A DNA stretch of 64,000 nucleotides from Natranaerobius thermophilus JW/NM-WN-LF. Lineage in GTDB: Bacteria; Bacillota; Natranaerobiia; Natranaerobiales; Natranaerobiaceae. The translations under genes and the position numbers were made by a program. Below, one piece after another: positions 1 to 64,000 of this stretch. The notes beneath the pieces were generated by a model. That model was not told the origin of the DNA, did no database searches, and worked only from the letters and a program-made list of their open reading frames with translations. Numbering within the stretch: the first letter of the stretch is position 1; each line of letters opens with the position of its first letter. The stretch lies in contig NC_010718.1 in NCBI RefSeq assembly GCF_000020005.1, positions 1,369,001 through 1,433,000 of the forward strand. The letters are read 5' to 3'.

Positions 1-1
1 T

Positions 2-1753
2 ATTGTCGAGCGGATATTAGATAAAGAAGACTCTAGGAAAGTTAAGGCCCTAGGTGACCCAGGTCTTAAAACTACTAGTGAAACCGAACGATATTATCCC
101 CATGGGCGCCTAGCCTCACAAGTATTGGGGTTTGTTGGTGTAGATCAAGGTTGGGCGGGAATTGAATACCAATACGATGAGGAACTTAAGGGTCAAGAAG
201 GATGGCTGATTTTTCAAGCGGATGCAAGACAACAAGAATTACCACATGGAGTCCAACAATTTGTTCCACCTAAAGACGGTCAGAAATTGCAAACTACTTT
301 AGATAGTCGGATTCAATATATTATGGAACGCGAGCTAGAACGGGCTATGGTGGAATACAAACCAGAAGGAGCCATGGCAGTGGCTATGGAACCAAATACT
401 GGTGAAATACTGGGAATGGCCAGTAAACCAGATTACTACCCTGGTGAATACAAAGATTTTGATGAATCATTACGAAGGATAACTCCAATCAATAATACTT
501 TTGAACCTGGATCAACTTTTAAACTAGTAACTCTTTCAGCAGCAATAGAGGAAGGGAAATATAATCCCGATGAAGCTTTTTATTGTCCCGGACATATTGA
601 AGTCTCTGGTGCAGAAATTGGATGTTGGACTGGTGATGGTCATGGTGCTATAGATTTTACAGAAGTTGTATATGGTTCTTGTAACCCTGGATTTGTTACA
701 TTGGGTCAGCGTTTAGGAACTGAAACGTTATTTGATTATATTCAAGGGTACGGATTTGGATCTCGAACAGGTATTGACCTGCCGGGAGAAACGTTGGGAT
801 TGTTATTTGGACCTGATCAAGTTGGTCCAGTTGAATTAGCAACAACTTCTTTCGGTCAGGGGATTTCAGTCACTCCTATACAGCAAGTTGTAGCAGTAAG
901 TGCCATTGCCAACGGTGGTTATATTAATGAACCAAGAATTGCAGATAAATTTTTAGATGAAGAAGGAAATGTAGTTAAAGACAAAGAAGTTAATACCGTT
1001 CGTCGCGCCATCTCTGAAAAAACTTCTCAAGAAGTATCAGAAATTATGAGGGGAGTAGTAAATGAGGGAAGTGGCCAAAATGCAGCTATTGATGGTTATG
1101 AAATTGCTGGCAAAACGGGGACAGCGGAAAAGGTAGGTCCAGAAGGTGGGTATGTCCCTGGAGAACTAATAGTATCCTTTGTGGGATTTGCACCGGCTGA
1201 TGATCCTGAAATTCTAATTTATGTAGCTGTAGATACCCCTACTGAGGGGCCTGCTTGGGGTAGTCAAGTTGCAGCCCCCGTATTTAGAAATATGATGGTT
1301 GATATCTTGGACTATTTAGAAGTGCCTCCTTCTAAACCAGGGGAAATTGAAGAAGAGGTAAATTATGTAGAAGTCCCTAATCTTCTAAATATGGAATTTG
1401 AAGAGGCTGAGGAACATATAGATCAAACTGCCTTAGAGGTTGAATTAATAGGCGATGGTGAAACTATCACAGATCAGATCCCTGAACCCGGAGAACAAGT
1501 TCCTGAACAATCTTCATTAATTTTATATTTGGAAGCTACAGAAGACAGGGAGGAAGAGACAGTAACGGTACCTGATTTAAGGGGAAGAAGCATGCGAGAA
1601 ACGGGAGAAGTTTTAAATATGATGGGTTTAGAATTGAGAGAAGAAGGCAGTGGTATTGCTGTTACACAAAATCCGGAAAAGGGGACGAAAGTAGATAAAG
1701 GTACATCCGTAACTGTCCAGTTCGAACCTCCCGATGAATTCAATGAAGAGTAA
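2..1753 (+). CDS. Class B penicillin-binding protein (FtsI/SpoVD family), 5' end outside window
   Basis: Transpeptidase that cross-links peptidoglycan at the septum or in the spore cortex; it acts outside the membrane. The frame is open from base 2, so the N-terminal anchor is cut off by the window edge. Visible are part of the dimerisation domain, the SxxK motif (STFK, near base 512), SCN, and KTGT (near base 1113), followed by two C-terminal PASTA repeats starting VPNLLN and VPDLRG. Position directly before murE is that of spoVD in Bacillus. Two PASTA repeats also fit PbpB, so septal versus sporulation role is unresolved. The PASTA part is very acidic. The murE ATG used here overlaps its end. 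Confidence 0.93.
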   Translation: MVERILDKEDSRKVKALGDPGLKTTSETERYYPHGRLASQVLGFVGVDQGWAGIEYQYDEELKGQEGWLIFQADARQQELPHGVQQFVPPKDGQKLQTTLDSRIQYIMERELERAMVEYKPEGAMAVAMEPNTGEILGMASKPDYYPGEYKDFDESLRRITPINNTFEPGSTFKLVTLSAAIEEGKYNPDEAFYCPGHIEVSGAEIGCWTGDGHGAIDFTEVVYGSCNPGFVTLGQRLGTETLFDYIQGYGFGSRTGIDLPGETLGLLFGPDQVGPVELATTSFGQGISVTPIQQVVAVSAIANGGYINEPRIADKFLDEEGNVVKDKEVNTVRRAISEKTSQEVSEIMRGVVNEGSGQNAAIDGYEIAGKTGTAEKVGPEGGYVPGELIVSFVGFAPADDPEILIYVAVDTPTEGPAWGSQVAAPVFRNMMVDILDYLEVPPSKPGEIEEEVNYVEVPNLLNMEFEEAEEHIDQTALEVELIGDGETITDQIPEPGEQVPEQSSLILYLEATEDREEETVTVPDLRGRSMRETGEVLNMMGLELREEGSGIAVTQNPEKGTKVDKGTSVTVQFEPPDEFNEE

Positions 1754-3347
1754 GACATTAAATAACCTTCATAGATTAACAAGGTTAAACTATGAATCAA
1801 AAACAGAAATTAATAACAGGGAGAGGAGTGAAATTATCAAATTAGCCGATTTAGTAAAACCACTACTAAAAGTTAAAGTATTTGGCAAATTAGACGGTGA
1901 AATTTCCGGCCTGTCATACGACTCCCGATTTACTAAACCAGGCCAATTGTTCACATGTATCAAAGGAACAAAAGATGATGGACATAAGTATTTAGAAGAT
2001 GTATTATCTAAGGGTGTTAGTGCCGTAGTGGCTCAATACGACTGCTTGTCATCAGAACAGAAAAAGTTATTAACCCAGATAGATATTCCGGTAATACTGG
2101 TGACAGACTCTAGAAAAGCTTTTGCCATCTTGGCGAGTAAATACTACAACTATCCTGGTGATAGTTTGCGAGTCACTGGTGTGACAGGAACTAAAGGGAA
2201 AACCACTACTGTAAATCTAATAGATAAGCTACTTTCTGAAGGCAAAGAAGTGAAAACTGGCATGATTGGAACAATCAATGCAAGAATAGATGACCAAGAG
2301 GAAAAGCAGCCAACTACAACCCCAGGTCCTTTAGAGTTAAATGAACTATTAGGGAGAATTGAAAACTCAGGGGCTAGTCATGTAACCCTAGAGGTTAGTT
2401 CTCATGCCATATCTCAATTAAGAATTGCCGGTGTTGATTTAGATATAGCAGTGTATACCAATTTGGCACCTGAACATTTAGACTACCATACTGATATGGA
2501 TGAATATAAGAGAACTAAAGGGCGTATATTTTCTTTTCAAGGCCTTAAGCCTGAAAAAAATGATAAACCTAAACTAGCTGTTATTAACTTAGATGATAAA
2601 TATGCCAGCTACATGTTAGAACAACCTGCCGTACAAGTTTTGACACACGGCTTTGATGAAAATGCACATGTAAAAGGTAAAATTATAAACACAGCTGAAA
2701 CGTTTACGGAGCTAAAAATAACATCTCCTTGGGGAAATTTCACTGTTAAAACTCCTTTAATAGGAAAATTCAATTGTTACAATTTGCTTGCAGCAATTAC
2801 CGTAGCTTTGTTTGAGGGTATTCCTGCTTCCAAAATTCAAACAATCCTGGAACAACCTATTAATATTCCAGGAAGATTTGAAAGAATTGACTTAGGTCAA
2901 GAATTTACAGTAGTAGTAGATTTTGCTCATACTACTGATTCATTGCAGGAAGTACTACAATCCTTACGTCAAATGGTATCGGGAAAAATTGGAGTTGTAT
3001 TTGGCTGTGGAGGAGAAAGGGATAAAAGTAAAAGACCTAAAATGGGTCGTGCGGCTTCTGATTTGGGTGATAAGATATTTATCACTTCTGATAATCCTAG
3101 AGCAGAAGATCCCCAAAAAATTGTGCAAGATATATTATCAGGTTGTGATGTTAACAATAATGAAAAAATACAAATTGAATTAGATAGGGCACAGGCCATA
3201 GAAAAATCTCTAAATTGGGCTAGAGAAGGAGATGCTGTCTTGATAGCAGGTAAAGGACATGAAGCTACTCAGGAGATAAACGGAAAAGTTATTAACTTTG
3301 ATGATCGTGAGATAGCGAGAGAAAAATTGAAAAAAATGGGGTATTAG
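1734..3347 (+). CDS. murE: UDP-N-acetylmuramoyl-tripeptide synthetase MurE (meso-DAP adding)
   Basis: Cytoplasmic ATP-dependent ligase adding the third residue of the peptidoglycan stem peptide. The P-loop reads GTKGKTTT near residue 152, with Lys where GTNGKTT is usual, and DNPR near residue 453 is the signature for meso-diaminopimelate. The start is uncertain. ATG 1734 overlaps the previous gene by 20 bases, has no Shine-Dalgarno sequence and adds about 33 residues ahead of the family-typical start (IIKLADLVKPLL). A good AGGAG lies at 1824-1828, but the only nearby in-frame starts are ATT 1833 or ATC 1836, and GTG 1828 is in another frame with a quick stop. Second gene of the wall cluster; murF follows after one base. 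Confidence 0.95.
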   Translation: MNSMKSKTLNNLHRLTRLNYESKTEINNRERSEIIKLADLVKPLLKVKVFGKLDGEISGLSYDSRFTKPGQLFTCIKGTKDDGHKYLEDVLSKGVSAVVAQYDCLSSEQKKLLTQIDIPVILVTDSRKAFAILASKYYNYPGDSLRVTGVTGTKGKTTTVNLIDKLLSEGKEVKTGMIGTINARIDDQEEKQPTTTPGPLELNELLGRIENSGASHVTLEVSSHAISQLRIAGVDLDIAVYTNLAPEHLDYHTDMDEYKRTKGRIFSFQGLKPEKNDKPKLAVINLDDKYASYMLEQPAVQVLTHGFDENAHVKGKIINTAETFTELKITSPWGNFTVKTPLIGKFNCYNLLAAITVALFEGIPASKIQTILEQPINIPGRFERIDLGQEFTVVVDFAHTTDSLQEVLQSLRQMVSGKIGVVFGCGGERDKSKRPKMGRAASDLGDKIFITSDNPRAEDPQKIVQDILSGCDVNNNEKIQIELDRAQAIEKSLNWAREGDAVLIAGKGHEATQEINGKVINFDDREIAREKLKKMGY

Positions 3348-3348
3348 T

Positions 3349-4728
3349 ATGGTTTGGACCGGACATGAACTTACTAGTAATTGTCGGGGAAATATAATTA
3401 TGGGTGACCCTGATACTGTCATTACTGGCTTTAGTGTGGATTCACGTTATGTCAAGCAGGGCGATATGTTTGTATGCTTACCGGGAGATAAAACCGATGG
3501 TCATAATTTTATAGACGAAGCAATTGATAATGGTGCCCGAGGATGTCTAGTAAATCGTGATATTGAACTGTCTCGACGTCATTCAGTCCATCCACCCTTG
3601 GTAATAAAAGTCAATGATACGTTGATGGCCCTGCAAGAAATAGCCAGAAAGCATCGACAAAAATTTGGCGTTTCTGTGGTAGCTGTTACTGGTAGTATTG
3701 GTAAAACTACCACCAAAGATATGATCGCCAGTGTTTTAGCTGAAAAGTACTCTATTTTAAAAACCCACGGTAATTTGAATAGTGAAATTGGACTCCCTTT
3801 GATGTTATTGGAATTAACTCAACATCATCAAGTTGCTGTACTTGAAATGGGAATGAACAATCAAGGAGAAATAGCCAGGTTATGTGAGTTGGCAAGACCT
3901 AATGTAGGTGTTATCACAAGGATTGCCGAGTCTCATATAGAGAAGCTGGGCAGTTTAGAAAACATTGCAGAAGCTAAAGGTGAACTGTTGGAGAATTTAT
4001 TGCCTGGTGGGACTGCTATTTTGAATTGCGATGATAACTGGGTTAGACGACTGAGGTCTAAAGTTCCAGGTGAAGTTTTATACTATGGTTTAACAGATGG
4101 AGATTTATCGGCTTATAATGTCAGAGTCGACAAGGACAAAACGAATGCGAAAATTATGAGTAATGATAAAAGTGAGCAGCTAAACTTACCTTTAATTGGA
4201 AAGCATAACTTGAGTAATGCTTTGGCGGCAATTGCTGTTGGTAGAGTCTTTGGACTCGATTTGACTCAATCTATCCGTGCACTTGAAGGTTTTACTGGTA
4301 CATCAATGAGGAATCAAATAAAGTATCATAAAGACATGATAATTATTGATGATACTTATAATGCCAATGTACAATCTACCTTGGCAGCCTTTGATGTATT
4401 AACAAATTTACCACTCAACCGTAGAATAGCCGTTTTAGGAGATATGTTCGAATTAGGTGATTATACAGAAAAAGCTCACAAAACTGTGGGTGAACAGGCT
4501 GTAAACAGGGGATTTGATTATTTGATTACAGTTGGTGAACTATCAAAAACCACTCAAGAAGCAGCTGATAAGTTGGGAATGCCTGAGCATCAAAACATTC
4601 ATGTTGCTGATCGTGAACAGGCTATTCAAAGGATATTACAGATAGTTAAATCTGGAGATGGAATACTTGTTAAGGGTTCTAGAGGTATGGCTATGGAAAA
4701 GATAGTAAATTCGTTGTTAAAAACTTAG
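3349..4728 (+). CDS. murF: UDP-N-acetylmuramoyl-tripeptide--D-alanyl-D-alanine ligase MurF
   Basis: Adds D-Ala-D-Ala to the UDP-muramoyl tripeptide, the last cytoplasmic step of the peptidoglycan precursor. 459 residues, the usual length. The order is an N-terminal substrate domain with DSRYV and GDMFVCLPG, a Mur-ligase ATP-binding loop GSIGKTTTK near residue 114, and a C-terminal domain with DDTYNAN and LGDMFELG motifs. It starts one base after murE stops, so translation is probably coupled. The substrate match with the DAP-type MurE next door is inferred from position. Confidence 0.97.
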   Translation: MVWTGHELTSNCRGNIIMGDPDTVITGFSVDSRYVKQGDMFVCLPGDKTDGHNFIDEAIDNGARGCLVNRDIELSRRHSVHPPLVIKVNDTLMALQEIARKHRQKFGVSVVAVTGSIGKTTTKDMIASVLAEKYSILKTHGNLNSEIGLPLMLLELTQHHQVAVLEMGMNNQGEIARLCELARPNVGVITRIAESHIEKLGSLENIAEAKGELLENLLPGGTAILNCDDNWVRRLRSKVPGEVLYYGLTDGDLSAYNVRVDKDKTNAKIMSNDKSEQLNLPLIGKHNLSNALAAIAVGRVFGLDLTQSIRALEGFTGTSMRNQIKYHKDMIIIDDTYNANVQSTLAAFDVLTNLPLNRRIAVLGDMFELGDYTEKAHKTVGEQAVNRGFDYLITVGELSKTTQEAADKLGMPEHQNIHVADREQAIQRILQIVKSGDGILVKGSRGMAMEKIVNSLLKT

Positions 4729-4739
4729 GAGGATCGAAT

Positions 4740-5696
4740 ATGGAAAAAATATACACATCAATATTAATAGCTTTTGTAATCAGTTTAGTATTATCACCCA
4801 TTTTTATACCGTTATTGAGGAAACTTAAGTTCGGACAGCAAATTAGAGATCAAGGACCAAAAAGCCATTATCAAAAATCAGGCACCCCAACTATGGGGGG
4901 CGTGATTTTTCTCCTATCTGCTTTAATAAGTCTGCTTATTATCGCACCTTTGAACGGTGAAATCCTTATATTATTATTTGTAACTTTGGCAACTGGTTTA
5001 ATTGGATTTATGGATGATTTTCAAAAGGTTGTTAAAAAAAGAAGTCTTGGATTAAAGGGCAGATATAAAATATTTGGCCAGTTACTTGTTGTAGCTGTGT
5101 TCTCTATTTATCTGAATTCTATTGATCACTCTACGGAATTATTAATCCCTTTCACAAATTTTGAAATAGATTTGGGATTTAGTTATTATCTGTTTCTTGC
5201 TTTGATGATTCTGGGTACCTCTAATGCGGTTAATATTACAGATGGCTTAGATGGTTTAGCCACTGGAGTTGTAGTAATTTGCCTAACATCTTTTGTTATT
5301 TTGGCTCATATGCATAATCTAACTGGAACCGCTTTATTCGGAAGCGCTTTTATTGGAGCGTGTGCTGGGTTTCTAATATTTAACCTTCATCCTGCAAAAG
5401 TTTTTATGGGGGATGTAGGTAGTCTGGCTCTTGGAAGTGGATTGGCTTCCATGGCTGTTTTAACCAAAGCCGAGTTAGCCCTGGTTATAATAGGTCTGAC
5501 TTTGGTAATAGAAACTTTAAGTGTGATTGGGCAGGTAATATTTTATCAAACTACAGGGAATCGTATTTTATTGATGAGCCCACTACATCATCACTTTGAA
5601 TTAAAGGGATGGAGTGAATGGAAGGTTGTATTAGTTTTTTGGGTTTTTACTCTGATTACTGCCGCTATCGGGATTATTTCCGTGATTAATTTATAA
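4740..5696 (+). CDS. mraY: Phospho-N-acetylmuramoyl-pentapeptide transferase MraY
   Basis: Integral membrane enzyme that moves phospho-MurNAc-pentapeptide onto undecaprenyl phosphate to make lipid I. 318 residues with about ten hydrophobic segments. Diagnostic motifs are DDFQKV with KKRSLGLK, NITDGLDGLA, FMGDVGSLALG and the C-terminal HHHFE. AGGAGG sits just upstream of the ATG with normal spacing. Lies between murF and murD as in most Firmicutes and is probably cotranscribed with them. Confidence 0.98.
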   Translation: MEKIYTSILIAFVISLVLSPIFIPLLRKLKFGQQIRDQGPKSHYQKSGTPTMGGVIFLLSALISLLIIAPLNGEILILLFVTLATGLIGFMDDFQKVVKKRSLGLKGRYKIFGQLLVVAVFSIYLNSIDHSTELLIPFTNFEIDLGFSYYLFLALMILGTSNAVNITDGLDGLATGVVVICLTSFVILAHMHNLTGTALFGSAFIGACAGFLIFNLHPAKVFMGDVGSLALGSGLASMAVLTKAELALVIIGLTLVIETLSVIGQVIFYQTTGNRILLMSPLHHHFELKGWSEWKVVLVFWVFTLITAAIGIISVINL

Positions 5697-5722
5697 ACAA
5701 AAGTTCAGATAGGAGAGAGACT

Positions 5723-7108
5723 ATGTTTGATGATAAAGGCAAATATCTAATACTTGGATTAGGTAAAAGCGGCCAGGGCGCTGTTATAGGTCTGAGTAAT
5801 TTTGAAGATTGTCAGGTAGCTGTGACAGATAGAAAAAACCTCGATGACATCCGGGATGCAGCTGCCATACTAGAAGAGCATAATGTACCTTATTTAAATG
5901 AAAGAGAAAGCGTTGAAAGACTGTCTGAGTTTGATATTCTTGTCAAAAGTCCAGGAATACCCATGGACAATAATATTATTACCAAAGCTAAAGAATTAGG
6001 TATGCCTGTCATAGATGAACTTGAACTAGGATATCAAATATTGAATTACAGATTGACAAAACCGGAAGAACGGCTTATTGCTGTAACTGGTACTAATGGA
6101 AAAACTACAACTACTAATTTAATTGGCGAATTTTTCGAAGCAAGTGGTTACAGCATTTATGTAGCGGGAAATGTGGGATTACCTTTAAGCCAGATAGCCT
6201 GTGAAGTTACAGACACTGATTTTATAGTCTTAGAAGTATCTAGTTTTCAATTGGAATTTATTAAAGGCTTTAGGCCAAAGGTATCAATGATATTGAATAT
6301 AACACCAGATCACCTAGATTGGCATGGTGATCTAGATTCATATATTAGAGCTAAGATGAATATTTTTAAAAATCAGACCAGTAAAGATTTTTCCGTTGTC
6401 AATGTGGATGATGAAACGACATTTGGTTTAAATCGAGAAAGCAAAGGAAGAAAATTAAATTTTTCAAAGAATAGTTTGCGGACTGAAGGCTCTTTTATAG
6501 AGGATGATCACTTAGTAATCAATTATTTAGATACTAAAACTTCTATAATCCATAAACACGATATTTTACTTCCTGGGGAGCATAATTTGGAGAATGTTTT
6601 GGCAGCGACTACCGCAACTTTGCCTTTTTCTATAAGTGAGGAAAATATTCGAAATACCTTGAAAGCATTTAGTGGAGTAGACCACAGACTTGAATTAGTG
6701 AGAGAACTAAATGGAGTTAAATTTATAAATGATTCTAAGGGAACCAATGTTGAAGCCTCTTTAAAAGCCATCAATTCATTTGATTCCATGATATTAATAG
6801 CTGGGGGTAAAGATAAAGGGGCTGATTTCAGTGAATTTGCGGAGGCTATAAAAGAAAAAGGAGTTAAAAAAGTTTATTTATTTGGAGAAACTTATAAAAA
6901 AATAGCTTCTGCTCTAGATAAAGTATATTATCCTGAATATTATATTGTTAATAATTTAGAAACAGCTGTCACAGGGGCATATCAGGACGCCATTTCTGGC
7001 GATGTAGTTTTGCTTTCACCTGCCTGTGCCAGCTGGGATATGTATGACAGTTTCGAGAAACGGGGAAATCATTTTAAAAGTATTGTTTATTCTCTCGGGG
7101 GTGAATGA
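5723..7108 (+). CDS. murD: UDP-N-acetylmuramoylalanine--D-glutamate ligase MurD
   Basis: Cytoplasmic ligase that adds D-Glu to UDP-MurNAc-L-Ala. 461 residues, typical length. The N-terminal Rossmann domain has GLGKSGQGA, the central domain has the ATP loop GTNGKTTTT, and NITPDHLDWHG, NDSKGTN and LLSPACASWD are MurD signatures. AGGAGAG provides the ribosome binding site. Its stop is two bases before the ftsW ATG chosen here, consistent with coupling. Confidence 0.98.
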   Translation: MFDDKGKYLILGLGKSGQGAVIGLSNFEDCQVAVTDRKNLDDIRDAAAILEEHNVPYLNERESVERLSEFDILVKSPGIPMDNNIITKAKELGMPVIDELELGYQILNYRLTKPEERLIAVTGTNGKTTTTNLIGEFFEASGYSIYVAGNVGLPLSQIACEVTDTDFIVLEVSSFQLEFIKGFRPKVSMILNITPDHLDWHGDLDSYIRAKMNIFKNQTSKDFSVVNVDDETTFGLNRESKGRKLNFSKNSLRTEGSFIEDDHLVINYLDTKTSIIHKHDILLPGEHNLENVLAATTATLPFSISEENIRNTLKAFSGVDHRLELVRELNGVKFINDSKGTNVEASLKAINSFDSMILIAGGKDKGADFSEFAEAIKEKGVKKVYLFGETYKKIASALDKVYYPEYYIVNNLETAVTGAYQDAISGDVVLLSPACASWDMYDSFEKRGNHFKSIVYSLGGE

Positions 7109-7109
7109 T

Positions 7110-8207
7110 ATGGAAAAAAAGCAATCAACTCCCGATTTCACTCTTTTTGCAGTTACACTAATATTGGTAGCTTTTGGATTGGTAATGGTTTTTAGTTCTA
7201 GTGCTATCATATCTCAAGTTCAAAGAGACGATACTTACTTTTTTCTCAGACGTCAAGCTTTTTGGGCAGTTTTAGGCATCATCGGAATGTATGTAACTAG
7301 CAAAATAAATTACTGGAAATGGAAATTGTTGGCCACTCCCATTATCATTATAAACTTTATACTTTTGTTGGCTGTATTTATTCCTGGTCTCGGGGTCCAA
7401 GTTTACGGAGCTGAAAGATGGCTGGGTATAGCAGGTTTGACGATCCAGCCATCGGAGTTTACTAAAATAGCATTAGTGATATTTGTAGCCACATATTTGA
7501 CCAGTCGTAAAAATTCAGTCCAAGATATTAGGACTTTGATGGTTGCACTGGGAGCCATGGGTATTAGCTGCGGATTAATACTATTACAACCTGATATGGG
7601 AACGGCTGTAGCTGTAGCAGGTAGTGCTTTACTTATAATTTTTGTTGCTGGTATGAAAATTTCTCATATGCTAGTCTTAGGTTGTGCAATTGTCCCGGCG
7701 ACTATAGCCCTGGTTTTTAGTGAAGATTATCGACGTAAAAGGTTTTTGTCTTTTTTAGATCCATGGGAAGATCAACTTGAAAGCGGTTATCAAATAATTC
7801 AATCCTTATACGCTTTAGGTCCTGGGGGATTAATTGGTGCTGGACTAGGTAGAAGTCGACAAAAGTTTTTCTATCTACCTGAACCCCATAATGATTTTAT
7901 ATTTGCAGTTATTGGAGAAGAACTAGGTTTTTTAGGAGCTAGCTTAGTGATAATATTGTTTTTTGTGTTTATATGGAGAGGTTTTAAAATCGCCATGCAC
8001 TCTCCTGATATGTTTGGAGCACTTATGGCTACAGGTATAACTGCTATGGTAGGCTTACAGGCTTTTATGAATATTGGAGTTGTAACGGCTTCAATGCCTG
8101 TTACAGGAATTAACTTACCTTTAATTAGCGCAGGAGGGTCGTCTTTACTATTTACCTTAAGTTCAATTGGAATCCTCCTTAATATTTCTAAACATAATCA
8201 AATTTAA
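7110..8207 (+). CDS. ftsW: SEDS-family peptidoglycan polymerase FtsW (or SpoVE)
   Basis: Multi-spanning SEDS glycosyltransferase that polymerises lipid II and works with the class B PBP at the start of this cluster. About 365 residues and roughly ten hydrophobic segments. Family motifs include GAERWLGI, QPSEFTK, LLQPDMGTA, FLDPW, YQIIQS and GINLPLISAGGSS. I use ATG 7110 because GGGGG at 7097-7101 is correctly spaced; longer forms run back into murD. Only one SEDS gene is present, so it may serve vegetative division, spore cortex or both; Bacillus uses separate FtsW and SpoVE. Confidence 0.95.
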   Translation: MEKKQSTPDFTLFAVTLILVAFGLVMVFSSSAIISQVQRDDTYFFLRRQAFWAVLGIIGMYVTSKINYWKWKLLATPIIIINFILLLAVFIPGLGVQVYGAERWLGIAGLTIQPSEFTKIALVIFVATYLTSRKNSVQDIRTLMVALGAMGISCGLILLQPDMGTAVAVAGSALLIIFVAGMKISHMLVLGCAIVPATIALVFSEDYRRKRFLSFLDPWEDQLESGYQIIQSLYALGPGGLIGAGLGRSRQKFFYLPEPHNDFIFAVIGEELGFLGASLVIILFFVFIWRGFKIAMHSPDMFGALMATGITAMVGLQAFMNIGVVTASMPVTGINLPLISAGGSSLLFTLSSIGILLNISKHNQI

Positions 8208-8263
8208 CAACTCGACAGTATTAATATAACACTAATGTGCAGTACCAAGTCAGGAGGTCTGTT

Positions 8264-9367
8264 ATGAAAGTATTGGTAACTGGTGGGGGCACGGGTGGTC
8301 ATATCTACCCGGCCCTTGCTGTAATAAATGAACTCAAAGAGCGCAATCAAATAGTTGACATACTTTATGTAGGCACCTCCAAAGGTATGGAGCAAGAAAT
8401 AATACCTAATAGAGGTATTGATTTTGCAGCTATTACAGTGAGAGGCCTTCAACGTAAGATTAATTTAGAACAGGTGTATTTTTTACGAGATTTTTTAAAA
8501 GGGCTTTATCAATCTTACAGATTGATAAAAAATTTTACCCCTGATGTGGTAATTGGGACCGGTGGTTATGTTTGCGGTCCTGTTCTTATGGCAGCCAGTT
8601 TAATGAAGATTCCTACAGTACTTCATGAACAAAACGTGATTCCAGGTATCACCAATAAATTTTTGTCTAGATTTGCCGATTATACCTGTGTTAGCTTTCC
8701 AGAATCAAAAAACTATATGACAAAAGCAAAAAAAATTATTACAACAGGTAATCCTAGAGCTCAAGAAATAACCAGTCGAGATTTTTCTAGTGTGAATAAG
8801 CATCTGAACTTGAGATCTGATCTTAAAACTTTACTGATTGTTAGCGGAAGTAGAGGGGCACAAAAAATAAATGAAACTATGATCAATATTATACCTGAAC
8901 TTATTTCCAAATTTCCCATACAAATTATCTATGTAACGGGTAATAATTACTACGAATCAATTAGGTCCCAGATACTAGAATATGTAGATAACTCTTATCA
9001 AGATCGTCTTAAACTTCATGCATATCTATCTGATTTGCCGGCTGCCATCAGCTGTGCTGATTTGGTTATAAGTAGGGCTGGAGCTACTACCCTTGCCGAA
9101 CTTACAGCAGCCGAGACTCCTTCAATATTAATACCGTCACCAAATGTCACCAATGACCACCAAAGAGTAAATGCTAAAATTTTAGGAGAACGAGGGGCTG
9201 CTAAAGTTCTCACTGAAGACTCGCTAAATGAACAAGAAGTTATTAAATCAATATCTTCTATTATTAATGATGAAGAGGTACTTTTTGATATGCAAAGAGC
9301 TACCAAAGAGATAAGTTATCCAACTGCGGCTACAGAAATATGTAAGATCTTAGAATCCTTAATCTGA
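8264..9367 (+). CDS. murG: UDP-GlcNAc:lipid I N-acetylglucosaminyltransferase MurG
   Basis: Membrane-associated GT28 glycosyltransferase that converts lipid I to lipid II. 367 residues from ATG 8264, which has CAGGAGG in front; an upstream in-frame start has no such site. The N-terminal GGGTGGHIYPALAV loop, GTGGYVCGPV, LHEQNVIPG, and the donor-site SRAGATTLAEL are diagnostic. Next come 107 bases without a gene and then murA; the usual neighbours murB and murC are not here. Confidence 0.97.
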   Translation: MKVLVTGGGTGGHIYPALAVINELKERNQIVDILYVGTSKGMEQEIIPNRGIDFAAITVRGLQRKINLEQVYFLRDFLKGLYQSYRLIKNFTPDVVIGTGGYVCGPVLMAASLMKIPTVLHEQNVIPGITNKFLSRFADYTCVSFPESKNYMTKAKKIITTGNPRAQEITSRDFSSVNKHLNLRSDLKTLLIVSGSRGAQKINETMINIIPELISKFPIQIIYVTGNNYYESIRSQILEYVDNSYQDRLKLHAYLSDLPAAISCADLVISRAGATTLAELTAAETPSILIPSPNVTNDHQRVNAKILGERGAAKVLTEDSLNEQEVIKSISSIINDEEVLFDMQRATKEISYPTAATEICKILESLI

Positions 9368-9414
9368 CAAGTCCATTAGAAAAGGGACAAGCGTAATTAA
9401 CACCAGTTAAATTT

Positions 9415-9457
9415 ATTGCATATCATAAACCAAGATTCAAGATTAAGGTTATGCAAT
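9415..9457. repeat. Inverted repeat in the murG-murA gap
   Basis: ATTGCATA at 9415-9422 and its exact reverse complement TATGCAAT at 9450-9457, with 27 bases between. It lies just before the murA ribosome binding site. Two 8-base arms this far apart in AT-rich DNA could be chance; no convincing promoter was found with them. Confidence 0.35.
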
Positions 9458-9474
9458 TAATTGGGGGTGCCTGA

Positions 9475-10767
9475 ATGTGTAAATTTGTGGTATCGGGACA
9501 GAAACGGCTTCATGGAAAAATAAAAGTACACGGTGCAAAAAACTCTGCACTCCCCTTATTAGCAGGTTCTCTTTTATCCAGTGAGCTTGTGAGGTTAAGG
9601 GAGATACCGCAGTTACGAGATGTTAAAGTTATGAAAGAAATTATTAAAAGTTTAGGTGGATATGTAATTGAGGATGGTAATGGTGTTAGCGTTAATCCAG
9701 GAGAAATTGAAACAGGTATAATACCAAAAAGATTAATGAGTGAAATGAGATCTAGTATTGTATTATTAGCAGGTATTTTGCATAATCTTGGGTGGGTAAA
9801 GATATATCCACCTGGTGGTTGTGCTATTGGAAAAAGGCCAATTGATTTACATCTAAAAGGACTAGAACAGCTGGGATGTGAAGTGAAACAGTATCAAGAG
9901 TCTATAGTTTTGACTGCTCCGGATGGCTTAAAGGGAGCGAAAATTAAACTTGACTATCCTAGTGTTGGTGCTACAGAAAATATAATGATGGCTGCAGCCA
10001 AGGCTAAAGGTGTTACTGAAATTCTAAATCCTGCAAAAGAGCCTGAAATTCAAGATTTGGCTAATTTTATTAATTCAATGGGTGGTGAAGTAAAAGGGGC
10101 TGGCACTGATAAGATTACAGTAGTTGGTAAAGAGGTTTTACATGGTACTGATTATCAAATTATACCTGACCGAATTGCTGCTGGCACATACATGGTAGCG
10201 ACGGCAATTACCGGAGGTGAAGTCACTTTAACAAATGTAGTACCTTCTCATGTCGAAAAAACAGTAAATTTATTAGAAAAGTGTGGTGTGCAAGTTGTAG
10301 TTGGAGATAGAAATATATCTGTTTCTGCAAAAAATCGCCAGTTGAATTCACCGGGTAAGATAGAAACAAATCCATATCCTGGCTTTCCTACAGATATGCA
10401 ACCGCAATTTATGGCACTAAGTTGTTTACTAACCGGCTCTACAAAAATAACTGAAAATATTTTTGAGGGTAGATTCAAGCATGTCTCTGAACTATTAAAA
10501 ATGGGAGCAGATATTAGTATTGAGGGTAACTATGCTATTGTAAAAGGAAATAGTGCTTTATCTGGAACCGTTGTGAAAGCTTCTGACTTAAGAGCAGGGG
10601 CTGCTCTTACCCTGGCAGCACTAGCTGCCGAAGGTGTTACAATTATTGAAAATATTGATCATATTGACCGTGGTTACGAGGACTTTGATAGAGACTTAAA
10701 TGCTCTTGGAGCCAATATGTTTAGAATTTCCAATCATTCGGATATAAAAAGTGATGAAAACGCCTAA
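9475..10767 (+). CDS. murA: UDP-N-acetylglucosamine 1-carboxyvinyltransferase MurA
   Basis: First committed enzyme of peptidoglycan synthesis: it transfers enolpyruvate from PEP to UDP-GlcNAc. 430 residues. KNSALPLLAGSLL near the N-terminus and the active-site loop PGGCAIG with Cys116 (the fosfomycin target) are clear. GGGGG at 9463-9467 is the ribosome binding site. The stop codon lies inside a perfect 12-bp hairpin. Finding murA here, between murG and divIB, is a departure from Bacillus, where murB occupies this place; similar placement occurs in other Clostridia. Confidence 0.97.
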   Translation: MCKFVVSGQKRLHGKIKVHGAKNSALPLLAGSLLSSELVRLREIPQLRDVKVMKEIIKSLGGYVIEDGNGVSVNPGEIETGIIPKRLMSEMRSSIVLLAGILHNLGWVKIYPPGGCAIGKRPIDLHLKGLEQLGCEVKQYQESIVLTAPDGLKGAKIKLDYPSVGATENIMMAAAKAKGVTEILNPAKEPEIQDLANFINSMGGEVKGAGTDKITVVGKEVLHGTDYQIIPDRIAAGTYMVATAITGGEVTLTNVVPSHVEKTVNLLEKCGVQVVVGDRNISVSAKNRQLNSPGKIETNPYPGFPTDMQPQFMALSCLLTGSTKITENIFEGRFKHVSELLKMGADISIEGNYAIVKGNSALSGTVVKASDLRAGAALTLAALAAEGVTIIENIDHIDRGYEDFDRDLNALGANMFRISNHSDIKSDENA

Positions 10768-10782
10768 TTATTAGGCGTTTTC
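10756..10782 (+). other. Perfect 12-bp hairpin across the murA stop codon
   Basis: GAAAACGCCTAA at 10756-10767 pairs with TTAGGCGTTTTC at 10771-10782 around a TTA loop. The left arm ends with the murA stop codon, and the divIB Shine-Dalgarno GGGGG (10784-10788) begins two bases after the right arm. There is no U-tract directly after the stem; six T follow only after GGGGG. It may be a weak terminator, an mRNA processing or stability element, or a structure affecting divIB initiation. Confidence 0.75.
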
Positions 10783-10794
10783 AGGGGGTTTTTT

Positions 10795-11589
10795 ATGGAC
10801 AAGCTAATGAGAAAAAAATCGACTAAAAACAAAAAAATCAGACCCAAAAAGACAATTTGGGTAGTCCTGCTCATTTGTTTAGGTCTTTTAGCCCTTGTTT
10901 TTATCGGTACTTCTAGCTATTTTGAAATAGATGAGTTTTTTTTCCATGGTAACCATAGAATAGCTAAAGGTGAACTCAAGTCTACCTTAGAAAAACAGAA
11001 TCTCAATTACTGGTTATTTGATCAACAAAAATTTAAAAACAACTTATTGTCAAATCGTTGGATAAAACAAGTGACAAAAATAGATAAAGAGTTCCCCAAT
11101 AAATTATACGTGGAAATTGAAGAACGGGAAGGACAAGCGCTGATTAGAGATGAGGAACAGGAGAAATACTATACCGTATCCTCAGACTTAGTAGTCATGG
11201 AACGGTATCAAGAAAACCCCGGACAGCTTCCTATGATAACTGGTTTAAATGAAGGACAATTTGAAAAAGTTTCCGAGGGTGAACAGTTAACTGAAGATTT
11301 TTCTGAACCAATGGTAGAAGTCTTTGAACTGTTAAAAAAATACGAACTTACAAGTATCTCAGAAATAAGACTTACGGAATTCCGTTACTCTCAGTCTTCC
11401 GGTGGAATGATGTTATACTTGACAGATGGAAGTCAAGTTAAGATAGGGGAATTAAGAAAACTAAATGACAAATTTCGTGTTTTAAGTAAAGTGAAGTCTG
11501 AACTTAAGCAGAAAAGTGATGATTATTATTTAGACTTAAGAGTACCGGAATACCCAGTTTTGGTTGATAAAGAACAAGATCAAAACTGA
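10795..11589 (+). CDS. divIB: Cell division protein DivIB/FtsQ
   Basis: Bitopic divisome protein that, with DivIC and FtsL, controls septal peptidoglycan synthesis. 264 residues: a lysine-rich cytoplasmic tail, one membrane segment around residues 22-42, then an external POTRA domain beginning near FEIDEFFFHGN, and a beta domain. Start ATG 10795 follows GGGGG; ATG 10807 is a possible alternative. A strong hairpin lies just upstream. The gene is followed by ftsA after 88 bases with no clear signal. Confidence 0.9.
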   Translation: MDKLMRKKSTKNKKIRPKKTIWVVLLICLGLLALVFIGTSSYFEIDEFFFHGNHRIAKGELKSTLEKQNLNYWLFDQQKFKNNLLSNRWIKQVTKIDKEFPNKLYVEIEEREGQALIRDEEQEKYYTVSSDLVVMERYQENPGQLPMITGLNEGQFEKVSEGEQLTEDFSEPMVEVFELLKKYELTSISEIRLTEFRYSQSSGGMMLYLTDGSQVKIGELRKLNDKFRVLSKVKSELKQKSDDYYLDLRVPEYPVLVDKEQDQN

Positions 11590-11677
11590 TTTCTTAAGGA
11601 TTATAAAAAAGGAAATTTTGCTGAAACGTTGAAGTAATATACAATGGGCATTTGATGAGATACAGGGAGGTGCTAAT

Positions 11678-12901
11678 TTGACCACTAAAAATTTAATTAC
11701 CGGTCTAGATATAGGCACCACCCATGTTCGCGTGATAGTTGGCGAAATGGGGAATGGTGATAACATAAATATTGTTGGGATAGGGACAAGCATATCCGAG
11801 GGGTTAAAAAATGGAGGAATTGTAGATCTGGATAAAACTACTGAAGCAATAGTAAATGCAGTAGAGCAAGCTGAAAGAATGGCTGGTGTAGAATTAGAGT
11901 CGACTTTTGTCGGAATTATTGGTTCTCATATACAATTAATTGAAAACAGTGGAGTAGTTGCGGTAAGCAGTGACGATAAAGAAATTACTGAAGAAGACGT
12001 TCAAAGAGCTGTTCAAGCTGCTAAGGTGATCGCCCTCCCGCCTGATCGTGAAATTATTGATGTAATTCCTCGTCAGTTTATCGTCGATGGATATGATGGA
12101 ATTCGCGACCCTGTTGGAATGTTAGGTGTTAGGATGGAAATTGAGGCTTTAGTCGTTGCTGGTAAGAGCACCAGTATACACAATATGCTTCGGTGTGTCA
12201 CAAGAGCGGGTTTAGACGTTGATGGATTAGTGCTTAACTCAATGGCTAATGCGGAAGCTATATTAACTAAAGATGAACAAGAGCTGGGGGTAGCGGTAGT
12301 AGATATTGGTGGTGGAACCACTGAAATTGGTATTTTCCGAAACGGTAACTTACAAAAACTAGATGTTATTAATATAGGCGGAAATTTTATCACAAATGAT
12401 ATCTCTGTAGGATTGAAAACCCCTACTGAAGAAGCAGAACAATTAAAAATCAAACATGGAATTGCTCTCTCAGAGGTAACAGAAGCAGAAGAGTATTTAG
12501 AAATTGCGCAAGTAGGTGAAAAGGAACCAATTCAAATTAGTGCTATAGAACTTTCCAATATAGTAGAACCAAGAGTTCAAGAGATATTTGCTCTAGTAAA
12601 TAAAAAGTTAGCTGATATGGGTTATGATGAAAAATCATTACCTGCTGGGGTAGTTATAACTGGAGGGGTTACTAAGTTAAAGGGTGTCCAAACAATAGCA
12701 GAGACAGAGCTAGGTTTAAATGTACGGATTGGTGAACCAAAATTGTTAGGAGTTAACAATCCTATTTACTCAACTGGGGTAGGTATAATAAATTATGTAA
12801 CTAAGAACAATCTCTATCCTAGAGAACAAGAAAGTACTAATTCTCAACTGACCGGTTTTTTTGGAAAAGTTAAAAACTGGTTGCTTGATTTTTTCGAATA
12901 G
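11678..12901 (+). CDS. ftsA: Cell division protein FtsA
   Basis: Actin-like protein that tethers FtsZ to the membrane. 407 residues, starting at TTG 11678 after GGGAGGTG. The first beta-phosphate loop GLDIGTTHVRV, the second nucleotide loop VDIGGGTTEIG and the adenosine motif VITGGVTKLKG are present. The C-terminus GFFGKVKNWLLDFFE is the expected amphipathic membrane helix. Sits directly before ftsZ, as in most bacteria. Confidence 0.97.
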   Translation: MTTKNLITGLDIGTTHVRVIVGEMGNGDNINIVGIGTSISEGLKNGGIVDLDKTTEAIVNAVEQAERMAGVELESTFVGIIGSHIQLIENSGVVAVSSDDKEITEEDVQRAVQAAKVIALPPDREIIDVIPRQFIVDGYDGIRDPVGMLGVRMEIEALVVAGKSTSIHNMLRCVTRAGLDVDGLVLNSMANAEAILTKDEQELGVAVVDIGGGTTEIGIFRNGNLQKLDVINIGGNFITNDISVGLKTPTEEAEQLKIKHGIALSEVTEAEEYLEIAQVGEKEPIQISAIELSNIVEPRVQEIFALVNKKLADMGYDEKSLPAGVVITGGVTKLKGVQTIAETELGLNVRIGEPKLLGVNNPIYSTGVGIINYVTKNNLYPREQESTNSQLTGFFGKVKNWLLDFFE

Positions 12902-12931
12902 CTTTATTAATGCCTATAAGGAGGGGTACAT

Positions 12932-14017
12932 ATGTTGGAATTTGATATCGAAACAGATCAATTTGCCCAAATCAAAGTCATCGGAGTTGGCGGTGGTGGA
13001 AGTAATGCTGTAAACCGCATGATATCTTCTGGACTGAAAGGTGTAGAGTTTATAGCTGTAAATACTGATTCTCAAGCATTAAACATGTCAGAAGCTAATT
13101 TAAAACTGCAATTAGGTCAAAATTTAACTAAAGGATTAGGAGCTGGGGCGGACCCAGAGATTGGTAAAAAGGCGGCTGAAGAAAGCCGTGATGAAATAGA
13201 GCAATCTTTAAAAGGTGCGGATATGGTTTTTGTTACAGCTGGTATGGGTGGAGGAACCGGAACAGGAGCTGCTCCAGTAATAGCTAAAATTTCTAGAGAA
13301 CTCGGTGCATTAACTGTTGGGGTTTGTACAAAGCCTTTTACTTTTGAAGGCAAGAAACGTAAAAAACAAGCTGAAGCTGGAATAGATGAGATCAAGGAAA
13401 ACGTTGACACTTTAATTGTGATTCCCAATGATAGATTACTGCAAGTTGTAGAAAAAAAGACAACAATGGTAGAAGCATTTAGAGTAGCTGATGAAGTACT
13501 TCTACAAGGTGTACAAGGTATCTCAGACTTGATTACAGTTCCAGGATTAATTAATTTGGACTTCGCTGATGTCAAAACAATTATGACTGATACAGGCACG
13601 GCACTTATGGGAATCGGGTCTAGTACAGATGACAACAGGGCTGTAGATGCCGCTAAATCAGCAATCTTGAGCCCACTATTGGAAACAAGTATCGAAGGAG
13701 CTCAGGGTATCTTGTTAAATATAACTGGTGGATCAAACTTAGGTTTGGTTGAAGTGAATGAGGCAGCTGATGTAGTGGCAGAAGCTGCAGCTGAAGATGC
13801 TAATATTATCTTTGGAGCAGTCATAGACGATAATCTGGAAGACGAAGTTAAAGTGACAGTGATAGCTACAGGGTTTGATGATGACGATAGACAACCAAAG
13901 CAAACTGAATCTAGCCAAAAAACTCAAACTAAAGAGGAGCTAGCTAGCAGTTCTTTCGTGGGAGACGACATAAATATCCCCGCATTTTTGAGAAGAAAGA
14001 AAAAATCCGACAAATAG
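12932..14017 (+). CDS. ftsZ: Cell division protein FtsZ
   Basis: Tubulin-like GTPase that forms the division ring. 361 residues. GTP-binding signature [10 protein letters not shown] near residues 105-114, T7 loop [11 protein letters not shown], and the C-terminal peptide [13 protein letters not shown] that binds FtsA and SepF. The linker is short and acidic. AAGGAGGGG provides a strong ribosome binding site. A good terminator follows, closing the division cluster. Confidence 0.99.
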
Positions 14018-14023
14018 AGAGAC

Positions 14024-14052
14024 AGAGCGACTAAAAAAGTCGCTCTTTTTTT
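14024..14052 (+). terminator. Rho-independent terminator after ftsZ
   Basis: AGAGCGACT pairs with AGTCGCTCT around an AAAAA loop, followed by seven T. It separates the division cluster from the sporulation sigma locus. Confidence 0.92.
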
Positions 14053-14071
14053 ATGCTTTTATCCCAGGAAA

Positions 14072-14104
14072 GTGACAAGTTTTTTGATTTTTTATTGTTA
14101 TAAT
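14072..14104 (+). promoter_or_regulatory. Candidate long-spacer promoter for spoIIGA-sigE
   Basis: GTGACA at 14072-14077 and a perfect TATAAT at 14099-14104 are 21 bases apart. The Bacillus spoIIG promoter is a sigma-A promoter with an unusual spacer of about 22 bases that needs Spo0A, so the long spacing may be conserved. I see no clean Spo0A box (TGTCGAA); TGACAAG at 14073 is only a partial match. Confidence 0.5.
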
Positions 14105-14140
14105 TGTCATATCGAATAAGATATATGAATACATACATAA

Positions 14141-14158
14141 AAGGACTTCTAAGTCCTT
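14141..14158 (+). other. Hairpin directly before the spoIIGA ribosome binding site
   Basis: AAGGACTT at 14141-14148 and AAGTCCTT at 14151-14158 are perfect complements with two bases between. GGGGAGG begins on the next base. The position suggests an effect on mRNA stability or initiation; no U-tract follows, so it is not a terminator. Confidence 0.6.
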
Positions 14159-14176
14159 GGGGAGGGATCTGGTCCA

Positions 14177-15097
14177 GTGTATGTTATAGGTGAAGTAGTT
14201 TTAGTGATTAATCTTCTGTTAAACTTTATGCTCTTATTTGTAACGGGGAGGATAATGAATCTGTATTGTTCGTTAAAAAAACTATTGGCAAGTGGTTTGA
14301 TAGGAACTTTAGCCGTGTTTGTTCCACAATTCCCTGGTGAAATTTTAGTTAAATTAGCCATATCCGTTTTGATGATTCGAATTGCTTTTGGAGCCCTTAA
14401 AAAACAAGCTTTTTTAGTAACTTTAATGGTATTCTATGGAGTTAGTTTTGTAATGGGTGGCAGCATAATGGGAACTGCTTTTCTGTTTAGCGGACAATCG
14501 AATTTTCAAATTCTGATGCCAGGGAACTTACCCTTTGGGTACTTAGTTCTAGCTTTTATTGTAGCATTGGCAGTGATTTTAGGTATTAGGGCAATAGAAC
14601 GTAAAATAACTCTTAAAAAGGTCTCTATTCCAGTTAAAGTGGTTGTGAACGGTAAATCTGTGAAATTAAATGCCTTAGTGGATACAGGAAACAAATTAAA
14701 GACTTTCACTGGAGAATACTGTCTCGTAGTAGAAGCGAGAGCACTAGATAACGTATTGACTTCAGACGAAAAACATGTATTATCAGAAATTTCAAATTAT
14801 AATCAACTAGATGACAGGCAATGGGATCAAGAGGCATCTGCAAGATTTTTTCCCCTGTGGTTCAACTCTCTAGGGACAGAACACGGATTATTACTGGCCT
14901 TTAGACCCGAAAAACTGGCTTTAGGTAATTCAGGCACAAGTTTTGAATGTAATGGTACAGTTAACAAGAATAATAATGGGGATCCCTGGAGAGAAGTTTC
15001 TGCTCTAATAGCTGTTACTTTTCAAGAATTAAATATTGATGATACTAATTGTGGTTTAGTACCAGTAGAATTATTAAAATTTGCGGAGGGATCTTGA
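14177..15097 (+). CDS. spoIIGA: Sigma-E processing peptidase SpoIIGA
   Basis: Membrane aspartic protease that cleaves the pro-sequence of sigma-E in the mother cell. 306 residues: about five N-terminal membrane segments up to residue 140, then a soluble protease domain with the catalytic DTGN at Asp169. The start is GTG 14177, about 11 bases after GGAGG, a rather long spacing. Its stop overlaps the sigE ATG by one base, so protease and substrate are made from one coupled message. Confidence 0.95.
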
Positions 15098-15816
15098 TGA
15101 AATTTTTTAGAAATTTATTTGTTAAAATTGTTATAAAATTATACCAATGGAATATTATAAAAAAACCGCCAGTGCATTATATAGGGAGTAGTGAAGCCTT
15201 ACCACCACCGTTAACAAATGAAGAAGAAAAAGATTTACTTGAAAAACTAAAAGCTGGTGATAAAAAAGTAAGGTCAACTTTAATTGAGAGAAATTTAAGG
15301 CTGGTGGTTTATATTGCCAGAAAATTTGAAAATACTGGTGTAAATATAGAAGATTTGATCTCTATAGGGACTATCGGCTTAATAAAAGCTGTTAATACTT
15401 TTGATCCTCAAAAGAAAATTAAACTAGCTACCTATGCTTCAAAATGTATAGAAAATGAAATTTTGATGTATTTGAGACGCAATAATAAATTAAAAAATGA
15501 AGTATCAATCGATGAACCATTAAATATCGATTGGGACGGAAATGAACTCTTATTGTCTGATGTATTGGGAACTGATATTGACATTATACATCAAAATATT
15601 GAGCAAAAAGTAAACAAAAATTTACTGAAGATGGCTTTGGAAAAATTATCCCAGAGAGAAAAAACTATTATGAAATTGCGGTTTGGATTAGGGCGTCAAG
15701 AAGGTAAAACACAAAAAGAAGTAGCCGATATACTGGGAATTTCTCAGTCTTATATTTCAAGATTAGAAAAGAGAATTATTAATAGAATGAGAAAAGAAAT
15801 AAACAAAATGCAATAA
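15097..15816 (+). CDS. sigE: Sporulation sigma factor pro-SigE
   Basis: Mother-cell sigma factor. 239 residues from ATG 15097 (TGATG overlap with spoIIGA), with GGAGGGATCT as ribosome binding site, the same ten bases as in front of spoIIGA. The hydrophobic and basic pro-sequence precedes [12 protein letters not shown]; by alignment with Bacillus, cleavage falls before Tyr28. Core region 2 ([17 protein letters not shown]) and region 4 ([11 protein letters not shown]) are nearly identical to Bacillus SigE. Confidence 0.98.
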
Positions 15817-15823
15817 CTCACCA

Positions 15824-15853
15824 GTATAAAAAACGGGTACTTGGAGATAAATA
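15824..15853 (+). promoter_or_regulatory. Weak candidate forespore (sigma-F/G) promoter before sigG
   Basis: GTATA at 15824-15828 and GGAGATAAATA at 15843-15853, 14 bases apart, loosely resemble sigma-F/sigma-G elements. The -10 part matches poorly. sigG is sigma-F dependent in Bacillus, so a promoter is expected in this 70-base gap. Confidence 0.3.
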
Positions 15854-15886
15854 AGGGACAGAATGAAGCAACAGGGGGCGATTAAA

Positions 15887-16696
15887 ATGAGCAGTGCTAA
15901 GGTAGAAATTTCCAATGTCAACACCTCCAAGTTACCCGTTTTAAACAACTCAGAAATGAAGGAACTCTTTGAGAAAATGAGGGTTGGTGATGATGAAGAC
16001 GAAGCAAGACAAAAACTTATTAACGGGAATTTACGCCTTGTATTAAGTGTGATCCAAAGGTTCAACAACAGAGGTGAATACGTAGATGATCTATTCCAAG
16101 TAGGTTGTGTAGGGTTAATAAAGGCTATTGATAATTTTGATTTGAGTCAAAACGTAAAATTTTCAACTTATGCAGTACCTATGATAATTGGTGAAATACG
16201 AAGATACTTAAGAGATAATAATTCTATTAGAGTTAGCCGCTCCCTAAGAGATATAGCATATAAAGCCCTTCAAATCAGAGATGAGCTAGTTGAAAAAAAT
16301 TCCAGAGAACCTGCAATATCTGAAATTGCCGAAAAACTCGATGTTAGTGAAGAACAGGTGGTATTTGCTTTAGATGCTATCCAAGATCCAGTATCTTTAT
16401 TTGAACCAATCTATCATGATGGGGGTGATCCCATCTTCGTAATGGATCAGATCAGTGATGAGAAGAATCAAGATAGAACCTGGTTAGAGGAAATAGCCAT
16501 TAAAGAAGGTCTTCATAGACTATCCTCCCGAGAAAAATTAATTGTAAATCTGCGATTTTTTAAGGGGAAAACACAAATGGAAGTAGCAGAAGAAATCGGA
16601 ATCAGCCAGGCCCAGGTTTCACGGCTAGAAAAAGCCGCTTTATCTCAATTGAAAAAAAATATATCCGATTCTGGATCAAAATCTAGGTCGAATTAA
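15887..16696 (+). CDS. sigG: Forespore sigma factor SigG
   Basis: Late forespore sigma factor. 269 residues from ATG 15887, which follows GGGGG; the N-terminus KVEISNVNTSKLPVL aligns with Bacillus SigG. NGNLRLVLSVIQRFNNRGEY, RYLRDNNSIRVSRSLRDIAY (region 3) and GISQAQVSRLEKAAL (region 4.2) are close to the family. The spoIIGA-sigE-sigG order is the same as in Bacillus. Two bases of its stop codon are inside the terminator stem. Confidence 0.98.
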   Translation: MSSAKVEISNVNTSKLPVLNNSEMKELFEKMRVGDDEDEARQKLINGNLRLVLSVIQRFNNRGEYVDDLFQVGCVGLIKAIDNFDLSQNVKFSTYAVPMIIGEIRRYLRDNNSIRVSRSLRDIAYKALQIRDELVEKNSREPAISEIAEKLDVSEEQVVFALDAIQDPVSLFEPIYHDGGDPIFVMDQISDEKNQDRTWLEEIAIKEGLHRLSSREKLIVNLRFFKGKTQMEVAEEIGISQAQVSRLEKAALSQLKKNISDSGSKSRSN

Positions 16697-16722
16697 ATTC
16701 CCTCCTCCAGGAGGGAATTTTT
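16695..16722 (+). terminator. Rho-independent terminator after sigG
   Basis: AAATTCCCTCCT and AGGAGGGAATTT form a 12-bp perfect stem with a very small loop, followed by a short T run. It begins inside the sigG stop codon. The stem also contains an SD-like and an anti-SD-like strand. Confidence 0.85.
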
Positions 16723-16754
16723 ATTATAATAATTTAGGAAAAAAACCTTTCTGC

Positions 16755-16768
16755 TCATCATATGATGA
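16755..16768. repeat. 14-bp perfect palindrome before ylmC
   Basis: TCATCATATGATGA reads the same on both strands and lies four bases before the GGGGG ribosome binding site of ylmC. It could be an operator or a small RNA hairpin overlapping the leader. No known regulator site was recognised. Confidence 0.45.
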
Positions 16769-16784
16769 ATCAGGGGGTATTAAT

Positions 16785-17060
16785 GTGATTAAGGCTTCGG
16801 AATTAAGAAGAAGGGAAGTTGTCAGCGTGGATGATGGTAAAAGGCTAGGATTTGTAAGTGACTTAGAACTTGATCCTAGGGAAGGGTGTATTAACGCTAT
16901 TATAGTTCCTGGTCCAGGTAAATTTTTTGGACTTCTAGGCGGAGAAAGAGATTATGTAATACCCTGGGATAAGATTGTTAAACTTGGTTCAGATGTTATC
17001 CTAGTTGAAGTACCAGGAATGAATAGGAAAGTCCAAAGAACTCACAAAAGTACACGCTAG
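16785..17060 (+). CDS. ylmC: YlmC/YmxH family PRC-barrel sporulation protein
   Basis: Small PRC-barrel protein of 91 residues, cytoplasmic, of unknown biochemical role; in spore formers it is found next to sigG and annotated as sporulation associated. Visible features are the N-terminal ELRRREVVSVDDGKRLGFVSD and the barrel segment LLGGERDYVIPWDKI. The start is GTG 16785 after GGGGG. It has a 14-bp palindrome in its leader. Function is inferred from family and neighbourhood only. Confidence 0.88.
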   Translation: MIKASELRRREVVSVDDGKRLGFVSDLELDPREGCINAIIVPGPGKFFGLLGGERDYVIPWDKIVKLGSDVILVEVPGMNRKVQRTHKSTR

Positions 17061-17096
17061 ATCTGATTTAGGATACCTGTTATTGTTTAGAGTATA

Positions 17097-17105
17097 TGAT
17101 ATAAT
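17097..17105 (+). promoter_or_regulatory. Extended -10 promoter element before pgeF
   Basis: TGATATAAT contains a perfect TATAAT with the TGn extension. The -35 region 17 bases upstream (CTGTTA) is poor. It fits a start for the pgeF to divIVA cluster about 45 bases before the pgeF ATG. Confidence 0.5.
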
Positions 17106-17154
17106 ATTTTTTAGTTAATAAATTTTAAATACACTGCAGCGGAGGAATTATGTT

Positions 17155-17970
17155 ATGTTTAACAGAAAGTTACAGTTTGTTGAAGGGTCAAATGGTGTCA
17201 TTTATATCACCAGCGATTTTTTCGATACAGAGCAAGTGATGATCGGATTTTCTACTAGATACGGTGGAGTAAGCAAACCCCCATTCAATAGCTTGAATCT
17301 CGGGTTTTCCGTCCCTGATAATCCTGCCAATGTGGTTGAAAATCGCATTCGATTTGTTAAGGCTTTAGGGGCTAATCCGTATCATGCGGTTATAGGAAAT
17401 CAAATTCACAGTAATCAGGTAACTGTAGTTAAAGAGCCAGGTTCAATTGATATGATTACAAATCCTGATAGTGGCATAGCTAACACCGATGGTTTGATTA
17501 CTGATTCCTCAAACATTATGCTTTTAGGAAGTTTTGCTGATTGTGTTCCATTATACTTTTATGAGCCTGACCGTTCATTAATAGGAATAGTCCATGCAGG
17601 TTGGCGTGGGACATGGCAAGGTATTGCCATTCAAGCAGTTGAGAAAATCAAACAAGAAGGTGGGTCAGTTTCCAGATTGAAAGTGATTATTGGACCATCT
17701 ATTGGTCCTTGCTGTTATCAAGTAGGAAAAGAACTTTATGAACAATGGGGAAAAGGAGAAGATAGGGAGCAAGTTTTTAAAAACAAACAAGGATATTGGT
17801 TTTTAGACCTTTGGCGTGCAAATAAATTATTATTGAAGAGAGCAGGAGTACCTTCAGAAAATATCTTATCTGGAGAACTTTGTACTATGTGTAATCATGA
17901 TTTGCTATTCTCTCATCGCAAGGGAGGCAAATACACCGGAAGGATGATGGGTTTGATTTCCCTAAAATAA
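17155..17970 (+). CDS. pgeF: PgeF/YlmD family purine nucleoside phosphorylase-like protein (DUF152/LACC1)
   Basis: Cytoplasmic multicopper-oxidase-like fold enzyme; the family removes misincorporated residues from peptidoglycan precursors (PgeF) and has purine nucleoside activities (YlmD, LACC1). 271 residues. Metal-site motifs are NQIHSNQV, ADCVPLYF, VHAGWRGT and GPCCYQVG. First gene of the ylm cluster between sigG and divIVA. Which activity dominates here cannot be told from the sequence. Confidence 0.93.
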   Translation: MFNRKLQFVEGSNGVIYITSDFFDTEQVMIGFSTRYGGVSKPPFNSLNLGFSVPDNPANVVENRIRFVKALGANPYHAVIGNQIHSNQVTVVKEPGSIDMITNPDSGIANTDGLITDSSNIMLLGSFADCVPLYFYEPDRSLIGIVHAGWRGTWQGIAIQAVEKIKQEGGSVSRLKVIIGPSIGPCCYQVGKELYEQWGKGEDREQVFKNKQGYWFLDLWRANKLLLKRAGVPSENILSGELCTMCNHDLLFSHRKGGKYTGRMMGLISLK

Positions 17971-18050
17971 CACATTTTAGCAGGAACTTGAATATATAAA
18001 GAGAAATAAATATATATCCCGCGATTACGGAAACTGGAAGGAGGAGGGGG

Positions 18051-19229
18051 TTGAAACGAAGAAATAAAACTGAAAAGGTTGTAAAACTTCAAAGAAACAA
18101 TAAATCAGAACAGACAGGAACACATAAAAAGCAAAATTTACTACCTGTAATTTCATTGCTTGTTGCTGTATTTGTTTTAATCATATTAATTTCTGGTATG
18201 AGAAGTTTTTTTGTTACCCGACTAGTTAATATAGAACTTGTAGAACAACAAAAGGTGGATCAGATTATAGAAGAACAACCGGCTACTATAAAGCGGGAAG
18301 AGCAGGTGATAACTGCTCCAGTTTCCGGTCAAGTTGACAGGAAAGTGGATGAGGGCATCCGGGTCAAACGCAATCAAACAGTCATGGTTTATGACGAACT
18401 TTCAAATGAAAAGGATAATTATCAAAGTGAAGGTGAAATTAAGCGTCAGATAGACAGATTAGCTGTAGAATTTGAATCAGAATTGACATCAGCTCGTGAA
18501 CAAGATTTAGTTAAAAGTCAAATTGAAGAAATTATCCAAGATATTCAAAACTTATCTGATGAATATCACAGAATAGTTGATGAAAAAGAAAACGAAAATA
18601 GCTCTCTAAGAGAGGTTACTTCACCAGAGCCCGGTATTGTCAGCTATAATATAGACGGATTGGAAAATGGTTTTAATGATATAGACAAGCTGTCACCTAA
18701 ACGATTGCAGCGTTACCGTGAGCAACACGAGAATTCAACTTATGATCAAGATATAGTTGTCTCAAGAGCTCCACTATTCAAAGTGGTGGATAATTATAAC
18801 TGGAAGGCAATAGTTGAAATTTCACAAGAAGAAACCATTGATAATGAAGTGGGTGATTGGTTATCAGTCAAATTTGATTTTGCTGATAATGAAATTGAAG
18901 GTAGAATTGTGGAAATAAAAGAATTTGATTCCCAAACTATAATGGTGTTAGAATTTGAACGTGAGCTAGAAAAATTTTGGAAAAATCGGTTTGCAGAAAT
19001 TGATATTGTCAAAGATACCAAGATAGGGTATAAAATTCCTCAAAGAGCCCTGACCGAGAATAATGGTCAATTAGGGGTATACCTTGTCAAGCATGGTGTG
19101 GTAAAATTTGAAGAAATAGAATTAATTTCCGAATTAGAAAACAATGAAGTATTAGTCGATGGCTTGAATGAGGGGAATTTATTGATTAGGAATTCCTTTT
19201 TCGTTCGAGAAGGTGATCGAATACGATAA
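18051..19229 (+). CDS. HlyD-like membrane-anchored adaptor protein
   Basis: 392 residues starting at TTG 18051 after AGGAGGAGGGGG. A basic cytoplasmic tail is followed by one hydrophobic segment (about residues 33-53), then an external region with a barrel-sandwich half (ITAPVSGQVDRKVDEG), a coiled coil (about 125-185), and the second half with SPEPGIVSYNIDG. This is the layout of HlyD-type membrane fusion proteins, but there is no transporter or outer membrane partner nearby. The ylm cluster position suggests a cell envelope or division role; this is inference. Confidence 0.75.
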   Translation: MKRRNKTEKVVKLQRNNKSEQTGTHKKQNLLPVISLLVAVFVLIILISGMRSFFVTRLVNIELVEQQKVDQIIEEQPATIKREEQVITAPVSGQVDRKVDEGIRVKRNQTVMVYDELSNEKDNYQSEGEIKRQIDRLAVEFESELTSAREQDLVKSQIEEIIQDIQNLSDEYHRIVDEKENENSSLREVTSPEPGIVSYNIDGLENGFNDIDKLSPKRLQRYREQHENSTYDQDIVVSRAPLFKVVDNYNWKAIVEISQEETIDNEVGDWLSVKFDFADNEIEGRIVEIKEFDSQTIMVLEFERELEKFWKNRFAEIDIVKDTKIGYKIPQRALTENNGQLGVYLVKHGVVKFEEIELISELENNEVLVDGLNEGNLLIRNSFFVREGDRIR

Positions 19230-19263
19230 TACAAAATAATTACAATAAATGGGGGGGAGGGTA

Positions 19264-19965
19264 ATGACGGCATATATCAAAAGTAATCTTCAAGAAATTA
19301 AGGAAAAAATGTCAAAATCTGCGGAACTAGTCGGTAAATCCCTTGATGATTTAACATTGATAGGAATTACTAAGTATGCAACAACTGAACAAATAGCTGA
19401 ACTATACAGATTAGGGGTGACAAATATAGGAGAAAACAAAGTTCAAGATGCATTACCTAAAATTGAAGAATTAGAAGATCTTGAAATTAACTGGCACTTC
19501 GTAGGTCATTTACAAAGTAATAAGGTAAAGTACTTAATCAATCATATATCTCTTTACCAGGCTTTGGATAGGACCTCACTGGCTAAGGAGTTGCACAAAC
19601 GTGCAGATAAAAACAATGTCAATGTAAATGCTTTGGTTCAAATAAATATTGCTGGAGATGAAAATAAATTTGGGCTGAGTCAGGAGGAAACGGAACATTT
19701 TATTGAAAAAGTATTAAATAATTATCCACGTATCAATATCAAGGGTCTTATGACCATGCCTCCTTATTTTTCAGAACCGGAGCAAGTTCGTCCATATTAT
19801 AGTAGAATGAGAGAACTATTTGAATTGTTTAAAACAAAATTTGGAGAACAACATTTTCAATATCTGTCAATGGGGATGTCCCATGACTACCATATAGCCA
19901 TTGAAGAAGGAGCAAACATGGTTAGAGTTGGTAGGTCACTGTTTACACAAAGAGAGGAGGGGTAA
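19264..19965 (+). CDS. yggS: YggS/YlmE family PLP-binding protein (PLP homeostasis)
   Basis: Single-domain pyridoxal-phosphate protein that buffers PLP and affects amino acid pools; no substrate enzyme activity is known. 233 residues from ATG 19264, preceded by a run of G with GGGGAGG; an ATG at 19249 is inside that run. PLP lysine in IGITKYAT, with NIGENKVQ, WHFVGHLQSNK, and the phosphate-binding SMGMSHDYHIA and RVGRSLF. Immediately before sepF, as in Bacillus. Confidence 0.96.
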   Translation: MTAYIKSNLQEIKEKMSKSAELVGKSLDDLTLIGITKYATTEQIAELYRLGVTNIGENKVQDALPKIEELEDLEINWHFVGHLQSNKVKYLINHISLYQALDRTSLAKELHKRADKNNVNVNALVQINIAGDENKFGLSQEETEHFIEKVLNNYPRINIKGLMTMPPYFSEPEQVRPYYSRMRELFELFKTKFGEQHFQYLSMGMSHDYHIAIEEGANMVRVGRSLFTQREEG

Positions 19966-19971
19966 GATAAT

Positions 19972-20475
19972 ATGAATTTTTTTGAAAAGATACTAGTATT
20001 TTTAGGGCTAGCCGAAGAAGCAGAGGAGGAAATTATAGAAGATGAAGAAGATGTAGCACCAGTTAACAACTCTACCTTCCAAGAAAAAAAACATAAAAAA
20101 CGAAGTGCTGTTCAAAGAAAACAGAAAAATAGTGATCAGGAAGGGGATTCGGTAGTGCCACTACACAGTACAAAAAATACACAAGGTATAAAAATTCACT
20201 TAATTGCACCCAGTAAATACGAAGAAGCTCAAGAAATTGGGAAATACCTAAAAAGTGGTTTTCCTGTGGTCGTAAACTTAGAACAATTAGAAATGGAGAC
20301 GGCCAAACAAATGATTGATTTTGTTAGTGGGACAGTTTTTGCCCTTGATGGCAATTTACACAAAATTGGGCAGCAAATATTCTTATTTTCGCCACCTAAT
20401 GTAGGAATAGATGGTGCCATTGATACCACTGGAGATGAATTTTTTGATCAAAAAACATACGAAGAATATGAATAG
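19972..20475 (+). CDS. sepF: Cell division protein SepF
   Basis: Membrane-binding protein that bundles FtsZ and assembles the septum. 167 residues: N-terminal amphipathic helix MNFFEKILVFLGL, a charged disordered linker, and a C-terminal SepF domain with GFPVVVNLEQLE, DFVSGTVFALDGN and KIGQQIFLFSPPNV. Begins six bases after yggS with GGAGGGG as ribosome binding site. Confidence 0.96.
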   Translation: MNFFEKILVFLGLAEEAEEEIIEDEEDVAPVNNSTFQEKKHKKRSAVQRKQKNSDQEGDSVVPLHSTKNTQGIKIHLIAPSKYEEAQEIGKYLKSGFPVVVNLEQLEMETAKQMIDFVSGTVFALDGNLHKIGQQIFLFSPPNVGIDGAIDTTGDEFFDQKTYEEYE

Positions 20476-20487
20476 GAGATGTAATAA

Positions 20488-20775
20488 ATGCCTGTGGTGA
20501 GTTTGTTTAATTGGATTTTTCAAATTGTATATATAATGCTGATTATTAGAGTGATCTTTTCCTTTTTGCGTCCGTCCCCTTATCAAAACAAAAGATTATA
20601 TGATTTAAATAAAATTATTTGGAAAATAACAGAACCTGTCCTAGCACCTATTAGAAACTTAATTTCGCCTTTGATGGTCGGTGGAGGACATTACATTGAC
20701 CTCTCACCGTTAATCGCCTTGTTATTATTGAATTTATTACAAAGATTGACATTTAGTTTACTTTGGATGCTGTAA
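20488..20775 (+). CDS. ylmG: YggT family membrane protein (YlmG)
   Basis: Small integral membrane protein of 95 residues with two hydrophobic segments and the central EPVLAPIRNLI motif of the YggT family. The family is linked to division or osmotic response in bacteria and to nucleoid distribution in plastids, but its molecular role is unknown. Lies between sepF and ylmH as in Bacillus. Confidence 0.9.
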   Translation: MPVVSLFNWIFQIVYIMLIIRVIFSFLRPSPYQNKRLYDLNKIIWKITEPVLAPIRNLISPLMVGGGHYIDLSPLIALLLLNLLQRLTFSLLWML

Positions 20776-20804
20776 AATTTGGAATTTAATATGGGGGGTA
20801 GTTG

Positions 20805-21602
20805 ATGGGAACTGATAAACAAACAATTATGAATCACTATACTCATCCTCTGGAAAAGGAAACAGCCAGTAAAATATTCGATAAAACAGACAAAGTGTTT
20901 AAGGAGCAAGGGATGGAAACTACAGATTTTTTTGATCCACATCAGTTAACTATTGCAGAAAAAGTGATTAATACATTCTCTGATGTTTCAGCTTTATTTT
21001 ATGGTGGTTTAGCTGATGCGGAAAGGAAAAAGGTTGGGATTTTCCCTAAGGAATGGAATGTTACCCCTGATCAATTGGGGATCGAAGTACTAGAGCTTAG
21101 AGGAAATTTTAGATTTTCTAGTATTTCTCATAGAGATGTTTTAGGTGCTGTCATGGGTCTAGGTTTAAAGAGGGATAAAATTGGTGATATTCATGTCATG
21201 GAAGAGGAACACAGGTTGATTATTGCTGTTGATGAAAGTATCTCCCAATTCATTACACAAAATTTAACACAAGTAAAAAATGTATCAGTATCAGCTGAAG
21301 CTATGGATCAGGAAGAAATCCCTCGCCAGCAAGAGTACACTCGTGAAATAAAGGGAACTGTATCTAGTTTAAGATTAGATGCTGTTGCCAGTATAGGTTT
21401 CGGAGCTTCTAGAAGTAAAATGAGTCAGTTGATAAAAGCAGAGAGGATAAAACTCAACTGGCAACCTACTAAAGATCCTAAGGCTACTGTTTCTGAAGGA
21501 GATGTGATTTCATTAAGAGGAAAAGGAAGAGTGGAAATATCTGCAATCGGTGGTAAAAGCCGAAAGGGTAGGAGACATGTAACATTAAAGCGTTATAAAT
21601 AA
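20805..21602 (+). CDS. ylmH: S4-domain RNA-binding protein YlmH
   Basis: Cytoplasmic RNA-binding protein. In Bacillus, YlmH is reported to bind stalled large-subunit peptidyl-tRNA complexes in ribosome quality control; rqcH of the same pathway is 7 kb away. 265 residues from ATG 20805 (GGGGGG at 20793-20798; a TTG one codon earlier is possible). The C-terminal S4 domain includes GASRSKMSQLIKAERIKLNW and GDVISLRGKGRVEI. Confidence 0.92.
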   Translation: MGTDKQTIMNHYTHPLEKETASKIFDKTDKVFKEQGMETTDFFDPHQLTIAEKVINTFSDVSALFYGGLADAERKKVGIFPKEWNVTPDQLGIEVLELRGNFRFSSISHRDVLGAVMGLGLKRDKIGDIHVMEEEHRLIIAVDESISQFITQNLTQVKNVSVSAEAMDQEEIPRQQEYTREIKGTVSSLRLDAVASIGFGASRSKMSQLIKAERIKLNWQPTKDPKATVSEGDVISLRGKGRVEISAIGGKSRKGRRHVTLKRYK

Positions 21603-21625
21603 GTTTTAATTTCGGAGGTGGAATT

Positions 21626-22225
21626 ATGACATTAACCCCCCTAGACATACACAATAAGGAATTTTCTCGTTCCTTTCGAGGATATAATCCTGATGAAGTT
21701 AATGAGTTTTTGGACAGGGTTGTTAAGGACTATGAAAGTATTATCAAAAAGAATATCGAACTTAAGGAAGAAGTGGAAAAATTAAATAATAAAATTGAAC
21801 ACTATCAAAAAATGGAAGAAACTCTTCATAATGCTATAGTTGTGGCTCAGGAAACTGCTGAAGAAGTGAAGGAAAATGCACAAAAAGAGGCAGAATTAAT
21901 TAAAAGAGAAGCTCAAAGTGAAGCTAACAAGCAGATCGAAGATGCTCATAACAAGGTCAATAAAATTCAACAGGAAATAGAAGAATTGAAAAAACAAGCT
22001 AGTGCTCATAAAACACGATTTAAATCCATGCTAGAAACTCAACTTGATTTACTGGAATCAGAAGAATGGAAAAATTTAAATGCTAACAATCAAGAAGACT
22101 ACCAATCTGAATATCATAGCCAAAATGCAGGTACTGAACAAGCCTCTGATTTGACTGCTAGCTACGAAGAAGAGGAAGTTGAAAATTCCCAAATTGATAG
22201 TCAAGACACATCACATAGTAATTAA
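21626..22225 (+). CDS. divIVA: DivIVA-family cell pole / septum protein
   Basis: Membrane-curvature-sensing coiled-coil protein that marks septa and poles. 199 residues: N-terminal membrane-binding domain TPLDIHNKEFSRSFRGYNPD with DEVNEFLDRV, then a long coiled coil (about residues 30-145) and an acidic, Ser/Gln-rich tail of about 45 residues. GGAGGTGG precedes the ATG. Last gene of the ylm cluster. Confidence 0.95.
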   Translation: MTLTPLDIHNKEFSRSFRGYNPDEVNEFLDRVVKDYESIIKKNIELKEEVEKLNNKIEHYQKMEETLHNAIVVAQETAEEVKENAQKEAELIKREAQSEANKQIEDAHNKVNKIQQEIEELKKQASAHKTRFKSMLETQLDLLESEEWKNLNANNQEDYQSEYHSQNAGTEQASDLTASYEEEEVENSQIDSQDTSHSN

Positions 22226-22260
22226 TAAGAGTATCAGGTAAATTTTGTGTAAAAAGAATA

Positions 22261-22289
22261 TTGCGAAACAATTGTGGCTATGCTAAAAT
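22261..22289 (+). promoter_or_regulatory. Promoter for the ileS T-box transcript
   Basis: TTGCGA at 22261-22266, 17 bases, then TAAAAT at 22284-22289 with a TGC extension. The T-box leader begins shortly after. Confidence 0.7.
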
Positions 22290-22339
22290 GCTAAGATAAA
22301 TAAATTCCGTTAAAGCTTTAAAATTCAATATACATTATC

Positions 22340-22586
22340 GGCCGTGAAGGGAAGAGTAATCTGCACTTACTATCTACAGAGAGCCGGGAATGCTGGGAAC
22401 CGGTGATAGTGTGTAGATGAAGATCATCCTTGAGCTCTTTGAGTGAACTAATAGTAGCTCAAAGCGAATGGCAAGCGTTAATTGCCCTGAGAGCCCGTAT
22501 ATCATTCGTTAAGATTTTGCTTAGGTGTGCGGGTAATAGGGTGGTACCGCGAGTAACCTCGTCCCTATCAGGGCGAGGTTTTTTTG
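22340..22586 (+). promoter_or_regulatory. T-box leader, isoleucine specific, with antiterminator/terminator
   Basis: This is the content of the 396-base gap between divIVA and ileS. Stem I includes the AGTA of the S-turn (22354-22357), the distal GCCGGGAATGCTGGGAACCGG region, and a specifier loop with ATC (Ile) at 22423-22425. The conserved T-box AGGGTGGTACCGCG is at 22538-22551. A terminator hairpin (AACCTCG.. with CGAGGTT, 22555-22580) and T run follow. Uncharged tRNA-Ile would favour the antiterminator and allow ileS transcription. Confidence 0.96.
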
Positions 22587-22621
22587 ATTTCTAAAATAAA
22601 AGATGGCCTGGAGGTGGCACT

Positions 22622-25402
22622 ATGAATTATAAAGATACTCTCAATTTACCTAAGACAGATTTTCCCATGAAAGCTAAGCTTCCCTCAAGGGAACCTGAAT
22701 TTTTACAAGAGTGGGAAAGCAACAACCTCTATCAACGTGTCCAACAAAAACGTTCAGGAAAGCCTAAGTACATTTTGCATGATGGCCCACCCTACGCTAA
22801 TGGGAACATTCATATGGGTCATGCCTTGAATAAAGTCCTTAAAGATATTGTTGTTAAATTTAAAACAATGCAAGGATACGATTCTCCCTATGTACCTGGA
22901 TGGGATACCCACGGTCTACCTATAGAGCATCAGATTACCAAAACAGAGAAAGTTGATAGGAAGAGCATGTCAGATGTGGAATTTCGTAAAAAATGTCATG
23001 ATTATGCCATGAAGTATGTGGAGATACAAAAGGAAGAGTTTAAACGACTTGGAGTCAGAGGAGACTGGGATAATCCTTATCTGACTTTATCACCTGAATT
23101 TGAAGCTGAACAAGTTAAATTATTTGGTGAAATGGCACAAAAGGGTTATATTTATAAAGGATTAAAACCTGTATATTGGTGTACTGACTGTGAAACAGCT
23201 CTAGCAGAAGCAGAAGTTGAATATCATGACAAACGTTCACCTTCCATTTATGTTGGATTTCATGTAAAGGATAGTAAAGGTGAGTTTAATGAAGAAGGTG
23301 TAGAGTTTATTATCTGGACCACTACTCCCTGGACGATTCCTGCCAACATGGCAATTGCACTTCACCCCGAATTTCAATACTCATTAATAAAATCGGGAGA
23401 AAAACACTATATTGTGGCTACCGATTTACTAGAAACGGTAGCAGAAGAGGCTAAATTAGGAGAATATCAAATTATCAGAGAGTATACTGGTCGAGAATTA
23501 GAAGGAATAGTCTGTCAACATCCCCTCTTTGATAGCAGAGAGTCTTTAGTTATTTTAGGGGATCATGTAACCCTTGAACAGGGAACTGGCTGTGTTCACA
23601 CTGCTCCGGGACATGGTCATGAGGACTATGAAGTTGCCCAAAAATACGATTTGGAAGTACTTTCTCCATTGAATGATAGTGGTGTTTTTACTGAAGAAGC
23701 TGGTCAGTTTCAAGGACTTTATTACGACAAAGCTAATAAAGAAATTACTCAAGCCCTGGATAAAAGAGGAGCTTTATTGTCCTTGAGTTTCATTACTCAC
23801 CAGTATCCATGCTGTTGGAGATGTAAAGAGTCAGTTATCTTTCGGGCCACTGAACAATGGTTTGCATCAGTAGACGGATTTCGACAAGATGCTTTAAAAG
23901 CTATAGAAGATGTGGATTGGATCCCTGCCTGGGGTGAAGAAAGAATCAAAGCCATGGTAATGAACAGGGGAGATTGGTGTATTTCCAGGCAACGAGTCTG
24001 GGGAGTACCATTGCCGATCTTCTACTGTCAAGAATGTGGTCATGAATTGATCACAGAAGAATCTATCTCAGCTGTAGCTGAATTATTCAGACAGGAAGGT
24101 TCAGATGCCTGGTTCGAAAAAGAAGCCCCTGAAATATTACCACAAGGCATTCAATGTAGTTGTGGTGCCAAAAAATTTAGTAAAGAGACGGATATTATGG
24201 ACGTATGGTTCGATTCTGGGTCTACTCATAGAGGGGTCTGTGCTCAAAGACAAGAACTGGCATGGCCTGTAGATCTTTATTTGGAAGGGAGCGATCAATA
24301 TCGAGGATGGTTTCAATCATCCTTGCTGACTGCTGTTGCCACTAAGGGTGAATCCCCCTATCGAGAATGTTTGACTAATGGTTGGGTAGTTGATGGTGAA
24401 GGAAAGAAAATGAGTAAGTCCCAGGGTAATGTCATAGCTCCCCAGGATATTACTAACCAATACGGAGCAGATATTCTCAGGCTTTGGGTAGCCTCTAGTG
24501 AGTTCAAACAAGATGTCAGGGTATCTCAAAAGATATTAAAACAGACTGCTGAAGCCTATCGTAAGATAAGAAATACTGCTAGATTTATCCTGGGTAATTT
24601 ATACGATTTTACACCCGAAAAAGATTATGTATCCTTTGATCAATTAGAAGAAATTGATAGCTATATTCTATGTCGCTTACAAAAGGTTATTGATCAAGCC
24701 ACTAGAGCCTATGATGAATTCGAGTTTCATGAGTTTTATCACTTAATTCACAATTTCTGTGTTGTTGAATTGAGTCAATTCTATTTAGATGTGATTAAAG
24801 ATCGAATCTATACAATGCCAACTGAGTCAAGAGAGAGGCGGGCTGCTCAAACCACCATGTATTATTTACTAGATAGTTTAGTGAAAATGCTTGCTCCAGT
24901 ATTGACTTTCACCAGTGAAGAAATATGGCAGTATTTACCAGGTGATCGAGAAGAGTCAATCCAATTAACCGACTGGCCAGAAGTCAACGAGGAACTGGTA
25001 GATAATGAGCTAGAGCAGAAGTGGGCGAATTTTTTAGAATTCAGAAAAGAAGTGGCCAAAGCACTAGAAAATGCTCGTAAAGATAAAAAAATTGGCAGTT
25101 CCTTAGAATCGAAAATCTTAATTTATGCTGATGAAGACCTATTTAAAAAATTACAAAGTTTTGAGGATAATCTAGAGGAACTGTTCATAGTTTCTCAAGT
25201 AGAATTGAAGAAAGCCGAACAATTAACTGAGACTGTTAAGAACCAGGCTTTAAGCTCGGAAGATGTAGAACAGGCTAGCATAATTATTGAAGCCGCCCAG
25301 GGTGAAAAATGCCCCAGGTGTTGGAACTATCACCCTGAAGTGACTAAAGCGGAAGAATTATGCCCTAGATGTAGTCATGTCTTAGAGACTAGCAATAAAT
25401 AG
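22622..25402 (+). CDS. ileS: Isoleucyl-tRNA synthetase
   Basis: Charges tRNA-Ile in the cytoplasm. 926 residues, the eubacterial type-1 form. Class I motifs are HMGH near residue 64 and KMSKS near residue 596. The CP1 editing domain holds the TTPWTIPANMA and GHGHEDY motifs, and a C-terminal zinc site (CPRCW and CPRC) ends the protein. Starts at ATG 22622 after TGGAGGTGG. Regulated by the isoleucine T-box upstream and ended by its own terminator, so it forms a single-gene unit. Confidence 0.99.
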   Translation: MNYKDTLNLPKTDFPMKAKLPSREPEFLQEWESNNLYQRVQQKRSGKPKYILHDGPPYANGNIHMGHALNKVLKDIVVKFKTMQGYDSPYVPGWDTHGLPIEHQITKTEKVDRKSMSDVEFRKKCHDYAMKYVEIQKEEFKRLGVRGDWDNPYLTLSPEFEAEQVKLFGEMAQKGYIYKGLKPVYWCTDCETALAEAEVEYHDKRSPSIYVGFHVKDSKGEFNEEGVEFIIWTTTPWTIPANMAIALHPEFQYSLIKSGEKHYIVATDLLETVAEEAKLGEYQIIREYTGRELEGIVCQHPLFDSRESLVILGDHVTLEQGTGCVHTAPGHGHEDYEVAQKYDLEVLSPLNDSGVFTEEAGQFQGLYYDKANKEITQALDKRGALLSLSFITHQYPCCWRCKESVIFRATEQWFASVDGFRQDALKAIEDVDWIPAWGEERIKAMVMNRGDWCISRQRVWGVPLPIFYCQECGHELITEESISAVAELFRQEGSDAWFEKEAPEILPQGIQCSCGAKKFSKETDIMDVWFDSGSTHRGVCAQRQELAWPVDLYLEGSDQYRGWFQSSLLTAVATKGESPYRECLTNGWVVDGEGKKMSKSQGNVIAPQDITNQYGADILRLWVASSEFKQDVRVSQKILKQTAEAYRKIRNTARFILGNLYDFTPEKDYVSFDQLEEIDSYILCRLQKVIDQATRAYDEFEFHEFYHLIHNFCVVELSQFYLDVIKDRIYTMPTESRERRAAQTTMYYLLDSLVKMLAPVLTFTSEEIWQYLPGDREESIQLTDWPEVNEELVDNELEQKWANFLEFRKEVAKALENARKDKKIGSSLESKILIYADEDLFKKLQSFEDNLEELFIVSQVELKKAEQLTETVKNQALSSEDVEQASIIIEAAQGEKCPRCWNYHPEVTKAEELCPRCSHVLETSNK

Positions 25403-25424
25403 TTTAATAGAATTAGCAAAATTT

Positions 25425-25453
25425 ACCCCCTGAATTTAATCAGGGGGTTTTTT
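25425..25453 (+). terminator. Rho-independent terminator after ileS
   Basis: ACCCCCTGA pairs with TCAGGGGGT around a six-base AT loop, then six T. Confidence 0.93.
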
Positions 25454-25520
25454 ATTTACCATGTTTTGGAATAAAATAATAGATACACAAATGGTTAAAT
25501 TAATAAGGGGGATGAGAATT

Positions 25521-25823
25521 TTGCAAGATAACAATAATAATCAAAAAGAGTTGTTAGAAAAACTATATTACCAAACTGCAGAACTTTTAGATAAACTGGA
25601 AAAATTTAAATTAGCCGAGTATATGCATTATTTAAATAATCCAGTACGTTATTTTTGGATTAATTTTTGGGGAGGGGTAGCTAGAGGTTTAGGCATAGCA
25701 GTGGGGATGACAGTTTTAGGTGCTATTTTGGTTTACTTTTTACAGCAGCTAGTAATGTTAAATCTACCAATAATTGGTGATTTTATTGCTGATATCGTTA
25801 AAATTGTTCAAGAACACTTATAA
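25521..25823 (+). CDS. Small membrane protein, DUF5665-like
   Basis: Protein of about 100 residues with unknown function. An N-terminal coiled segment (KLYYQTAELLDKLEKFKLAE) precedes YLNNPVRYFWINFWGGVARG, one long hydrophobic segment and a second weaker one. I choose TTG 25521, nine bases after GGGGG; ATG 25512 touches the G run and an upstream start at 25461 lacks a binding site. The YLNNP..F..GVARGLG pattern resembles DUF5665, recalled from memory. Confidence 0.65.
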   Translation: MQDNNNNQKELLEKLYYQTAELLDKLEKFKLAEYMHYLNNPVRYFWINFWGGVARGLGIAVGMTVLGAILVYFLQQLVMLNLPIIGDFIADIVKIVQEHL

Positions 25824-25846
25824 TTTCTTAAAGGAGGTTGTTCTAA

Positions 25847-26497
25847 ATGACAGATCAAGAAATTGAGAAATATCGCCAGAAATTGTTATCTATTAAAGCA
25901 GATCTTGAAAAACACGAAGCTGAAGGACAACATGATAATCGTACTAGTATTAGAGATAATGTCTCAGAACTATCGAGCTATGATAATCATCCTGGGGACT
26001 TAGGTTCTGAACAATATGAACTAGAAAAAGATACAACTTTATCAAATCTAAGAGAACAAAAATTACGAGAAATAGAAATTGCTTTAGAAAAAATTGCTAA
26101 TGGTGATTATGGGAAATGTGAATCATGTGGAAAGGAAATTAATAATGAAAGATTAGATGCAGTTCCATACACTAGATATTGTATTTCATGTCTAGGAGAT
26201 TTAGCTTCAAATCAGGATGAACACCCTTATTTTGAAGGACATACTCACTTGGAGACTATGAGCTCAAAAGACGAAAATTCAATCCACTTCGATAAAGAAG
26301 ATATGTGGCAAAAATTAGAGAACTACGGTCAGGCCGGGGGAACTAACGAAGATTATGAAAACTCCGATGAAAATTGGGGTGCTGCTGATAAAATGGATGA
26401 ATATTCTATTGGAGGCAAAGATCTTAGTATTAACCCTAAAACAGATCCAGAACGATTTAAAAGAAGGAAAAGACGGGGAAGAAATGATCAATCATAG
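25847..26497 (+). CDS. TraR/DksA-family C4 zinc-finger protein (YteA type)
   Basis: Cytoplasmic protein of 216 residues. The N-terminal helical region (about 1-90) includes NDNxxE-like ELSSYDNHPGDLGSEQYE, then a DksA zinc finger with CESCG and CISC near residues 91-115, and a long acidic tail ending in a basic stretch. YteA-type proteins are common in spore formers; whether they act on RNA polymerase like DksA is unknown. AAAGGAGG is the ribosome binding site. Confidence 0.88.
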   Translation: MTDQEIEKYRQKLLSIKADLEKHEAEGQHDNRTSIRDNVSELSSYDNHPGDLGSEQYELEKDTTLSNLREQKLREIEIALEKIANGDYGKCESCGKEINNERLDAVPYTRYCISCLGDLASNQDEHPYFEGHTHLETMSSKDENSIHFDKEDMWQKLENYGQAGGTNEDYENSDENWGAADKMDEYSIGGKDLSINPKTDPERFKRRKRRGRNDQS

Positions 26498-26515
26498 TAT
26501 TTATCTTCATCTAAA

Positions 26516-26544
26516 TTGTCAAGCATGTTCTGTTGTGCTAGAAT
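26516..26544 (+). promoter_or_regulatory. Promoter for lspA-rluD
   Basis: TTGTCA at 26516-26521, a 17-base spacer, and TAGAAT at 26539-26544, in the 85-base gap before lspA. Confidence 0.75.
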
Positions 26545-26582
26545 AAATTGAGATTATTACTATTAGAGGGGGGACTGGTGGA

Positions 26583-27041
26583 GTGGGATTTGTTTTATTT
26601 GTCATAATTGCATTAACTATTGTTTTAGATCAAATATCCAAACTAATAGTTGCAAGAACTATGAGTTTAGGTGATAGTATCCCGGTGTTGGAGAACATTT
26701 TTCATATAACTTACTCAGTTAATCCCGGTGCTGCTTTTGGAATAATGGCTTATCAGACTACCTTTTTCATCGTGACTACCATTTTGTTATTACTCGTAAT
26801 GGTATTTTTATTTTATCGACTAGGACAAGAATTTCAAATAGTAAAAATAGCTCTGGCTTTACAGTTTGGTGGCGCAGTAGGTAATTTGATTGACAGGATT
26901 AGAACAGGCTATGTGATAGATTTTTTTGATTTTAGGATCTGGCCAATTTTTAATATTGCAGATATGGCTATTGTGCTAGGTGTGTCTATTTTAATTTATT
27001 TTATATTGTTTATGTCCAAAGATTATGGATGTTTTGATTAG
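26583..27041 (+). CDS. lspA: Lipoprotein signal peptidase LspA
   Basis: Inner membrane aspartic peptidase that cleaves prolipoprotein signal peptides (signal peptidase II). 152 residues, four membrane segments. Catalytic aspartates lie in [17 protein letters not shown] and [15 protein letters not shown] is also conserved. The start is GTG 26583 after GGGGGG at 26568-26573. rluD follows with a 29-base gap to its likely start, the classic lspA-rluD pair. Confidence 0.96.
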
Positions 27042-27070
27042 TGGAAGTTGCCAGTAAGGGAGGGCTTGTA

Positions 27071-28057
27071 TTGGAAAGATATAAAAAGGCCCAGTCTATA
27101 AATACAGACTATGAATTGATCCCTAAAGAGAAAGATGAGGGATTGAGGCTGGATCTGTACTTAAGTGAACAGATCGAGGACTTAAGCCGAAGTAAAGCAA
27201 AAATGTTAATAAACAATAACAGTGTGATGGTAAATGACAATTGGGTTAAGGCTAGCTATTCCATTACCTCTGGAGATGTGGTAAAAGTGGACACTCAATT
27301 AATTCAATCTGAGATAACTCTAATTCCCCAGTCTATACCCTTAGATATTGTCTACGAAGATGAATATCTTTTGGTTGTCAATAAGCCGAGAAATATGGTA
27401 GTTCATCCTGGAGCCGGGAACTATCGAGATACCATGGTTAATGCTCTATTATATCATTGTCAAAATTTATCAGATGGTACTTCTTACGAGAGACCCGGTA
27501 TTGTACATCGCTTGGACAAGGATACTTCTGGTTTGTTGGTAGTTGCAAAGCAAAATGAAACCCATGATATTTTATCGGAGGAAATCAAAAACAGGCGTGT
27601 AGCCAGAACTTATTTAGCACTAGTTATAGGAGACTTTTCCAAGAAGAAAGCTACAATTGATTTACCAATAGGAAGAGATCCCAGAAACAGGAAAAAAATG
27701 GCTGTAGTTCATGGAGGAAAGAGAGCAATTACGAAAGTTGAGATGTTGCGAAGTTTTCAAAATCCCGAAAAAATATCTTATTTGAAATGCTCTTTAGAGA
27801 CCGGACGCACTCATCAGATTAGAGTACATTTAAGCCATTTAGGTTATCCCCTTTTAGGTGACCCAGTTTATAGAGGAAAAACCGGAAAAAACGTAGATAT
27901 AGATAAAAATTTAACAGGGCAGGCTCTTCACTCTTTTTCCTTAGCATTTACTCATCCTGTATTTAAAAAGACTATGGTTTTTAGAGCTCCCCTGCCCTCA
28001 GATATGATGAACCTGATTTCTAAACTAACCAGAAGTGACAAAACCAATTTTAGATAA
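27071..28057 (+). CDS. rluD: RluA/RluD-family 23S rRNA pseudouridine synthase
   Basis: Makes pseudouridine in 23S rRNA. 328 residues: an N-terminal S4 domain (LDLYLSEQIEDLSRSKAKML) followed by the catalytic domain with HRLDKDTSGLLVVAK (catalytic Asp), TYLALV and GRTHQIRVHL. I choose TTG 27071, six bases after GGGAGGG; GTG 27041 overlaps the lspA stop but has no binding site. Exact target position (RluD versus YlyB type) is inferred from family. Confidence 0.93.
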   Translation: MERYKKAQSINTDYELIPKEKDEGLRLDLYLSEQIEDLSRSKAKMLINNNSVMVNDNWVKASYSITSGDVVKVDTQLIQSEITLIPQSIPLDIVYEDEYLLVVNKPRNMVVHPGAGNYRDTMVNALLYHCQNLSDGTSYERPGIVHRLDKDTSGLLVVAKQNETHDILSEEIKNRRVARTYLALVIGDFSKKKATIDLPIGRDPRNRKKMAVVHGGKRAITKVEMLRSFQNPEKISYLKCSLETGRTHQIRVHLSHLGYPLLGDPVYRGKTGKNVDIDKNLTGQALHSFSLAFTHPVFKKTMVFRAPLPSDMMNLISKLTRSDKTNFR

Positions 28058-28081
28058 AAAATGATTTCAAATTATATTGAA

Positions 28082-29821
28082 TTAGTTGGAGTCAGTTTGT
28101 GGTAACTTTGGATCCACATATAAAGTCTTGTGATTATCATAAATTACCATTCCTGGTTTTGCTCCTTTGGGTTTTCTGACGTTTTTAATTTGAGTGTAAT
28201 CCACAGGTACATTTTCAGAGTTTCTAGCTTTAGAATGGTATGCCGCAACTTGTGCAGCTTCAAGGATAGTTGCTTCCGGAATATTATCACCTTTAACAAT
28301 TACATGAGTTCCTGCAATTTCCTTGGTGTGAAACCAAGTGTCGTTTTTGGAAGCCTTCTTTAACGTTAAGCGATCGTTCTGTTTATTGTTTTTTCCTACC
28401 ATAATTGTAAAACCATCACTAGAAGTATATTTGATAAAATCACCTTCACTACCTCGAGGGGCTTTTTCTCGGTCTTTAGTTTGTTTCTTTAAGTAACCTT
28501 GCTCCATTAGCTCCTGCCTAATGTCTTTTAGTTCCTCCAATTTAGCTGCTTCATCGACTTGGAATAGTAAGCCTTCCAAATAAGAAATTTCCTGCCTGGT
28601 TTTCTTTATCTCAGTTCCTAGTTTTTTGATACGATTGGTGCATTTTTTAAATTTTTTAAAGTAATGGTCAATGTTTTCTCCTGGAGTTTTAGATGGGTCG
28701 ATTTTAATTCCTAGTAGTTTGGGAGGATCTTGATAATAATCGTAAACTTCTACTGTTTCGGTATGTGCATTATTAACTAAATGATAATTAGCACTTAAGA
28801 GTTCACCATATTTTTTGTATTTAGTACCACCTTCCGAAGTTTCATATTCCTTTGTTTGTTTTTTAAGTTTTTTTCTTGCTTTTTTAGCTGCTCCGGATAG
28901 TTTTTTCTTTAGTTGTGATTTTAATTGCTTAGCCAGTTCTTCTTGTCCCTTATAATGAGCAAAATCATCTATTGCTTGATTTAATGTATCGTACTCGACT
29001 AATTTAAAATTATCAGTATTATAAAATCTATTATCCCAATAAACATCCTTCATCTCAGTTGTGGTTTTGTCATAAACAATAACAGGTTGATATGACAGGG
29101 ACATTATATCATTTATAATTTTTTCCCAAATATTATACAGCTCGTTAGCTTCTACACCTTCTGGGTAGGTAGTATTTATTATTTGCTTTGATAAAAAGGG
29201 ACTTACTCCTAAAAAGTTATCAAAAAACAGTTTATCTATTTGATTTTGGTATTGAGATAATAGTTTATTAAACTTATCTTTATCTAGATTTTCAGAAAAG
29301 GGATCTAGTTTATCTGGAGCTGGTGGTCGTTCAAATAGGGTCCCCGGCACTAATTCTCTTTGATCAGAGGCAGAGAGTTCTCTTTGAATACGCCTTAAAG
29401 CATCCATAATTCTCTTTGTTTTTTTATTGACTAAAATCACATTACTGTGCTTACCCATTATTTCACAAGTTAACAGGAATTCTTCGGTCAAATCAAACTC
29501 ATCCCTGCGTTTTATGTGAATATCAACTATCCGATCACCATGATACTGAACAATATCGGTAATTTTTCCTCCAACTAAAAATTTACGCAAAAACATACAA
29601 AATGAGCTGGGAGAAGCCGGGTTTTCCAGTTTCTTTTCAGTTAGATTCACGCGACAGTACTTGGGATGAGCACTTAATAACAACGTGTTCTGGCCACTTC
29701 TTCCATATAATTTTAGAGTAATAACTTCTTTTTGAGGTTGATGAATTTGGTTAATTTTAGAACCAATTATTTTTTGTAACTCGCCTACAATTCCTCTGAT
29801 GGTAAAACCGTCTATTGGCAT
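28082..29821 (-). CDS. rqcH: Rqc2 homologue RqcH (NFACT, FbpA-like)
   Basis: Ribosome quality control factor that adds alanine tails to nascent chains on stalled 50S subunits. 579 residues. The N-terminal NFACT-N domain starts MPIDGFTIRGIVGEL, the middle is coiled coil (about 300-430), and the C-terminal NFACT-R (DUF814) domain includes NDTWFHTKEIAGTHVIVKG and AAYHSKARNSENVPVDYT. Its minus orientation differs from its neighbours and it has its own promoter. Order rqcH, P-ATPase, yicC matches Bacillus yloA-yloB-yloC. Confidence 0.95.
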   Translation of the reverse strand: MPIDGFTIRGIVGELQKIIGSKINQIHQPQKEVITLKLYGRSGQNTLLLSAHPKYCRVNLTEKKLENPASPSSFCMFLRKFLVGGKITDIVQYHGDRIVDIHIKRRDEFDLTEEFLLTCEIMGKHSNVILVNKKTKRIMDALRRIQRELSASDQRELVPGTLFERPPAPDKLDPFSENLDKDKFNKLLSQYQNQIDKLFFDNFLGVSPFLSKQIINTTYPEGVEANELYNIWEKIINDIMSLSYQPVIVYDKTTTEMKDVYWDNRFYNTDNFKLVEYDTLNQAIDDFAHYKGQEELAKQLKSQLKKKLSGAAKKARKKLKKQTKEYETSEGGTKYKKYGELLSANYHLVNNAHTETVEVYDYYQDPPKLLGIKIDPSKTPGENIDHYFKKFKKCTNRIKKLGTEIKKTRQEISYLEGLLFQVDEAAKLEELKDIRQELMEQGYLKKQTKDREKAPRGSEGDFIKYTSSDGFTIMVGKNNKQNDRLTLKKASKNDTWFHTKEIAGTHVIVKGDNIPEATILEAAQVAAYHSKARNSENVPVDYTQIKNVRKPKGAKPGMVIYDNHKTLYVDPKLPQTDSN

Positions 29822-29854
29822 TAGATTGTTCCCTCCGTTTCAAGTATCAATTAG

Positions 29855-29883
29855 AGTATAAATGGTATTAAAGATCGGGTCAA
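29855..29883 (-). promoter_or_regulatory. Promoter for rqcH
   Basis: On the minus strand, TTGACC (29878-29883), 17 bases, TATACT (29855-29860). It lies about 34 bases before the rqcH start codon. Confidence 0.78.
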
Positions 29884-29966
29884 ATTTTACCCTTGATAAA
29901 AGTATTATTTTTAAATTTATGTAATAGGAATTAGGAGTAGCCGGTTTATTTGGAGGGGGAACATCT

Positions 29967-32606
29967 ATGTCATTTTATTTTGTATCAACTAAAGATGTGG
30001 CGAAAGAGCTTAATACAAATATTGAGCAAGGATTAACTACCAATGAAGCTCACAAGCGACAAGGTCAATATGGTGACAATGTTTTACCCACTGATAAGGG
30101 TGTCAAATGGTGGGATGTTTTAATAGATCAATTTCGAGATTTTATGGTTCTGGTTTTACTGGTTGCTACTTTAATATCAGGTCTGTTAGGTGAGTATACA
30201 GATGCAGTAACTATTATAGCAATTGTGTTCTTGAATGCCATACTAGGTTTTTATCAGGAATATAAAGCAGAGCAGTCACTAGATGCTTTAAAACAATTGA
30301 CTGCACCTAAATCGTGGGTTATCAGGGATAATCAATATCAAGAAGTTTATGCCCTGGATTTGGTTCCAGGAGATGTGGTTTTTATTGATACGGGTTCAAG
30401 AGTGCCAGCAGATTTACGTTTAATAGAAGAACAAGGCCTAGAGATAACAGAAGCTGAACTAACAGGAGAGTCGGTACCTGTTAAGAAACACACTGATACA
30501 CTAAATTTTTATCCCGACTCAACCGGCGATATTTCTAATATGGCTTTTATGGGGACCATGGTATCTAAAGGAACTGCAAAAGGAGTGGTTACGGGTACCG
30601 GCCAAGATACGGAAATGGGACAGATAGCATATATGCTGTCGGAAAAAGACGACGCAGAAGAAACACCTTTACAAAAACGCCTGGCTTACTTAGGTAAGAT
30701 TCTCGTCACAGTTTGCCTGGTAGTTTGTCTATTAGTTGCCATTCTTGGAATATTTAGAGGAGAACCTGTATATAAAATGTTCATGGCTGGTGTCAGTCTA
30801 GCCGTAGCAGCTATACCAGAAGGGCTGCCTGCTGTCGTTACTATAGCTTTAGCAGTAGGTGTTCAAAGAATGATGAAGCGGAAAGCTCTAGTCAGGAAAT
30901 TACCTGCCGTTGAAACCCTGGGTTCTGCTACTGTTATTTGTGCAGATAAAACAGGTACATTGACTACTAACGAAATGAAAGTTGATGAAATATATGCTCC
31001 TGATGAGCCTGAGGCCCTGAAAATGTGTCATAAAATAGCTATTCTATGTAATCACTCGGTTTATGAAGAAGGACGTGGAATAGTAAGGGGAGAACCCACG
31101 GAAAAGGCTTTGATGGCAAAAGCTTTAGATGAAGGGTACTCTCCGGACCAACTCTTGACTTACTATTCCTTTTTGGATGAATTACAATTTGATTCTGATA
31201 GAAAACGGATGAGTGTGTTTTATCAGATAGATGGTAAAGGTTGGGAGTCCCAAGAAAGTATATTATTAGTAACTAAAGGTGCTCCTGAAATGATTTTGCC
31301 TAGATGTACTCAAATTCATGGAGACAAAGCTCCTCAGAAGCTAACTGAATCCAAGTCCCAAGAAATTTTCAAGGAAAATGAAAACATGGCCAATAATGCT
31401 TTACGAAACATTGCCATGGGTTATAAATATATCACAAGGGAGCAATACGAACGCTATAAACACAATTTGGCAGATCTGGAGTCCCAATTAACTTTTGTAG
31501 GTATAATAGGTTTATTGGATCCCCCTAGAGAAAAAGTGAAATATTCAATTACTAGATGTTTGAGAGCTGGAGTTAAAACTAAGATGATTACAGGTGATCA
31601 TAAAGCCACAGCTGTTGCCATTGCAAAGAAAATCAATCTTCTTAACGAGGAAAATGGTAAAGTCATGGAAGGGAAAGAGCTAGACAATATTAGTGATGAC
31701 AAATTAGCTCAGATTATTGACAGAATAAAAGTTTTTGCCCGGGTGTCTCCAAAACATAAGTTGAGAATAGTAACGGCATTAAAAAGGCAAGGTAATATAG
31801 TAGCCATGACAGGAGACGGGATTAATGATGCGCCTGCTATTAAATCGGCTGATATTGGAATTTCTATGGGTGTCACGGGAACTGATGTAACTAAAGGAGC
31901 TGCTGAGCTAATCCTGGCAGATGATAACTTTGCCACTATAGAATCAGCTATTGAGGAAGGTCGGGGGATTTACGACAATATAAAGAAATTTATTAAGTTC
32001 TTATTAGCATGTAATTTTGGTGAAATATTGACAATGTTCTTTGCCATGTTGATTGGTTTGCCATTACCTTTGAAACCAATTCAAATCTTATGGGTTAATT
32101 TAGTGACAGACGGCTTCCCTGCCATAGCCCTAGGGGTAGCTCCAAAAGAAGATGATCTCATGCAGAGAAAACCAAAATCACCTCAGGAAAGTATTTTTTC
32201 CGGTGGTTTATTTGAATCTATAGTTGGGCGTGGATTCTTGATTAGCCTAGTAAGTGTATTTGCTTTTATGCGTGGTTTGGAGTTTACACCTCACTCAATT
32301 GATTTTGCCAGAACTATGGCTTTCAGTACTCTAGTTGTTAGTCAGTTGCTATTTGTTTTTGAATGTCAAAATTTAAAGGGAGGCTTTACTTTATCTAAAA
32401 TATTTAAGACCCCTCAAGTGATGGGAGCTGTCTTACTATCCTTCGCCCTGTTTTGTGCAGTGATCTATTTAGAACCTCTGGCTACTATATTTGATACCTA
32501 TCGTTTGAGTTGGGAACACTGGTCGGTAATTTTTGTTCTGTCATTAATCCCTACGATTATTAGCTACTTACTAAAACAGATACCTAGAATTTTGACAATT
32601 AAATAG
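29967..32606 (+). CDS. Calcium-translocating P-type ATPase (SERCA-like, YloB type)
   Basis: Membrane pump exporting Ca2+ at the cost of ATP. 879 residues, about ten membrane segments. Actuator motif TGES near residue 165, phosphorylation motif DKTGT near 327, KGAPE in the nucleotide domain and TGDGINDAPA in the P domain. Ion-site signatures PEGLP in M4, the conserved Asn/Glu of M5 (ACNFGEI) and NLVTDG in M6 are of Ca2+ type rather than Na+/K+. TTGATA at 29893 may be its -35 but the -10 is poor. Bacillus YloB is a sporulation-linked Ca2+ ATPase. Confidence 0.93.
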   Translation: MSFYFVSTKDVAKELNTNIEQGLTTNEAHKRQGQYGDNVLPTDKGVKWWDVLIDQFRDFMVLVLLVATLISGLLGEYTDAVTIIAIVFLNAILGFYQEYKAEQSLDALKQLTAPKSWVIRDNQYQEVYALDLVPGDVVFIDTGSRVPADLRLIEEQGLEITEAELTGESVPVKKHTDTLNFYPDSTGDISNMAFMGTMVSKGTAKGVVTGTGQDTEMGQIAYMLSEKDDAEETPLQKRLAYLGKILVTVCLVVCLLVAILGIFRGEPVYKMFMAGVSLAVAAIPEGLPAVVTIALAVGVQRMMKRKALVRKLPAVETLGSATVICADKTGTLTTNEMKVDEIYAPDEPEALKMCHKIAILCNHSVYEEGRGIVRGEPTEKALMAKALDEGYSPDQLLTYYSFLDELQFDSDRKRMSVFYQIDGKGWESQESILLVTKGAPEMILPRCTQIHGDKAPQKLTESKSQEIFKENENMANNALRNIAMGYKYITREQYERYKHNLADLESQLTFVGIIGLLDPPREKVKYSITRCLRAGVKTKMITGDHKATAVAIAKKINLLNEENGKVMEGKELDNISDDKLAQIIDRIKVFARVSPKHKLRIVTALKRQGNIVAMTGDGINDAPAIKSADIGISMGVTGTDVTKGAAELILADDNFATIESAIEEGRGIYDNIKKFIKFLLACNFGEILTMFFAMLIGLPLPLKPIQILWVNLVTDGFPAIALGVAPKEDDLMQRKPKSPQESIFSGGLFESIVGRGFLISLVSVFAFMRGLEFTPHSIDFARTMAFSTLVVSQLLFVFECQNLKGGFTLSKIFKTPQVMGAVLLSFALFCAVIYLEPLATIFDTYRLSWEHWSVIFVLSLIPTIISYLLKQIPRILTIK

Positions 32607-32620
32607 TGATTAAATATAAT
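32592..32620 (+). promoter_or_regulatory. Perfect-consensus sigma-A promoter before yicC
   Basis: TTGACA at 32592-32597, exactly 17 bases, TATAAT at 32615-32620. The -35 lies inside the last codons of the ATPase gene. It should drive yicC strongly and independently of the pump gene. Confidence 0.85.
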
Positions 32621-32685
32621 CAAATCGGCTAGAATTAATTAAATAGAGTTATATAACAGTTGTATCACACAAGGGGGCTCCAAAA

Positions 32686-33561
32686 TTGTACAGCATGACA
32701 GGATTTGGTAGTGGTGATATCTCAGCTCCTGAAATGGAGGGAAAAGTTGACGTTAAAACCCTTAATCACAAATACTTGGATATTAATGTGAAAGGGCCTA
32801 AGGAACTGTTTTCTTTAGAGGATAAAATTAGACAAGAAATTTCTCGGAAAGTGGCCAGAGGTAGAGTTGAAGTTAGGTTTAAAATCCATTTTACAGATCA
32901 ACAAAACATTGAAGCCAAGTTTAATAAATCTCTGGCAGAAAGTTACTGGCAAGGATTGCAAGAGCTTAAAAAATTAACGGGAGAGGCTGAACAGCCGCTA
33001 CTTCCAGTTTTGGCAAAAATGCCTGAAGTTTTTTCTCTAGAGCAATCCGATATAGACGAAGAGAGTGCCTGGGAGGCTATATATCATGGCATTTTAGAAG
33101 CATTAGATGAAGTAGTGGAAATGAAAGAGCGAGAAGGTAAGAAATTAAAAACTGATATCATTGATCAGAGCAAGCATTTACAAGAGATTGTTTCAGAAAT
33201 AGATAATAGAAAGTCTTATTCTGAAAACAAAGGATATGAAAGATTGACTCAACGCCTAAGCGAACTTTTAAGCGAACACGACATTGATGAAAATCGTATT
33301 ATTCAAGAAGCAGCAATTTATTCGGATAAAGCTAATATAGATGAAGAGCTGGTTCGCATGCATAGTCACCTCAATCAAATAGAACAGTTTGTAGAGGAAG
33401 AAGGTGCTATAGGGAAAAAACTTGATTTCCTAGTTCAAGAAATGATTAGAGAAATTAATACTATTGCTTCAAAATCCAATGATGAAATTATTTCAAAGTT
33501 AGTAATCGAAGCCAAGAGTATTATAGAAAAAATTAGAGAACAGGTGCAGAATGTAGAATGA
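32686..33561 (+). CDS. yicC: YicC/YloC family endoribonuclease
   Basis: Cytoplasmic protein; E. coli YicC is reported to be an endoribonuclease acting in small RNA turnover. 291 residues with YSMTGFGSGD at the N-terminus, DVKTLNHKYLDINV, and the C-terminal DUF1732 part GKKLDFLVQEMIREINTIAS with KSIIEKIREQVQN. The start is TTG 32686 after AGGGGG. Preceded by a perfect-consensus promoter. Confidence 0.95.
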   Translation: MYSMTGFGSGDISAPEMEGKVDVKTLNHKYLDINVKGPKELFSLEDKIRQEISRKVARGRVEVRFKIHFTDQQNIEAKFNKSLAESYWQGLQELKKLTGEAEQPLLPVLAKMPEVFSLEQSDIDEESAWEAIYHGILEALDEVVEMKEREGKKLKTDIIDQSKHLQEIVSEIDNRKSYSENKGYERLTQRLSELLSEHDIDENRIIQEAAIYSDKANIDEELVRMHSHLNQIEQFVEEEGAIGKKLDFLVQEMIREINTIASKSNDEIISKLVIEAKSIIEKIREQVQNVE

Positions 33562-33581
33562 TTGAGAATATTAAAGACAAC

Positions 33582-33611
33582 TTGCATTATTCCTATATTT
33601 TAAGCTATACT
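33582..33611 (+). promoter_or_regulatory. Promoter for remA-gmk-rpoZ-coaBC
   Basis: TTGCAT at 33582-33587, an 18-base spacer, TATACT at 33606-33611, in the gap after yicC. Confidence 0.72.
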
Positions 33612-33655
33612 AGAGGTATGCATGATATGGGAAGACTAAAAAAGGAGGAGATGAC

Positions 33656-33925
33656 GTGTCAATTAAACTTGTAAACATAGGATTCGGAAACATAGTATCC
33701 GCAAACAGGATTGTGGCTATAGTGAGTCCTGAGTCAGCTCCAATTAAGAGGATTGTAACAGAAGGTAGAGATCGGGGAATGTTAATCGATGCCACATATG
33801 GTAGGCGAACTAGAGCAGTTGTGATCACCGATAGTGATCATGTTATTTTATCAGCTGTTCAACCGGAAACAGTTAAACAAAGACTACACACTGATTCCTC
33901 AGAGGACGATGAAGAAATAAATTAA
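33656..33925 (+). CDS. remA: DUF370/RemA-family DNA-binding regulator
   Basis: In Bacillus, RemA activates biofilm matrix and osmoprotection genes by wrapping DNA as a ring-shaped oligomer. 89 residues. [20 protein letters not shown] and the basic [17 protein letters not shown] are highly conserved in the family. The start is GTG 33656, following AAAGGAGGAG. Lies between yicC and gmk as ylzA does in Bacillus. The regulon here is unknown. Confidence 0.95.
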
Positions 33926-33943
33926 ATATAGGTGGGACAAACT

Positions 33944-34558
33944 ATGAAAAAAGAAGGTTTACTAGTAGTTCTTTCTGGTCCATCAGGAGTAGGAAAAGGT
34001 ACTATTTGTGATCATTTACTTGATAAATACTCGGATTTGGAATATTCTATCTCTATGACTACCAGATCTCCAAGAGCTGGAGAAATCCATGGAGAAGATT
34101 ATTACTTTGTTTCGAAAAGTGAATTTCAAGAAATGATCGCTGATGATGAATTTTTAGAGTGGGCAGAAGTATTTGGTAATTATTACGGGACACCAAGAAA
34201 ATTTGTCAACTCTAAACTTAGAGAAGGTAAAAGTGTTGTCTTAGAAATTGATATTCAAGGAGCATTACAGGTAAAGCAACGATGTCCAAATGGTGTATTT
34301 ATTTTCTTATTACCACCATCCTTGGATGAATTACACAAGCGTATCCGAAAGCGGGGAACTGAACAAGATAAGGATATGCAGACGCGATTAACGGCAGCAA
34401 AAAATGAAATTAAAACTGTACATCAATACGACTATGCAGTTGTTAATAATAATATAGGTGACACTGCTGACTTGATTTATTCAGTTATCAAAGCTGAAAA
34501 ATGCAGTGTTAGCAGGGTTGGACAAAAACTCGTTAAAGAGGTGATAGATAATGAATGA
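33944..34558 (+). CDS. gmk: Guanylate kinase
   Basis: Phosphorylates GMP to GDP. 204 residues from ATG 33944, eight bases after AGGTGGG; a GTG at 33932 would lie inside that binding site. P-loop SGPSGVGKGT, GMP-binding TTRSPRAGEIHGEDY, and the lid region KRIRKRGTE. The 3' end overlaps rpoZ by eight bases, so the two are probably translated together. Confidence 0.97.
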   Translation: MKKEGLLVVLSGPSGVGKGTICDHLLDKYSDLEYSISMTTRSPRAGEIHGEDYYFVSKSEFQEMIADDEFLEWAEVFGNYYGTPRKFVNSKLREGKSVVLEIDIQGALQVKQRCPNGVFIFLLPPSLDELHKRIRKRGTEQDKDMQTRLTAAKNEIKTVHQYDYAVVNNNIGDTADLIYSVIKAEKCSVSRVGQKLVKEVIDNE

Positions 34559-34742
34559 ACCTGCAGTTGATAACTTAGTAGAACAGGTGGAGAGTAAGTA
34601 CTCTCTGGTTATTGCTGTTGCCAAGCGAGCAAGGGAGATAGTGGATGGCTCTCCTTCTTTAGTTGAGAACAAATCACCAAAAAGTGTTACTGTAGCCCTA
34701 AAAGAAATTGATGCGAATAAGCTAAATTATCATAAAAAGTAG
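34551..34742 (+). CDS. rpoZ: RNA polymerase omega subunit
   Basis: Small subunit that stabilises RNA polymerase by binding beta-prime. 63 residues with YSLVIAVAKRAREIVDG and a later VTVALKEI motif. Starts inside gmk (ATGA overlap region of eight bases) with GAGGTG upstream. The gmk-rpoZ-coaBC order is conserved in Firmicutes. Confidence 0.95.
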   Translation: MNEPAVDNLVEQVESKYSLVIAVAKRAREIVDGSPSLVENKSPKSVTVALKEIDANKLNYHKK

Positions 34743-34771
34743 AGCTGAACAAGGAAAGAGGGGCGAGTATA

Positions 34772-36001
34772 GTGTCTGACCAAAGACAAGGTAATATTTT
34801 AGTTGCAGTTACAGGTGGGATTGCAGCTTATAAAAGCGTGGAAATTTGCAGCCGCTTGAGAAAAGCCGGTTTTAATGTAAAGGTTATGATGACTGAATCT
34901 GCAAAAGAATTCGTTACACCCCTTACTTTTGAAACAGTAACCCAAAATCCCGTGGCTTCTGATATGTTTTCTAGAGAAGCAAATTGGGACGTAGAACACA
35001 TTAGTTGGGCCCAGTGGTGTGATTTAGTGTTAATCTGTCCTGCAACCGCAAATATTATTGGCAAGTTAGTTTCTGGAGTGTGTGATGATTTTGTTTCCAC
35101 TACTTTAATAGCTAGCAAAGCCCACTGTATGATTGCTCCAGCAATGAATACGGGTATGTATCAGCATCCCGCTGTTCAAGATAATTTGTCTAAGTTGGAA
35201 CAATACGGATACCAGATTATTGATCCGGATTCTGGTAAATTAGCTTGTGGTGATGAAGGAAAAGGCCGTCTAGCTCCTGTAGAACAAATAGTTGATCAGG
35301 TGGCTAATTTTTTTGATAAAGAAGCAGCTGATCCAAGTCCAGGACAAATGTTAAGAGGATATACTGTTATGGTGACTGCGGGTGCCACGATGGAAAAACT
35401 AGACCCGGTCCGATACTTAACTAATCCAAGTTCCGGGAAAATGGGTTACTCAATTGCCCAAGCTGCAGTAAATGACGGCGCTCATGTAATACTAATTTCT
35501 GCTTCCACTAGTTTAACACCACCAGAAGGGGTCGAATTGATCTCAGTTACATCAGCAAGGGATATGTATGAACAGGTTATGGCGAATTTGGATAGATCAG
35601 ATGTGATTATAAAAACTGCAGCAGTCAGTGATTATCGCCCCCAGGAAACTTACCACAATAAATTAAAGAAAGAAAATCAGCAGGATGATCAATATCAGTT
35701 GACTCTAGTCCGTAATCCTGACATATTAAAGGAAGTTGGCGAAAAAAAAGGTGATAAGCTTGTCATTGGCTTTGCTGCAGAAACTGACAATATTTACGAG
35801 CATGCGAGAGCTAAATTAACTAAAAAGAACTTGGATATGATAGTTGTAAATGATATCAGTTCCGATAAAGCAGGTTTTGGAAAAGATATAAATACTGTAA
35901 CTCTGTTTTTTGAGGATGGCTCCTGTAAAGAATTAGATACCATGTCAAAGTTAGAATTAGCCGAGCATCTTCTAGCTGAAATTGAGAACTTATTAAATTG
36001 A
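34772..36001 (+). CDS. coaBC: Bifunctional phosphopantothenoylcysteine decarboxylase / phosphopantothenate-cysteine ligase
   Basis: Two consecutive steps of coenzyme A synthesis; with coaD in this window it supplies the route to CoA and to the ACP prosthetic group. 409 residues. The CoaC half has VTGGIAAYK, the active-site His in HISWAQW, and PAMNTGMY. The CoaB half has VTAGATMEKLDPVRYLTNPS and the conserved KLKKE. The start is GTG 34772 after AGAGGGGCGAG. Its stop codon lies in a long hairpin. Confidence 0.96.
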   Translation: MSDQRQGNILVAVTGGIAAYKSVEICSRLRKAGFNVKVMMTESAKEFVTPLTFETVTQNPVASDMFSREANWDVEHISWAQWCDLVLICPATANIIGKLVSGVCDDFVSTTLIASKAHCMIAPAMNTGMYQHPAVQDNLSKLEQYGYQIIDPDSGKLACGDEGKGRLAPVEQIVDQVANFFDKEAADPSPGQMLRGYTVMVTAGATMEKLDPVRYLTNPSSGKMGYSIAQAAVNDGAHVILISASTSLTPPEGVELISVTSARDMYEQVMANLDRSDVIIKTAAVSDYRPQETYHNKLKKENQQDDQYQLTLVRNPDILKEVGEKKGDKLVIGFAAETDNIYEHARAKLTKKNLDMIVVNDISSDKAGFGKDINTVTLFFEDGSCKELDTMSKLELAEHLLAEIENLLN

Positions 36002-36027
36002 CCGACCTGGGATAGGTCGGTCAATTT
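35995..36027 (+). terminator. Hairpin terminator at the end of coaBC
   Basis: A perfect 14-bp stem (AAATTGACCGACCT with AGGTCGGTCAATTT) around GGGAT, starting before the coaBC stop. The following T run is only three bases, so termination may be partial. Confidence 0.75.
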
Positions 36028-36046
36028 AATAGCTAGGTTGTATTAA

Positions 36047-36074
36047 AGTTGAATGTGGATAGTTGAATATTGAT
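36047..36074 (+). repeat. Tandem 14-base repeat before priA
   Basis: AGTTGAATGTGGAT followed at once by AGTTGAATATTGAT; 12 of 14 positions agree. The second copy runs into the inverted repeat that follows. Confidence 0.5.
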
Positions 36075-36097
36075 AACTGTAAATATTACAGTATCAA
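36070..36097. repeat. Operator-like inverted repeat before priA
   Basis: TTGATA-a-CTGTAA on the left and TTACAG-TATCAA on the right, with ATA in the centre. The arms match exactly apart from one extra A. A second CTGTAAA/TTTACAG dyad lies at 38407-38426 after priA. Confidence 0.5.
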
Positions 36098-36150
36098 CAA
36101 CTAAATATAACAGCACCAATGTTAAAAACTGGGGGAGGTTTTAAGGGTTT

Positions 36151-38400
36151 ATGAAATACTGTCATGTAACAATTCTAGATATCGTATCCGATGAATTGGA
36201 CAGGCAATTCACATATAAAATAACACCACATTTGGAATCTAGGGTCACTCGGGGTTCTTTAGTTAAAGTTCCTTTTGGTAAGAGAAATGTTAATGCAGTT
36301 GTCAATGAAGTGACTGGAACTACTTCTTTATCCAAAGATAAGATAAAAAACGTGAATCAAGTCCTATCAGATCAACCTCTCCCGGAAGATATCATGGAAC
36401 TTGCCCAGTGGATGAGCAGCTATTATTTATGTTCGCTGTCTAAAGCTTACAATATTATGGTTCCCCAGGGGTTAAAATCAGGAGTGAATCGCATTTATAA
36501 AAAATACGTGTCTATAGCAGATATAACTGAAGCTAGAAAATTACTAGACAGTGCTAAGGCACCTAAACAAAGGAAAGTTCTTGAACGCTTACTTAGTAAT
36601 TCACCCTTAGCTCTTGATCAGTTACTAGATGAGTTAAAAATCACAAAATCCCCGGTAGAATCTCTTTATGGGAAGGGAATAATTAATATCCAAAGTAGTC
36701 GATCCTATAGGGAACCCATTGATTTCAAACAAATCGAAGAGTATAAACCTAAAGAACCTACACAGGCCCAAAAAACTGTGCTAAAATTAATCAAGAATCA
36801 GGGTAGAGGTAGTTGTGATAACACTTCTCCTAAGAAGCCGAAGCCTTTTTTACTATTTGGGGTAACCGGGAGTGGTAAAACTGAAATTTATCTTCAATTG
36901 ATTGAATCGTATTTACAGCAAGGACTGCAGACGATAGTATTGATACCCGAAATCTCCCTAACTCCCCAAACAATTGAACGGTTTGTTGGAAGATTTGGAA
37001 ACCAAGTGGCTGTTACACACAGTAAATTGAGTCATGGGGAAAGATTAGATCAATGGGAGAAAATGTTGTGGGGTAAAGCTAATATAGTTGTGGGGCCTCG
37101 ATCTGCTGTATTTGCACCTTTTTCAAATCTCGGGTTAATTATTATCGATGAAGAGCAAGAAGGCTCCTACAAACAAGAAGAATTGCCCCGGTACCATGCT
37201 AGGGAGGTAGCTGAACGAAGATGTCAGTTTAAAGATGGTCAATTGTTACTTGGAACAGCTACTCCATCTTTAGAAAGTATACACCGAGTCAAGTCAGATG
37301 ATTACAATTTGGCAGAATTACCTGAGAGAGTAGGAGATGTTGAACTTCCCGATATATCTGTGATTGACATGAAAGAAGAATTTCAGAAGGGCAATAAGTC
37401 GGTATTCAGTAGAGAATTAATATTAAAGCTAAAAGAAGTTACAGATAAAGGCGAACAGACGATTTTATTTTTAAATAGAAGAGGGTATTCTACATTTCTA
37501 CTCTGTAGAGAATGTGGCTATACTGTAACCTGTCCGAGATGTGAAGTTACTCTGACATACCATAAATCAATTAATCAATTGTTGTGTCATTATTGTGATT
37601 ACACAGAACCCCTATCAAAATTTTGTCCGGATTGTAATAGCGATAAAATCAAAGAATTTGGTACAGGAACTCAAAAAATAGAAAGAGAACTAAAAAAATA
37701 TTTACCTGATTTAAAAACTATTAGAATGGATGTGGATACAACTCGGAAAAAGAACTCCCATCAAGAATTATTGGGAAAGTTCAAAAATAAACAGGCAAAT
37801 GTGCTAATTGGCACTCAAATGATAGCTAAGGGTCTTGATTTCCCTGACGTTTCTCTTGTTGGTATAATTACAGCAGACACGGCTCTTAATTTGCCAGATT
37901 TTCGAGCTGGTGAAAAAACATTTCAATTATTAACTCAAGTAGCTGGAAGGGCAGGACGCAGAGACAATAATCAGCGAGGGCAAGTAGTAATACAAACTTA
38001 TAATCCAGATCATTACAGCATTGAAGCAGTTAAAAATGAAAATGTGCGTAAATTTACCGGGGAAGAACTTGCTTTACGTAAAAAATTAGGTTATCCTCCA
38101 TTTAAGAGAATGATCAGGATTATGTTAAGGTCTCCTTATGAACAGGCTGTATCCCATCAGGTAGAGGAACTATCACAAAAATTGCAGGATATGGGCTATG
38201 AAGTGTTAGGTCCTACCCCTTGTCCCATACCTAAAATCAAGGATGAATTTAGATGGCATCTAATGTTAAGGCTTGATCTAAATAATCAAGAAATAATAGA
38301 TGAACAACTTCGAGATTACTTGCTTACAACAAAAAATAATTTATCTCAACAGGGAAAAATAAGAATGGCAATTGATGTAGATCCTTTAAACTTACTATAA
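36151..38400 (+). CDS. priA: Primosomal replication restart helicase PriA
   Basis: 3'-5' helicase that reloads the replisome at stalled forks. 749 residues. The N-terminal 3'BD domain is followed by helicase motifs GVTGSGKTE (Walker A), DEEQ (Walker B) and GTATPSLES. The two-zinc segment has CRECGYTVTCPRC, CHYCDY and CPDCN, and motifs V-VI read GTQMIAKGLDFPDV and QVAGRAGR. Starts at ATG 36151 after GGGGGAGG. Confidence 0.97.
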   Translation: MKYCHVTILDIVSDELDRQFTYKITPHLESRVTRGSLVKVPFGKRNVNAVVNEVTGTTSLSKDKIKNVNQVLSDQPLPEDIMELAQWMSSYYLCSLSKAYNIMVPQGLKSGVNRIYKKYVSIADITEARKLLDSAKAPKQRKVLERLLSNSPLALDQLLDELKITKSPVESLYGKGIINIQSSRSYREPIDFKQIEEYKPKEPTQAQKTVLKLIKNQGRGSCDNTSPKKPKPFLLFGVTGSGKTEIYLQLIESYLQQGLQTIVLIPEISLTPQTIERFVGRFGNQVAVTHSKLSHGERLDQWEKMLWGKANIVVGPRSAVFAPFSNLGLIIIDEEQEGSYKQEELPRYHAREVAERRCQFKDGQLLLGTATPSLESIHRVKSDDYNLAELPERVGDVELPDISVIDMKEEFQKGNKSVFSRELILKLKEVTDKGEQTILFLNRRGYSTFLLCRECGYTVTCPRCEVTLTYHKSINQLLCHYCDYTEPLSKFCPDCNSDKIKEFGTGTQKIERELKKYLPDLKTIRMDVDTTRKKNSHQELLGKFKNKQANVLIGTQMIAKGLDFPDVSLVGIITADTALNLPDFRAGEKTFQLLTQVAGRAGRRDNNQRGQVVIQTYNPDHYSIEAVKNENVRKFTGEELALRKKLGYPPFKRMIRIMLRSPYEQAVSHQVEELSQKLQDMGYEVLGPTPCPIPKIKDEFRWHLMLRLDLNNQEIIDEQLRDYLLTTKNNLSQQGKIRMAIDVDPLNLL

Positions 38401-38406
38401 TATAGG

Positions 38407-38426
38407 CTGTAAAAAAAGCTTTACAG
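38407..38426. repeat. Inverted repeat between priA and def
   Basis: CTGTAAA at 38407-38413 and TTTACAG at 38420-38426. The six outer bases of the arms are the same as in the dyad upstream of priA. Confidence 0.45.
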
Positions 38427-38458
38427 AGTAGTTTGCATCTTTGGAGGTGGCAATAATA

Positions 38459-38929
38459 TTGGCGATTAAAAAAATTAGAACTAATGATGATCCTGTACTT
38501 AAACGGAAGGCCAAAAAAGTTACAAATATAGATGATAGATTGGAAAGACTGTTAACAAACATGCTTGATACCATGTATGAAGCTGAAGGAATTGGCCTAG
38601 CAGCACCACAAATAGGAATATCAAAAAGAGTGATTGTTGTTGATATAGGTGAAGATGAAATTTATCAGTTAATAAACCCAGAAATAGTTGATACTTCCGA
38701 TGAGCAAGAAAAAGCCTTGGAAGGTTGTTTGAGTTATCCTGGATTACAGGGGCGGGTCACTAGACCTGTTAAAGTTACAGTGAAAGCTCTGAATCCCCAG
38801 GAAGAAGAAATGATTATAGAAGCAGAGGGATTATTGGCCCGGGCTTTACAGCACGAAATAGATCATTTGGATGGTATTACTTTTATTGACAGGGCAGAAG
38901 AAGTGTTTAGGGAAGAGGAATCTCATTAA
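38459..38929 (+). CDS. def: Peptide deformylase
   Basis: Metal hydrolase removing the N-terminal formyl group from new proteins. 156 residues from TTG 38459, eight bases after GGAGGTGG; longer starts fall inside that site. Motif 1 GIGLAAPQIG, motif 2 EGCLSYPG (metal Cys) and motif 3 QHEIDHLDG (metal His and catalytic Glu) are intact. Pairs with fmt, which adds the formyl group. Confidence 0.97.
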   Translation: MAIKKIRTNDDPVLKRKAKKVTNIDDRLERLLTNMLDTMYEAEGIGLAAPQIGISKRVIVVDIGEDEIYQLINPEIVDTSDEQEKALEGCLSYPGLQGRVTRPVKVTVKALNPQEEEMIIEAEGLLARALQHEIDHLDGITFIDRAEEVFREEESH

Positions 38930-38946
38930 ATTGAGGTGGTATATTT

Positions 38947-39888
38947 ATGCGAACTATATTCATGGGTACACCAGACTTTTCAGTTCCTTTTATTGAGGCA
39001 ATTGCTCGAAGCACCCACAATTTGAACTTAGTTGTAACACAACCAGATAGAAGAAAAGGTCGGGGGAAGGAATTGCAACCACCTCCGGCTAAAAGAAAAG
39101 CTGAGGAGCTTGGAATAGATGTATTTCAACCCGAAAGCATTCACAATAATTATGCTTATCAGATTTTATCCGATATTGAACCCCATTTAATAGTCACCGC
39201 AGCTTATGGACAAATCTTACCCAGAAAAATATTGGATTTACCTCGGATAAAAGCTATTAATGTCCATGCCTCACTGTTACCGGAATACAGGGGAGCAGCA
39301 CCTATTCATCGAGCTGTTATGGACGGCAAGGAGCAAACCGGGGTGACTATTATGGAAATGTGCGATAAAATGGACGCAGGGGATATACTAAATTATGAAT
39401 CGGTAGATATTGGAAAAACAGACACCACAGGAGATGTATATAAACAAATCATAACAGTTGGCCCCCAACTGCTAATAGAAACTATGGACTTACTGGAAAA
39501 AAATCAAGTAACTCCTTTAAAACAAGATGAAAATCAAGTTTCTTATGCACCTAAATTAAAAAAAGAAGATGAATACCTGGATTTTTCTAAATATACCAAT
39601 ACAGAAGTGTTTAATAGAGTTAGGGGGTTGAACCCCTGGCCTGGAGCCTTTACTAAGTTTGAAGGCAAACGCCTAAAAATATGGGAGACGAAAGTTCACA
39701 ATAGTAGTTCATTTAATTCAAACTCTAAACCAGGTGAAATTATTGAGATAAACCAACAAGGACCTGTGGTTAAATGTTGTCAAGGTTCTGTCATATTAAC
39801 AAAAATTCAACCATCCGGAAAAAAAGCAATGACTGGTGAACAGTTTATTCGGGGCTATGATATAAAATCAGGGATACAACTGGAATAA
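38947..39888 (+). CDS. fmt: Methionyl-tRNA formyltransferase
   Basis: Formylates initiator Met-tRNA using 10-formyl-tetrahydrofolate. 313 residues. Catalytic region HASLLPEYRGAAPIHRAVMDG (in HASLLP..P) with the Asn/His/Asp set, QPDRRKGRG loop near residue 39, and the C-terminal tRNA-binding domain with RVRGLNPWPGAF. Eighteen bases downstream of def with GAGGTGG as binding site. Confidence 0.97.
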   Translation: MRTIFMGTPDFSVPFIEAIARSTHNLNLVVTQPDRRKGRGKELQPPPAKRKAEELGIDVFQPESIHNNYAYQILSDIEPHLIVTAAYGQILPRKILDLPRIKAINVHASLLPEYRGAAPIHRAVMDGKEQTGVTIMEMCDKMDAGDILNYESVDIGKTDTTGDVYKQIITVGPQLLIETMDLLEKNQVTPLKQDENQVSYAPKLKKEDEYLDFSKYTNTEVFNRVRGLNPWPGAFTKFEGKRLKIWETKVHNSSSFNSNSKPGEIIEINQQGPVVKCCQGSVILTKIQPSGKKAMTGEQFIRGYDIKSGIQLE

Positions 39889-39903
39889 GGAAGTGATAAA
39901 ATT

Positions 39904-40713
39904 ATGGAAGCGAGGAAAAGATTATTTCTCGGTTTAGTTAGTTTAACTATTGTTTTAAGTGGTTTGTTGTTGCTGTATTTAGGTCAGCTGTTATTTTCCG
40001 GTGGAGACAGTATATTAGCTGAAATCATGGTATTTATAACTACGATTGTAATAATTGGCCTGATGGCGATGTTTACCCTTGGATTAATTGGTATAATTTT
40101 AACCATAATAAATGCTAAAAATTATCCATTTTTGGACAAATGGATCTCATTAACATTAAACTTGTTTTATCCCATAGTTATGTTCTTAGGTAGACTATTC
40201 AAAATAACAAAGGATCGCATTCAACAATCCTTTGTAGAGGTCAATAATCAGCTGGTTAAAGTTAAAATCAAAGATTTAAAGGGAAAAATATCCAGTAATA
40301 AAATATTGATCTTATTACCTCATTGTCTGCAAGATTCTCAGTGTCCTCATAGAATTAATTTGGAAATTAATAATTGTCGAAGATGTGGTAAATGTCCCAT
40401 TGATGGCTTGTTAAACTTATCTGAGGATTATGGTGTTCCAGTTAGAATAGCAACAGGAGGGACATTAGCGAGAAAAGTAGTTAAAGAAATCCGTCCCAAG
40501 GCAATTATTGCTGTGGCTTGTGAAAGGGATTTAACTAGTGGTATCCTGGATACTAATCCTCTACCAGTTTTAGGTATTGTCAATCAGCGTCCCCAAGGTC
40601 CGTGTTTTGACACTCAAGTGGATTTAAGTGAAGTGGAGAATGCTATTATTTATTTAACTAAAGGAGGCGATGAACCATGTTCTTTTTCGATACAGGGCTC
40701 ATTCTATTCGTAA
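39904..40713 (+). CDS. DUF116 membrane-anchored cysteine-rich protein
   Basis: Protein of unknown function, 269 residues. Two hydrophobic segments in the first 80 residues are followed by a soluble domain with LPHCLQDSQCPHRI, CRRCGKCPI and ACERDL. The cysteine arrangement could hold a metal or iron-sulfur centre; this is inference. DUF116 proteins are usual between fmt and the YugP-like protease in Clostridia. The last 37 bases overlap the next gene in another frame. Confidence 0.85.
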   Translation: MEARKRLFLGLVSLTIVLSGLLLLYLGQLLFSGGDSILAEIMVFITTIVIIGLMAMFTLGLIGIILTIINAKNYPFLDKWISLTLNLFYPIVMFLGRLFKITKDRIQQSFVEVNNQLVKVKIKDLKGKISSNKILILLPHCLQDSQCPHRINLEINNCRRCGKCPIDGLLNLSEDYGVPVRIATGGTLARKVVKEIRPKAIIAVACERDLTSGILDTNPLPVLGIVNQRPQGPCFDTQVDLSEVENAIIYLTKGGDEPCSFSIQGSFYS

Positions 40714-41366
40714 TACCAGCGTTTATATTTGTAATGTATGCCCAAAATAAAGTGAAAGGAACCTATCAAAAATATGTGAGGGTTCCCAGTAAGAGAGGGT
40801 TTACTGGTGCTCAGGTTGCCAGGGCTCTTTTGGATAAGTCGGGCTTATCTGATGTTCGAGTTGAGAAAAGTAAAGGAGAGCTAAGTGACCATTACGATCC
40901 CAGGAAAAAAGCAGTGCGACTATCTCCAAATGTTCATGACGGCACCTCTATAGCATCTTTGGGGATAGCAGCCCATGAAACTGGTCATGCTATTCAGCAC
41001 GCAGATGGATATTTTGCACTGTCTTTAAGAAATATGGTCTTTCCAGCTGCCAGTTTTGGTTCTAAACTAGGTGTACCCTTGTTCTTTATTGGATTTATAT
41101 TTGCTGAGGGTATGGGAACCACCTTTATGGATTTAGGAATTGCGCTGTTTTTCTTTGCCGTGTTATTTCAAATAATTACTCTCCCTGTGGAGTTTAATGC
41201 CAGTACTAGAGCTGTTGCAGCCCTAGAAGGCGGCGGTTATTTGACTTCAGATGAAGTTAAACCTACTAAACAAGTTTTAAATGCTGCGGCGATGACATAT
41301 GTTGCTGCTACTGCTATGGCACTAGCTCAATTACTCCGTTTAATAATGTTACGAGGAAGGCGTTAA
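40677..41366 (+). CDS. YugP-like membrane zinc metallopeptidase (Zn_peptidase_2)
   Basis: Integral membrane protein of 229 residues with an N-terminal segment, two central and one C-terminal hydrophobic segments. The zinc motif AAHETGHAIQHADGY (HExxH with an extra His) is near residue 102, and the later conserved Glu is likely in LPVEFNASTRA. Substrate unknown. ATG 40677 has AAAGGAGG in front, within the end of the DUF116 gene. Directly followed by rsmB. Confidence 0.9.
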   Translation: MFFFDTGLILFVIPAFIFVMYAQNKVKGTYQKYVRVPSKRGFTGAQVARALLDKSGLSDVRVEKSKGELSDHYDPRKKAVRLSPNVHDGTSIASLGIAAHETGHAIQHADGYFALSLRNMVFPAASFGSKLGVPLFFIGFIFAEGMGTTFMDLGIALFFFAVLFQIITLPVEFNASTRAVAALEGGGYLTSDEVKPTKQVLNAAAMTYVAATAMALAQLLRLIMLRGRR

Positions 41367-41369
41367 TTT

Positions 41370-42758
41370 ATGAAGATTAAATCTTCTAGAGAACTGGCCT
41401 TTGTTGCGTATACGAGAATAATTCAGGACCAGGCCTATAGCAATCTTGTGTTAAATCAACTTTTAGGAAAAACTGATCTTTTGGCTCAAGACAAGGCCTT
41501 GGCTTCTAGAATTACTTATGGGACTTTACAGTGGCAGGGTTTAATAGATTATTATCTTAAAACCCTGTCACATCGTCCTTTAAGTAAATTATCAAACAAG
41601 GCCTTATTTTTATTAAGAATGGGTGCCTATCAAATACTGTTTTTAGATAGAGTACCACCAAGTGCTTCTGTTAATGAAACTGTCAAGGTTGCTCATAGAA
41701 GAACACACAAAGGGATTGCCAATTTTGTCAATGGAATTCTAAGAAACTTAATTAGAAAGAAAGATCAAATATTATTACCGTCAAGGGATCAAGATTTACT
41801 GAACTATTTATCTGTAAAGTATTCACACCCTTATTGGATGGTAAAGTTATGGTACGATAAGTATGGGCTTGATAAAACTATTTCAATCATGGACCAAAAT
41901 AATTCTACACCAGAAGAAGCTATTCGGGTCAATAAACTTTTGACTAGTCTTGAAAACTTAAAAAATGAATTAGAAATGACTGGGATTCAGAGTAGACTTT
42001 CTTCAAAGATTGATGATGCTTTACTTGTAGATAATTTGGGTGATTTGAATAATAATACATTATTTAATTGTGGTTATTTTCAAGTCCAGGATATAAACTC
42101 CATGGTAGTTTCGCATCTTTGTGACCCACAACAAGGTGATAATATTATTGATCTTTGTAGTGCTCCAGGTAGTAAAACCACTCATTTAGTACAGTTGATT
42201 GACGGTCAGGGGTCGATATTGGCAGTAGATATCCATGAACATCGGCTGAAGTTGGTTAAAGAAGCATGCCGACGATTACAAGTCAATAATGTTAATGTCA
42301 AACAGGCTGATGGTACTAAATTAATTTCTAGGGATCAACAAGAAAACAATAAACAGCTCAAGGGACAATTTGACCTGTGCCTAATAGATGCTCCATGCTC
42401 AGGTTTAGGGACCTTGAGAAAACGCCCCGAACTTAAATGGACAATTAGCGAACAGGACCTTAATAGTCTATCAACTCTACAAGGTAAGCTATTAAAAGCA
42501 GGTAGTCAGCTGGTCAAACCGGGTGGAACTTTAGTCTACAGTACTTGTACTATTAACCCACAAGAAAATGAAGACCAAATCAATGATTTCCTAAAAAATC
42601 ATCCTGATTTTGTAATGGAATCTCCACGAGCTATCTTAAAGGAAGACACTTTACAGGGAGGTATGATTTTATCTAACAATTCTTTACAGTACTTTCCTGA
42701 ATTAAACTTAGGGGATGGCTTCTACGGGGCCAGAATGAAAAAAACTCAGTGTGAATAA
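41370..42758 (+). CDS. rsmB: 16S rRNA (cytosine-967-C5) methyltransferase RsmB
   Basis: SAM-dependent rRNA methyltransferase. 462 residues: an N-terminal NusB-like RNA-binding domain (about 1-145), then the Rossmann domain with LCSAPGSKTTHL, DAPCSGLGTLRKRPE and YSTCTINPQENE holding the two catalytic cysteines. Starts three bases after the protease gene; ribosome binding site GAGGAAGGCG is only moderate, so coupling is likely. Confidence 0.96.
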   Translation: MKIKSSRELAFVAYTRIIQDQAYSNLVLNQLLGKTDLLAQDKALASRITYGTLQWQGLIDYYLKTLSHRPLSKLSNKALFLLRMGAYQILFLDRVPPSASVNETVKVAHRRTHKGIANFVNGILRNLIRKKDQILLPSRDQDLLNYLSVKYSHPYWMVKLWYDKYGLDKTISIMDQNNSTPEEAIRVNKLLTSLENLKNELEMTGIQSRLSSKIDDALLVDNLGDLNNNTLFNCGYFQVQDINSMVVSHLCDPQQGDNIIDLCSAPGSKTTHLVQLIDGQGSILAVDIHEHRLKLVKEACRRLQVNNVNVKQADGTKLISRDQQENNKQLKGQFDLCLIDAPCSGLGTLRKRPELKWTISEQDLNSLSTLQGKLLKAGSQLVKPGGTLVYSTCTINPQENEDQINDFLKNHPDFVMESPRAILKEDTLQGGMILSNNSLQYFPELNLGDGFYGARMKKTQCE

Positions 42759-42807
42759 TAGATAAAGGGTAGTAATCTAATTCCATTACAACTCCCTGCA
42801 CTGTTAG

Positions 42808-42836
42808 TTGCTATGTGTCCTTTACTCTGATATACT
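42808..42836 (+). promoter_or_regulatory. Promoter for the rlmN-prpC-prkC-rsgA-rpe operon
   Basis: TTGCTA at 42808-42813, 17 bases, TATACT at 42831-42836, in the 116-base gap before rlmN. Confidence 0.7.
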
Positions 42837-42874
42837 TTGGCATGAATAAGTAATGAAGATGGGGATGATGCAAT

Positions 42875-43930
42875 ATGATTAATCACAAGCAATCTTTAAA
42901 AGATCTTACCTTGAATGAATTGCAGGAATATTTTAGTCGTAAAGGGTGGCAACAATTTCGGGCGAAACAAATCTTTGACTGGATGTATATTCAACAAGTT
43001 GACTCCATTGAAGTGATGTCTAATATCCCTAAGAAACTGCGCCAAGAATTGATGGAAAACTGCACCATTAATGATTTAGAGTTAGATAGTAATAATATAT
43101 ATACATCACCAACAGATGGAACAATTAAATTTTTAAGTGTTCTCAAAGACGGTATAGGTGTAGAAACTACTATCATGAAATATGATTATGGTAATACTGT
43201 CTGTATTTCTTCTCAAGCGGGATGCAATATGAATTGTGTGTTTTGCGCATCGACTACTGGGGGTAAAGAAAGGGATTTGAGCCCAGGAGAAATGATTGAT
43301 CAAGTACTTATGGCAAATAAAGTGCTCCCGGGTTCGGAATCGATAAATAATATTGTTGTTATGGGAAGTGGAGAACCTTTAGAAAATTATCAACATCTTA
43401 TCAAGTTTTTAAAAATAGTCAATGACGGTAAAGGTTTAAATATTGGTATGAGGCATATTACTGTATCTACTTGTGGTTTAGTACCTGAAATCTATAATCT
43501 TGCTGAAGAAGAGTTGCAGTTAAACTTGGCAATTTCACTCCATGCTCCCAATGACGAATTGAGAAATAAACTGATTCCTTTAAATAAAATATATCCAATT
43601 CACGAACTGCTAGAAGCCTGTCAAGTGTATTTTCAAAAAACTGGGAGACGGATAACTTTTGAATACGTACTGATTAAGGACTTCAATGATTCAATTGATT
43701 TGGCAAAAGAACTTTCCGAAACTTTAACAGCATTGAAGATGCCCGTACATGTTAATCTGATACCCTTTAACCCAGTTGAAGAAACTAAATTTACGGCACC
43801 TCCGAGTTCCAGAATCTCGGATTTTAAAAATAATTTACAGTCGAATAATATTGGCGTTACTGTACGCAAAGAGCGCGGGGTCGATGTTGACGGCGCTTGC
43901 GGGCAGTTAAGATCAAAGGTAATGAGGTGA
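42875..43930 (+). CDS. rlmN: 23S rRNA (A2503-C2) / tRNA (A37-C2) methyltransferase RlmN
   Basis: Radical SAM enzyme. 351 residues. Iron-sulfur cysteines in CNMNCVFC at residues 117, 121 and 124, SAM motif MGSGEPLENY, and the methyl-carrying Cys of VDGACGQL near the C-terminus. The N-terminal accessory domain holds FRAKQIFDWMY. RlmN rather than the resistance enzyme Cfr is indicated by synteny with prpC-prkC and by the full N-terminal domain. Confidence 0.97.
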   Translation: MINHKQSLKDLTLNELQEYFSRKGWQQFRAKQIFDWMYIQQVDSIEVMSNIPKKLRQELMENCTINDLELDSNNIYTSPTDGTIKFLSVLKDGIGVETTIMKYDYGNTVCISSQAGCNMNCVFCASTTGGKERDLSPGEMIDQVLMANKVLPGSESINNIVVMGSGEPLENYQHLIKFLKIVNDGKGLNIGMRHITVSTCGLVPEIYNLAEEELQLNLAISLHAPNDELRNKLIPLNKIYPIHELLEACQVYFQKTGRRITFEYVLIKDFNDSIDLAKELSETLTALKMPVHVNLIPFNPVEETKFTAPPSSRISDFKNNLQSNNIGVTVRKERGVDVDGACGQLRSKVMR

Positions 43931-43934
43931 AAAA

Positions 43935-44711
43935 ATGCAGTTTTTCGGGATGAGTGATGTAGGGTGCTTACGTGAAAAAAACGAGGATAATTTTATTCAA
44001 GGCATCAAAACAGGAGACTTAGTAATAACAGGGGTTGCAGATGGCATGGGAGGACATCACGGAGGCGATGTTGCTAGTGAAATTGCAGTTTCTTCTGTCA
44101 GAAAGCATTTTCATGAACAACTTGAATCCGAATACGACAATCATCAGAAATCTCAAGAAATTCTACCTAAGATAGTAAAAGAATCTGTTGAAAAGGCTAA
44201 TCAAGAAATTCTTGATTATAAATATCAAAAAAATGAATTCCTGTATATGGGTACTACTATGACAGTAGGTGCTTTCACAAGAGAAACCGGGACTATTGCA
44301 CATGTAGGAGACTCTAGAGCCTATATAATAAATGATGCTGTACAAATTATGCAGTTAACAGAAGACCATTCTTATGTTAACCAATTATTTCAGCAGGGTA
44401 AAATTTCTAGTGAAAAGGTCGCTAATCATCCTCAAAAAAATATACTAACTCGAGCTTTAGGTACAGGTCCTGAAATAAATGTAGATATACAAACTTTAGC
44501 TTTTCCCCCTAATAGTTTGGTTATGTTCTGTACAGATGGTTTAACTGACCAAATTCAGGATGACGAGATCTATCAAATGGTGGTTCAATCGAAGAATATT
44601 GAATCGGCGTGTAAAAGGCTTGTACAAGAAGCTAAAGAACGAGGAGGTCACGATAATATTACCGTTACCATGATTACCAACAGTGAACTTGCAGGTATTT
44701 TCAAGAGGTGA
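43935..44711 (+). CDS. prpC: PP2C-type serine/threonine phosphatase PrpC (Stp1)
   Basis: Metal-dependent phosphatase that reverses PrkC phosphorylation. 258 residues. Signature metal motifs are DVGCLREKNEDNF, ADGMGGHHGGDVAS, HVGDSRAY, TDGLTD and GGHDNITV. It starts five bases after rlmN stops and overlaps the upstream frame of prkC, giving the usual phosphatase-kinase pair. Confidence 0.97.
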   Translation: MQFFGMSDVGCLREKNEDNFIQGIKTGDLVITGVADGMGGHHGGDVASEIAVSSVRKHFHEQLESEYDNHQKSQEILPKIVKESVEKANQEILDYKYQKNEFLYMGTTMTVGAFTRETGTIAHVGDSRAYIINDAVQIMQLTEDHSYVNQLFQQGKISSEKVANHPQKNILTRALGTGPEINVDIQTLAFPPNSLVMFCTDGLTDQIQDDEIYQMVVQSKNIESACKRLVQEAKERGGHDNITVTMITNSELAGIFKR

Positions 44712-44716
44712 AGCCG

Positions 44717-46705
44717 ATGATTGGAGAACTGTTAATTAATCGATATCAAATAGTAATGCATGTTGGTACGGGAGGAATGGCATCGGTTTATAAAGCTAAG
44801 GATCAAATTTTAAACCGTTATGTTGCTATAAAAGTATTACTACCTCAATTTGCCCACGATGAGGAGTTCATAAAAAAGTTTCGCAGAGAAGCTCAAGCTG
44901 CTGCAAGCTTATCCCATTTTAACGTTGTGAGTATTTACGATGTAGGACAAGATGGGGATAGACATTTCATTGTAATGGAATATATTGAGGGGAAAAGTCT
45001 GAAGGAAGTTATTATAGAAAAAGCTCCGTTACCCGTAAACAAAGCGGTTGACATTGTCTGTCAAATTTCTGATGCTTTGATTCACGCCCATGCCAACAAT
45101 GTGGTTCATAGAGATATAAAACCTCATAATATTTTAATTACAACAGAGGGTAAGGCTAAGGTAACTGATTTTGGTATAGCAAGAGCAGTATCCGAAGCTA
45201 CACAAACCTATACTAGTTCTGTCATGGGCTCCGCCCACTACTTTTCGCCGGAACAAGCCAAAGGAAGTTATACTAGCGAACGTTCTGACATTTATTCGGT
45301 AGGTGTAGTTTTGTATGAAATGCTAACTGGTAATGTTCCTTTCAATGGCGGTAGTCCTGTATCTGTAGCCTTAAAGCATATTCAAGAAATGCCTGAAAAA
45401 CCTACAAATTATAATCCTGATATACCTCAAGAGCTTGAACGTGTGATAATGCGTGCTCTAGAAAAAGATCAAGCTTTTAGATATCAAAATGTGAAAGATT
45501 TGATGGATGACTTGAGAAACTTTGTCGACAATCCCACCTACTCGTCATACTTTAATTCAGATTTTCAAGATGACTACTGCCTTCAAGACAAGTATTTTAA
45601 GGCAAATAACCATAGAGAAGGGGTATCACCTGAAGATTTTCCCACTCAGGAGATACCTGTAGTTGGGCAAGAACAAAGTTCGTCTACTTCTTCAGATCAA
45701 GGAACCGATAAGGTGGAGGGAAACAATGTGAACAAGAAAAAGCGTACTAAAAAATCCAGACCTAAAATTTCGATAAAGAAATTACTGCTGGCAATTTTGA
45801 TACTTGGTGTGATTATTGGAGGAGTATCCTGGGGAGTTAATCGAATAATGGCTTTTTTAGTAGTTCCCCAAGTAACTGTACCTAATGTACAGGAAATGTC
45901 TTTAGATGAAGCCCAAGAAACTTTGCAAGAAGAAGGGCTTGATAGTGCAGTAACTGAAAGGGAACCTCATCCAGAAATTGAGGCAACTTATGTTATTCGG
46001 CAAGACCCTGAAGCTGACAGCACAGTTCGGCAAAATAGAACAATAGGTTTGATTATTAGTGAAGGTCCGGAATTACTGCAAGTACCGGACGTTGAAGGAA
46101 TGAGCCAACGTGAAGCTGTAATAAAACTAGAACAAGGTGGATTTGAAGTTCAGGTAGAGGAAAAATATGACGAAGTAGAAGCTAATAAGGTGATATCTCA
46201 AGACCCAAGTGAAGATACAGAATTAGAGGAAGGTGAGCAGGTCTATATAACTGTTAGTTTAGGGGAAGAACCTTTTGTTTTACCAGACTTTGTCGGGGAA
46301 GATTTCGAAGAAATAGAAGAAGAAATTGATGATTTAGATTTAGAACTGAGAAACACTTATGAAGAAGAAGACCCCACATTACCTTCAGAAGTCATTACTA
46401 GACAATGGCCTGATTCCGGGGAAGAAGTGCAACCTGGGGACAATGTAGATCTTTGGGTTAATAAAGCAGAAGAACAGGACGAAGATGTAGAACGACATAC
46501 TATACAGCTTGAGAATTTACCCACTGATGAGGAAATTAAAATCGTTGTTGATGATGAATTAGGAGCTCATGTAGTCTTTGAAGGAGTTCCTGAAGAAGAT
46601 TCAATGGAAATTGAGGGAACAGAACAAGGAATAGTTGAAATATCTACCCAAGATGAACAAGGTGAATTCACACAGATTTACGATATCATAATTTTCCCCG
46701 AGTAA
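44717..46705 (+). CDS. prkC: PASTA-domain Ser/Thr kinase PrkC
   Basis: Membrane kinase sensing muropeptides; in Bacillus it triggers spore germination and controls wall growth. 662 residues from ATG 44717, six bases after AGAGGTG (GTG 44708 is possible). Kinase domain 1-270 with GTGGMASVYKA, HRDIKPHN near residue 131 and DFG. One membrane segment spans about 356-375. Outside there are three PASTA repeats (VPNVQEM, VPDVEGM, LPDFVGE) and a C-terminal domain of about 75 residues. The external part is extremely acidic: the third PASTA repeat has about 23 acidic to 3 basic residues. Confidence 0.97.
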   Translation: MIGELLINRYQIVMHVGTGGMASVYKAKDQILNRYVAIKVLLPQFAHDEEFIKKFRREAQAAASLSHFNVVSIYDVGQDGDRHFIVMEYIEGKSLKEVIIEKAPLPVNKAVDIVCQISDALIHAHANNVVHRDIKPHNILITTEGKAKVTDFGIARAVSEATQTYTSSVMGSAHYFSPEQAKGSYTSERSDIYSVGVVLYEMLTGNVPFNGGSPVSVALKHIQEMPEKPTNYNPDIPQELERVIMRALEKDQAFRYQNVKDLMDDLRNFVDNPTYSSYFNSDFQDDYCLQDKYFKANNHREGVSPEDFPTQEIPVVGQEQSSSTSSDQGTDKVEGNNVNKKKRTKKSRPKISIKKLLLAILILGVIIGGVSWGVNRIMAFLVVPQVTVPNVQEMSLDEAQETLQEEGLDSAVTEREPHPEIEATYVIRQDPEADSTVRQNRTIGLIISEGPELLQVPDVEGMSQREAVIKLEQGGFEVQVEEKYDEVEANKVISQDPSEDTELEEGEQVYITVSLGEEPFVLPDFVGEDFEEIEEEIDDLDLELRNTYEEEDPTLPSEVITRQWPDSGEEVQPGDNVDLWVNKAEEQDEDVERHTIQLENLPTDEEIKIVVDDELGAHVVFEGVPEEDSMEIEGTEQGIVEISTQDEQGEFTQIYDIIIFPE

Positions 46706-46720
46706 GGTGGGTGATAATAA

Positions 46721-47587
46721 ATGCAGGGTAGAGTAGTCAAAATTATAAATGATTTCTATTATGTACAAGGCAATGAAAAGAACGCAACAATAGAATGTAA
46801 ATTAAAAGGCAATTTAATTAAAGATAATAACTTTCCCTTAGTAGGAGACGTAGTTTTAGTGGAACTTACAGGGGAAGGGCAGGGTATGATATCAGATTTA
46901 TCATCCCGAGAGAACCGGCTTGTAAAACCTGCAGTTGCCAATGTGGATCAGGTGATTGTAGTCACATCTGTCAAAAACCCTAAACCGAATCTCCAATTAG
47001 TTGACCGTCTATTGGTTTGGGCTTATTTTGAAGGATTACAGGGAATGGTCTGTATTAACAAAAGAGAACTAGACTATCAAAAAGCACAGGAATTGGCTGA
47101 AATATATAAAACTTCAGAGATAAATACAACCTTAATCAGTGTCAAGGAAAACGATCTGGATCATCTCCCAAAATTCTTTGAAAATAAAACTTCCGTTCTA
47201 GCTGGTCAATCTGGCGTAGGTAAATCCAGTATTTTAAACACCTTGAATCCGGACTTAAACTTGGAGGTAAATCCCGTAAGCAGAAAAGCTGGTACGGGCA
47301 AACATACCACCCGTCATTGTCAACTTTTAAAAGCCGGTGGAGGATTTTTAGTTGATACACCAGGATTTAACAAAAAAAAGTTGCCAGAAATAGTGCCAGA
47401 ACAGCTAGAACTTGCATTTCCAGAAATAAAAAAGCATTCTTCAGATTGCAAATTTAATGACTGCTCTCATAGAAAGGAACCTGATTGTCAAGTTAAGAAA
47501 TTGGTCGGCACTGATATACCTACTACGAGATACGAACACTTTGTCAAATTTTTTGAAGAATTGGTAGACATGGAAAGGAGTTTTTGA
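46721..47587 (+). CDS. rsgA: Ribosome small subunit-dependent GTPase RsgA
   Basis: Circularly permuted GTPase (YjeQ/CpgA) that helps mature the 30S subunit. 288 residues: N-terminal OB fold, then G4-like INKRELD before G1 GQSGVGKSS (around residue 162) and G3 DTPGF, and a C-terminal zinc site with CKFNDCSH and CQVKK. CpgA of Bacillus is also a PrkC substrate, consistent with its place after prkC. The stop overlaps the rpe start. Confidence 0.97.
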   Translation: MQGRVVKIINDFYYVQGNEKNATIECKLKGNLIKDNNFPLVGDVVLVELTGEGQGMISDLSSRENRLVKPAVANVDQVIVVTSVKNPKPNLQLVDRLLVWAYFEGLQGMVCINKRELDYQKAQELAEIYKTSEINTTLISVKENDLDHLPKFFENKTSVLAGQSGVGKSSILNTLNPDLNLEVNPVSRKAGTGKHTTRHCQLLKAGGGFLVDTPGFNKKKLPEIVPEQLELAFPEIKKHSSDCKFNDCSHRKEPDCQVKKLVGTDIPTTRYEHFVKFFEELVDMERSF

Positions 47588-48261
47588 TGATGACATTAGT
47601 GGCACCATCAATATTATCAGCTGATTTATTGAAGTTAGAAGAGCAGATCAAGGCTGTTGAAGCTGCTGGGGCAGATATGATTCACGTCGATGTAATGGAT
47701 GGACGATTCGTTCCCAATATAACCATGGGACCCAAAATTGTTGAAGCCCTCAAGAGAATAACCTCTATTCCTTGTGATGTACATTTGATGATTGAAGAAC
47801 CGGAAAAGTATATCGACAAATTCGCTCAAGCAGGTGCCGATATATTGACTATTCATCAGGAAGCTTCATTGCATTTGGACAGAAATATAGAAGCAATTAC
47901 TGCACATGATATTAAAGCTGGAGTTTCTTTAAACCCTGCTACACCTTTAGAGCAAATAAAGTGGGTATTACCAAAACTGGATCAGGTTTTATTGATGAGT
48001 GTTAATCCTGGGTTTGGTGGACAAAAATATATACCATATGTATCAGGCAAAATAAGCGATTTGGATAAAATTCGAAAGGCGGGTAAATATAGCTTTATGA
48101 TTCAAGTTGATGGAGGAATAAATCACAGTAATGCCAAACAGGTGCTGGACTCTGGTGCAGATATACTGGTAGCAGGCTCTGCTATATTTTCATCCAAACT
48201 GGGGTTAGAACAAGCTATTAAATTGTTAAAATACCCTTCCCCAGATCCAACTTCTATTTAG
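47587..48261 (+). CDS. rpe: Ribulose-phosphate 3-epimerase
   Basis: Interconverts ribulose-5-phosphate and xylulose-5-phosphate in the pentose phosphate pathway. 224 residues as a TIM barrel with APSILSADLLKLEEQ, HVDVMDGRFVPNITMGP, MSVNPGFGGQ and VDGGI. ATG 47587 overlaps the rsgA stop by one base; ATG 47590 is an equal alternative. GGAG is six bases upstream. Ends the rlmN operon. Confidence 0.96.
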   Translation: MMTLVAPSILSADLLKLEEQIKAVEAAGADMIHVDVMDGRFVPNITMGPKIVEALKRITSIPCDVHLMIEEPEKYIDKFAQAGADILTIHQEASLHLDRNIEAITAHDIKAGVSLNPATPLEQIKWVLPKLDQVLLMSVNPGFGGQKYIPYVSGKISDLDKIRKAGKYSFMIQVDGGINHSNAKQVLDSGADILVAGSAIFSSKLGLEQAIKLLKYPSPDPTSI

Positions 48262-48313
48262 ATTTTCTCTAAAATTTGTACATGCCGATTTTTCGAAAAG
48301 AGTTCATAGTTAA

Positions 48314-48340
48314 ACATAGATTAGTGAATTATGCATAAAA
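48314..48340 (+). promoter_or_regulatory. Candidate sigma-E promoter for spoVM
   Basis: CATAAAAT at 48333-48340 agrees with the sigma-E -10 (CATACAMT) at 7 of 8 positions. ACATAGA 12 bases upstream keeps the ATA core of the -35. spoVM is a sigma-E gene in Bacillus. The leader would be about 105 bases. Confidence 0.45.
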
Positions 48341-48451
48341 TATAATAAACAAAATAGAAGAAAGTAACATTCTGTCGGTTTCAATAATAGAATAATACCA
48401 ACCCAAATTTGGTGTTGAAATAATTAATTATTATTTGGGGGAGGGATTTGA

Positions 48452-48541
48452 ATGAAATTTTATACAATCAAATTACCTGGGTTTTTAGCTAAATTATTGA
48501 GAGGTTTTTTAGGTAAAGGGAATAAGGGACAGGAGTCGTAA
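48452..48541 (+). CDS. spoVM: Stage V sporulation protein M
   Basis: A 29-residue amphipathic peptide that recognises the convex forespore membrane and recruits SpoIVA to start coat assembly. The sequence begins MKFYTIKLPGFLAKLLRGFL, matching the Bacillus peptide at MKFYTIKLP and then in its helix pattern. The tail (GKGNKGQES) is slightly longer and polar. GGGGGAGGG precedes the ATG with good spacing. Position between rpe and rpmB/yloU is the conserved one. Such a short gene is easily missed by automatic annotation. Confidence 0.96.
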   Translation: MKFYTIKLPGFLAKLLRGFLGKGNKGQES

Positions 48542-48553
48542 AATAAAATAAAT

Positions 48554-48580
48554 AAAAAAGCGCTTTTACAGCGCTTTTTT
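48554..48580. terminator. Bidirectional terminator between spoVM and rpmB
   Basis: AAAAAAGCGCT pairs with AGCGCTTTTTT around TTTAC, giving a T run on both strands between convergent genes. Confidence 0.93.
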
Positions 48581-48582
48581 AC

Positions 48583-48774
48583 TTAAAATGCTCTTTCTAT
48601 TTTCCCGGCTTTAATACACTGGGTGCACACTTTAACTTTTTTAGGTCTGCCATCGACCATGGCTTTTAATTTTTGGATATTCCCCTTCCATTTTCTTTTT
48701 GTTTTCTTATTGGAATGGGATACACTTGCACCGGAGTTATTTCCTTTACCGCAAATTTCACATAAATTAGCCAT
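48583..48774 (-). CDS. rpmB: 50S ribosomal protein L28
   Basis: 63-residue large-subunit protein. Contains CEICGKGNNSGASVSHSNKK and VCTQCIKAGKIE, so this is the four-cysteine, zinc-binding form. Reads opposite to its neighbours, exactly as in Bacillus between spoVM and yloU. Start codon follows AAGGGGG on the minus strand. Confidence 0.98.
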   Translation of the reverse strand: MANLCEICGKGNNSGASVSHSNKKTKRKWKGNIQKLKAMVDGRPKKVKVCTQCIKAGKIERAF

Positions 48775-48867
48775 TTTTATACCCCCTTTATTTTGATATT
48801 GGATGAGTTGTTCTACCTGTTTATTTTCTAACTAAGTAATTATAATAATACCAACTAAACTATGTGT

Positions 48868-48896
48868 ATTTTAGCATAAGATACATTAACTGACAA
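48868..48896 (-). promoter_or_regulatory. Promoter for rpmB
   Basis: On the minus strand, TTGTCA (48891-48896), 17 bases, TAAAAT (48868-48873) with a TGC extension. The same TATGCTAAAAT occurs in the ileS promoter. Confidence 0.75.
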
Positions 48897-48936
48897 GAAA
48901 AGAAGGAATTATCGAAAAGCATATTGAATTATAGAC

Positions 48937-48966
48937 TTGGATAAAGCTAGGGTTAAGTACTATAAT
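48937..48966 (+). promoter_or_regulatory. Promoter for yloU-fakA
   Basis: TTGGAT at 48937-48942, 18 bases, and a perfect TATAAT at 48961-48966. Transcription would start only a few bases before the Shine-Dalgarno sequence at 48978, giving a very short leader made mostly of the hairpin. Confidence 0.6.
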
Positions 48967-48977
48967 ATCCTTATAAA

Positions 48978-49013
48978 AAGGAGGTGAATCCTGGCGTATA
49001 AGCCAGGTTTAAT
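48978..49013 (+). promoter_or_regulatory. Split ribosome binding site: SD, hairpin, start codon of yloU
   Basis: A full-strength AAGGAGGTGA at 48978-48987 lies 26 bases before the yloU ATG. Between them CCTGGC (48990-48995) and GCCAGG (49002-49007) form a stem around GTATAA. If the stem is folded, the remaining spacing is two plus six bases, the normal value. An in-frame TAA at 48999 excludes an earlier start. Confidence 0.75.
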
Positions 49014-49373
49014 ATGAAAGGAAATATCTTTGAAACGCAATATGGCCAAATTTCGTTATCCGAACAAGTAATTGCCACTATAGCAGGGATTTCAGCTATT
49101 GAATGTTACGGATTAGTAGGGATGGCTTCTCGCAGGTTAAAAGACGGTATAAATGAAATTCTAAGAAAAGAAGATTTAAGCAAAGGTGTTGAGATTAAAG
49201 TTTCAGAAGACAAGCTGGTCATTGAACTATATATCATCGTCAGTTATGGTACTAAAATATCCGTAGTAGCCCATAATGTTATGGAAAAAGTAAAATACAC
49301 TGTGGAATATTATACTGGACTGGAAGTTGAGGAAGTAAATATCAATGTACAGGGTGTAAGGGTTCAGGAGTAA
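49014..49373 (+). CDS. yloU: Asp23/Gls24 family envelope stress protein YloU
   Basis: Small protein of 119 residues; Asp23 relatives attach to the membrane and respond to wall or alkaline stress. GQISLSEQVIATIAGISAIECYGLVGM, KVSEDKLVIELYIIVSYG and VNINVQGVRV are the family pattern. ATG 49014 is the only usable start and its Shine-Dalgarno sequence is displaced by a hairpin. fakA follows after 14 bases, the usual pair. Confidence 0.94.
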   Translation: MKGNIFETQYGQISLSEQVIATIAGISAIECYGLVGMASRRLKDGINEILRKEDLSKGVEIKVSEDKLVIELYIIVSYGTKISVVAHNVMEKVKYTVEYYTGLEVEEVNINVQGVRVQE

Positions 49374-49387
49374 AGGGGGTACAAATA

Positions 49388-51052
49388 TTGAGTAAAGAAA
49401 CCATTGACGGATTAATGTTAAAACAAATGATAGCTGGTGGAGCAGTTTCATTAAATAAAGCAAAAGAAGAAATTAATTCTCTCAATGTTTTTCCCGTACC
49501 TGACGGTGATACGGGTACTAACATGAATTTAACAGTAAAATCGGCTAAGGAAGAGGCTGAAAAAGTTACTACTAATCATGCTGGTGAAGTGGCCAAGGCT
49601 ATCTCAAAAGGAGCATTAATGGGAGCACGAGGTAATTCAGGTGTTATTTTAAGCCAGCTATTTAGAGGCTTTGCTAAAGAGTTAGAACAGTATGCTGAAA
49701 TAGATGTGAAAACCTTTATCAAAGCCATGAATTCTGGTGTAAACACAGCTTACAAAGCTGTTATGAAGCCAGTTGAAGGTACTATTTTAACTGTTGCTAA
49801 AGATGCTGCTAAAGGAGGACAAAAATATGTCCGCAACAAGTCAGAAACTAATTTTAATGAACTATTAAATTATGTAATTCAAAGTACTGATGAAGGTGTT
49901 CAAAGAACACCACAACAATTAAAGGTTCTAAAAGAAGCTGGTGTAGTAGATGCTGGAGGTAAAGGATTATACTATATTTACTATGGATTTTTAATGGGAC
50001 TTTCTGGCGAGGATTTTTCCTCTTTGAAGGTAGATATACCTATCGCCGAAAGTCAGATTCCTGAAGGTCATCACGAAGAAGATGCTGATTTGGTTTACAA
50101 ATTTTGTACGGAATTTATTCTTTCTGGTGTAAATCAGCCAGAAGAAACTGAGAAGACTCTCAAACAGGAATTGATGGCCTATGGTGATTCTTTACTGGTA
50201 GTAGGTGAAACTGATATAGTTAAAGTCCATGTACATACTAATCGACCGGGAAAAGTCCTGGAAGATTCAATGAAATTTGGAGAACTAACAGACATCAAAA
50301 TAGATAATATGAAAAAACAACACGATACAGAAATAATTAAAAATGAAGAACCAGGGGATAGTAAGGAAGACGAGTTTAATGAAGAACAAATAGATAAGGT
50401 GGGAGTTATAACGGTTGTTAATGGAGCTGGTTTTGATGAGATCTTTCAAAGTTTAGGTGCTTCTCATGTAGTTACAGGCGGACAAACTATGAACCCTAGC
50501 ACTGAAGATTTAATTAACGCAATTAATCAAATACCTGAGTCCAGTGTTATTTTATTACCGAATAATAAGAACATTATTATGGCTTGTGAGCAGGCTAAGG
50601 AAATATCAGACAAACAGGTAGAAGTTATCCCTACAAAAACGATCCCTCAAGGTATAAGCTCTATGATGGCCTTTGACCCAGAAGCCGACGATATGAAAGA
50701 AATGGCTGAGGATATGGGAGACGCTTCTCAAGAAGTTATTACTGGAGAAATAACTTACGCCGTTAGAGATACTAAGATTGATGATATGGATATTAAAAAG
50801 GATGAAATAATAGCTATAGTAGATGGGAAAATCACTAATCACGGAACTGAATCTGAACAAGTGTTATTAGATGCTTTAAATGATTTAGTTTCGGAAGACC
50901 ACGAAATTATAACCATTTATTATGGTGAAAATACTAATAAATCTAAAGTTGATAATTTAATTTCAGATCTAGAAGGTATTTTCACCGACTGTGAAATTGA
51001 AAGCCATTACGGAGGTCAACCGTTATATTACTATACATTTTCTGTGGAGTAA
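49388..51052 (+). CDS. fakA: DhaL/DAK2-domain fatty acid kinase FakA (YloV)
   Basis: Phosphorylates fatty acids held by a FakB (DegV) protein so exogenous fatty acids can enter phospholipids. 554 residues from TTG 49388 after AAGGGGG. N-terminal DhaL domain with VPDGDTGTNM near residue 37-46 and GARGNSGVILSQLFRG; the middle and C-terminal domains follow the FakA layout. The neighbouring degV gene could be its FakB partner, and plsX downstream uses the acyl-phosphate pool. Confidence 0.95.
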   Translation: MSKETIDGLMLKQMIAGGAVSLNKAKEEINSLNVFPVPDGDTGTNMNLTVKSAKEEAEKVTTNHAGEVAKAISKGALMGARGNSGVILSQLFRGFAKELEQYAEIDVKTFIKAMNSGVNTAYKAVMKPVEGTILTVAKDAAKGGQKYVRNKSETNFNELLNYVIQSTDEGVQRTPQQLKVLKEAGVVDAGGKGLYYIYYGFLMGLSGEDFSSLKVDIPIAESQIPEGHHEEDADLVYKFCTEFILSGVNQPEETEKTLKQELMAYGDSLLVVGETDIVKVHVHTNRPGKVLEDSMKFGELTDIKIDNMKKQHDTEIIKNEEPGDSKEDEFNEEQIDKVGVITVVNGAGFDEIFQSLGASHVVTGGQTMNPSTEDLINAINQIPESSVILLPNNKNIIMACEQAKEISDKQVEVIPTKTIPQGISSMMAFDPEADDMKEMAEDMGDASQEVITGEITYAVRDTKIDDMDIKKDEIIAIVDGKITNHGTESEQVLLDALNDLVSEDHEIITIYYGENTNKSKVDNLISDLEGIFTDCEIESHYGGQPLYYYTFSVE

Positions 51053-51068
51053 TTAAGGAGGCTAGACT

Positions 51069-51908
51069 ATGACGATTCATATAGTAACTGATAGTACATG
51101 TGATTTACCTAAAGAAATAATAGAAAAATATAGTATCAATGTAGTACCCTTAAACGTTCATTTTGCGGAAAATACCTATAAAGACAAGATTGACTTATTT
51201 CCTGATGAATTCTACCAAAAATTAGTGAATTCACAGGAACATCCCGAAACTTCTCAACCTTCTCCAGGAGATTTTGTAAACTGTTATCAAGAAATTGCAG
51301 GGGAGAAGGATCAAATATTATCAATACATTTGTCCTCAGAGCTTAGTGGCACATTTCAATCAGCTAATATTGCTAAGGAAATGCTACCTGATTTAGATAT
51401 TACGGTGATTGATTCTAAATTGGCATCCCTGGCTATGGGATTATTAGTCAAAAAGGCTGCAGAAGCAAGAGAGCAAGGAGCTTCTATGGAAGAAATTGTC
51501 GACAAAATTGATGTTTTGAAAGAAAAAATTACCTTGTATTTTTTTGTGGATACTTTGGAATATTTAAAACGAGGAGGCAGAATTGGTAAGGCTCAAGCCC
51601 TGGTAGGCTCTCTTTTAGATATCAAACCGATATTAACCATTAATAATGAGGGAATCATTGAACCCATTGATAAAGTGAGAACAAAAAAGAAAGCAATAAA
51701 CAAGGTAATTGATCTATTAAAAGAAGCAAAGGGAGACGTGAATGTAACGGCGGGAATTCTTTATAGTGGTAATGAACAAGAAAATCTAGATATGATTAAA
51801 ACTAAAATTAGCGAAGAATTTAATTGTGAAGACATGGTGATTTCACCCTTCGGACCTGTTATTGGAGTCCATGTTGGTCCAGGGGCCTTTGGAGTATGTA
51901 TGATTTAA
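51069..51908 (+). CDS. DegV family fatty-acid-binding protein (FakB type)
   Basis: 279 residues. IVTDSTCDLPKE at the N-terminus, HLSSELSGTFQSA around residue 91, and the helix with DTLEYLKRGGRIGKA are DegV signatures for binding a single fatty acid. Sixteen bases after fakA, with AAGGAGG. Kinase and carrier protein in tandem support a FakAB system; chain specificity cannot be read from the sequence. Confidence 0.94.
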   Translation: MTIHIVTDSTCDLPKEIIEKYSINVVPLNVHFAENTYKDKIDLFPDEFYQKLVNSQEHPETSQPSPGDFVNCYQEIAGEKDQILSIHLSSELSGTFQSANIAKEMLPDLDITVIDSKLASLAMGLLVKKAAEAREQGASMEEIVDKIDVLKEKITLYFFVDTLEYLKRGGRIGKAQALVGSLLDIKPILTINNEGIIEPIDKVRTKKKAINKVIDLLKEAKGDVNVTAGILYSGNEQENLDMIKTKISEEFNCEDMVISPFGPVIGVHVGPGAFGVCMI

Positions 51909-51940
51909 CAAATAAAATTTAATAATTCATCATAAATCCG

Positions 51941-51973
51941 AACACAAGGGTGTTTATTGCCCTTGTGTTTTTT
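51941..51973 (+). terminator. Rho-independent terminator after degV
   Basis: AACACAAGGG pairs with CCCTTGTGTT around a nine-base loop, then six T. Confidence 0.93.
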
Positions 51974-52052
51974 AGTTAGGAAAACACTTCTAGTATTAAG
52001 TCTTGCTAAGGGAGAAATAATACAAATAGACAATAAAGAAGGAGGTGACAAT

Positions 52053-52274
52053 ATGGGTACAGGTCAAAAAAGAAACAAAGCTCTTGTAGAAGGTGCCGAG
52101 AGAGGCCTTTACCAATTCAAATATGAAGTAGCTAGCGAACTAGGAATTCAGCCTCCTCAAAGTGACTATTGGGGTAATCTTACCTCAAGAGACTGTGGTG
52201 CAGTAGGAGGCAACATGACTAGAAAGATGGTTGAAGCTTATGAAAACCAGTTGAGCCAAACAGGAGGTCAATAA
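52053..52274 (+). CDS. Alpha/beta-type small acid-soluble spore protein (SASP)
   Basis: DNA-coating spore protein, 73 residues from ATG 52053, which follows AAGGAGGTGA. KYEVASELGI contains the expected site for the germination protease GPR (EVASE), and NLTSRDCGAVGGNMTRKMV is the conserved DNA-binding segment. Bacillus proteins usually have Asn-Gly where this has Cys-Gly. The gene is isolated between two terminators, at the place where recG would be expected. No convincing sigma-G promoter was identified. Confidence 0.93.
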   Translation: MGTGQKRNKALVEGAERGLYQFKYEVASELGIQPPQSDYWGNLTSRDCGAVGGNMTRKMVEAYENQLSQTGGQ

Positions 52275-52306
52275 CAGAATATCTTCACACATATAAGTTA
52301 ACAGGG

Positions 52307-52334
52307 CCGGGTAGACTTAGATCTACCCGGTTTT
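52307..52334 (+). terminator. Rho-independent terminator after the SASP gene
   Basis: CCGGGTAGA pairs with TCTACCCGG around CTTAGA, then four T. Confidence 0.9.
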
Positions 52335-52573
52335 ATTTATATTCTCTAATAAATTTATTATAACCCAACGAAAAGGTTAAAAATGAAAAATGTAACATAA
52401 AAAAGAAAATTTTTTCCCTTTTATTAATAAACCAGGGTCTTATAGACCCTGGTTTACGGGAGAGGAGAAACCGGAGGAAGAGTTTGGGGTTAACCCTTCT
52501 ATGAATATTATTACCATTTAAGTAAAGAGTATACACTATTAAAAAATTTTGTAGCCAACATTACGAAACTTAA
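52331..52573. other. Gene-free, structured region between SASP and rsmD
   Basis: The whole gap is 373 bases and includes the SASP terminator. No convincing gene was found on either strand. It holds a perfect 27-base hairpin, a purine-rich stretch (about 52456-52485, with GGAGAGGAG and GGAGGAAGAG) and a GGGTTAACCC palindrome at 52487-52496. The rsmD promoter follows. A small RNA or a decayed gene are possible. Confidence 0.5.
52429..52455. repeat. Perfect 12-bp inverted repeat before rsmD
   Basis: AAACCAGGGTCT at 52429-52440 and AGACCCTGGTTT at 52444-52455 with a TAT loop. There is no T run on the + strand; on the minus strand the sequence beyond the stem is AT-rich but not a T run. The geometry (12-bp stem, 3-base loop) is the same as the murA-end hairpin. 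Confidence 0.8.
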
Positions 52574-52602
52574 TTGAAATTTCTTTTTTTTGTTGGTAGA
52601 AT
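52574..52602 (+). promoter_or_regulatory. Promoter for rsmD-coaD
   Basis: TTGAAA at 52574-52579, 17 bases of mostly T, TAGAAT at 52597-52602, about 45 bases before the rsmD ATG. Confidence 0.7.
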
Positions 52603-52647
52603 ATAGATGTTCTAAATCATTTATAATACAAGTGGTGAATATATAAT

Positions 52648-53208
52648 ATGAGGATAATAGCTGGATCAAAAAAGGGGCTAAAACTACATAGCTTAAAAAG
52701 TAATAAAATCAGACCAACTTCGGATAAGGTTAAAGAATCAATATTTAACATGCTACAAGATATCACGGATACCCATGTTCTTGATATGTTTTGCGGTAGT
52801 GGTAATTTAGGTTTAGAGTCACTTAGCCGTGGGGCTAGGGATGTTACATTCATTGACAATAATATTTCTGCTATCAAATTGGTGCGAAATAATGTGAAAT
52901 TATGTGAATTTTCATCACAAGTCGAAATTATTAAAGACGATATTTTTAAATGGTTGTCAAAGGGAGTGCAAGCAAAAAATACAGCTTTTGACTTAGTTTT
53001 TGCAGATCCGCCGTACAGACAAGGTTATACTGATAAATTGTTGAGTTCTGAAGAGTTAGCTGCCATAATATCCCATGGTGGTTTATTAATTTTAGAACAT
53101 GAGCAAGGGAAATTAATTGAAACTGAGCTAAAACTATGGAAACAAGTAAAGGAAAAAAATTATGGTGATACTACAATTACAATCCTAACACCGTTAAGGA
53201 GTGAATAG
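52648..53208 (+). CDS. rsmD: 16S rRNA (guanine-966-N2) methyltransferase RsmD
   Basis: SAM-dependent methyltransferase for 16S rRNA. 186 residues with MRIIAGSKKGLKL, RPTSDKVKESIFNML, DMFCGSGNLGLE (SAM site) and ADPPY (catalytic). The ribosome binding site is weak (GTGGTG). coaD begins two bases after its stop, the conserved rsmD-coaD pair. The usual upstream neighbour recG is absent. Confidence 0.96.
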   Translation: MRIIAGSKKGLKLHSLKSNKIRPTSDKVKESIFNMLQDITDTHVLDMFCGSGNLGLESLSRGARDVTFIDNNISAIKLVRNNVKLCEFSSQVEIIKDDIFKWLSKGVQAKNTAFDLVFADPPYRQGYTDKLLSSEELAAIISHGGLLILEHEQGKLIETELKLWKQVKEKNYGDTTITILTPLRSE

Positions 53209-53210
53209 TT

Positions 53211-53699
53211 ATGAAAACGGTAATTTATCCCGGAAGTTTTGATCCACCAACAAATGGCCATTTGGATATTATTCAAAGAGCTGCTCGGGTTTTTGATAAA
53301 GTTATAGTTGCTGTGTTAAATAATCCAGAGAAAAACCCTATGTTTACAGTGGCAGAACGTCGAAAAATGTTGGAAATGATCACTAAGGAATATGCCAATG
53401 TAGAAATTGATGATTTTAATGGGTTACTAGTTGATTATGTTAGAGAAAAACAAGTTAGCATAGTTATTAAAGGTCTTCGAGCTATATCGGATTTTGAAAA
53501 TGAAATGCAAATGGCTCTGACGAATAGAAAATTAGCACCTGATATTGAAACTATTTTCATGATGACTAATCATAAATGTTCATTTTTAAGTTCCAGTGTA
53601 GTAAAAGAAGTAGTAGCTTTTGATGGATGTATTGAGGGATTAGTACCAGAACAAATTCAAGACTACATTATTGAAAAAAGGAACTCTCAAAGGAAATGA
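53211..53699 (+). CDS. coaD: Phosphopantetheine adenylyltransferase
   Basis: Fourth step of coenzyme A synthesis. 162 residues. YPGSFDPPTNGHLDII contains the TxGH nucleotide-binding motif, with KGLRAISDFENEMQMA and the C-terminal SSSVVKEV also characteristic. Its terminator overlaps the end of the convergent ylbJ gene. Confidence 0.98.
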   Translation: MKTVIYPGSFDPPTNGHLDIIQRAARVFDKVIVAVLNNPEKNPMFTVAERRKMLEMITKEYANVEIDDFNGLLVDYVREKQVSIVIKGLRAISDFENEMQMALTNRKLAPDIETIFMMTNHKCSFLSSSVVKEVVAFDGCIEGLVPEQIQDYIIEKRNSQRK

Positions 53700-53709
53700 T
53701 ATCATATAT

Positions 53710-53730
53710 CCGTAATTATTTACGGTTTTT
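53710..53730 (+). terminator. Terminator after coaD, overlapping the ylbJ stop codon
   Basis: CCGTAA pairs with TTACGG around TTAT, then five T. The loop region holds the complement of the ylbJ stop codon. The stem is short, so strength is uncertain. Confidence 0.7.
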
Positions 53731-54966
53731 AAACAGGACTAATACTTTTTTGCTAATCCCTAGAGTATATAATAACATTAGTAAAATTGTGAACAATATT
53801 AGGATAATAAATACACTTAGGGACCAAGTGACTCCTAAACCCCAAGTATAAATTAATTCTGTCCCTGTTTTGGAAATTGCCGTTACTGTATGAGAAAGAC
53901 TGATATCAGCGAAAATATAATTTACAACTGGTATTGTATAAATTGCTGCTAACAATCCGTGTACCACTCTAGCACATATAAAAGGAATAATGTTAATATC
54001 TGTATCACTGGTTATACTTGCAACTTGTGCATGGACTGATAAACCACTCCAAGCGATGATTGCTCCCACAGCCATTAACTTTTGTACTAAAGGAATTTCA
54101 GCAGGCAAATTGCCGGCGATTTCGGAGCCAAGAGAAATTTCGAAAAAACCACTAATAATTGCTGGAATTAAATCGGGCTCTAGCCCCACAGATACAAAAA
54201 TTGGTGCCAAAATTGCTGTTATCAAATCAACTACTCCTACAACTGTTAAAATTCTTATAATTACTGAAAAAAGTATAATAAAGCCTCCGATAAGTAATAA
54301 ATTGTTGACCGAGTTTTTTATTGCATCCCCTAATAATTTACCCATGGTGCGTCCGTCCCGGTCTTTTGCATCGAACATAGCTTTAAATGCTCTAATAACT
54401 ATATGTTCTTGGCTTTTTGGTTCTTTTGTTATATCAGAACTATTTTTTTTGTAAAATCGCATTAATAAACCCACAGTAAAACTAGACATATAATGGGCTG
54501 CAGCTATCATTAAACCTAATTGGGCATTGTGAAACATTCCTACTGCTACAGCCCCGAACATAAAAAGTGGATCAGCAGTATTGGTAAAGCACAATAATCT
54601 TTCCGCCTCAGTTTTAGTAAGCATACTGTCCCTTCTAAGCTTGGATGTTAGAATGGACCCAATGGGAAATCCAGAAGCCAAACCTACTGCCATAACAAAA
54701 GAACCGGCTCCAGGCACATTAAATATTGGCCTCATTAATGGTTCTAACATAACTCCCATGAAGTGGACAACGCCGAGACCCATTAAAATTTCTGCCCCGA
54801 TAAAAAAAGGTAGTAAAGCCGGAAAAACTACTTCCCACCAAATATTAAGGCCATCAACTGCCGCGTCAAAAGCCCTATCAGGAAAAAGTATTAAAGAAAT
54901 GGTTAGAAATGCTGCACTACATGATAGGAATAGATGAAATAATTTCCCTCCTTTAATGTTATCCAT
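53716..54966 (-). CDS. ylbJ: Sporulation integral membrane protein YlbJ
   Basis: Polytopic membrane protein of 416 residues with about nine to ten hydrophobic segments and nucleoside-transporter gate-like motifs (GLASGFPIGS, ISGFFEISLGSE). In Bacillus ylbJ is a sigma-E gene needed for heat-resistant spores; the substrate is unknown. ATG 54966 is eight bases from AAGGAGG; an upstream TTG is too close to it. A sigma-E-like promoter lies upstream. Convergent with coaD, divergent from the patatin gene. Confidence 0.94.
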   Translation of the reverse strand: MDNIKGGKLFHLFLSCSAAFLTISLILFPDRAFDAAVDGLNIWWEVVFPALLPFFIGAEILMGLGVVHFMGVMLEPLMRPIFNVPGAGSFVMAVGLASGFPIGSILTSKLRRDSMLTKTEAERLLCFTNTADPLFMFGAVAVGMFHNAQLGLMIAAAHYMSSFTVGLLMRFYKKNSSDITKEPKSQEHIVIRAFKAMFDAKDRDGRTMGKLLGDAIKNSVNNLLLIGGFIILFSVIIRILTVVGVVDLITAILAPIFVSVGLEPDLIPAIISGFFEISLGSEIAGNLPAEIPLVQKLMAVGAIIAWSGLSVHAQVASITSDTDINIIPFICARVVHGLLAAIYTIPVVNYIFADISLSHTVTAISKTGTELIYTWGLGVTWSLSVFIILILFTILLMLLYTLGISKKVLVLFKNRK

Positions 54967-55000
54967 AATCAATTCCTCCTTAAAACCGGGTACATTATCA

Positions 55001-55028
55001 TTTATATTGGTAAAAAAGGGGAATATAC
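55001..55028 (-). promoter_or_regulatory. Candidate sigma-E promoter for ylbJ
   Basis: On the minus strand, GTATATT (55022-55028), 13 bases, AATATAAA (55001-55008). The -35 agrees fully with KMATATT on its ATATT part; the -10 agrees with CATACAMT at five of eight positions. Confidence 0.5.
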
Positions 55029-55048
55029 TTAGATTAGAGGTGGTTATT

Positions 55049-55819
55049 TTGACTAAAAAAATAGGTTTAGCTTTGAGCGCCGGCTCAGCCCGGGGCTTGG
55101 CTCATATAGGTGTTTTAAAAACATTAATTGACAATAATATTCCAATTGATTGCATTGCAGGAACCAGTATGGGTAGTATGGTAGGAGGTTTGTATGCTGC
55201 AGGGATACCAATTGATATTATCGAGGGCTTATCTTTAAATTTAACACAAAAAAAATGGGTGGATATAGGTGTGCCTAGAAAGGGATTTATTCGAGGTGAT
55301 AAAGTTTTACAAATTCTGCGCATGTTAACTAAAGACAGCGCTATTGAAAATACCAAAATTCCCTTTGGTTGTGTGGCGACTGAATTAAACACTGGAGAAC
55401 GAATTGTTTACAAACAAGGGAATTTAGCGGAAGCTATCAGGGCAAGTATTTCTATTCCGGGAGTTTTTACTCCATACGAATACGAAGGAAAAACTCTAGT
55501 AGATGGGGCATTAGTAGACCGACTACCTGTAAGTTTGTGTCGCGCTTTAGGAGCCGATTGTGTAATTTCAGTAGATGTGAGTACCCACGTGTCTAATGCT
55601 AGTATTACTAATATATTTGATGTGATAGTCCAATCAATGAATATAATGCAAGCTGAAATGTTAAAAGAAAGAAGAGAAGATAGCGATATTCTGATTAGGC
55701 CTGATGTACAAAGTATTACACCCAATCAATTCCAAAAGGCAGAAGAAGCTATTGAAGCAGGCAAAGAAGCATGTCAGGAAGTTTTACCAGCTTTAAAACA
55801 AGTAGTCGAGGAGTGTTAA
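55049..55819 (+). CDS. Patatin-like phospholipase (RssA/YlbK type)
   Basis: Predicted serine esterase or phospholipase of 256 residues. Oxyanion hole SAGSARG (residues 10-16), nucleophile GTSMG with Ser40, and catalytic DGA with Asp152. No signal peptide or membrane segment is seen, so it is probably cytoplasmic. The start is TTG 55049 after AGAGGTGG; earlier starts overlap the divergent ylbJ control region. ylbL follows after three bases. Natural substrate unknown. Confidence 0.9.
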   Translation: MTKKIGLALSAGSARGLAHIGVLKTLIDNNIPIDCIAGTSMGSMVGGLYAAGIPIDIIEGLSLNLTQKKWVDIGVPRKGFIRGDKVLQILRMLTKDSAIENTKIPFGCVATELNTGERIVYKQGNLAEAIRASISIPGVFTPYEYEGKTLVDGALVDRLPVSLCRALGADCVISVDVSTHVSNASITNIFDVIVQSMNIMQAEMLKERREDSDILIRPDVQSITPNQFQKAEEAIEAGKEACQEVLPALKQVVEEC

Positions 55820-55822
55820 AAA

Positions 55823-56821
55823 ATGACTAACTCTAAATCACTCATTGCAAGAATTTTACAAACCTTTGCTGTAGTTGCCGTCCTAATATTATTACTAAGT
55901 CAGGTGACGCCAGATTATTATCTGGTACAACCAGGTACACCTTTAGAGTTGAGTGAGGTTATTGAAATAGACAATGATAGCCAAAAATTTGGCAATTTGT
56001 TTTTGACAACAGTGAATCAATCTCGCACCAGTGGAGTATCATTTTTGTATGGATTACTTAATCCCAATGCTGAATTACATGAAATAGAAGAAGTGATACC
56101 TCCGGAAATGGATGTGGAAGAGTATCGAGAGATGATGCAGCAACGCATGACGGACAGTCAAAACATAGCAAAAACAGTTGCTCTAGAAAATTTGGGTCAT
56201 GAAATAGAATTTACTGGAGAAGGTATAAAGGTATTAGAGCTAGCAGAGGATAGTCCTGCAGAAAACATTTTAAAAAAAGATGATATTATCACTAAAGTCA
56301 ACGGAGAACCCATATATTTAGCCGAAGAATTAGTCGGTTATATAGAAAATCATCCTATTGGTGAAACTGTAGAATTGACAATTGAACGAAATAACCAAGA
56401 GGAGCTAAAAACTGTAGAAACGAAAGCTCATCCTGATAATCCGGATAATTCATACTTGGGCGTTTTTATAAAAACTGTCAAATGGGAACCTATACTACCA
56501 GTTGATATAAATTTTGAAACAGGAGGTATTGGTGGTCCTTCAGCAGGTTTGATGTTTGTTTTAGAAATCATGAATCAGTTAACTGAAGAAGACTTAAGTC
56601 AAGGGCGAGTAATTGCAGGTACAGGGGCGATAGATTTAGATGGTTCCGTTAATGCGGTAGGAGGAGTAAGACATAAAGTTCGAGCTGCAGAAGCCCAAGG
56701 CGCTACTTACTTCCTGGTTCCCGAAAACAATTATGAAGAAGCTCAACAAGGGGCCGAAGATATCAAAGTTGTCAAAGTAACAAATATTGAAGAAGTTCAA
56801 GATTTTTTGGAATCACTTTAA
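55823..56821 (+). CDS. ylbL: Membrane-anchored PDZ/Lon-like serine protease YlbL
   Basis: 332 residues: an N-terminal membrane segment (about 12-30), a PDZ domain (about 130-215, VLELAEDSPAENILKKDDII), and a C-terminal Lon-type protease domain with Ser240 in GGPSAG and Lys285 in RHKVRA as the Ser-Lys pair. Active outside the membrane. In Bacillus YlbL contributes to DNA damage checkpoint recovery; SepM relatives process peptides. The external domain is acidic. Confidence 0.94.
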   Translation: MTNSKSLIARILQTFAVVAVLILLLSQVTPDYYLVQPGTPLELSEVIEIDNDSQKFGNLFLTTVNQSRTSGVSFLYGLLNPNAELHEIEEVIPPEMDVEEYREMMQQRMTDSQNIAKTVALENLGHEIEFTGEGIKVLELAEDSPAENILKKDDIITKVNGEPIYLAEELVGYIENHPIGETVELTIERNNQEELKTVETKAHPDNPDNSYLGVFIKTVKWEPILPVDINFETGGIGGPSAGLMFVLEIMNQLTEEDLSQGRVIAGTGAIDLDGSVNAVGGVRHKVRAAEAQGATYFLVPENNYEEAQQGAEDIKVVKVTNIEEVQDFLESL

Positions 56822-56828
56822 TGTAAAT

Positions 56829-58016
56829 TTAGTCAGGATGTACAATAGGAGGCCTTATATATTCTTCTCGACCGTCTTTTTGTTTTAATAAATTATAAAA
56901 GGCTGATGCCTTCACTTCCCAGTGAAAGCATTGGCGGCAATAATGTGACAAAGACCTCAAGTCACGGGCTGGACGGGTTAAAATTGGTAAAGAAGCTCTG
57001 TCAGATATTGTTTTTAATGCCTGTCTGCCTCGTTGATTCATACCTAAAACTCTTAAGTATGGAGGACCTGTGGTATTGAAATGGTTAAGTAGTGATTTGT
57101 CAATTTCCATGAGGGCATGCAACATCAGTCTGTTTAAACGAGTTCTTGTATAGCGCTTGGTTTTTAATTTGGATATAAACTCTTCTAATGTGCACGAATC
57201 AAGGGAAGCATTATAAATGCGGTTTTCTAAGCCCTGTTCCCACTCCATTAGTTGTTCAATAGTTTCCTTATTCGTTATCCTAAATTTATAAAGTATATGC
57301 TGTTCAAGCATTTTGAAAAATATCCAATCTGTTTTATTTTGAGATAGTAAATTCCAAGTTTGATCAGGTACAGTGTGTTTAATTAGAGATAAATCGCCAT
57401 TTTTGGCTGCCTGTCTAATAGCTGTAGCGCTGCTAAATTTGCCGGATATTTCACTTTTGTGGTAAGGGCTTCCCTGTCTTTGGACTGTTATACAGCTGAT
57501 ATCACTAGACAGTAGATCGTGACTTTTTAGATATTCGATTCCAAGTATATCATTGGAAGCTAGCTCATTTAAATTTAAAGCCTTAGCCAATGCTTCAGAA
57601 AAATTAAATCCTTGGTCTAAGTAGTTATGCAAAGTTTGTCGAAAGTGCTCAGATTCTTCTAAAGACAACTTGGCTGCTCTTTGTAGTAATGTTAGATCTC
57701 CAGTTTCACTTCCAAAAGATTGGTAGCTGATAACCCCGGAATCCTTTAACAAAGCAACTGCTCCTTGGGCAAATTCTCGGGCACTTTGAGTAGCCCATAA
57801 AAAAGGCAGTTCGACTACTAAGTCAACTCCTTGATTCAAGGCCATTTCAGCCCTTGTCCATTTATCAATAATAGCTGGCTCTCCTCGTTGCACCCAATTG
57901 CCGCTCATAACAGCCATGACAAAATCAGGGCGAATTTGCTCTAAACTATTAGTAATATGATATAAATGTCCGTTGTGAAATGGATTGTATTCAGCAATGA
58001 TACCAAGCCCTTGCAT
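56829..58016 (-). CDS. tmcAL: tRNA(Met) cytidine acetate ligase TmcAL (YlbM)
   Basis: Uses acetate and ATP to make N4-acetylcytidine at the wobble position of elongator tRNA-Met. 395 residues from the ATG at 58016, which has GGGGG upstream; a longer frame to 58097 lacks a site. N-terminal nucleotidyltransferase motif NPFHNGH (His14, His17), [16 protein letters not shown] and SATAIR are diagnostic. Convergent with ylbL and divergent from yceD. Confidence 0.94.
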
Positions 58017-58166
58017 ATTTAAAGAACCCCCTGTTAGATAATTTGAGTTATGTAATAATTGTTTCTCGGCGGGAATTGTGTTATCCTTCCTATACATACC
58101 ATTCTTGACAAAAAAAGAGGAGTTAATTATAATATAACCTGTTTAAGGAGCATAGGAGGACAGCTT

Positions 58167-58718
58167 ATGAAGGTATTATTAAATGCTTTAAAAAGTGCAC
58201 CTGAAGGAACTAAGAAGTATCAAAGGGAGGTACATCCACCTCAAGATTTAAAAAACAGTGTACAACCCGCTAAAGTTGATTTTACGGCGACTTATACGGG
58301 AAACGGAATTTTAATTACGGGACAACTTGAAACAACATACGACACCAACTGTGATCGCTGTTTAAAGCCAGCAAAAAAAGAGATATCCATTAATTTTCAA
58401 GAAGAGTTTCGCCAGATGGAAAGCAGTCAATTAGATCAGGATGAAGAAGACCAAGAGGAAGAAGATGATGAGAAAGAAGTTGTCTTAGACAGTGAAGATC
58501 TAAATGTGGATTATTTTAGTGGAAATGAATTAGATCTAACAGACTTATTCAGACAGATGTTAATTTTAGCGATTCCTCCAAAAGTTGTATGTCAAGAAGA
58601 CTGTCCTGGTTTATGTCCACATTGCGGAGTGGATTTGTCATCAAAAAAATGTCAGTGTAAAGGGATGGACATTGACCCTCGGATGGCTAAACTGCAAGAG
58701 TTAAAAAAAGATTTATAG
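58167..58718 (+). CDS. YceD/DUF177 family protein
   Basis: 183 residues from ATG 58167 after AGGAGGA. Family links it to 23S rRNA accumulation and it is nearly always next to rpmF. Visible features are CDRCLKP near residue 72, a very acidic central stretch, and a C-terminal cluster CQEDCPGLCPHCG with CQC that may bind zinc. Biochemical role unknown. rpmF follows after 25 bases. Confidence 0.92.
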   Translation: MKVLLNALKSAPEGTKKYQREVHPPQDLKNSVQPAKVDFTATYTGNGILITGQLETTYDTNCDRCLKPAKKEISINFQEEFRQMESSQLDQDEEDQEEEDDEKEVVLDSEDLNVDYFSGNELDLTDLFRQMLILAIPPKVVCQEDCPGLCPHCGVDLSSKKCQCKGMDIDPRMAKLQELKKDL

Positions 58719-58743
58719 TAACTAATCAAGGAGGTGTGAATTA

Positions 58744-58917
58744 ATGGCAGTACCAAAGAAAAGGACTTCAAAAACTCGAACAAATCGTAGAAGAGCTCAA
58801 AAGAAAGCGAGAGCACCACAGTTTGTTGAGTGCCCTCAATGTAGAGAAAAGAAATTACCGCACAGAATTTGTCAAAGTTGTGGGCATTACAAAGGTGAAG
58901 AAATTATAGAAGTATAA
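58744..58917 (+). CDS. rpmF: 50S ribosomal protein L32
   Basis: 57-residue ribosomal protein. [19 protein letters not shown] is the typical basic N-terminus, and CPQC with CQSCG makes it the four-cysteine zinc form. AAGGAGGTG is the ribosome binding site. yceD-rpmF-plsX is the common order, with a terminator and a new promoter before plsX. Confidence 0.98.
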
Positions 58918-58927
58918 TTAGTATTGC

Positions 58928-58972
58928 AAGCACCTACAGGCCTCATATTATGTTGCCGGTAGGTGCTTTTTT
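58928..58972 (+). terminator. Rho-independent terminator after rpmF
   Basis: AAGCACCTAC pairs with GTAGGTGCTT, extended by GGC/GCC after one mismatch, then a run of six T. It runs directly into the plsX promoter. Confidence 0.93.
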
Positions 58973-58973
58973 C

Positions 58974-59002
58974 TTGCAATTCAATTGGTGATATATTATA
59001 CT
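58974..59002 (+). promoter_or_regulatory. Promoter for the plsX-fab operon
   Basis: TTGCAA at 58974-58979, 17 bases, TATACT at 58997-59002. The start point would be near 59009, giving a leader of about 135 bases. Confidence 0.75.
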
Positions 59003-59079
59003 GTTTTTGAAATTAACTGGTAGTTAACTTATAGTTAATTAGAATTTAAAATCCTTAATTTCTAATAGTATATCACCTT
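58987..59079. promoter_or_regulatory. Palindromes downstream of the plsX promoter (possible operator)
   Basis: TTAACT-GGT-AGTTAA at 59013-59027 is an exact inverted repeat just after the expected transcription start. AGTTAACT inside it is itself palindromic and TAGTTAA is repeated at 59032. A wider pair, GGTGATATA (58987) and TATATCACC (59071-59079), encloses the whole. The layout fits repressor control of fatty-acid synthesis. Confidence 0.5.
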
Positions 59080-59142
59080 AGATTCTATACATTATTGATA
59101 TAAATTAGTTCCAACAGGATTTTTATAATAAGGGGGAAAACT

Positions 59143-60168
59143 ATGATTAGAGTAGCTTTAGATGCTATGGGTGGAGATCATGCCCCAAAAGCGCCTGTGA
59201 AAGGTGCTTTGTTAGCTGTACAAGAGTTACAAGAAATTTCGATTTCTCTTGTCGGTCAAAAAGAATTAATTGAACAAGAACTTTCTCGAATAAAAAGCGA
59301 AGATTTTGATGATGATAACATACATATAGTTGATGCACGGGAAATAATATCAGGTGAAGACAATCCAACTCAAGCAATTAGAGAAAAAAAAGACTCCTCC
59401 TTAGTAAAGGCCATGAACTTATTAAAAGATAATCAAGTAGAAGCTGTAGTTAGTGCTGGAAATACCGGGGCGTTTATGGCTGGAGGGTTGCTCAAACTCG
59501 GAAGACTAGCAAATATCAAAAGGCCTGCTTTAGCACCTGTTTTTCCAGCTTTTGATGGAAATGGGACTGTTGTATTAGACGTTGGTGCTACTATGGATCC
59601 TAAACCAGAACACTTAAAAGATTTTGCAATTATGGGAAGTGTTTATGCAGAAAAAGTACTTGGTCGTGAACGACCACGGGTGGGACTAATAAATGTAGGT
59701 GAAGAAGCAGGTAAAGGTAATCAACTTACTAAGGAAAGCTATAGTTTATTAGAGACTGCTCCTATTAACTTTTGTGGTAATGTGGAAGCCAGGGAATTGT
59801 TATCAGGTGATTTTGATGTGGTTGTATGTGAAGGTTTTATGGGAAATGTACTTCTCAAATTTATGGAAGGCATAGGAAAAGGACTTTTTGGGACAATGAA
59901 AGACGAATTTACTGCGGATTTTAAGAGTAAACTTGGAGCTTGGATGTTAAAACCTCGTATGAAGTCTCTTAAAAGTAGATTTGATTACAATGAGTATGGA
60001 GGAGCACCTTTTCTAGGAGTGAACGGAATTCTTGTGAAAAGTCACGGTTCCTCCAATGAAACCGCCATTAAAAATGCTATTGTGCGCCAAGTATATCATT
60101 TTGTCAATAACGAAGTTTTGACGGCTTTTTCACAGGAAATAGAGAAAGGGGTAGAAACTGATGAGTAA
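59143..60168 (+). CDS. plsX: Phosphate acyltransferase PlsX
   Basis: Makes acyl-phosphate from acyl-ACP, the acyl donor for PlsY in phospholipid synthesis. 341 residues with VALDAMGGDHAPKAPVKG, VSAGNTGAFMAGG, LDVGATMDPKPEHL and CEGFMGNVLLK. GGGGG precedes ATG 59143. First gene of the operon. Unlike Bacillus there is no fapR in front; fabH overlaps its end by eight bases. Confidence 0.97.
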   Translation: MIRVALDAMGGDHAPKAPVKGALLAVQELQEISISLVGQKELIEQELSRIKSEDFDDDNIHIVDAREIISGEDNPTQAIREKKDSSLVKAMNLLKDNQVEAVVSAGNTGAFMAGGLLKLGRLANIKRPALAPVFPAFDGNGTVVLDVGATMDPKPEHLKDFAIMGSVYAEKVLGRERPRVGLINVGEEAGKGNQLTKESYSLLETAPINFCGNVEARELLSGDFDVVVCEGFMGNVLLKFMEGIGKGLFGTMKDEFTADFKSKLGAWMLKPRMKSLKSRFDYNEYGGAPFLGVNGILVKSHGSSNETAIKNAIVRQVYHFVNNEVLTAFSQEIEKGVETDE

Positions 60169-61150
60169 TGCGAAAATACTGGCCACAGGAAAAAGTGTAC
60201 CTGATTCAATTTTCACCAATGAAGATTTGGAGAAGATGGTGGAAACCAGTGATAGTTGGATCACATCAAGAACAGGCATCAAGGAACGTAGGATTGCAGA
60301 TGAAAACACAGCTACGTCTCATTTGTCAGTACAAGCGGCCGAAATAGCTTTGAACAAATCTGGAATTGAACCAGCCGATTTGGATATGATCATTGTAGCT
60401 ACGGTTACTCCTGACATGGCTTTCCCTTCTACGGCTTGCCTTGTTCAAGATAAATTAGGAGCTGATCAAGCATGTGCATTTGACTTGGAAGCTGCCTGTA
60501 CAGGCTTTTTGTATGGATTGCGGATAGCCAGTCAGTTTATAGCTACTGATACCCATAAATATATCTTGGTTATAGGATCAGAAACCCTGTCCAAAATTGT
60601 TGATTGGGAAGATAGAAACACCTGCGTTCTTTTTGGTGATGGAGCCGGCGCAGCAGTACTTGGCCCTGTAGAGAATGGTGAAGAAGACAAAGGTTTGATC
60701 TCTTTTGATTTAGGTGCTGATGGCTCCAAGGGGGAATTATTGCAGCAACCTGCAGGAGGTTCCTTAAAGCCGGCTACATTAGAAACAGTTAGTAGTAAAG
60801 AGCATTTTATCAAAATGAATGGAAATGAAGTCTTTAAATTTGCTGTGAAAGTTATTGGTGATACAACGGAAAAGGCTTTGAAAAAAATTGACAAAACAAC
60901 TGAAGATATTGATTTATTTATTCCTCATCAGGCAAATCAGAGAATTATTGATTCCGCTACTAATCGTCTTGGTATAAGTAAGGAGAAAACTTTTGTTAAT
61001 CTACAAAATTATGGAAATATGTCAGCAGCTTCGATTCCGGTTGCTTTAGATGAAGCTATTGAAGAAAATTTAATAAAGGAAGATGACTTGGTTGCCTTAG
61101 TAGGTTTTGGTGGAGGTTTGACCTGGGGCTCTTGTCTCATTAAATGGTAG
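60161..61150 (+). CDS. fabH: 3-oxoacyl-ACP synthase III FabH
   Basis: Starts fatty acid synthesis by condensing acyl-CoA with malonyl-ACP. 329 residues. Catalytic Cys113 in AACTGFLYG, His in HQANQRI and Asn in NYGNMSAAS complete the triad; GGGLTWGS is at the C-terminus. Starts inside the plsX end, GAAAGGGG as binding site. Primer preference (acetyl or branched) is not evident from the sequence. Confidence 0.97.
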   Translation: MSNAKILATGKSVPDSIFTNEDLEKMVETSDSWITSRTGIKERRIADENTATSHLSVQAAEIALNKSGIEPADLDMIIVATVTPDMAFPSTACLVQDKLGADQACAFDLEAACTGFLYGLRIASQFIATDTHKYILVIGSETLSKIVDWEDRNTCVLFGDGAGAAVLGPVENGEEDKGLISFDLGADGSKGELLQQPAGGSLKPATLETVSSKEHFIKMNGNEVFKFAVKVIGDTTEKALKKIDKTTEDIDLFIPHQANQRIIDSATNRLGISKEKTFVNLQNYGNMSAASIPVALDEAIEENLIKEDDLVALVGFGGGLTWGSCLIKW

Positions 61151-61170
61151 TAGAAAATGGAGGGTTTATC

Positions 61171-62121
61171 ATGAATACTAAACAATTATTACAATTACTT
61201 GATATTGATTATCCTATAATTCAAGGTGGGATGGCTTGGGTTGCCACAGGTGAATTGGCTGCTGCTGTATCTGAAGCCGGTGGCCTAGGAATGATTGGAG
61301 CGGGTAATGCACCTGTAGATGTAGTAGAAAAAGAAATAAACAAGGTCAAAGCTAAAACAGATAATCCCTTTGGAGTTAATATTATGTTACTTTCCCCCTT
61401 TGTTGATGAGATTGTGGATTTAGTTATTCAAAAACAAGTTCCCGTAGTGACTACTGGAGCAGGAAACCCTGGAAAATATATGGACAAATTTAAAGAGGCA
61501 GGTATTAAAGTAATTCCCGTAGTCCCATCAGTTGCTTTAGCCAAAAGAATGGAAAGACAAAAAGTCGATGCTGTAATTGCCGAAGGTACTGAAGCAGGTG
61601 GTCACATAGGTGAATTAACTACCATGGCCTTGGTGCCACAAATTGTAAATTCTATAAACTTACCGGTAATTGCGGCAGGAGGTATTGGCGATGGCCGTGG
61701 ATTAGTTGCAGCTTTAGCTTTAGGAGCTTCAGGAGTGCAAATGGGAACCAGATTTGTTATGTGTCATGAGTGCACTGCTCATGATAATTATAAACAAGCT
61801 ATCAAGAAAGCAAAAGATAGGGATACCTTGGTTACAGCTCGTTCCACGGGACATCCTGTACGTACTATTAAAAATAAGTTAACCAAAAAGTTTACTAAAA
61901 TGGAACAACAGGGAGTTCCCAAAGAGAAAATTGAAGAATTAGGTGCAGGTATGCTGTCAAAAGCTGTTAATGAAGGTGATGTTGAGGAAGGCTCAGTTAT
62001 GGCAGGACAAATTTCTGGTTTGGTAAGCCAGGAACAGAGTGCCAGGGAGATTATCGAAGAAGTTATGACTGAAGCTAAAAATTTAGTGGACAGTTTTGAT
62101 TCAAAGAATTTGGAAAGGTGA
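61171..62121 (+). CDS. fabK: Enoyl-ACP reductase II FabK (FMN-dependent)
   Basis: Reduces enoyl-ACP in the last step of the elongation cycle. 316 residues from ATG 61171 after TGGAGGG. Barrel fold with YPIIQGGMAWVA, AEGTEAGGHIGE, AAGGIGDGRG and SGVQMGTRF, the FMN-binding pattern of FabK and nitronate monooxygenases. Position inside a fab operon argues for FabK. FabK enzymes are not sensitive to triclosan, unlike FabI. Confidence 0.94.
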   Translation: MNTKQLLQLLDIDYPIIQGGMAWVATGELAAAVSEAGGLGMIGAGNAPVDVVEKEINKVKAKTDNPFGVNIMLLSPFVDEIVDLVIQKQVPVVTTGAGNPGKYMDKFKEAGIKVIPVVPSVALAKRMERQKVDAVIAEGTEAGGHIGELTTMALVPQIVNSINLPVIAAGGIGDGRGLVAALALGASGVQMGTRFVMCHECTAHDNYKQAIKKAKDRDTLVTARSTGHPVRTIKNKLTKKFTKMEQQGVPKEKIEELGAGMLSKAVNEGDVEEGSVMAGQISGLVSQEQSAREIIEEVMTEAKNLVDSFDSKNLER

Positions 62122-62131
62122 GGTGAAATGT

Positions 62132-63082
62132 ATGAAAAAACTAGGCTTTTTGTTTCCGGGCCAAGGTGCTCAATACGTAGGAATGGGAAAATTTCTATAT
62201 GATAATTACCAACCAGCCCAAAAAATCTTCGAAACAGCAGGTGAAGTTCTGGGTTTTGATATAAAGGACAAGATTTTTAACGGAACAAAAGAAGATTTAC
62301 GTAAAACAGAATTAACACAACCAGCTATTTTGACAACTTCAGTCGCTTCTGCTACGGTATTACAGGAACAAGGTTTGGCACCGCAAGGTGCTGCAGGGCT
62401 TAGTTTGGGAGAGTACAGTTCACTGGTGATAGCAGGATCCATCAAATTTGAAGATGCTCTTGTTATTGTTCAAAGAAGAGGACAATATATGCAAGAAGCC
62501 GTCCCTGAAGGTAAAGGCAAAATGGTATCTGTTTTAGGTTTAGAAGATAAACAGGTTGAAAAAGCTTGTGAAATGGTGAGAACAGAAACTGATAAATATG
62601 TGGTTCCTGCTAATTATAACAGTCCTAAGCAGATTGTCATCTCCGGAGAGGCCGAGGGTGTTGAATTGGCCAAAGAGAAATGTCATGAACTAGGTGCAAA
62701 AAGAACTAAAGAAGTTTCCGTAAGTGCGCCTTTTCATTGTGAATTACTTGAGCCAGCTGCAGCTAAACTAAAGGTAGAACTGGATCAAATTGAAATTAAA
62801 GAACCAGAAATTGATGTAATATCAAATGTGACTGGAGAACCTTTTCAAACGGCTCAAGAAGTCCGTGAAAATTTAATTAGACAGGTGAAATCCCCAGTGT
62901 TATTACATCAGTCGTTTACTAAAATGATTAACATGGGATATGATGGTTTTATCGATGTAGGTCCAGGTAACACTATGACGAAGCTTTTAAGTAAAGTTGA
63001 CCGTAAGGTTTATCAGACTTCAGTTGATAAAGGAAATAATTTACAAGAATTGTTATCTAATAAGGAGGACCTGCTTAAATGA
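62132..63082 (+). CDS. fabD: Malonyl-CoA:ACP transacylase FabD
   Basis: Loads malonyl groups onto ACP. 316 residues from ATG 62132, six bases after GAGGTG. FLFPGQGAQYVGMG, nucleophile Ser near residue 91 in GLSLGEYS, and catalytic His in SAPFHCELL. Its end overlaps the fabG start by four bases (ATGA type). Confidence 0.97.
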   Translation: MKKLGFLFPGQGAQYVGMGKFLYDNYQPAQKIFETAGEVLGFDIKDKIFNGTKEDLRKTELTQPAILTTSVASATVLQEQGLAPQGAAGLSLGEYSSLVIAGSIKFEDALVIVQRRGQYMQEAVPEGKGKMVSVLGLEDKQVEKACEMVRTETDKYVVPANYNSPKQIVISGEAEGVELAKEKCHELGAKRTKEVSVSAPFHCELLEPAAAKLKVELDQIEIKEPEIDVISNVTGEPFQTAQEVRENLIRQVKSPVLLHQSFTKMINMGYDGFIDVGPGNTMTKLLSKVDRKVYQTSVDKGNNLQELLSNKEDLLK

Positions 63083-63810
63083 GTAAAATTGCTGTTATTA
63101 CTGGCGGTTCTAGGGGTATAGGTAGAAGTGTTACACTAAACTTAGCAAAAGCTGGGTATGATGTTTTAATTAATTATTCTTCTAACTCCAGTGCTTGCCA
63201 AGAAGTTAAAAAGGAAGTTGAAGCTATTGGACAACGGGCCGAATGTTATCAGGCCGCTGTAGAGAATTATCAAGATGTTGAAGCAATGGGTAATTATGCT
63301 ATGGAAAAATACGGAAATATAAATGTATTGGTCAATAATGCAGGGATTACTCAAGATAAACTTTTTCTGAGAATGAAAGAACAAGATTTTGAAAAAGTGA
63401 TTGATGTGAATCTTAAAGGTGTTTATAATTGTAGTAAAGTGTTTTCAAAACCTATGATCAAAAATAGATCAGGTACAATAATTAATATGGCATCTATTGC
63501 TGGGATCATAGGAAATGCAGGCCAAGCAAATTATTCAGCCAGTAAAGCTGGTGTCATAGGTTTAACGAAAACTTTAGCACGTGAATTAGCACCAAGGGGA
63601 GTTAGAGTTAATGCTGTCGCTCCTGGCTTTATAGATACAGAGATGACTGAGAACCTATCGGAACAAGTAAAAGAGGAGTTATTAAATCAAATACCTATGA
63701 AGAGATATGGTTGCCCTGAAGAAGTGGCTGAAACTGTACTATTTTTAACTGAACAGGCTACATATTTGACTGGACAAGTGATTAATGTAGATGGTGGTAT
63801 GGTGATGTGA
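63079..63810 (+). CDS. fabG: 3-oxoacyl-ACP reductase FabG
   Basis: NADPH-dependent reductase of the elongation cycle. 243 residues, short-chain dehydrogenase fold: TGGSRGIGRS cofactor loop, NNAG, and the catalytic Ser-Tyr-Lys set with Tyr152 and Lys156 in YSASKAG. AAGGAGG lies inside the end of fabD. The acpP gene follows after a 78-base gap with its own possible control site. Confidence 0.98.
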   Translation: MSKIAVITGGSRGIGRSVTLNLAKAGYDVLINYSSNSSACQEVKKEVEAIGQRAECYQAAVENYQDVEAMGNYAMEKYGNINVLVNNAGITQDKLFLRMKEQDFEKVIDVNLKGVYNCSKVFSKPMIKNRSGTIINMASIAGIIGNAGQANYSASKAGVIGLTKTLARELAPRGVRVNAVAPGFIDTEMTENLSEQVKEELLNQIPMKRYGCPEEVAETVLFLTEQATYLTGQVINVDGGMVM

Positions 63811-63853
63811 TTTTAAAACCCTAGTTTATTACAAATATTAACTAATACATTAT

Positions 63854-63871
63854 TATAGTACCTAGCACTAA
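63854..63871. promoter_or_regulatory. -10 element and operator-like site before acpP
   Basis: TATAGT at 63854-63859 may be a -10 but no clear -35 is seen. It overlaps TAGTACC-TA-GCACTAA, an imperfect inverted repeat that resembles the FapR operator of Bacillus (TTAGTACC left half) as I recall it. Confidence 0.4.
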
Positions 63872-63888
63872 AGAGGGGAGGTGACAAT

Positions 63889-64000
63889 GTGGCTACCTTT
63901 GATAAAGTGAAAGACATTGTTGTGGATCAGCTGGGAGTAGATGAAGATCAAGTGACTATGGAAGCTAATTTCACTGAAGACTTAGAAGCTGATTCTTTAG
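63889..64000 (+). CDS. acpP: Acyl carrier protein, 3' end outside window
   Basis: Carries growing acyl chains on 4'-phosphopantetheine. Only 37 complete codons are present. GTG 63889 gives [20 protein letters not shown], followed by [11 protein letters not shown], whose Ser is the attachment site in the DSL motif. GGGGAGGTGA is the binding site; ATG 63887 is out of frame for this protein. The acidic character is normal for ACP. Confidence 0.95.

Follow-up and report, generated by a model that had tools for sequence, protein, structure and literature searches.

A hairpin in the yloU leader probably bridges a split ribosome binding site, an architecture that appears to recur before other chromosomal genes of Bacillota

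Introduction

The yloU gene (Asp23/DUF322 family, 119 aa) occupies positions 49014–49373 on the plus strand of the window, the 64,000-nucleotide stretch of DNA analysed here (G000:C2:1369001-1433000, from a genome of 3.19 Mb in three contigs), and its reading frame opens with an ATG at 49014. The extended Shine-Dalgarno (SD) sequence AAGGAGGTGA lies on the same strand at 48978–48987, 26 nt from this ATG, which raises the question of how a ribosome could use the two together. To our knowledge, and in the open-access papers covered by our search, hairpins that bridge an SD and a start codon are known mainly from two genes of phage T4. Here we ask whether the yloU leader contains such a hairpin, and whether the same arrangement stands before other genes.

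Results

Anatomy of the yloU leader

The space between the SD and the start codon is occupied by a predicted bridging hairpin, the 5' arm of which (CCTGGC, 48990–48995) is complementary to the 3' arm (GCCAGG, 49002–49007) across a loop of sequence GTATAA (48996–49001), as seen in the sequence itself and, for the arms, in folding and comparison. Folding and comparison also indicate that the link TTTAAT (49008–49013), which connects the hairpin with the start codon, is single-stranded. Outside the 18-nt hairpin 8 nt remain (2+6), so that the original prediction, namely an SD 26 bases before the ATG with a six-base-pair stem filling the excess, is exact to the base. Measured from GGAGG, the linear spacing is 29 nt and the residual spacing 11 nt, the latter lying inside the spread of ordinary genes, the SD spacing of which peaks at 7–9 nt with a tail to 13 nt in samples of G000, the window genome, and G002, a relative.

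The hairpin loop includes a TAA (48999–49001) in frame with the yloU ATG, and thus no in-frame start is possible further upstream, as had also been predicted. The claim that no other SD lies near the ATG holds as well, since the only candidate at ordinary spacing is a 3-nt AGG and nothing there is better than the upstream SD. The leader therefore combines a strong distant SD with the lack of a properly spaced SD and of any other usable start. The predicted sigma-A promoter is located where it had been placed, at 48937–48966 on the plus strand (TTGGAT 48937–48942, an 18-bp spacer and TATAAT 48961–48966), scoring 10/12 in a consensus scan that placed it one base away; the predicted transcription start at approximately 48973 would yield a leader of approximately 40 nt. 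Downstream, yloU and yloV form a conserved operon.

We also note a block, AAAGAAGGAATTA (approximately 48898–48912), in the region that separates the divergent promoters of rpmB and yloU. The block is identical in all three genomes available for the class although its surroundings have diverged, and its position is immediately upstream of the –35 box predicted for rpmB (48896, minus strand).

Conservation of the leader in relatives

A search with the yloU protein identified orthologues in 60 of 61 genomes and at 80 further loci. The class is represented by three genomes from three genera and two families (G000, G001 and G002), in all of which AAAGGAGGTG of the SD is identical and the order of SD, hairpin and ATG is retained, with loop, stem and length varying and the pairing preserved. 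The leader of G001 reads GGAGGTGAAT-CCTGG-CACTGT-CCAGG-TTTAATATG and that of G002 reads GGAGGTGG-AGCCCGGT-TATTT-ACC(A)GGGCT-AATAATG. The loops of G000, G001 and G002 comprise 6, 6 and 5 nt, respectively, the stems differ in sequence and register, and the linear spacings from GGAGG are 29, 27 and 29 nt; between G000 and G001 the linear spacing differs (29 versus 27 nt), with a residual of 11 nt in both.

In G002, numbered by the columns of alignment A1, a change of T16 to C breaks one (U-A) pair, and changes of T13 to G, T32 to G and T33 to C let the pairing slip by one base, with an A bulged out. The shifted register creates new G-C pairs and retains a helix of 8 bp, and the loop-closing pair is exchanged from C-G to U-A. 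Both the SD and the ATG side are conserved in this genome, whose sequence immediately before them can hardly be aligned. Thus, G001 and G002 keep a long spacing together with a compensating stem, and the proposal that the hairpin brings a distant SD into reach is supported by the very comparison through which relatives could have refuted it. RNAalifold returned no helpful covariation term for the three yloU leaders, three sequences being too few alone. We consider conservation across the three class genomes, above the stability of any single spacer, to be the main evidence that the yloU arrangement is more than chance.

The same comparison bears on whether the inverted repeat acts instead as a DNA operator or a transcription terminator. 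The yloU repeat is a perfect 6 bp and was flagged by a terminator scan; however, the bulged A leaves the G002 arms asymmetric as DNA, the arm sequences vary between genes, and relatives have no T run after the stem (AATAATG in G002, GAAAACTATG in trxA), such that we find this reading scarcely credible.

Further from the class, the bridged arrangement disappears. Among 100 distinct yloU leaders, an SD match of 9–10 nt more than 20 nt from the start is present in three, those of the class genomes, whereas 78 have an SD at 5–13 nt, most commonly 7 nt, and none of the approximately 97 other Bacillota yloU leaders displays the order SD, hairpin, ATG. The distribution therefore suggests that the yloU case originated in, or survived only in, the class of G000–G002.

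Predicted folding and stability

The 29-nt spacer of yloU has a predicted folding energy of –13.0 kcal/mol compared with a mean of –3.6 kcal/mol for its dinucleotide shuffles, none of which (0 of 5000) folds as well, and it is the most stable among the listed matches to AAGGAGG N20-34 ATG (99 of the 152 in the genome). Taken alone, the G001 spacer stands out less (201 of 5000 shuffles) and that of G002 intermediate (89 of 5000). At 53 °C the yloU stem is predicted to be folded with a probability of 0.91, with the SD region and start codon mostly unpaired, and the stem is predicted still to be folded at 65–70 °C; the G001 stem reaches only a moderate probability (0.68 at 53 °C). Over 37–70 °C, the predicted unpaired fractions are 0.64–0.84 for the SD region and 0.68–0.85 for the start codon. 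The predictions further include a weak UGAA/UUUA extension of the yloU stem, in competition with the SD at its 3' end.

A conserved hairpin in a 5' untranslated region could control yloU translation, either as a regulatory site bound by a protein or small RNA or as an RNA thermometer, and an alternative fold of the leader involving the SD is indeed predicted at 25 °C. Against this stand the folded stem and mostly unpaired SD region at 53 °C, the functionally unrelated genes that carry the hairpin (see below), the loop sequences, which are not conserved, and Rfam, which contains no matching family: neither the yloU leader nor those of 30 loci gave a match above the gathering score, and the T-box and TPP matches fall elsewhere in their loci. 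Thermal folding of the yloU leader revealed no helix that contains the SD or start codon and melts near the growth temperature. We regard a regulatory role of this kind as very unlikely. The suggestion that initiation at yloU responds to temperature or salt likewise finds no support, since the folding predictions keep the stem closed at the probable growth temperature and leave the SD core outside it. Nor does yloU appear to be the envelope-stress gene that had been supposed, as its B. subtilis homologue is constitutively and strongly expressed and can be deleted without effect (PMC5437119).

Recurrence before other genes

A covariance model of the three yloU leaders (R1), searched against 249 genomes of the phylum, matched the three yloU sites and, at E-values of approximately 0.01, the leaders of clpB (in two genomes), trxA and an NHL-repeat gene, all with the same anatomy. 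Orthologous clpB leaders from the family of these clpB matches (f12), collected by protein rather than by model, include four with an SD and differing stems (CCGGATG/CGTCCGG, CCTGGAT/GTCCGGG, CCCCGG/CCGGGG and CCCGGGTGA/TCGTCCGGG), as well as three, from members of one genus, with an ordinary SD. A further model (R2), based on nine leaders, gave, at a cut-off of E≤0.01, 33 matches in 29 of 398 genomes versus approximately 4 expected, an expectation that is nominal given rough E-values and common real SDs. Twenty of the 22 new R2 matches inspected place an SD, a hairpin and a start before a real gene; two matches in G260 and the second match in L246 stand outside the inspected set. With names read from the translations, the genes include trxA, argS (two genera), leuS, spoIIAB, remA (three families), murA, polA, a 4Fe-4S ferredoxin and others. 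These loci indicate that the architecture probably recurs before many unrelated chromosomal genes across Bacillota.

Within another family (f16), matches occur in 26 of 54 genomes. Of 24 loci inspected there for the first time, 20, drawn from many genera, are remA, spoIIAB or ferredoxin leaders in which SD, hairpin and start follow one another. Examples from this family are L227 and L289–L293 for ferredoxin, L287–L288 and L298–L306 for remA, and L225, L247 and L308–L309 for spoIIAB. Most of the best 30 remA loci phylum-wide have ordinary SDs, and the bridged remA leaders therefore look like lineage-specific gains. Candidates rejected on inspection, for having no hairpin or an ordinary start, were L211, L234, L238, L248, L249, L294, L300, L304 and L307.

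Two loci carry long hairpins. One of 57 nt precedes a 3-hydroxyacyl-CoA dehydrogenase gene (L226 in G358; linear spacing 70 nt, residual 13 nt) and one of 45 nt precedes polA (L235 in G320; linear spacing 58 nt, residual 13 nt). A second R2 match lies near the first in the same locus of G058 (L246, 1990–2046, minus strand).

Within the class itself, the best of the weaker R1 matches is a 64-aa membrane-protein gene of G002 (L114/L172; G002:C1:1015053-1015100, minus strand), in which SD, hairpin and ATG span 32 nt linearly with 13 nt residual, and the others (L115–L131) were dismissed as chance. In G000, the orthologue of this gene (L173) carries an SD at the ordinary distance of 7 nt, consistent with either a recent gain of the hairpin in G002 or its loss in G000. 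When approximately 12% of each of two genomes was scanned in sampled stretches for further cases, the matches beyond yloU and this 64-aa gene comprised one derived from a tRNA, the rest being apparently spurious frames or alternative ordinary starts.

Pairing, spacing and a broken-arm control

The independent gene families display more covariation than the yloU leaders, for which covariation of the stem in relatives had been proposed as a check. MAFFT alignments of the non-yloU families misplace the stem arms, and pairs were therefore counted on model-fitted alignments, a count that is biased both by the fit to the covariance model and by the relatedness of genomes within a family. On this basis, the ferredoxin leaders exhibit both-sided changes in five of six pairs with 96.3% of cells paired, falling to 17–52% on sliding, and the remA leaders in three of six pairs (94.0% paired). 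For 51 leaders pooled, all six pairs have changed on both sides, with 95.3% paired versus 74.1% on shuffling.

Across 53 leaders the linear distance from SD to start ranges from 22 to 70 nt (s.d. 8.4), whereas the residual spacing outside the helix averages 10.7 nt (s.d. 2.2) and lies within 9–14 nt in 46, a constancy that, like the CCNGG foot of the stem, is partly selected for because the models include the SD, the flank lengths and the ATG. With GG at the end of most hairpins, a partial SD of 2–4 nt remains near the start codon. It is conceivable that the true SD of yloU is the weak AGG at 49005–49007, 6 nt from the ATG and sequestered where the 3' arm of the hairpin ends, with the upstream consensus SD acting as a standby site, particularly as a 3' arm ending in GG is common to many other leaders. 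This GG foot is, however, partly imposed by the covariance model, and some ferredoxin leaders retain the architecture without it (CCAGT). In addition, the upstream SD is a match of 9–10 nt, far stronger than standby binding needs, and the near-constant residual spacing argues against a hidden AGG, which makes a standby role very unlikely.

The other start that the upstream SD could serve is a near-cognate CUG at 48991, located 6 nt after GGAGG, from which eight codons would be read to a UGA (49015–49017) overlapping the yloU AUG (AUGA), coupling yloU to a leader peptide. Non-AUG starts with extended SDs do exist in Firmicutes (PMC13009471), and a CTG lies 4–12 nt after GGAGG in 25 of 44 leaders. 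Yet the frames of these codons relative to the start are nearly random (13, 9 and 8), most remA, spoIIAB, clpB and argS leaders have no CTG at the optimal distance, and the codon is not conserved even in yloU, being in the yloU frame in G001 and replaced by CCG in G002. No conserved near-cognate start or frame at ordinary spacing, as would mark a leader peptide, was found over the 44 leaders, and the element that is kept is the hairpin and not the CUG codon; we therefore judge initiation at the CUG to be highly improbable.

As a control, the 3' arms were reversed so as to retain composition with arms that are non-complementary (R3). The eight non-yloU matches of R3 include one true argS case and one ftsA leader, the latter matched by R1 as well, and none of the six inspected has an SD, hairpin and start in order. 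Because the broken-arm control yields 8 matches and the real three-leader model 5, match counts alone prove nothing, and it is the identity of the matched loci that carries the evidence.

Discussion

Sequence comparison establishes the anatomy of the yloU leader, its conservation, the compensatory changes in its stem, the near-constant residual spacing and the lack of a conserved alternative start. Very probably, the leader is a split ribosome binding site of the kind found at T4 genes 25 and 38, with a hairpin bridging its two parts. We suggest that the 30S subunit would pair with the extended SD AAGGAGGUGA via the 3' end of the 16S rRNA while the 18-nt stem-loop remains folded, such that the start codon would effectively be 8 rather than 26 nt away from the extended SD, and 11 rather than 29 nt away from GGAGG. 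The hairpin would thus be a structural spacer required for normal initiation and not a switch. From selection on the pairing, together with the T4 precedent, we infer that the helix stays folded on the ribosome and that translation would fall if it were broken.

What is new here is the proposed chromosomal occurrence, in the yloU-yloV operon, and the apparent recurrence before many unrelated genes; our search of the open-access literature found no description of chromosomal hairpin-bridged start sites. The same device has probably arisen repeatedly before other Bacillota chromosomal genes. On balance, we favour the broader view that hairpin-bridged split sites constitute a phylum-wide and repeatedly evolved class of Bacillota starts, spanning dozens of chromosomal gene families, kept within lineages and missing in sister lineages, with a preferred CCNGG foot and a near-constant residual spacing, in which the hairpin may do more than be tolerated, by tuning or protecting initiation.

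If true, start-site prediction would change, as a predictor based on spacing would count such genes among those without an SD, and dozens of natural variants would become available for measuring what the 30S accepts between the SD and the P site. The three genes of family f16 with bridged starts across many genera form a natural series for the requirements on spacing and stem. Covarying chromosomal cases would matter in a Bacillota lineage that relies strongly on SD pairing, and why the lineage keeps a hairpin where eight plain bases would suffice would become directly testable.

Comparison with known systems

Like yloU, Staphylococcus aureus has extended SD motifs with long SD pairing and a preferred spacing wider than in E. 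coli (PMC13009471), although a search of that report by term returned no hairpin between SD and start. The split ribosome binding site of E. coli thrS shows a further likeness, in that a folded hairpin is reported to find room within the region bound by the ribosome, but the thrS leader is multi-domain and its hairpins are modelled as standby-site modules (PMC3936740).

The closest counterparts are found in phage T4, where destabilising the structure lowered initiation at genes 25 and 38 (PMC3014915). Gene 38, the parallel drawn in the original prediction, is of the same kind, with a long SD-AUG distance shortened by a hairpin from 22 to 5 nt, yet it is a phage gene with a shorter residual spacing than yloU, and the closest T4 match is gene 25, where a hairpin reduces 27 nt to 11 (PMC3014915). 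The split initiation region of gene 25 (Nivinskas 1999; Malys and Nivinskas 2009, as reviewed in PMC3014915) belongs to a phage gene at an intercistronic junction, in contrast to the chromosomal yloU with its own predicted promoter, and its function was shown by reporters and DMS probing, whereas that of the yloU leader is proposed from comparison. The two leaders nevertheless share a suboptimally long SD spacing and an intervening hairpin that is kept in close relatives and missing in distant ones (PMC3014915).
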